A stretch of DNA of 21,506 nucleotides. Source: a virus. Within the stretch, counting starts at the first letter, position 1. Each line of letters starts with the position of its first letter. The notes under the pieces were generated by a model. That model ran no database searches. It was not told the origin of the DNA and saw only the letters and a program-made list of their open reading frames with translations. The stretch lies in IMG/VR virus record IMGVR_UViG_3300046683_000549, positions 1 through 21,506 of that record. One strand, given 5' to 3'. Of this stretch, positions 1 to 21,506 are shown piece by piece. Both the position numbers and the translations under genes were made by a program.

Positions 1-3000
1 GGTGACTTCGTCAAGGGCATCGGAGCCGGGTCGGCGGTCGCCGCAGGGTTCAAGGCGATCGGCCTGGCCCTACGGTTCATGGTCAACCCCCTCGTCCTCG
101 CCGCTACAGCGTTCGGCCTGCTCGGTGTGGCGTGGGGCAAGATCTACCGGGCGTCGCCGTACCTCCAGAACTCGATGCACGTCCTGCGCTACTCGCTCGG
201 GGGGCTGGTCGACGCCATCAAGGGGTTGCTGTCACTCGCCGGCCGTCTCGTCTCGAATGCTCTGTTCGGCAACGGCAACTTCTGGAAGTCGCTCGGCGAC
301 CGCGTCTCTAGAGTCGTCAACTACCTGAACCGCGGCATCCGCGCCTTCACCGGGTGGCTCAACTGGGCGAACGACATGATCGCCGCCGGCAAGGTATCCG
401 TCGTCCTCGACGACGTCAACGACCGCCTGAAGGACCTCCTCGGCCATCTCCTCGGCCTCTCCAGCGCCCAACTCGACTTCGCCAAGCTGCTCGGCGGGAA
501 CGACTTCGGCAACATCCTCGCCGCCGGCCTCGACAAGCTGGAGACCGTCCCGGTCATCGGCCCGATCACCGCGTTCGTGCGCCGCGTCTTCAACAGCCTC
601 ATCGGCGCGGCGAAGTCCGCCATCGGCTTCTTCGGTGATATCTGGAGCATCATCTTCGGCAGCGGCGGCGCGGACGACCCGACTGCGGTGATGGTCAACT
701 CACTGTTCGGTGGTCCCAGTGCCGAACAGTCGACCGGCACAAAGATCCTGGACCGCCTGGAGAACACGTTCCTCGGGCCGGTCGTCCGGTTCTTCCGCGG
801 CCCCTTCGCCAACACCATCGAGTCGATCGGCGGCTTCATCGGCGGCGTGTTCCAGGACTACATCATCCCCGGCTTCTCGGCGGTCTCGAACTTCTTCGCC
901 CACGACTTCATCCCCGGCATCGTCAACATCGCCGAGTCGATCGGCCGGTTCCTCTCCCCCGCCGTGTCGACTGTCGGGAACCTCCTCGGACAGGTCGGCA
1001 CGTTGCTGGCCCCGTTGGGTGGGGCGATCGAGAACTTCTTCTCGACCTACAAAGACAAGGGCATCGGCGGGGCGTTCTCCGGGTTGTGGCAGGGGGTCAT
1101 CGACTCGGCCAGCAACCTGTGGGAAGGCGTCGACGGATCGGGTGGGATCAAGGCCGGGTTGCAGTCAGCCGTCGACTCGATCACGAACTGGTTCTCGACG
1201 ACGTTCACCGGCAAGAACGTCGAGACGTGGATCAAGTCCGCCTTGGACGGCATCCGCAAGGTGGGCTTCGCGATCGGCAAGTTCATCGGCTCCCCCGAGT
1301 TCCTCGGCACCGTCGTCGTCTCGGCCGTGGCGGTCGCAGCGGCAATCGCCGCCGTGCTCGGCGCCTTCACTCTCGGCCTCGTCCAGGGTCTCGCCAAGGA
1401 AAGTGTCCGCTGGGGCAAGCTCATCGCCGGGGCACTCCAGGACGGCTGGAACAACCTCGCCAAGGGCGCACTCAACTTCCTCCCCGACCCGATCTCCAAC
1501 GCGATCAGCGCCATGCTCGGCAACCCGATCATCGGTACCGGGATCGCCGTCGGCGCCGCGGTACTGGGCGGCATGATCGTGAAGTCGCTCATCGGGGCAG
1601 TCGCCAACGCCTCCGTGCCGGGCGCGGCCACCCCGGGCGCCGCGCTCGGCGGCGCCAATATCCGCACGCTCGGCATCAACATCGCGAGCGGCCTGTTCAA
1701 CTCGGTCGTCTCCGGCTTCAAGGGCGTCGGCAAGGGCGCCCTGTCGCTGGCCTCCCTCATCATCCCGAAGTTCCCAGCAGGCGACGGGACGGCGGAACGC
1801 AGCGTCGGCGGCGGGATCGGCGCACGCATCATCAGCGGCATGACCCGCTTCTTCCCGACCAGCAACCCGCTCGCCGGCCTCCAATCAAAGCTCCAGACGA
1901 TGAAGGCCCAGGCCATCGATCGTTTCGGCAGCGTCGGCACCGCCATTGCCACGGCAGTCATCGGAGGTATCGCCGCATACGAGTTGGGCAGCTACGCCGG
2001 CAAGAAGGGCGACGGCGGCTCCATCCTCCTCGCCCTCCTCGGAGGCGCCGCGACCGGTGGGGCGATCGGGGCAACCTTCGGCGGGGTTGGGGCCGGGATC
2101 GGTGCGGCGATCGGTCTCGGTATCGCCGGTCTCGGCGTCTACTTCGGCCAGGCAGCAAAGAAGGCCCAGGACTTCAACGACGTCGTCGTCAGCATCCGCG
2201 AATCGCTGTCCGGCCTGTCACAGGACAACGCCAACCAGGCCCTCGTCCAGAACATCTCCGACCGCCTCACGTCGAACTCGGATGCCTTCAAGGATTGGGG
2301 TCAGCAACTCTCCGACAGCTTCGACTTCGGCAAGTTCGTCCAGGACATCCTCGACGGCACCGCCACCGCCGACTCGGCGTTCGCCGACTTCGTCACCGGG
2401 ATGAAGGACCAACTCATCTCGGCTGGCAACCTTGCCCCCGACCTGGCCCAGAAGCTCACCGACTCGATCACGTTGGCCGCACAGTCCGGCGACTTCCAGA
2501 GCGCCCAGGATCTCCTCAACGAGGTGTTCAGCAACGGCCGGTTCTCGACTGACGAGATCACGGCGATCTCCAATGCCTTCGACAAGCTGCCTGGCAAGTT
2601 CACCGGCATCGTCGACGGCTCCGGCGACGCAGAGCACGCCTTCAACTTCTTGAAGACGACCATCAGTGGCACCGCCGCGGCGCAGGCTCAACTCGCCGCC
2701 AACACCGACATCGTCACCCAGGCGATGAGCGATGCGGCCAACCCGATCGACACCGTCGACGAAGCATTGCAGTCAATCCGCGACGGCCTCGCGGCGGGTG
2801 GCACGGCACAAGAGATAGCCAACATCCTTGGCAATCCCGATCTCTCCTCTGCTAATGCGCTAGACGCGTTGAGTCAGGCCGCCGACGACGTGAAGGGCCG
2901 CATCTCTGACGCCAAGGACCTGTTCGATCAACTTCTCGAAGCGATGAAACCGGCGTTGCCAGGCCCCGCCGACAAGTCGATCGGGGGGATCACCGACAAG

Positions 3001-5463
3001 ATCGTCGCCGACCTACCGAACATCGCCGCCGGGTTCCAGCAGATCTGGGACGACGCCGAACTCCCCGACAACATCAAGAATGCCAAGATCAACTTGGAGG
3101 TCAACGACTTCTCCGACCAGATCGCGCAAGCTTTGTCCGACGGGTTCTCGTCCGGCTCGATCGACTCGCAGCCCGAGTTGGACACCTTCATTGCCGGTAT
3201 CCGGCAGAACATCGAAGACGCCAACCTCTCCGGCCCGGTCTCCGACCAGTTGAACGCCGTCCTCGACACGTTCGCCGCCCAAGACTTCTCGTCCGCCTAC
3301 GACGCCGTCGCCTCGGCACTCACCGACCAGCAGAAGCTTGCTGAGACCGGCCGGCTCATGGCGCAGCGGATTCAATCAGGGATCGGGAACTTCAGCTACA
3401 ACCAAATAAGCGAACAAGAGGACTCCCGGTTCGGCGCCATCCGACGAGGCCAGACGGCCCCGTCAGGCTCCCAGGTCAACGTGACCCTGCCCGCTCTCAC
3501 CACCCAGGATCTCTCAGACGTCTTCAAGGATGTCGACTCTGCCTCTGTCGGTCACCTCATCGGCGGCGACGTCGGCGATGCCGTCCCGTCCGGCTTCAAG
3601 GCATCCAACGTCACCGCAGGGCTAAAGAGCCAGTTGACGGCGACCGGCGCCGGGCTACACGGGACCGCGTCGGACGCCGGGCAGAAGATTGGCAACGCCA
3701 TAGTGAAGGGCATGGGGGTCGGCGCAGTAGGGGCGGCGTCCGCCGGACAGAGCGCCGGTCGCGCCGCCGTGCAGGGCGCTGCCGGTGGGATCAACGGAAT
3801 GTTCAGCATTGGCGCGAACGCTGGCGCCGCCTTCGCAAAGGGCATCGTGTCCCAGGTGAGCGCAGCCGCTCAGGCCGCCGCAGCGATCGCCAGCGCCGCC
3901 GTGAAGAGTGCGAGGACTTCCTTGCAGATCCACTCGCCGTCGAAGGTGTTCGTCGACATCGGCAAGCAGATCGGCGCCGGCTTCGTAAAGGGCATCGAAG
4001 ACTCGACCACCTCGATGACCGACGCGCTGGAGAAGGCGCTCACCGACGCCGTCAAGAACGCGGTCGACAAGTCCGCCGACGCGGTGAACCGGGCCAACGT
4101 TGCTGGCAAGCTGTTCGAGATCCTCCAGCCGTCCACGCTGCCCGGCGGCACATCGAAGACGGCAGTCACGTCAGCGACGGCGGGCATCACCAGCCAACTC
4201 GGCAGCTTCACCTCCGACCTGCGGTCGGGGCTGTCCGACGCTCTCGGTGGGGTCGCTAACGACACGCTGCGCGAAGCCCGCGAAGGTCTGGCCGGCGTCT
4301 TCCTCAACACCTCGGCGTCGTTCAACGACCTCCGCGGCCAGTACGCCGACGCCAAGGCAGCCAAGAAAGCCATCGACGACTACAACGCCTCCCTGGCGAA
4401 GCTCCGCACCGAACTGGCGAACGGCACCCTGGCCTCTCGCGCCGCGTCCCGGGAGCGGGGCGAGGCGTACCAGACCGTCCTGGCCGCCCAGAACGCCATG
4501 AACGACAAGATCGCTCGCCTCGGCACACAACTGCACGCCGGCACACTCTCCCTCACTGACTACAAAGACAAGGTGCAGCAGCTTCAGGAGTCCTACCAGT
4601 CGTCGAGCGCCGAGAGCTACTACGCCGAACTGGACCGGATCAACCGGGCCTACAAGGATGGGAGTCTCGCCCAGCAGGAGTATCGGGATCAACTCGACAA
4701 GCTCGGCTCCCGCCCCGACGCTCTGTCGTTCGACCAGAAGAACCTGCTCGCCTCGGGCATCTCGACCCTGAACCTCGGCACCATCGCCGGGAAGGCGAAC
4801 AACGACAATCTCTCCGACGCCCTCGGAAAGATCCGCGAGTTCGGCCAGGCCGCCCTCGCCGCTGGCGCGCCACTGGGGACGGTCATCACTCAGATGGAGG
4901 CGTACACCAAGAAGGTGACGCAACAGGCGACGGCGATGGGGCTGTCGGCGAAGGACGTCACGAGTCTCGTCTCGGCCTTCGGGTTGACCGACGCCCAGTT
5001 GAAGGCGTTGCAGGCATCCGTCGTGTCCCTCAACACGTCGACCGTGTCCGGCGCGGAGAACGTGACGAAGATCAACGAGCAGTTGGCGGCGATCCGCGAG
5101 TACGGGGCGACGCTACTCACCGCTGGAGAGTCCACCGATTCTGTCGTCGGCAAGCTGAAGCAGCTTCGGAACAACCTCGTCGCCCAGGCGAAGGCGTTCG
5201 GCTTCAACGCGTCGGCGATCGACGCGCTCGTGACGGCCGCCGGACTGTCGGACACGGCGCTGGGCGACTTCATCAAGCAGTTGAACGACTACACGCAGGC
5301 CGTGAAGGACGCCGCCGGGGCGACACCCGGTGCGCCGAATGGCACGAACGTGGCCCGGCCCATCGGCGAACTCCACGTCCACGTCCCGTACGGCGACCCG
5401 GAAGCCGTTGCCTTGGCGACCGCGAACCGCATCGCCTACGACTCTCTGACAAGCTGGAGTTGA
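1..5463 (+). CDS. Tape measure protein, 5' end outside window
   Basis: The frame is open from base 1, so the true start lies left of the window and the ATG at 79 is internal. At least 1820 residues are present. Tape measure proteins run along the tail tube lumen, set tail length and help DNA cross the host membrane. Support comes from the size, a long Gly/Ala-rich body, and hydrophobic stretches at about residues 431-465, 510-536, 648-664 and 676-716 (counted from base 1). The motif SLQIHSPSKVF at 3919-3951 is followed by IGKQIGAGFVKGI, a pattern common in siphophage tape measures. The gene sits directly upstream of tail-tip genes. Some 500 residues follow that motif and include a tandem duplication of about 81 residues (4768-5010 and 5029-5271). 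The family call is secure; the exact length is unknown. Confidence 0.93.
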   Translation, partial: GDFVKGIGAGSAVAAGFKAIGLALRFMVNPLVLAATAFGLLGVAWGKIYRASPYLQNSMHVLRYSLGGLVDAIKGLLSLAGRLVSNALFGNGNFWKSLGDRVSRVVNYLNRGIRAFTGWLNWANDMIAAGKVSVVLDDVNDRLKDLLGHLLGLSSAQLDFAKLLGGNDFGNILAAGLDKLETVPVIGPITAFVRRVFNSLIGAAKSAIGFFGDIWSIIFGSGGADDPTAVMVNSLFGGPSAEQSTGTKILDRLENTFLGPVVRFFRGPFANTIESIGGFIGGVFQDYIIPGFSAVSNFFAHDFIPGIVNIAESIGRFLSPAVSTVGNLLGQVGTLLAPLGGAIENFFSTYKDKGIGGAFSGLWQGVIDSASNLWEGVDGSGGIKAGLQSAVDSITNWFSTTFTGKNVETWIKSALDGIRKVGFAIGKFIGSPEFLGTVVVSAVAVAAAIAAVLGAFTLGLVQGLAKESVRWGKLIAGALQDGWNNLAKGALNFLPDPISNAISAMLGNPIIGTGIAVGAAVLGGMIVKSLIGAVANASVPGAATPGAALGGANIRTLGINIASGLFNSVVSGFKGVGKGALSLASLIIPKFPAGDGTAERSVGGGIGARIISGMTRFFPTSNPLAGLQSKLQTMKAQAIDRFGSVGTAIATAVIGGIAAYELGSYAGKKGDGGSILLALLGGAATGGAIGATFGGVGAGIGAAIGLGIAGLGVYFGQAAKKAQDFNDVVVSIRESLSGLSQDNANQALVQNISDRLTSNSDAFKDWGQQLSDSFDFGKFVQDILDGTATADSAFADFVTGMKDQLISAGNLAPDLAQKLTDSITLAAQSGDFQSAQDLLNEVFSNGRFSTDEITAISNAFDKLPGKFTGIVDGSGDAEHAFNFLKTTISGTAAAQAQLAANTDIVTQAMSDAANPIDTVDEALQSIRDGLAAGGTAQEIANILGNPDLSSANALDALSQAADDVKGRISDAKDLFDQLLEAMKPALPGPADKSIGGITDKIVADLPNIAAGFQQIWDDAELPDNIKNAKINLEVNDFSDQIAQALSDGFSSGSIDSQPELDTFIAGIRQNIEDANLSGPVSDQLNAVLDTFAAQDFSSAYDAVASALTDQQKLAETGRLMAQRIQSGIGNFSYNQISEQEDSRFGAIRRGQTAPSGSQVNVTLPALTTQDLSDVFKDVDSASVGHLIGGDVGDAVPSGFKASNVTAGLKSQLTATGAGLHGTASDAGQKIGNAIVKGMGVGAVGAASAGQSAGRAAVQGAAGGINGMFSIGANAGAAFAKGIVSQVSAAAQAAAAIASAAVKSARTSLQIHSPSKVFVDIGKQIGAGFVKGIEDSTTSMTDALEKALTDAVKNAVDKSADAVNRANVAGKLFEILQPSTLPGGTSKTAVTSATAGITSQLGSFTSDLRSGLSDALGGVANDTLREAREGLAGVFLNTSASFNDLRGQYADAKAAKKAIDDYNASLAKLRTELANGTLASRAASRERGEAYQTVLAAQNAMNDKIARLGTQLHAGTLSLTDYKDKVQQLQESYQSSSAESYYAELDRINRAYKDGSLAQQEYRDQLDKLGSRPDALSFDQKNLLASGISTLNLGTIAGKANNDNLSDALGKIREFGQAALAAGAPLGTVITQMEAYTKKVTQQATAMGLSAKDVTSLVSAFGLTDAQLKALQASVVSLNTSTVSGAENVTKINEQLAAIREYGATLLTAGESTDSVVGKLKQLRNNLVAQAKAFGFNASAIDALVTAAGLSDTALGDFIKQLNDYTQAVKDAAGATPGAPNGTNVARPIGELHVHVPYGDPEAVALATANRIAYDSLTSWS
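4768..5271 (+). repeat. Tandem 81-residue duplication inside tape measure gene
   Basis: Two adjacent segments of 243 bases, 4768-5010 and 5029-5271, encode similar 81-residue units separated by six residues. Matching landmarks in order are LNLGTIAG / LNTSTVSG, ALGKIREFGQAAL / QLAAIREYGATLL, QATAMGLSA / QAKAFGFNA, and LVSAFGLTD / LVTAAGLSD. The alignment needs no gaps, but the copies are clearly diverged. The units look alpha-helical. Confidence 0.8.
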
Positions 5464-5464
5464 T

Positions 5465-7450
5465 ATGCCCGGCCCGATGCACTCATGGCTCTACGTTCAG
5501 GACACCTCGGGCCTGGCGTACGAGGTCATCAACGGTGCCCGCACCTTCGGCTACCTCGCCAACCCGGCTCTCGCCATCAACGGTCTGTCGGCCTGCCAGT
5601 CGTTCGGGACGTGCGCCACCTACCCGTTCAAGCCGTACCTCGGCCAGACGATCCCCGGCTACGTCACGATCCCCAACGTCAACTCGAACTACCTGTCGAC
5701 CCCAGACGCGGCAGCCCTCGACATCGTCGGCGACCTGACGATCGTCGCCAAGGTGGCCCCTACCTCGTGGGCCGCTGGCGGATTCCAGACGATCGCCGGG
5801 AAGTGGTCGACGGCGTCGAACCTGTCGTATCTGTTCTCGATCAACTCGGCCAGCGGCCTCACGTTCCAGTGGACGACGGGCGGTATCACCCCGCTCCCCC
5901 TGGCCTCCTCCGTCGCCATCCCCGGCATTGTGGCCGGTCAGGCGAAGTGGGTGGCGGTCACGTTCGACGTCGACAACGGCGCGGCGGGGCGTACGGCACG
6001 GTTCTGGTGGTCGAACAACGGGATCAACTGGAACCTCATCGGCACCCCCCAGACGAGTGCTACGGCGACGTCGATCTTCTCCGGTACCAGCCCGCTGTTC
6101 CTGGGGGTCAACACGGCGACGACGGAACGGATGAACGGCAACATCTACGACGTGTCGATCCGCACCGGTTTCGACCCCACCACCTTCGCTCCCGTCGTCA
6201 TCCCTGGAGCGGCAGAGAAGTTCCACTTCTCCGGCTACGAACTGACGAACGCCGCCGCCGCCACGTTCGTCGCGACGTCCGGGCAGACAGTCACCGTCAA
6301 CAAGTCCGGCTCCCCCCAGACCACCATCACCCCGGTACAGGCGTGCGGGTCATGGTCGGCCCAGACATACTCCACCCCCGCCCTCGACCCGGCCCCCTGG
6401 TACAACGTTGCCTACCCGCAGTCGGCGGACGCACTCGGGATGCTCGTCGAGGACTGGACCGGGCTGGACGACGCCCACATCACCCGGCCGACGACGCCGT
6501 GGGGCGGATACGGCGGCGGGGCGTCGCTCGGGTCCATCGCTGCGACCGGGCGCACCATGAAGGTCAACCTGTTCCTGTTCGGCCGCACCGAGGAAGCCGT
6601 CGAGTATCTGTTCCGCTGGCTCGCGGCGACGCTCACCGGGGTCTGCGCGACGTGCGCCACCGAATCGATGCTGGTCCGCCGCTACTGCGGTTCGACCAGC
6701 AACCTGTGGGATGGCGTCGCCGAGATAAGACAGGTCGGCCTCATCGAAGGGTTGAAGTGGGAGGCCGAACCATTCACCGGCGGCTCCTGCACGTTCCGGC
6801 GCGCCTCGTTCACCTTGATGGCCGGCGACCCCTGCATGTACTCGCAGGAGATCACCCCGACGCCGGATGGCTCCGACATCAACGCCAACTTGGTCACCTG
6901 TCTCGGCACCGACTCGCCAACCAACGAGCTTCGAGCGATCTGCCGTCCCCTCTGCACCGAGGTCGCCCAGTCCTGTCGCACGACACGCGCCTTTACCGTG
7001 AGCAGCCTCGGGGTGACCGGGCCGATCGTCACATGGTCGAACAACCAGAACCAGTACAGCTACCCGATGCGTGCCGTCGTGCGCGCCGACCCGGGAACTG
7101 TCGGCATCGCCCCGAACCCGTGCGGACTGCCGATCCTCGGCGAGATCTACGTCCGTGCCCTTCCCCCGTACGCCCAACTTCGATGGGACGTCGTCGGCCG
7201 CACCGTCGAGGTCATCGACTCCACCACCGGAGGATGGGCGCCGGGGTGGGCCTACATCGATGGCAACGACCCGCCTATCGGCCGCTTCTTTGCCGCTGGA
7301 TGCGGCAAGGCGTACGTCATCATGGAACCCGCCACCCTGTGCGCCGACTTCATCTCCGGCACCACCTGGACCCTTGACGGTCTCACCTTCAACCCTCCCG
7401 CCTACCCGTCGGTCTCCCTCGCGGTCGGTGAGCGACTCTCGTGCCCGTAA
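5465..7450 (+). CDS. Distal-tail-like minor tail protein with LamG-type domain, Cys-rich
   Basis: This 661-residue protein starts one base after the tape measure stop, with GGAG at 5456-5459 as ribosome site. Position and layout suggest the distal tail protein that joins the tube to the tip hub. Residues 1-65 look like the start of a tail-ring domain. Residues about 72-255 look like an inserted LamG/concanavalin-A-like jelly roll: a YLSTPDAAALDIVGDLTIVA opening, a central AKWVAVTFDV strand, and a closing strand with NGNIYDVSI. Such insertions usually bind host surface glycans. Residues about 300-661 are beta-rich and unusually Cys-rich: 16 Cys in the whole protein, 14 of them from residue 294 on, which suggests metal binding or disulfides. 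The tail role is well supported by context; the distal-tail assignment is inference. Confidence 0.75.
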   Translation: MPGPMHSWLYVQDTSGLAYEVINGARTFGYLANPALAINGLSACQSFGTCATYPFKPYLGQTIPGYVTIPNVNSNYLSTPDAAALDIVGDLTIVAKVAPTSWAAGGFQTIAGKWSTASNLSYLFSINSASGLTFQWTTGGITPLPLASSVAIPGIVAGQAKWVAVTFDVDNGAAGRTARFWWSNNGINWNLIGTPQTSATATSIFSGTSPLFLGVNTATTERMNGNIYDVSIRTGFDPTTFAPVVIPGAAEKFHFSGYELTNAAAATFVATSGQTVTVNKSGSPQTTITPVQACGSWSAQTYSTPALDPAPWYNVAYPQSADALGMLVEDWTGLDDAHITRPTTPWGGYGGGASLGSIAATGRTMKVNLFLFGRTEEAVEYLFRWLAATLTGVCATCATESMLVRRYCGSTSNLWDGVAEIRQVGLIEGLKWEAEPFTGGSCTFRRASFTLMAGDPCMYSQEITPTPDGSDINANLVTCLGTDSPTNELRAICRPLCTEVAQSCRTTRAFTVSSLGVTGPIVTWSNNQNQYSYPMRAVVRADPGTVGIAPNPCGLPILGEIYVRALPPYAQLRWDVVGRTVEVIDSTTGGWAPGWAYIDGNDPPIGRFFAAGCGKAYVIMEPATLCADFISGTTWTLDGLTFNPPAYPSVSLAVGERLSCP

Positions 7451-7458
7451 GGATCTGA

Positions 7459-9927
7459 ATGCCCGCCCCCTCCCTCCGCGGCCAGTCCCCGTACGTCTCG
7501 GCAACCGGCTCCTCGATCACAATTCCGTTGCCCTCCCGCAACGTCGACGACTGGGTGTTCCTCACTTTGACGGGCATCGATTGGACGAACAGCCTGACGG
7601 CCCTGCCCCCCCTCCCTGCCGGCTACGTCATGTTCGACGGTTCCTTCACGTCTGGCTCCTTCCGCCTCCAGGCATACAAGCGAATCACCAGAGCGGGCGA
7701 ACCAGATCTATTCGTGCGAGGGTCGAACACGATGTACTGGTACGGGGAGGTTGACGTCTTCGGCGGTGTCGACTATCGAGACCCCGGCTACCTCGACATG
7801 CCGGGTGGCGCCGGGAACTACGCGACCCGCACCCGCACGGCCATCACCTTGCCCACCGCGATCGATCTCGTGGCACGGGTGTCGTTCGATGCTCTCGGCA
7901 TCGACAACAGGGTGTCCAGTTGGGCGTCGAACGACATGGGCTTCGGTCTCAACTCGTCGAACCGGCCCTACATCTTCGTCAACAACACCCTCGGCGCCCC
8001 GATCGGCAATGTCGCCGCCAACGCCGACGTTCCGGGGCTGCTCGCCGGCCGGAAGGTATGGCTGTGGGCACACCTGGACTTCCCCACCGGCAACATCAGC
8101 TACTACTACTCGTTCCTCGACATCGAATATTTCAGCTACGCCCGCTTCAAGCAGTTGGGGACGACGGTGGCGGGGACGAACGGGGGCACGACGCCGCGCA
8201 CCACGAACTCGTTCCCCATCTACCTCGGTACGAACCCGTCAGGGACGCCGACCGGGATGAACCTCTACAGCTTCGGCGAGATCGGCAACGACGTCACCAA
8301 CTTCGTCTTCTCGGCCCCGTTGCCAGCCACCGTGACCCTGTTCGGCACCGTCGCACACCGCCGCCCGACCACCGGCAACTCATCCCCTCTGGAGGGGATC
8401 ACGGCCGTTCTCCCCACACTCCCCGTGGACTCTGTGACGACGTCCGTCGACGTCGTCGGCGGAAACAAGCGACTCGTGTTCAGCAAATGGGAGATCGGGG
8501 CCAGCCCCGCCCCAGCCGTTCCGCCCAACCCCGCCCTCGCCCCGTCGCCGGGATGGAAGGGGCTGCCGGAACGACAGACGGCCGTCGCCACCCTCGGCCT
8601 GAAAGAGGCCCTGTATACACAGGAAGCAGATCTGGGCACGGCGACGATCACGGTGAGCACCGCCGGTGCCAGCGTCTACCTCAATCAACCTGGGGCGACC
8701 CTGACCGCTGGCACGTTCGTCCTCCGTCCCCTCCCCGAGCCGGTCCTTCCACCCGCCTCCCCGCAGCCGCCACGCTTGAAGCTGGGCTGCGCCACCGAGT
8801 ACACGGCGTGGTTCACCGACGGTTCCTATGCGACGAGGATCGACTCGGCGAGATGGTCGAATCTCACCTGGGAGCGCGCCATCGACTCGATCTCCACGGC
8901 CTCGGCGACGTTCCCGGACGAATACGGCGGGGTGCGCTGCCTCGCCCGCCTCGGCGGGTTGGAGCCGTGGCGGTTCGGTCTACTCATCGAACGCGACGGG
9001 GTCGAGGTGTGGCGCGGCCCGGTCGTCACGGTGAGACGGATCGCGAATGGCATTCAGGTCAACGCCGCCGACGTCCTCGCCCGCTACCAGAAGCGATTCG
9101 CCATCCGAGACGCCGTCGTCTCTTACACCAACATCGACGCCGGACTCCTGTTCCAGAAGATCATCGACACCCACGCCGCGTCGACGCTTGACCAATGGTC
9201 GCTGCCGGTTCCAACGGTCAACGTCAACGTCAACATCACCCGCCAGTTGAAGCCCCGCGAGTTCAAGTACGCCTGGGACCTCCTGTCGGAACTCATGTCG
9301 TCCTCGATCGACGCCTACGTCATGAACGGCAGGCTGTACGTCTGGCAGCCGGGGGTCGGCTGGCGGTACCGCGACGTGATCGACTGGACCCTGGACGGCC
9401 CCTACAACTCGGACTTCGACTTCGTGTACGGCACCTTCACCGAGGAAGCCTTCAGGACCCATCCGACGTGGACGCTGGACGGGGCGGGACAAGGCAACTT
9501 CGTCGTCGTGCCGGGCACCGACACCGGCGAGTACGGCTTCCGAAGCTACAAGTCGGCGGAAGCGGAGGGTTCACAAGAGATATACGGCCTGCTCGATCTC
9601 ACCGACCCCGACCCAATCCAAGTGCCGGAGGACTCCCCCGCCGACCTCGTCGATCAGGTCCTCGCCGCCCGCGCCTCCGGCCTCCTCTCCCTGCGGGATA
9701 CGCCGCCGTTCACGATCGAAGGCGGCGTCCTGTCGGAGGCCGCTCCGGTCGACGTGGATAACCTTCGCCCCGGCGCACTATGGAAGCTGGACGTCTTCGA
9801 TGACGGGTTCCCTGAACTCCTCACCTCCACCCGGCTCCGCCGCGTGTCGGTGGCCGTGAACCGTACTGCGACCGGGATCAGCGAGGAGATCTCCCCGACA
9901 TTGGAGCCGACGGGGTCGGTGTCATGA
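7459..9927 (+). CDS. Tail hub / tail-tip protein with N-terminal LamG-type domain
   Basis: This 822-residue protein has AAGGA at 7449-7453 placed five bases before the ATG. Three parts can be seen. Residues 1-105 form a beta-sandwich-like segment (for example ITIPLPSRNVDDWVF and the later FRLQAYKRI). Residues about 110-290 look like a concanavalin-A/LamG domain (YLDMPGGAGNYATR, KVWLWAHLDFPTGN, PIYLGTNPSG). Residues about 440-822 resemble the tail-hub or Gp37-like proteins of siphoviruses of Gram-positive hosts, with motifs such as ERDGVEVWRGPVVTV, VNAADVLARYQKR, YVMNGRLYVW and a C-terminal DVDNLRPGALWKLDV. The hub closes the tube and carries receptor-binding parts. A Pro-rich stretch near residues 340-370 links the halves. 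Hub function is inferred from these motifs and from the position after the distal-tail gene. Confidence 0.75.
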   Translation: MPAPSLRGQSPYVSATGSSITIPLPSRNVDDWVFLTLTGIDWTNSLTALPPLPAGYVMFDGSFTSGSFRLQAYKRITRAGEPDLFVRGSNTMYWYGEVDVFGGVDYRDPGYLDMPGGAGNYATRTRTAITLPTAIDLVARVSFDALGIDNRVSSWASNDMGFGLNSSNRPYIFVNNTLGAPIGNVAANADVPGLLAGRKVWLWAHLDFPTGNISYYYSFLDIEYFSYARFKQLGTTVAGTNGGTTPRTTNSFPIYLGTNPSGTPTGMNLYSFGEIGNDVTNFVFSAPLPATVTLFGTVAHRRPTTGNSSPLEGITAVLPTLPVDSVTTSVDVVGGNKRLVFSKWEIGASPAPAVPPNPALAPSPGWKGLPERQTAVATLGLKEALYTQEADLGTATITVSTAGASVYLNQPGATLTAGTFVLRPLPEPVLPPASPQPPRLKLGCATEYTAWFTDGSYATRIDSARWSNLTWERAIDSISTASATFPDEYGGVRCLARLGGLEPWRFGLLIERDGVEVWRGPVVTVRRIANGIQVNAADVLARYQKRFAIRDAVVSYTNIDAGLLFQKIIDTHAASTLDQWSLPVPTVNVNVNITRQLKPREFKYAWDLLSELMSSSIDAYVMNGRLYVWQPGVGWRYRDVIDWTLDGPYNSDFDFVYGTFTEEAFRTHPTWTLDGAGQGNFVVVPGTDTGEYGFRSYKSAEAEGSQEIYGLLDLTDPDPIQVPEDSPADLVDQVLAARASGLLSLRDTPPFTIEGGVLSEAAPVDVDNLRPGALWKLDVFDDGFPELLTSTRLRRVSVAVNRTATGISEEISPTLEPTGSVS

Positions 9928-10421
9928 GCGACCGCGTAGTACGCGAGCAACGCCTCGCACTGGAGCAACGCCTCGCCCACACCGAAGGCAAGCTCCGCGC
10001 AGTCGCGTTGCGTGCCTGGCCGGGCGCGGTCCGCAGTGACGCCTCGTTCACGTCGTACGTGCCCGAGACCCCAAGTCTTCTCACCCCCCTCGTCGCGTTC
10101 AACATTCCGGCAGGACGGTGGATCGCTCTCGGCTCCGTCACATTCATCCCGACACCCCCATACGCGGACTCCCAGTTCCAGATCTTCCTCTCGGTCGTCG
10201 ATGCCGTCACCGGGGCCTCCCCGACGAACCCCCTGTCCGACCTGCCCCCCTGCGACGTCACCTTCGCCGCCTCCGGCGCCTACCCCACCCCTTCTCAGAC
10301 GGGGACGATCATCGGCGATGTGGTGGCCGACGAGGCCGCGACGGTCACGCTGTCCAGCGTGAGCAACTCGGACACCCCCTACACTGCCAGCCTTGCCCGG
10401 TTGCGAATGATGCCAGTCTGA
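9924..10421 (+). CDS. Small minor tail/fibre protein with coiled N terminus
   Basis: The ATG at 9924 overlaps the stop of the hub gene (ATGA), implying translational coupling. The product has 165 residues. Residues 5-30 are charged and helical, with EQRLA twice six residues apart, and probably form a short trimerising coil. From about residue 38 the chain is beta-rich, with VAFNIPAGRWIALGSVTF early and YTASLARLRMMPV at the end, a layout like C1q/TNF-type fibre heads. It lies between the hub and two fibre genes, so a tail-tip accessory or receptor-binding role is likely. I do not recognise a named family. Confidence 0.6.
   Translation: MSDRVVREQRLALEQRLAHTEGKLRAVALRAWPGAVRSDASFTSYVPETPSLLTPLVAFNIPAGRWIALGSVTFIPTPPYADSQFQIFLSVVDAVTGASPTNPLSDLPPCDVTFAASGAYPTPSQTGTIIGDVVADEAATVTLSSVSNSDTPYTASLARLRMMPV
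9945..9976 (+). repeat. 14-base direct repeat in coiled-coil segment
   Basis: The 14-mer GAGCAACGCCTCGC occurs exactly at 9945-9958 and 9963-9976, 18 bases apart. It encodes EQRLA twice in the helical N terminus of the small tail protein. Perfect base identity suggests a recent local duplication. Confidence 0.8.
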
Positions 10422-10439
10422 GATGCAAGACTACTGACC

Positions 10440-11102
10440 ATGCTGTGCTCCGGGAACTTCTGTGGCTGCGGGATCGTCTCGGCGTCCCTCGCGGTCACCG
10501 GGTCCGGCGCCCTCGGCGACCCGTACAAGATCGAGTCGAACGCCTTCGCCGTCGTCACGTCCAGCACCCGTCCCGGGTCACCGTTCGTCTGGCAGCACAT
10601 CTTCGAGACTGACACCGGGTTCGTGCGGGTCTGGGATGGGACGTCGTGGCTGCTGGAGTCATGGACGAAGGCTCCGGTCTGCATCGTCCGCAACGCCGCC
10701 CCGCTCAGCATCCCGCACGCCACGGCGGCAGCCCTCTACACCTTCGACACCGAGGACAAGGATCTGTTCGGCTGGCACGCCCCGGGGGCGTCGAAGGTCA
10801 TCCCGAATATTCCGGGATGGGTCCACGTCTCCTTCTCAGCGTCCTGGCAGACGGCAGCCGACTACACCCGCACGATGGTCGGCATCCAGGTGAACGGCGC
10901 CATCCCCGCCCCCCGCCGCCGTTTCGATCTCGTCGACTCCGGTGGACCCGCCGCCGGGCCGGCCTACAGCGGCAGTGCTGGCTGGGTGCTCGTCAACGGC
11001 ACCACCGACTACATCGAGATGGAGCGGTACCACTCCAACGGCGCCTCGGCGGCCCGCACCCTCGAAGCCATCATGACTGTCGAATGGAAGGCGCCACCAT
11101 GA
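10440..11102 (+). CDS. Tail fibre protein: Cys docking segment plus C1q/TNF-like head
   Basis: This 220-residue protein starts 18 bases after the previous stop with no strong ribosome site. The N terminus begins MLC and then CGC, with Cys at 3, 8 and 10, followed by VTGSGALGDPY. The next gene has the same layout in its first 29 residues, so this looks like a shared attachment module. Residues 45-75 include TDTGFVRVWDGTSWLLES, a pattern seen near fibre heads. Residues about 78-220 read like a C1q/TNF-type jelly roll: AAALYTFDTEDKDLFGWH, then IPNIPGWVHVSFSASW, a VNGTTDYIEMER strand and a final MTVEWKAP. Such heads usually trimerise and bind receptors. Role inferred from sequence pattern and position. 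Confidence 0.68.
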   Translation: MLCSGNFCGCGIVSASLAVTGSGALGDPYKIESNAFAVVTSSTRPGSPFVWQHIFETDTGFVRVWDGTSWLLESWTKAPVCIVRNAAPLSIPHATAAALYTFDTEDKDLFGWHAPGASKVIPNIPGWVHVSFSASWQTAADYTRTMVGIQVNGAIPAPRRRFDLVDSGGPAAGPAYSGSAGWVLVNGTTDYIEMERYHSNGASAARTLEAIMTVEWKAPP

Positions 11103-12151
11103 TCTGCGAACAGTCGGGTTGTGGCTGCGCTCTGACAGTTGCCTCCGGGACAGTCACCGGCTCCGGCACCCCCGCCGACCCGTGGGTCCTCAACGTCGCC
11201 AACTCGCCATCGATCACCCAACTCCAGATCGACGTCGCCAACATCTTCGCCGCCCTTGACGCCCTCCCCGGCACCTACGTCGACGTCGCCGGTGACACGA
11301 TGACCGGCTCCCTGACGATCAACAACGATGGGTCCGCGCTCCGCATGATCCGGCCGGTCAACGACCGTCCGTTCATCGAGTTCTGGGATGGCACCAACAC
11401 GACGATATTCGGCTACATCGTCGGCGGGGCGTTCGGCATGGAGATCCGCAGCAGCGTCGGCGAGGTCAAGATAGAGCCTTTCGCCACCGAAAGGGCGCGC
11501 TTCTTCAGCAACGGCCTACTCGTCGGCAAGACGGCCACCAACATCGGGGTAGCCGGCGTCGAACTCCTGACGACCGGCCAGATACTCACCACGCACGCCA
11601 ACGTCACCTTCATCAACCAGATGAACAAGATCGGCGCGGGCGTCATCAGCGGCGCCCCGTACATCAGCTTCCAGCTTTCCGGTTCACAGATCGGCTCGAT
11701 CACCCGTAACGCGGCCACGTCCGCCATCCTCTACAACACGACGTCCGACGAGCGGATGAAGAACGTCATCGGCGACCTCGACCCGGAACTCTGCGAGTAC
11801 ATCCTCGGCATCGTCACCCCGATGATGTTCTCCTGGAAAGACGACGAAGGCAACACGCCGATCGCCGGCTACATCGCACAGCAGGTCGCCCGGGCCTGGC
11901 CGCAGTCGATCGAGTTGGGCTTCGTCTCCCCCGGCATCGGGGATGTCACGGACCGGACGTTCGACTCCGAAGGCAACGAGACGACACCAGAAGGCAAGTG
12001 GCGGCCGTGGATGATCGACAAGACGGTCATCATCCCAATCCTCCACGCCTCCCTGGTCCGCACCACCACGAAGCTCTCCTACCTGCGCGCCGAGTTCGAC
12101 GAGTTCAAGACCAGCGTCGAGGATCGGCTGGCCTCCCTCGAAGATGCCTGA
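11099..12151 (+). CDS. Tail fibre with C-terminal S74 intramolecular chaperone
   Basis: The start at 11099 overlaps the previous stop (ATGA). The open frame extends further left, but that part lies inside the preceding gene and is not used. The product has 350 residues. The N terminus has Cys at 3, 8 and 10 and VTGSGTPADPW, matching the previous protein without gaps. Residues 61-74 contain VAGDTMTGSLTI, a common fibre-shaft motif. Residues about 215-350 match the S74 chaperone: TSDERMKNVIGDLDP with Ser216 and Lys221 spaced like the catalytic Ser/Lys pair of endosialidase-type chaperones, then IAGYIAQQV and a C-terminal helix (TTKLSYLRAEFDEFKTSVED). In known members this domain drives trimer folding and then cuts itself off. 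The S74 call is strong; the receptor is unknown. Confidence 0.85.
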   Translation: MICEQSGCGCALTVASGTVTGSGTPADPWVLNVANSPSITQLQIDVANIFAALDALPGTYVDVAGDTMTGSLTINNDGSALRMIRPVNDRPFIEFWDGTNTTIFGYIVGGAFGMEIRSSVGEVKIEPFATERARFFSNGLLVGKTATNIGVAGVELLTTGQILTTHANVTFINQMNKIGAGVISGAPYISFQLSGSQIGSITRNAATSAILYNTTSDERMKNVIGDLDPELCEYILGIVTPMMFSWKDDEGNTPIAGYIAQQVARAWPQSIELGFVSPGIGDVTDRTFDSEGNETTPEGKWRPWMIDKTVIIPILHASLVRTTTKLSYLRAEFDEFKTSVEDRLASLEDA

Positions 12152-12929
12152 CATCTCGAATACGCTCATCTTCACGACGCGGGAATGGGCGTACATCTGC
12201 GCCCATGTCGGCTGGCAGCCGCCTGACCTCGCCCGGTTCGTGGCGACCTGCATCGGCGAATCCCAGCTTCACTCCGGCGCCTACCGCACCGCCCTCGACA
12301 ACCCGGTCATCCCGCTGACCGTCCCGAAGAACCGCGCCGGCCACGACTGGTCGATCGCGATGATGAACGACTTCTTCTTCCCGAAGGATGACCCGTTCAC
12401 CCGTTTCGACCCGATCACCGCCGCCCGTGACGCGCTCGGGATCTTCAAGCAGAACGGCCTCGCCCCGTGGGGCTGGTTCTCGAAGCGCAACGACGTCAAC
12501 ATGCACGTCGCCGACGTCAACGCCGAGATCGGGCCAGAGCCGTACGCCATCACCGCCTCCCCGTACTGGCGGATGAGGAAGGCGTCTATCAACACCTGGG
12601 ACATGCCGGTCCCCCCGGCCGACCTGTACGTCTCCGCGCTCCCCCCAGCCCCGTTGAAGTACGGGCAGGGCAACTTCCCGCCGAATCCGCAGGGCGTCGC
12701 CATCAACCAGCTTCAACGTGTCGCCCAGTCGATGAACCGGTGGCCCGGGACCCTCGACTACTACTACGGCGGCCGGGTGGCGGCGTTCGTGCAATCGATC
12801 CAAACCGACCTGTGGAAGTCCGGGCTGTGGGCGGGAGCACTCGACGGCAAGGTGTACTCGGTTGAACTACGCGCCGTGTGGGACGGTGTGCTATCAGCAT
12901 CCTTCGCCTTCAACCGGGGAGCGATCTAG
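12144..12929 (+). CDS. Lysozyme-like muralytic protein with C-terminal wall-binding-like domain
   Basis: The 261-residue product overlaps the fibre gene by 8 bases. Residues 28-48, with ARFVATCIGESQLHSGAYR, resemble the helix around the catalytic Glu of lysozyme/transglycosylase-like domains; Glu39 is the candidate acid. ITAARDALGIFKQNGLAPWG (about 91-110) resembles the segment in that fold where Ala-rich helices lead to a conserved PW. A segment between them (51-80) looks like an insertion. From about residue 192 the sequence resembles a degenerate PG_binding_1 unit (INQLQRVAQSMNRW, YYGGRVAAFVQSIQ, LDGKVYSVELRAVW). It could cleave peptidoglycan during lysis, or locally at the tail tip since it follows fibre genes. 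No signal peptide is seen. Lysozyme-like by motif, not by a full alignment. Confidence 0.62.
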   Translation: MPDISNTLIFTTREWAYICAHVGWQPPDLARFVATCIGESQLHSGAYRTALDNPVIPLTVPKNRAGHDWSIAMMNDFFFPKDDPFTRFDPITAARDALGIFKQNGLAPWGWFSKRNDVNMHVADVNAEIGPEPYAITASPYWRMRKASINTWDMPVPPADLYVSALPPAPLKYGQGNFPPNPQGVAINQLQRVAQSMNRWPGTLDYYYGGRVAAFVQSIQTDLWKSGLWAGALDGKVYSVELRAVWDGVLSASFAFNRGAI

Positions 12930-12938
12930 GCTGACAGC

Positions 12939-13970
12939 ATGAACTCCAGCCTCCAGGTCCCGTTCGGGTACTACACAAACCTGATCCCGTTGGGGGACCT
13001 GAACCGCTGGCTGCTCATCCACCACCACCCCGAGTACGTCCGCCGCCTCATCGCCTGGCTGGAATCGAAGGGCGGCTACGTCGGCGTCGGCGGGGGGTGG
13101 CGTTCCATCCAGCCCACCAAGCCGGGGGCGGCGCCGGAAGGGATGAGCTTCCATCAGAACCAGAAGTACGCGGACGGTTTCTACGGCGCCGTTGCCGTCG
13201 ACCTCGTCAAGAAGAACAAGGCAGTCGGAGGACGACACATCTCGCCGACGTGGGCGGACGTGCTCCCGCAGGGCAGCGCCGCAGCGAAGACATGGGGCCT
13301 TCACAACAATGTCGACGGTGAGCCGTGGCATATGCAGCCCATCGAGATCGACGGCTACACGTCATGGAGGAACAACGGCCGCCCCGCCCCCCGGGTCGGC
13401 TACTTCCTGCCCGTCGACACCCCGCCGCCCCCTCCGCCGCCGCCGCTCGGCCCGATCAATCTCCCCTCCGGCTCGCCGATCATCCGTAAGGGCGCCTCTG
13501 GTCCTGAGGTCACCGAGATCCAGAAGGCACTCCGCATCATCGCCGACGGCGAGTTCGGCTCACAGACCGAGTCGGCGCTGAAGGCGTGGCAGGCGAACGC
13601 CGGCCTCATGCCCGACGGCATCTACGGCCCGCAGACGGCGACAGCGCTGAAGGCGTTCATCGCCAAGCGGGGCCAGCCGGTCCCCGACCCGGGAACGAAC
13701 CCGGACATCCACCACCCAGAGATGGGAACCCCACCCGGCAGCCCGTCGTTCAAGCTGGGCGCGACGGACGCGTCGACCAAGATCGACGGCGCCGCCCCAG
13801 ACGGCCGGGTGTCCTGGCTCCAGGCTGTGATCGGTGTGGGTATCACCGGGACGTTCGACGCCTCAACAGATGGAGCGGTCAAATCGTTCCAGAAGAACTC
13901 CGCCCTCACCGTCGACGGCGTCTACGGCACGCAGACCGCCGCCGCCTTGGCGGACTACCGCGGTCGCTAA
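12939..13970 (+). CDS. Endolysin: M15-type peptidase with two peptidoglycan-binding repeats
   Basis: The product has 343 residues. The N-terminal domain (about 1-158) has the layout of M15 (VanY-like) zinc peptidases: S70-F-H72, then AVAVDL with Asp88, and EPWHMQ with His131, giving the likely His/Asp/His zinc ligands; Glu128 and Trp130 flank the last. The H-to-D spacing (16) is longer than in the classic SxHxxGxAxD motif, so a small insertion is present. A run of eight prolines (162-169) links to two PG_binding_1 domains. The first is at about 181-242 (SGPEVTEIQKAL, DGIYGPQTATALKAF) and the second at about 270-340 (VSWLQAVIGVGI, DGVYGTQTAAALADY). Such enzymes cut peptide stems of peptidoglycan. 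The ribosome site is weak. It is the best candidate for the main endolysin. Confidence 0.85.
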   Translation: MNSSLQVPFGYYTNLIPLGDLNRWLLIHHHPEYVRRLIAWLESKGGYVGVGGGWRSIQPTKPGAAPEGMSFHQNQKYADGFYGAVAVDLVKKNKAVGGRHISPTWADVLPQGSAAAKTWGLHNNVDGEPWHMQPIEIDGYTSWRNNGRPAPRVGYFLPVDTPPPPPPPPLGPINLPSGSPIIRKGASGPEVTEIQKALRIIADGEFGSQTESALKAWQANAGLMPDGIYGPQTATALKAFIAKRGQPVPDPGTNPDIHHPEMGTPPGSPSFKLGATDASTKIDGAAPDGRVSWLQAVIGVGITGTFDASTDGAVKSFQKNSALTVDGVYGTQTAAALADYRGR

Positions 13971-14121
13971 ATCGGAGTACGTCGCCTACGTTGATGGTAT
14001 GACCTAACCGACACAGCCCCAAACGGTGGAAGTACGGGGGACACGTCGACCACCGTGAAGAATGGCACCCCTTGGCGGGGGAAGTCAGGCTCCACACGGC
14101 ATTAGCGAGGACGGAACGTGG
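13971..14121 (+). promoter_or_regulatory. Longest non-coding gap; possible internal promoter and structured leader
   Basis: This is the only gap longer than about 40 bases if the next gene starts at 14122 (91 bases if it starts at 14062). It holds an extended -10-like element, TGGTATGAC at 13995-14003, but no good -35. Downstream, CGGTGG (14024-14029) can pair with CCACCG (14050-14055) around a 20-base loop. CCCC (14068-14071) can pair with GGGG (14077-14080) around TTGGC. I see no match to a known riboswitch and no T-rich terminator. Function is a guess based on position before the membrane-protein cassette. Confidence 0.25.
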
Positions 14122-14331
14122 GTGACGGAACAACCGGAACGCGGAACAACAGCGTGGGGCTGGGTCGTTCGCATCGGCTCATTCGGCATGTTCATCTACA
14201 TCGGGGTCTTCCGCGGGTCGACGGTGAACTTCGGGATCGCCTTCCTCGCGATCAGCGCAGCAGCCCTACCAATCAAGGAACTCGGGATCTTCCTGAAGTC
14301 CTGGAGGAACAAACAGGACGGGGGCCAGTGA
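14122..14331 (+). CDS. Small membrane protein, two predicted helices
   Basis: With the GTG at 14122 the product has 69 residues. Hydrophobic segments at about 13-30 (WVVRIGSFGMFIYIGVF) and 33-58 (TVNFGIAFLAISAAALPIKE) suggest two membrane passes with short charged ends (SWRNKQDGG). Purine-rich sequence (GAGGACGGA, 14107-14115) lies before the GTG. An in-frame ATG at 14062 would add 20 residues but overlaps a possible hairpin and lacks a ribosome site, so the shorter form is preferred. The gene opens a run of five small membrane genes after the endolysin, so it may be a holin partner or anti-holin. No family is recognised. Confidence 0.65.
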   Translation: MTEQPERGTTAWGWVVRIGSFGMFIYIGVFRGSTVNFGIAFLAISAAALPIKELGIFLKSWRNKQDGGQ

Positions 14332-14465
14332 CGGCCTACGTCTGGTTCGCCCTCGCCGCCGTCATCGCCGCTATCGCTTCGATCACGAACAACTGGACCG
14401 GTCCGATCGCGATGGTTGTCGTGTCGTTCTTCATCCCCGACGACGTCATGTGGGGTGAGCGGTGA
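14328..14465 (+). CDS. Very small membrane protein (45 aa)
   Basis: The GTG at 14328 overlaps the previous stop (GTGA), and the frame ends at 14465 inside the next start. The 45-residue product has a hydrophobic helix at about 3-20 (AYVWFALAAVIAAIASI), a short turn with NNWTGP, a second hydrophobic run (25-37) and an acidic end (PDDVMWGER). The tight overlaps on both sides support real translation despite the size. It is probably part of the lysis or membrane cassette; the exact role is unknown. Confidence 0.6.
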   Translation: MTAYVWFALAAVIAAIASITNNWTGPIAMVVVSFFIPDDVMWGER

Positions 14466-15064
14466 ACCGCATCCTGTTCACCGCGCTCGTCCTCGCGGGC
14501 GTCCTGATCGTCTGGTTCGTCGCCGGGCAACTCGCCGCGTCCCGCGCTCGGGAAGTCAAGGCGAAGGTTGCCGGCTGGGACGACTGGGACCTGGAGCGGC
14601 GCGCCGCCTGCCACAAGGAACTCATCCTCGACCTCATCGACGACGCCGCCCGCCGCTGGCAGGCGTTCATCACGTTCACCCTGTCGGTCATCATCATCGG
14701 CACCATGTCCCTCATCTCCCTCCAGGACAACACGAACGACATCTCCGCCATCGCCCTCAGGAACTGCAACACGGCCACCGAGTTCCGTGAACTCGTTGGG
14801 CAGCGCGTCACAGCCGAGATCCGCCAAGAGCAGCAGCACCGCGACGCCCTCGCTGATGCGATGGCGAACAGCACCAACCTGGAGTCCAGCCCCGGCTTTC
14901 GGAGTCTCAGCCCGGAGATCCAGTCGTTCGTTCGTGACCTCCACGCCGAGAGCACGGCTAGGAACCAGGCGCAACTCGCAGCGTATGACGAGGAGTTGGC
15001 CCGCCTGCGCTCCGAGGCCGACGCGGTGAGGACTTTCAACAACAACGTCGACTGTCCAGGGTGA
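14462..15064 (+). CDS. Membrane protein with two helices and long helical C-terminal domain
   Basis: The GTG at 14462 overlaps the previous stop (GTGA). The 200-residue product has a first membrane segment at about 4-22 (ILFTALVLAGVLIVWFVAG) and a charged stretch (28-62). A second segment lies at about 66-88 (RWQAFITFTLSVIIIGTMSL). A C-terminal part rich in E, R, Q and A follows (about 92-197; EIRQEQQHRDALADAM, AQLAAYDEELARLRSEA), which is likely coiled-coil. Cys appear at 50, near 104 and near the C terminus. Between endolysin and holin genes, a lysis-accessory or spanin-like role is possible, but no lipobox is seen. Function unassigned. Confidence 0.72.
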   Translation: MNRILFTALVLAGVLIVWFVAGQLAASRAREVKAKVAGWDDWDLERRAACHKELILDLIDDAARRWQAFITFTLSVIIIGTMSLISLQDNTNDISAIALRNCNTATEFRELVGQRVTAEIRQEQQHRDALADAMANSTNLESSPGFRSLSPEIQSFVRDLHAESTARNQAQLAAYDEELARLRSEADAVRTFNNNVDCPG

Positions 15065-15070
15065 TTGCAT

Positions 15071-15095
15071 CATCTCCCCTCCACGGGGGAAGATG
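15071..15095 (+). promoter_or_regulatory. Hairpin that can hide the holin ribosome site, with two nearby starts
   Basis: ATCT at 15072-15075 and CCCC at 15076-15079 can pair with GGGG at 15086-15089 and AGAT at 15091-15094, leaving one bulged A (15090) and a six-base loop. The Shine-Dalgarno GGGGGAAG (15085-15092) lies in the 3' arm. Two in-frame starts follow, GTG at 15095 and ATG at 15101. This layout could delay holin translation or set the ratio of two products. The pairing is visible in the sequence; regulation is inference. Confidence 0.45.
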
Positions 15096-15100
15096 TGGCG

Positions 15101-15505
15101 ATGGTACTCACCCTCCTGGCAGCCGTGACCCCAGTCGGCCCCGACGCCACCACTGACTCCGCCTTCAACCTCGACCCGTTCACGGTCACCTTGATCCTCG
15201 GGTCGTTGATCCCGCTGGTCAACGGCCTCGTGACGAAGTTGTCGACCTCGTCCGCGGTGAAGGCGATCATCACTCTCGTCCTGTCGGCCGTCGTCGGCAT
15301 CATCACCGTGTCCACCACGGATGGTGGCGGGGCGATCATCTCGCAGTCCACGTTGAAGTCGGCCGGTCTCGCCCTACTCGTCGCCATCGCGACGTACGCG
15401 GGGGTCTACAAGCCGCTCGCCCTCACGTCATCCCCTGTCACTCGCGTCGAGGACGGCGTTCTCGTCACCGAGCCGGGCAAGCTCGCCACGGTGGGCGTGA
15501 AGTGA
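15101..15505 (+). CDS. Holin, three predicted membrane helices
   Basis: The ATG at 15101 has GGGGGAAG eight bases upstream and gives 134 residues. An in-frame GTG at 15095 (two residues longer) and a TTG at 15065 directly after the upstream stop are alternatives. Predicted membrane helices lie at about 26-46 (PFTVTLILGSLIPLVNGLV), 53-72 (VKAIITLVLSAVVGIITVS) and 86-106 (KSAGLALLVAIATYAGVY), followed by a hydrophilic tail. The pattern IPLVNGLVTK, then AVKAIITLVLSAVVG, and later YAGVYKPL matches holins seen in actinobacterial phages. Holins form membrane lesions that release the endolysin. Position shortly after the endolysin supports the call. Confidence 0.8.
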   Translation: MVLTLLAAVTPVGPDATTDSAFNLDPFTVTLILGSLIPLVNGLVTKLSTSSAVKAIITLVLSAVVGIITVSTTDGGGAIISQSTLKSAGLALLVAIATYAGVYKPLALTSSPVTRVEDGVLVTEPGKLATVGVK

Positions 15506-15618
15506 TCCGCCACATCGCCGCCTTCGGTGCCGGGGTCACCTTGATCCTCGTCGGCGCCTGGTGCGCGATGGTCAAGTCCTGGTGCGCCAACTACGACCCC
15601 GAAGCCTTCTACGAGTAG
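15502..15618 (+). CDS. Tiny single-helix membrane protein (38 aa)
   Basis: The GTG at 15502 overlaps the holin stop (GTGA) and the frame ends at TAG 15616-15618. The 38-residue product has one hydrophobic segment at about 5-23 (IAAFGAGVTLILVGAWCAM), two Cys (21 and 28) and an acidic C terminus. The overlap with the holin and the AGGA overlapping its stop that serves the next gene both support it as a real gene. It could tune holin timing; this is a guess from position. Confidence 0.55.
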   Translation: MIRHIAAFGAGVTLILVGAWCAMVKSWCANYDPEAFYE

Positions 15619-15627
15619 GACCACTTC

Positions 15628-16089
15628 ATGAGCCACTTCCTCACCAACCGCGGCAAGCTGCTTATCGTCCAGGGCAAGTGGGACACCGCTGGCGCAACGG
15701 CCATCAAGATCGGCCTCCTCCAGGGTTCGGCGGTGCCAGCCGCCATCGACACCGCGGGGGAGATCGCCGACATCAACACGAACACCGACCTGTTCGCCCT
15801 GTCCGGCGTCACCGAGGTCACCGGCGGCACATACGCCCGGCTTTCGCTGTCGCGCACCAACGCCACCGAGGACGACGCCAACGACCGGGTGAACGCCGAC
15901 GCCTCCGACGTCGTGTTCAACTCGGGCACGAACGGCCAACAGACGTACGGCGGATGGTGGTACGACGCCACCACCGACACGAACGAGACGACCCGCCTCG
16001 TCTACGGCGTCTTCGCCTTCGCCTCCGCGATCACGTTCAACGGGTCCACCGTGACTGGCACCATTGCCGATCTGTGGCGGGCTTCCTGA
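15628..16089 (+). CDS. Small beta-rich phage structural protein
   Basis: The 153-residue product has AGGA at 15617-15620, seven bases before the ATG. It begins MSHFLTNRGKLLIVQGKW, then KIGLLQGS, and contains DANDRVNADASDVVFNS and a late YGVFAFASAITFNGS. This resembles a recurring family of small structural proteins that I associate with late genes of actinophages, with no enzyme motif. The chain is Thr/Asp/Asn-rich and almost free of Cys, as expected for a beta-sandwich virion protein. It may decorate the capsid or tail. The structural role is inferred. Confidence 0.68.
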   Translation: MSHFLTNRGKLLIVQGKWDTAGATAIKIGLLQGSAVPAAIDTAGEIADINTNTDLFALSGVTEVTGGTYARLSLSRTNATEDDANDRVNADASDVVFNSGTNGQQTYGGWWYDATTDTNETTRLVYGVFAFASAITFNGSTVTGTIADLWRAS

Positions 16090-16090
16090 C

Positions 16091-17413
16091 GTGAGGCGCT
16101 TCCTTGCCGCTGTGGCGGTGTTCGCCGGATTCTCCGCCGTCACCCTCACCGTCGCCGCCCAGTCTGCGCCCGCCCCGTATCCACTCGTCGATCCGTCGAC
16201 GCCGATGGTGCAGGTGCAGACCGGTGAAGGGCTGACGTCTGTCGCGGCGCGGGTGTGTGCCTCGGACAAGACCAACTTCTTCCACGCTCTCCAGCAACTC
16301 AACCCGTGGTACCAGTCCGGGGTGCAGCCGGGGACGGTGCTATGGCGGCCGTCATGCCCCGTGGTCTACTCGCGGCCGTCGTCTACCACGACGACGACGG
16401 GGGTACCGGCGACCACATCGACGACAATCCCAGCCACGACCACGACGATCCGTCCGACGACCACGACGAGCGCGCCGACAACCTCGACGAGTTCTACCGT
16501 CCCGGGCGTCTGTTCGGCCCCCCCAAACACCCCCGGCGGTAGCGACGGCCGGGGCGGCTGCTTCCCGGGAGTCGACAACACCGGGCCGAACGTCCCCGAA
16601 TCGGCGTTGCCGGCCTACACCGGCGACTGCTACATCCGCACGGCGACGGTGATCGACTCGAAGGTGATCCGCTGCGATCTGGAAGTCCACGCCCCGCTGA
16701 CGGTCCGCAACTCGTACCTCTACGGCCAGGTGTTCAACAACAACGACTGGCCCGGATACGTCATCCGCGTCGAGGACACCGTCATCAACGGGGTGCAGCC
16801 GAACGGCTACGCCTGTCACGACTGCGGCATCGGCGGCCCGAACTGGACGGTGCTCCGCACCGAGATCTTCAACACGAACCGTGGCGCCTTCTGTGTCCAG
16901 GAATGCCTGCTACAGGACTCCTACATCCACGGGCAACGGTTGAACCCTGTCCCGTCGAACCTGGAGCACGCCTCCGGCGCGAGAGTCGAGCAGTTCACGA
17001 CGTTCACCCACAACACGCTGGCCTGCGACTTCCAGGGGCCGTTCGTGAACGACGAGATCGGCTGTTCGGCGGACCTGACCGGCTACCCGGACTTCGCTCC
17101 GATCTGGCACAACACGATCACCAACAACCTGTTCATCGCGAACGGTGTCGGCAACGCCTACTGCGCCTACGCCGGGAACGACACCGGCAACCCGCGCACG
17201 AAGCCGTTCGGGAACGATCCGAGGAACGCCACGTACGTCGTGTTCACCGGCAACGTGTTCCAGCGTGGCCCGAACCGTCTGCCGCAGTACGGCACCGGTC
17301 CCGGTGTGTGCGGTGCCTACGGCCCCGTCGTCGCCTTCGATCCGTCCCGCACCGGCAACGTCTGGTCCGGCAACGTCTGGGATACGGGCGGCCTCGTCCC
17401 GTCCGAGAACTAG
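16091..17413 (+). CDS. Exported protein: signal peptide, LysM-like, Thr-rich linker, beta-helix
   Basis: The GTG at 16091 follows the previous stop by one base and begins with a clear signal peptide (RRFLAAVAVFAGFSAVTLTV, likely cut after AQSA near residue 26). The open frame reaches further left, but that start would spoil the signal peptide. The product has 440 residues. Residues about 40-88 resemble LysM (VQTGEGLTSVAARVC, HALQQLNPW, VQPGTVLWRP). Residues 96-140 are a Thr/Ser/Pro linker. Residues about 155-440 show the repeating N-rich strands of a right-handed beta-helix (TVRNSYLYGQVF, VLRTEIFNTNRGAF, HNTITNNLFIANG, FTGNVF), with many Cys that may form disulfides after export. It could be a wall-bound polysaccharide-active or surface-masking protein. 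No catalytic residues can be assigned. A signal peptide is unusual among virion genes. Confidence 0.75.
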   Translation: MRRFLAAVAVFAGFSAVTLTVAAQSAPAPYPLVDPSTPMVQVQTGEGLTSVAARVCASDKTNFFHALQQLNPWYQSGVQPGTVLWRPSCPVVYSRPSSTTTTTGVPATTSTTIPATTTTIRPTTTTSAPTTSTSSTVPGVCSAPPNTPGGSDGRGGCFPGVDNTGPNVPESALPAYTGDCYIRTATVIDSKVIRCDLEVHAPLTVRNSYLYGQVFNNNDWPGYVIRVEDTVINGVQPNGYACHDCGIGGPNWTVLRTEIFNTNRGAFCVQECLLQDSYIHGQRLNPVPSNLEHASGARVEQFTTFTHNTLACDFQGPFVNDEIGCSADLTGYPDFAPIWHNTITNNLFIANGVGNAYCAYAGNDTGNPRTKPFGNDPRNATYVVFTGNVFQRGPNRLPQYGTGPGVCGAYGPVVAFDPSRTGNVWSGNVWDTGGLVPSEN

Positions 17414-17416
17414 GAG
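17412..17416 (+). promoter_or_regulatory. AGGAG ribosome site fused to upstream TAG stop
   Basis: The sequence TAGGAGC begins with the stop of the exported protein (17411-17413). Its AGGAG serves the next ATG at 17422 with five-base spacing. The same stop-plus-site layout occurs at 18435-18441. Confidence 0.7.
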
Positions 17417-17421
17417 CACCC

Positions 17422-17709
17422 ATGACCATCGGATTCCCCGTTACGAAGGCCCGTATCGACGGACAGTTGGGCGACGCCGTCTACGCTCTCCGCGAGGCGT
17501 TGGCCCGCGTCGCCCGGCTCAAGCTCGACCTCGACGAGATCCAGGACGCCGACCTTCAGGCAATGGGGTACACGGCGGGCGAGGTGACCACGCTGAAGGC
17601 GTCAATCACCGACCTCAACGCATTGGCGAACATCTCTCACGGGCAGGGCACTCAGGCGCAGCCGAACGACTTCTTCTTCAATGCCCGCCAACTGATCCGT
17701 CTGTCCTGA
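17422..17709 (+). CDS. Small conserved-type phage protein (95 aa), function unknown
   Basis: The ATG at 17422 has AGGAG five bases upstream. The open frame continues to the left, but only as a shadow of the exported-protein gene. The 95-residue product is mostly helical: KARIDGQLGDAVYALREALA, then VARLKLDLDEIQD, MGYTAGEVTTLKASI, and a C-terminal QPNDFFFNARQLIRL. The pattern of a helical protein with a GYTxGE(V)xTLK motif recurs, in my recollection, in phage late regions without known function. It may be a virion or chaperone-like component. No motif for an enzyme is seen. Confidence 0.7.
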   Translation: MTIGFPVTKARIDGQLGDAVYALREALARVARLKLDLDEIQDADLQAMGYTAGEVTTLKASITDLNALANISHGQGTQAQPNDFFFNARQLIRLS

Positions 17710-17729
17710 CGTAACGGAGGCGACCCCTT

Positions 17730-18437
17730 ATGGCGATCGCCTACGGCGGTGCTCTCGGTGAGCAACACGCGGGCAGCGCCGTAACCCTGACGACTTCGGC
17801 ATCGGCGCCCTCCGGGTCGCTGGTCGTCCTCTCGATGTCGTGGTTCAGTTCGTCGAACTTCACGCTGACGTCCGTCTCCGGGGGTGGGTTGACGTGGGCG
17901 GTCGACAAGCAGAACAACGCCAACGGCGGCTATTGCACCGGCATCGCCTCGGCGCAGGCTCCTTCGGGTCTGTCGGCGTCCACGGTGCTCACCGCGACGA
18001 TGAGCGGCGGCAGCATCATCGCCAGCATGAAGGCGTACTACATCACCGGGGCTGCGACGTCGACCCCGGTGGATGCGACCGGCAGCGGCGGCGCGTCAGG
18101 CACGTCCAGTTCGGTCAACGTCGTCACGACGAACGCCGACGACATCATCGTCTACGAGACGTGGAACGACATCAACGGCGACATCACCCCGACCACCGGT
18201 TTCACCGAGATCTACGACCTGCTGTATGTCCCCGACGACATCCAGTGCGAGAACGGCTACCGGGTTGTTTCCGCCACCGGCACGTACGGGGCGGGTGGCA
18301 CCTGGACCGGCTCGAAGAACTGGACGACTTCGGCCGTCGCCTACAAGGCCGCCGCGGGTGGTGGGGCTGCATTTGTCGCAGACGGTCCACTAGTGTTCGG
18401 CCAGGACGCCACAACCGTTCGATCGTTCTACTGGTAG
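17730..18437 (+). CDS. Beta-sandwich structural protein, Ig-like
   Basis: The 235-residue product has GGAGG at 17716-17720, nine bases before the ATG. It is rich in Ser, Thr, Gly and Ala with alternating strands: SLVVLSMSWFSS, FTLTSVSGGGLTWAV, then MKAYYITGAAT, VNVVTTNADDIIVYETW and WTTSAVAYKAAAGG near the end. This is the layout of Ig-like or fibronectin-like virion domains that present on capsids or tails. A short Gly/Ala linker leads to a C-terminal tag (PLVFGQDATTVRSFYW). No enzyme motif is seen. Role inferred from composition and neighbours. Confidence 0.65.
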   Translation: MAIAYGGALGEQHAGSAVTLTTSASAPSGSLVVLSMSWFSSSNFTLTSVSGGGLTWAVDKQNNANGGYCTGIASAQAPSGLSASTVLTATMSGGSIIASMKAYYITGAATSTPVDATGSGGASGTSSSVNVVTTNADDIIVYETWNDINGDITPTTGFTEIYDLLYVPDDIQCENGYRVVSATGTYGAGGTWTGSKNWTTSAVAYKAAAGGGAAFVADGPLVFGQDATTVRSFYW

Positions 18438-18440
18438 GAG
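18436..18440 (+). promoter_or_regulatory. AGGAG ribosome site fused to upstream TAG stop
   Basis: TAGGAGC includes the stop of the Ig-like gene (18435-18437). Its AGGAG lies six bases before the ATG at 18447. This fixes that start over the second ATG two codons later. Confidence 0.7.
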
Positions 18441-18446
18441 CAACCA

Positions 18447-18947
18447 ATGACGATGCGGATTTATCGAGCCTGGAACGGCCCTAGCCCGACGACGGCTGCC
18501 CAGGTCGGCGTCACCACCGGCACCGCCATCAAGACGCTCCTCCAGATCGCCACACCTTCGACGTTCGACCTGACCATCGTCGCCTGGGGCATCTCGATGA
18601 ACGCCGCAGCCGCCGCTACGGGACCGGAGATCGAACTGATCGAGACCGACGTCGCGGCGACAGTGACGGCGCACGTCGCCGCCGGGTTGGTGAAGATGAA
18701 CATTCCGACCGGGCCGAACTCGGCCGTCACGTTGAGCACGACCGCCACCGGCTACACGGCGACCGCAGAAGGCACGACCACGGCGAGCCGCGTCTTCGAT
18801 GGCGGGTACCTTCAGCCGACCGGCCTGTATGCCTTCCGTTGGCCGCTCGGCTACGAACCGGTCGTCGGGGTGTCGAAGTTCCTCCGCATCCGCGTAACGT
18901 CCGCGGTGGCATACAACGCCCTCTGCTGGATCGAATACGGCGAGTAA
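18447..18947 (+). CDS. Small beta-rich structural protein (166 aa), function unknown
   Basis: AGGAG six bases upstream selects the first of two closely spaced ATGs. The product has 166 residues. It contains TPSTFDLTIVAWGISMNA, EIELIETDVAATVTAHVA, a Thr-rich middle and a C-terminal RWPLGYEPVVGVSKFLRIRV before NALCWIEYGE. The alternating hydrophobic pattern implies a beta-sandwich, perhaps a trimeric jelly roll. It sits between an Ig-like protein and a repeat fibre and is probably a virion surface component. No family can be named with confidence. Confidence 0.65.
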   Translation: MTMRIYRAWNGPSPTTAAQVGVTTGTAIKTLLQIATPSTFDLTIVAWGISMNAAAAATGPEIELIETDVAATVTAHVAAGLVKMNIPTGPNSAVTLSTTATGYTATAEGTTTASRVFDGGYLQPTGLYAFRWPLGYEPVVGVSKFLRIRVTSAVAYNALCWIEYGE

Positions 18948-18957
18948 GGGCTAGCCC
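18948..18957 (+). repeat. Perfect 10-base palindrome filling a gene junction
   Basis: GGGCTAGCCC occupies exactly the ten bases between the TAA ending at 18947 and the GTG at 18958. The preceding AAGGG (18946-18950) overlaps it and is the likely ribosome site. The stem would be only five base pairs with no loop, so it is more plausible as a DNA site or chance than as a hairpin. Confidence 0.5.
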
Positions 18958-20100
18958 GTGGCGCATTACGGGCGCGCAGACCCAATCCAATCGATCGCCA
19001 TTCGGGCGGTCGAGGTCGGGCCGATAACTGTCGCGATCGACACGGCGGACCTGTCGCTCACCGGCATCGACCCGACCGCCACGGGGACCGGGACCGCCAC
19101 AGTCGCGATCGACCCGGCGACGGTCACGTTGACCGGCCAGGACATCGCCGCATCCGGGTCCGGGACGTCGACGACGTCGATCGATGTCGCCACCCTCACC
19201 TTGACCGGCGTCGACATCACCGCAGCCGGGTCGGGTACGGCGACAACGACGATCGACCCGGCCACGCTCACGCTGACCGGCGTCGACGTGACCGGTGCGG
19301 CCTCCGGTACCGCCACCGTCACGATCGACGTGGCGACACTGACCCTCACCGGCCAGAACATCACCGCCTCCGGGACGGGGACGGCGACCACCACCATCGA
19401 CGTCGCCACGTTGACGCTGACCGGCATCGACATCTCGGCCGCCCCGACCGGCAGCACCGTCGCCATCGACACAGCCGTCCTCACGCTCACCGGTCAGGAC
19501 ATCACCGCAGCCGGGTCCGGCACCGCGACCGTCGCAATCGACCCGGCCGCGTTGACGCTCACAGGCCAGGACATCACGGCGACAGGTTCCGGCACCGCGA
19601 CGAGAACGATCGACCCGGCCACGTTGACGTTGACCGGGATCGACGTCGTCGCCTCACCCACCGGCACGACTGTTGCCATCGACACGGCGACGCTCACCCT
19701 GACCGGTCGCGACATCACGGCGACGGGGTCTGGCACCGCGACCATCGCGATCGACCCGGCAGTCCTCACTCTGACCGGTCGCGACATCAACGCCTACATC
19801 ACCGGCAGCCTCCTGGCAGCGATCATCGTCTGCGACATCACCGGGCCTGCCCTCAGCCGCAGGGTCCTCGGCCCTGCCATCGACGCGATCACAGTCGATG
19901 GGCCACGCCGCGACACGGACACCGTCACAGGCCCAGCCGTAGCCGTGGTCGTCACTGGTCCCGCCGCCGTCGCCTACATTCTCAGCGGCCTCGGGCGGGT
20001 CGCAGGTCTCCTCACCGGCCCGGCGACCGAAGGCAGAAACACGACCGGCCCCCGGACCGGGAGTAAGGTAATCGGCGGTCCGTCCAACCGGTGTGGCTGA
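18958..20100 (+). CDS. Repeat fibre-like protein with eleven 23-24-residue units
   Basis: The GTG at 18958 has AAGGG seven bases upstream and gives 380 residues. After a 23-residue lead, residues 24-284 are eleven tandem units built on TxxIDxATLTLTGxDITAxGSGTA; each looks like two or three short strands. Such a chain would form an extended beta structure, suiting a fibre or adhesin. Residues 285-380 differ: they have eight GP dipeptides (ITGPAL, LGPAI, VTGPAV, LTGPAT, TTGPRT and others) and a Cys near each end (292 and 379). No signal peptide or anchor is seen. The neighbours are virion-type genes. Fibre function is inference; the repeats are certain. Confidence 0.72.
   Translation: MAHYGRADPIQSIAIRAVEVGPITVAIDTADLSLTGIDPTATGTGTATVAIDPATVTLTGQDIAASGSGTSTTSIDVATLTLTGVDITAAGSGTATTTIDPATLTLTGVDVTGAASGTATVTIDVATLTLTGQNITASGTGTATTTIDVATLTLTGIDISAAPTGSTVAIDTAVLTLTGQDITAAGSGTATVAIDPAALTLTGQDITATGSGTATRTIDPATLTLTGIDVVASPTGTTVAIDTATLTLTGRDITATGSGTATIAIDPAVLTLTGRDINAYITGSLLAAIIVCDITGPALSRRVLGPAIDAITVDGPRRDTDTVTGPAVAVVVTGPAAVAYILSGLGRVAGLLTGPATEGRNTTGPRTGSKVIGGPSNRCG
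19027..19809 (+). repeat. Eleven tandem 69-72-base coding repeats with higher-order triplets
   Basis: Units run 24, 24, 24, 24, 24, 23, 24, 24, 23, 24 and 23 residues. Units 6-8 (19387-19599) and 9-11 (19600-19809) match as triplets. Each triplet starts with a 23-residue unit ending APTGS or SPTGT, then a unit starting TVAIDTA, then one starting with IDPA. Units 1-2 look like the last two members of such a triplet. The array probably grew by duplication of single units and of triplets. Confidence 0.88.
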
Positions 20101-20105
20101 GGACT

Positions 20106-20110
20106 AGGAG
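20106..20110 (+). promoter_or_regulatory. AGGAG ribosome site in CTAGGAGCC context
   Basis: AGGAG lies five bases before the ATG at 20116 within CTAGGAGCC. Here the TAG is not the upstream stop (TGA 20098-20100), so the surrounding bases are kept without that need. Confidence 0.65.
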
Positions 20111-20115
20111 CCAAG

Positions 20116-20451
20116 ATGCAGATTGATCGCGATTCCACCGAGTACCTCTACATCGGCGTGTCCGGCCAGGTTCCATCGGTCGGGGCGGAGATCGCCTTCG
20201 TCCAGCCGCCGGCACGTCCGACGGCCCCCGACTGGAATGACGCCGTCGTCGTCCCGAACAGCAGCGACCCACTGTGGGCTGACGCCGTCGCTTCCGGGGT
20301 GACCGGCAACTACTATGTGGCGATCCTCGTCGGGGCCTTCGGGACGGGGGGCGTCGAACTCGTCCCGAACGACTATCAGGCATGGCTTCGCCTCACCGAC
20401 ACCATCGAGCAGCCGGTTCGCGTCGCTCCCGCAGCAGTAGAGGTCCTCTGA
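20116..20451 (+). CDS. Small late structural-type protein (111 aa)
   Basis: The 111-residue product has AGGAG five bases upstream. It is beta-rich: MQIDRDSTEYLYIGVSG, VGAEIAFVQPPARP, NYYVAILVGAFG, then VPNDYQAWLRLTDTIEQPVR near the end. The last part resembles small phage proteins whose domains carry a short linear description of a ligand-like strand, but I cannot assign a family. The gene overlaps the next one by one base (TGATG), which suggests equal-level expression with the two genes that follow. A virion or baseplate accessory role is likely. Confidence 0.65.
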   Translation: MQIDRDSTEYLYIGVSGQVPSVGAEIAFVQPPARPTAPDWNDAVVVPNSSDPLWADAVASGVTGNYYVAILVGAFGTGGVELVPNDYQAWLRLTDTIEQPVRVAPAAVEVL

Positions 20452-20672
20452 TGGAGAAGATCACCGTCGCCTACGAGCACGATCCCCAGGACCTCACCCA
20501 GATCTGGATGGCCGCCAGCGTCAGCACGCCGACCGACGCAGACTGGGTGCCAGCGTTCCGAGACACCGTCGACGGTCAGCGTGTCATCTGGATCAAGTCC
20601 GACGTCGCCCTGCGAGGGAACCTGTGGGTCCGCGACGCGGCGGGAGTGCGGCGAGCAAGCCGGCTGTCGTGA
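20451..20672 (+). CDS. Small hypothetical protein (73 aa)
   Basis: The ATG at 20451 shares its A with the previous stop (TGATG). The frame is open further left, but only inside the preceding gene. The 73-residue product begins MEKITVAYEHDPQDLTQIWM and contains DADWVPAFRDTVDGQRVIWI and a final LWVRDAAGVRRASRL. It looks like a compact beta domain. Coupled starts on both sides imply it works with its neighbours, perhaps as a virion component. No recognised family. Confidence 0.6.
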   Translation: MEKITVAYEHDPQDLTQIWMAASVSTPTDADWVPAFRDTVDGQRVIWIKSDVALRGNLWVRDAAGVRRASRLS

Positions 20673-21010
20673 CCGTCAAGATCTTCGAGAGGGTGTCCGG
20701 CGACACCGGCCCGGACATCGAGGACGTCATCGACCTTGACGTCGACTTGGCTACCGCCGACACCGTCACCGCCGTCCTGTACCGCAACCGCGAGGCGACC
20801 AGCGAAGCCCCGGTCGCCGTCGTCGACGTCGCCACCAACACGATCGCGACGGATCTCGGCGAATGGTTGCCGACCGCTCGATCGGGGGACTGGAAGATCA
20901 AGTACCGCGTCGGATGGTTCGACTCGCACCGGTTCGTCTACTCACAGCAGTGGACATCCAACCCGGGCCGACCGGCCATTATCAGAGTAGGGAGGAACCC
21001 GATCCCATGA
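20669..21010 (+). CDS. BppU N-terminal-like beta protein (113 aa)
   Basis: The GTG at 20669 overlaps the previous stop (GTGA); an open stretch to the left is a shadow. The product has 113 residues. The order of strands resembles the N-terminal domain of baseplate upper proteins (BppU): DVIDLDVDLATADTVTAVLY, then APVAVVDVATNTIATDL, a GDWKIKYRVGWF strand pair and a closing PGRPAIIRVG. In lactococcal phages this domain fixes receptor-binding proteins to the baseplate. Here it stands alone, so it may be an adaptor for a separate fibre. The fold call is moderate. Confidence 0.6.
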   Translation: MTVKIFERVSGDTGPDIEDVIDLDVDLATADTVTAVLYRNREATSEAPVAVVDVATNTIATDLGEWLPTARSGDWKIKYRVGWFDSHRFVYSQQWTSNPGRPAIIRVGRNPIP

Positions 21011-21291
21011 CCACACCCAAGTCGAAGACCCGCAAGCCGAAGGACGTTGCCCCGCCGGCCGTCCAGTTCGGCACGAGAAGCGACGATGTCCGGGCACTCC
21101 AGACATTCCTCCGCGACCACGGGTACCAGATACCCGAAACCGACGGCAGCTTCGAGAACTACACCCGCAACGCCGTCGCCATGTTCCGCGAGGCCAACGG
21201 CCTCGGCCTGAGCGGCGACTGGGACGAGCGCACTGTGGCGGCGACCACTGACCTACTAGCACAGGGGAATGTGGTAGCCTTCACCGAGTGA
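21007..21291 (+). CDS. Stand-alone peptidoglycan-binding domain protein (94 aa)
   Basis: The ATG at 21007 overlaps the previous stop (ATGA). The product has 94 residues: a basic Lys-rich lead (TTPKSKTRKPKDV), then one PG_binding_1-like domain with SDDVRALQTFLRDHGY, ETDGSFENYTRNAVAMF, REANGLGLSGDWDERT. The layout LQxxL, DGxFxxxTxxAVxxFQ-like and GDWDxxT is that of the wall-binding repeats also seen in the endolysin at 12939-13970. No enzyme domain is attached and no signal peptide is seen. It may give the virion affinity for the cell wall, or be a remnant of a larger lysin. Confidence 0.72.
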   Translation: MTTPKSKTRKPKDVAPPAVQFGTRSDDVRALQTFLRDHGYQIPETDGSFENYTRNAVAMFREANGLGLSGDWDERTVAATTDLLAQGNVVAFTE

Positions 21292-21506
21292 AGGTCTTCT
21301 GTCTTCTGAACAACGCGCCGCCCCAGGCGCGAATCGGAGGCATGATCGCCACCCACCAGTTCCTCCGGGGACTCGTCGAAGCAGGCCATGACCTGAAGGC
21401 GATCATCGAGCAGCCGAACGCCGACTACCTCTTCGAGGGCGTCCACTACCAGTCCGAGGACCCGTTCACCGCCCTCTACATCGCCGACTGTGACGTCGTC
21501 CTGTCG
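21288..21506 (+). CDS. Glycosyltransferase (GT-B type), 3' end outside window
   Basis: The GTG at 21288 overlaps the previous stop (GTGA) and the frame stays open to the right edge; 73 codons are visible. The start KVFCLLNNAPP is a first Rossmann strand. It is followed by RIGGMIATHQFLRGLVEAGHDL, the Gly-rich loop, helix and GH motif typical of GT4-like enzymes, and by a further acidic-then-hydrophobic strand (ADCDVVLS). GT-B enzymes transfer a sugar from a nucleotide donor. In a tail-gene operon it may glycosylate capsid or tail proteins. Only the N-terminal half-domain is seen, so donor, acceptor and family are open. Confidence 0.65.
   Translation, partial: MKVFCLLNNAPPQARIGGMIATHQFLRGLVEAGHDLKAIIEQPNADYLFEGVHYQSEDPFTALYIADCDVVLS

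What the first reader, a model, noticed from the sequence alone, without database searches (positions are those of the whole stretch)
10440..11190. Two adjacent fibre genes share an identical-layout Cys N-terminal docking segment
The proteins at 10440-11102 and 11099-12151 align without gaps over their first 29 residues. Cys are at 3, 8 and 10 in both, CGC at 8-10, VTGSG at 19-23 and DP at 27-28. The rest differs (C1q-like head versus S74 fibre). This suggests a swappable anchor that attaches different heads to the same site, with Cys possibly binding metal or forming disulfides with the Cys-rich distal-tail-like protein upstream.
Basis: partly seen in the sequence, partly recalled or inferred. 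Interest (0 to 1): 0.72.

Follow-up and report, generated by a model that had tools for sequence, protein, structure and literature searches.

The report
Shared cysteine plug on phage fibres
Two neighbouring tail-fibre genes of an uncultured phage begin with the same short cysteine-rich tag, and this tag turns out to be a widespread start module of tail fibres in phages of Streptomyces-like bacteria, joined to many different heads, so it is probably the plug by which interchangeable fibres are fixed to the tail.

Summary
The first 29 residues of P0001 (10440-11102) and P0002 (11099-12151) align without gaps, 14 of 29 identical; no shuffle in 200,000 scores as high. The segment is a real, recurrent module. 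A profile built from 31 non-window copies finds both window proteins (E 2.6e-6 and 7.1e-5). I found 53 capped genes in 39 loci, 12 of them with two or three adjacent capped genes, including cultured Streptomyces and Rhodococcus phages. The invariant columns are M1, C3, C8, C10, G21, G23 and P28.

The segment has two halves. The Cys half is found only at N-termini. The VTGSG..DPY half is a common fibre beta-motif also found internally, so by itself it is not an anchor. Heads differ: tail collar, polysaccharide deacetylase, C1q-like, glycine-rich, S74. Capped records carry a phrog_838 distal-tail-like protein in 28 of 36 cases, against 2 of 50 controls; it is usually Cys-rich.

Best reading: a shared trimeric attachment plug with Cys-based locking. 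The closest solved analogue is the Milano tailspike arm. The Cys chemistry is untested. New variant of a known kind.

The parts
10440..11102 (+). P0001, 220 aa: Cys cap (residues 1-33), SSTRPxxPF..ETDT..WDGTSW linker (about 36-72), C1q-like head (about 75-217)
10440..10538 (+). Cys cap of P0001: Cys3 (10446-10448), Cys8 (10461-10463), Cys10 (10467-10469), VTGSG (10494-10508), DP (10518-10523)
   Evidence: translation; profile E 7.1e-5; invariant columns
11099..12151 (+). P0002, 350 aa: Cys cap, short predicted-helical stretch, GDTMTGSLTI fibre motif, S74 chaperone domain, C-terminal predicted coiled coil
11099..11191 (+). Cys cap of P0002: Cys3 (11105-11107), Cys8 (11120-11122), Cys10 (11126-11128), VTGSG (11153-11167), DP (11177-11182)
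   Evidence: translation; profile E 2.6e-6
11099..11102 (+). ATGA overlap of P0001 stop and P0002 start: the two genes are on one message and probably translationally coupled
11744..11905 (+). Peptidase_S74 (intramolecular chaperone of endosialidase) of P0002, residues 216-269
   Evidence: PF13884, 1.8e-6, above curated cut-off
5465..7450 (+). Distal-tail-like protein (phrog_838 family), 661 aa, 16 Cys, with LamG-like insertion; proposed socket or neighbour of the cap. Cys 613, 553, 408 and 497 lie in columns where Cys is more frequent in capped phages
7459..9927 (+). Tal/baseplate-hub-like minor tail protein (phrog_837), 2 Cys; alternative socket
9924..10421 (+). Small protein (165 aa) between hub and capped genes, no family match

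Best explanation
The first 30-odd residues are a shared N-terminal attachment module (Cys cap) of trimeric tail fibres. Different heads are joined to the same cap, and one phage can carry two or three capped fibres encoded side by side. The cap is expected to dock at the tail tip, on the phrog_838 distal-tail or the hub protein. The beta half (VTGxG..PY) starts the trimeric beta shaft. The Cys half locks the plug: one Cys to the baseplate partner and the CxC pair holding the three chains together, by disulfides or a shared metal. Shown here: recurrence, N-terminal restriction of the Cys half, head diversity, tandem genes, and association with the phrog_838 protein and with its Cys content. Inferred: trimer, docking, site, and Cys chemistry.
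For: Profile of 31 other copies recognises both window proteins. 53 capped ORFs in 39 loci, 12 with at least two adjacent. A scan for the Cys half alone (MA[RS]CxC...CxC) gave 51 ORFs of 80 aa or more, 41 of which continue into VTGxG..PY within 60 residues, and 7 further loci with at least two caps. Matches covering the Cys half start within about 16 residues of a start codon, while internal matches cover only the beta half. Heads: tail collar, glycine-rich, collagen-like, polysaccharide deacetylase plus CBM, C1q-like, S74, beta-helix spike behind a variant cap. Within-genome caps are 38-76% identical while most head pairs score at or only a little above shuffle level. Cap records carry the phrog_838 protein in 28 of 36 cases, against 2 of 50 with only the internal motif. 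Dit Cys counts: median 26 in cap+ against about 5.5 in cap- phages (p 5e-6, not corrected for relatedness). In cultured phages the capped genes sit in the tail-fibre block upstream of the endolysin. Solved analogue: Milano tailspike arm, Cys15 bonded to baseplate and sheath, Cys24/Cys26 inter-chain (PMC10811340; CxC confirmed in its sequence).
Against: No structure of any capped protein (PDB profile search empty), and the models are too poor to judge the cap (pLDDT 33 and 52). No evidence that either protein is in virions. Some cap+ phages have Cys-poor Dit proteins. Many phages are related, so counts are not independent. In two tandem pairs (L189, L312) the heads are homologous too, i.e. plain gene duplication.
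Confidence: 0.62

Rival explanations
1. The cap is a trimer clamp rather than a docking plug: the Cys cluster, by metal or disulfides, registers and seals the N-terminal end of the beta shaft, and attachment to the tail is by something else.
For: CxC next to a beta motif is suited to tie three chains, as Cys24/Cys26 do in Milano; three Cys and the beta motif are the invariant columns.
Against: Does not explain the strong tie to one distal-tail family (28/36 against 2/50) or the Cys-rich form of that protein.
Confidence: 0.2
2. A metal site (Zn or Fe-S) rather than disulfides: the Cys cluster binds a metal within or between chains, made in the reducing cytoplasm before lysis.
For: Most copies have four Cys as CxC-x(3-9)-CxC or CC-x(n)-CxC, a metal-ligand-like layout; other phage tail tips are reported to hold an iron-sulfur cluster (papers found, not read in detail).
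Against: Window copies and the L168 pair lack one of the four Cys; the variable one is the first.
Confidence: 0.3
3. Ordinary paralogy: gene duplications with later head replacement; the N-terminus is retained by descent without a special common binding site.
For: L189 and L312 pairs have homologous heads.
Against: Specific columns (Cys, G, P) are invariant across very diverged phages while the heads are unrelated and the DNA has diverged at all codon positions; selection on the segment is required. The reading is compatible with, rather than opposed to, docking.
Confidence: 0.12
4. Chance or low-complexity similarity between two glycine/serine-rich N-termini.
For: VTGSG-like motifs are common.
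Against: 0 of 200,000 shuffles; independent profile recognition; independent recovery from the Cys half alone.
Confidence: 0.01

Closest known systems
Tailspike gp124 and short fibre gp31 of Agrobacterium phage Milano (PMC10811340)
   Same: N-terminal arm with one lone Cys followed by CxC; lone Cys disulfide-bonded to baseplate and sheath, CxC tying the trimer; gp124 also holds a TGTGAAGDP beta module
   Different: Myophage; Cys at 15, 24 and 26; no VTGxG..PY directly after the CxC; not shown to be homologous to the cap; the two Milano fibres do not share one cap
Conserved N-terminal anchors of receptor-binding proteins with swappable heads (Klebsiella phages, PMC6872550; Ackermannviridae branched tailspikes, PMC11414711)
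   Same: Constant N-terminus, varied C-terminal heads, several per phage
   Different: As recalled, those anchors are larger folded domains without a Cys cluster (papers found, text not read); here about 33 residues with invariant Cys
phrog_863 'tail fiber assembly' family (Woodruffvirus proteins)
   Same: Its full-length profile covers the cap of Xkcd426 gp31
   Different: The family is defined by the whole protein and does not describe the cap as a module; it does not match the window proteins
Central fibre proteins of mycobacteriophages Douge, Claus, Corndog, Mysterious (PMC13033339, PMC13252515)
   Same: Trimeric fibres attached by a short N-terminal arm to the baseplate hub in actinobacteriophages
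   Different: Attachment described by H-bonds and hydrophobic contacts; word searches found no zinc, metal or disulfide in either paper and a single mention of cysteine, in the Douge paper only

Membership tests
Cys-cap N-terminal module (defined here) | Three Cys in C-x(n)-CxC within the first residues after the start codon | tested here: met
Cys-cap N-terminal module (defined here) | VTGxG..xP(Y/F/W) motif about 8-9 residues after CxC | tested here: met
   window spacing 8, usual spacing 9
Cys-cap N-terminal module (defined here) | Profile match with window sequences excluded from the profile | tested here: met
   E 2.6e-6 and 7.1e-5
Cys-cap N-terminal module (defined here) | Fourth Cys (first of the first pair) and MA[RK] start (common but not invariant features) | tested here: not met
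   absent in both window copies; variable elsewhere
Peptidase_S74 intramolecular chaperone (P0002) | Pfam PF13884 above gathering score near the C-terminus | tested here: met
   28.5 bits, cut-off 22
C1q/TNF-like head (P0001) | Family profile match | tested here: not met
   no Pfam match
C1q/TNF-like head (P0001) | Jelly-roll fold like C1q | tested here: inconclusive
   low-confidence model; best Foldseek match C1qA, E 0.014
Milano-type disulfide-anchored tail fibre | Lone Cys plus CxC in the N-terminal arm | tested here: met
Milano-type disulfide-anchored tail fibre | Disulfide bonds to the baseplate in the virion | not testable with these tools
   needs cryo-EM or mass spectrometry
phrog_838 distal-tail-like protein (window 5465-7450) | Profile match | tested here: met
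   4.1e-20

The most novel reading that the evidence does not exclude
Actinobacteriophages of this tail type share a universal, Cys-locked plug-and-socket system: a roughly 33-residue cap is swapped among unrelated heads (lectin-like, enzymatic, chaperone-made fibres), several of which are mounted on equivalent sites of one Cys-rich distal-tail ring in a single virion and locked covalently or by metal.
Probability: 0.25. Interest if true: 0.66.

Novelty: new variant of a known kind. Interest (0 to 1): 0.5.

Why it matters
Constant anchors with interchangeable heads are how phages diversify what they bind. Here the anchor is very short, recognisable from sequence, and marks fibre genes otherwise annotated as hypothetical in Streptomyces and Rhodococcus phages and in metagenomic contigs. 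It gives a direct handle for annotation and a testable idea about how siphophage fibres are locked to the tail.

Tried and rejected
Close-relative scans of viral contigs with whole P0001 and P0002 found nothing, and tblastn found only S74 or head-region matches. The strict CGC-x8-VTG DNA pattern mostly hit an unrelated recurring 49-aa reading frame; one real cap (L079) opened the family. Short tblastn queries of the segment gave weak hits or none. In bacterial genomes the pattern gave only chance matches, but that pattern excludes the VTGNGS class, and a capped gene probably lies on a Streptomyces plasmid, so absence from prophages is not claimed. Structure prediction was uninformative for the cap. 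A first Dit Cys count used wrong strands for several loci and was discarded. Within-genome caps are only slightly more alike than caps between genomes (0.535 against 0.494, permutation p 0.015), so coevolution with the phage's own socket is at most weakly supported. Chance similarity rejected.

Full report
Observation. Their first 29 residues align without gaps with 14 identities; the ungapped score of 72 is far above the best of 200,000 shuffles, 43. The genes overlap by ATGA. DNA identity of the segment is 60%, even over codon positions, so the similarity is old. Downstream of the segment the proteins are unrelated. P0002 ends in a Peptidase_S74 chaperone domain. The P0001 head is probably C1q-like, on moderate evidence only.

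Setting. The window is a 21.5-kb viral fragment with the end of a tape-measure-like protein, a distal-tail-like protein (phrog_838) with a LamG-like insertion, a hub-like protein (phrog_837), a small protein, the two capped genes, one further gene, and an endolysin-like gene with peptidoglycan-binding domains. The same order (distal-tail, hub, small protein, fibres, endolysin) holds in Streptomyces phages TP1604 and Xkcd426.

The two halves. A DNA pattern for VTG[ST]GTxx[DN]P[YF]x[VI] retrieved 92 stretches from viral contigs. Most copies are internal in fibre proteins and lack Cys; a subset sits at the N-terminus behind a Cys cluster. Patterns that include the CxC gave more. An alignment of 31 non-window copies reads M-A-(R/K)-C-x-C-x(3-9)-C-x-C-x-(I/V/L)-xx-G-xx-V-x-VTGxG(T/S)-xx-(D/N)-P-(Y/F/W)-x-(V/I). 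Its profile finds P0002 at E 2.6e-6 and P0001 at 7.1e-5 although neither was used to build it. Matches that include the Cys half begin within about 16 residues of a start codon; internal matches cover only the beta half. In a 25-sequence alignment the invariant columns are M1, C3, C8, C10, G21, G23 and P28 of P0002. The window copies lack the first of the usual four Cys and have 8 instead of 9 residues between CxC and VTG.

Independent recovery. To avoid selecting on the beta half I scanned only for the Cys half. Of 51 in-frame ORFs of 80 aa or more, 41 continue into VTGxG..PY within 60 residues.

Tandem genes and varied heads. The first collection gives 53 capped ORFs in 39 loci, 12 with at least two adjacent capped genes, one type with three (L118/L119, near-identical contigs). 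The second gives 39 loci, 7 with two. The sets share a few phages. Heads include tail collar, glycine-rich, collagen-like, polysaccharide deacetylase with a carbohydrate-binding domain, C1q-like and S74; TurkishDelight has a beta-helix spike behind a variant cap lacking the full motif. In most tandem pairs caps are 38-62% identical while heads are at or only a little above shuffle level; in L189 and L312 heads are homologous, showing duplication as one origin.

Partner. 28 of 36 capped records hold a phrog_838 protein; the eight that do not are fragments, all shorter than 30 kb. Of 50 records with only the internal motif 2 do. Cys per distal-tail protein is 9-33 (median 26) in cap+ and 1-15 (median about 5.5) in cap- phages, p 5e-6 without correction for relatedness. 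TurkishDelight and PIS 136 were counted as cap+; PIS 136 has a cap elsewhere. Partial matches in five cap+ records are Cys-poor (2-5 Cys), so the link is strong but not strict. The window protein has 16 Cys; Cys613 lies in a column that is Cys in 22 of 22 cap+ and 4 of 10 cap- proteins, Cys553 in 21 of 22 and 5 of 10, Cys497 in 16 of 22 and 1 of 10.

Mechanism. The best-supported reading is an N-terminal attachment plug of trimeric fibres with interchangeable heads. For the Cys, the best solved precedent is phage Milano: tailspike Cys15 is bonded to the sheath and baseplate wedge proteins, Cys24 and Cys26 to each other between chains (PMC10811340), and its sequence shows the lone Cys plus CxC. 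A metal site is the main alternative for the chemistry. Neither was testable here: no solved relative of the cap, poor models, no complex modelling.

Novelty. Constant anchors with swapped heads are a known kind, and Cys-locked fibres are known from Milano. I found no paper describing this cap, within an open-licence library only. The short, sequence-recognisable Cys cap shared by tandem fibres of actinobacteriophages is therefore rated a new variant of a known kind.

Noticed in passing
window 5465-7450 (and possibly 7459-9927): The distal-tail-like protein carries a LamG/concanavalin-like insertion (phrog_5313 match, PF13385 below cut-off); the hub-like protein seems to have a similar stretch by eye.
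   Followed up: no
window 18958-20100: ORF made of about ten tandem repeats of 24 residues (72-bp period at 19084-19793), function unknown.
   Followed up: no
window 16064-17413: Protein with a Thr-rich linker and 15 Cys (3.3%), well above most other genes of the window.
   Followed up: no
L311:7260-7991, L312:5255-5986, L310:7263-7985, L346:9840-10463, L308:7415-7990, L355:10826-11446: A second N-terminal type with a single early Cys (such as MARVCVDSTYFNVDDTGQLT) sits directly before, or in place of, the capped gene in several actinobacteriophages; possibly another shared attachment segment.
   Followed up: no
NZ_CP134608.1 65976-67229: A protein 57% identical to a capped fibre lies on a 103-kb Streptomyces plasmid, probably a phage-plasmid.
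   Followed up: no
L003-L078 (many viral contigs): A recurring 49-codon open frame GNPCGCECAERRSGVTGTGTQGKTAPQCGG was repeatedly hit by the first pattern; unrelated to the cap.
   Followed up: no
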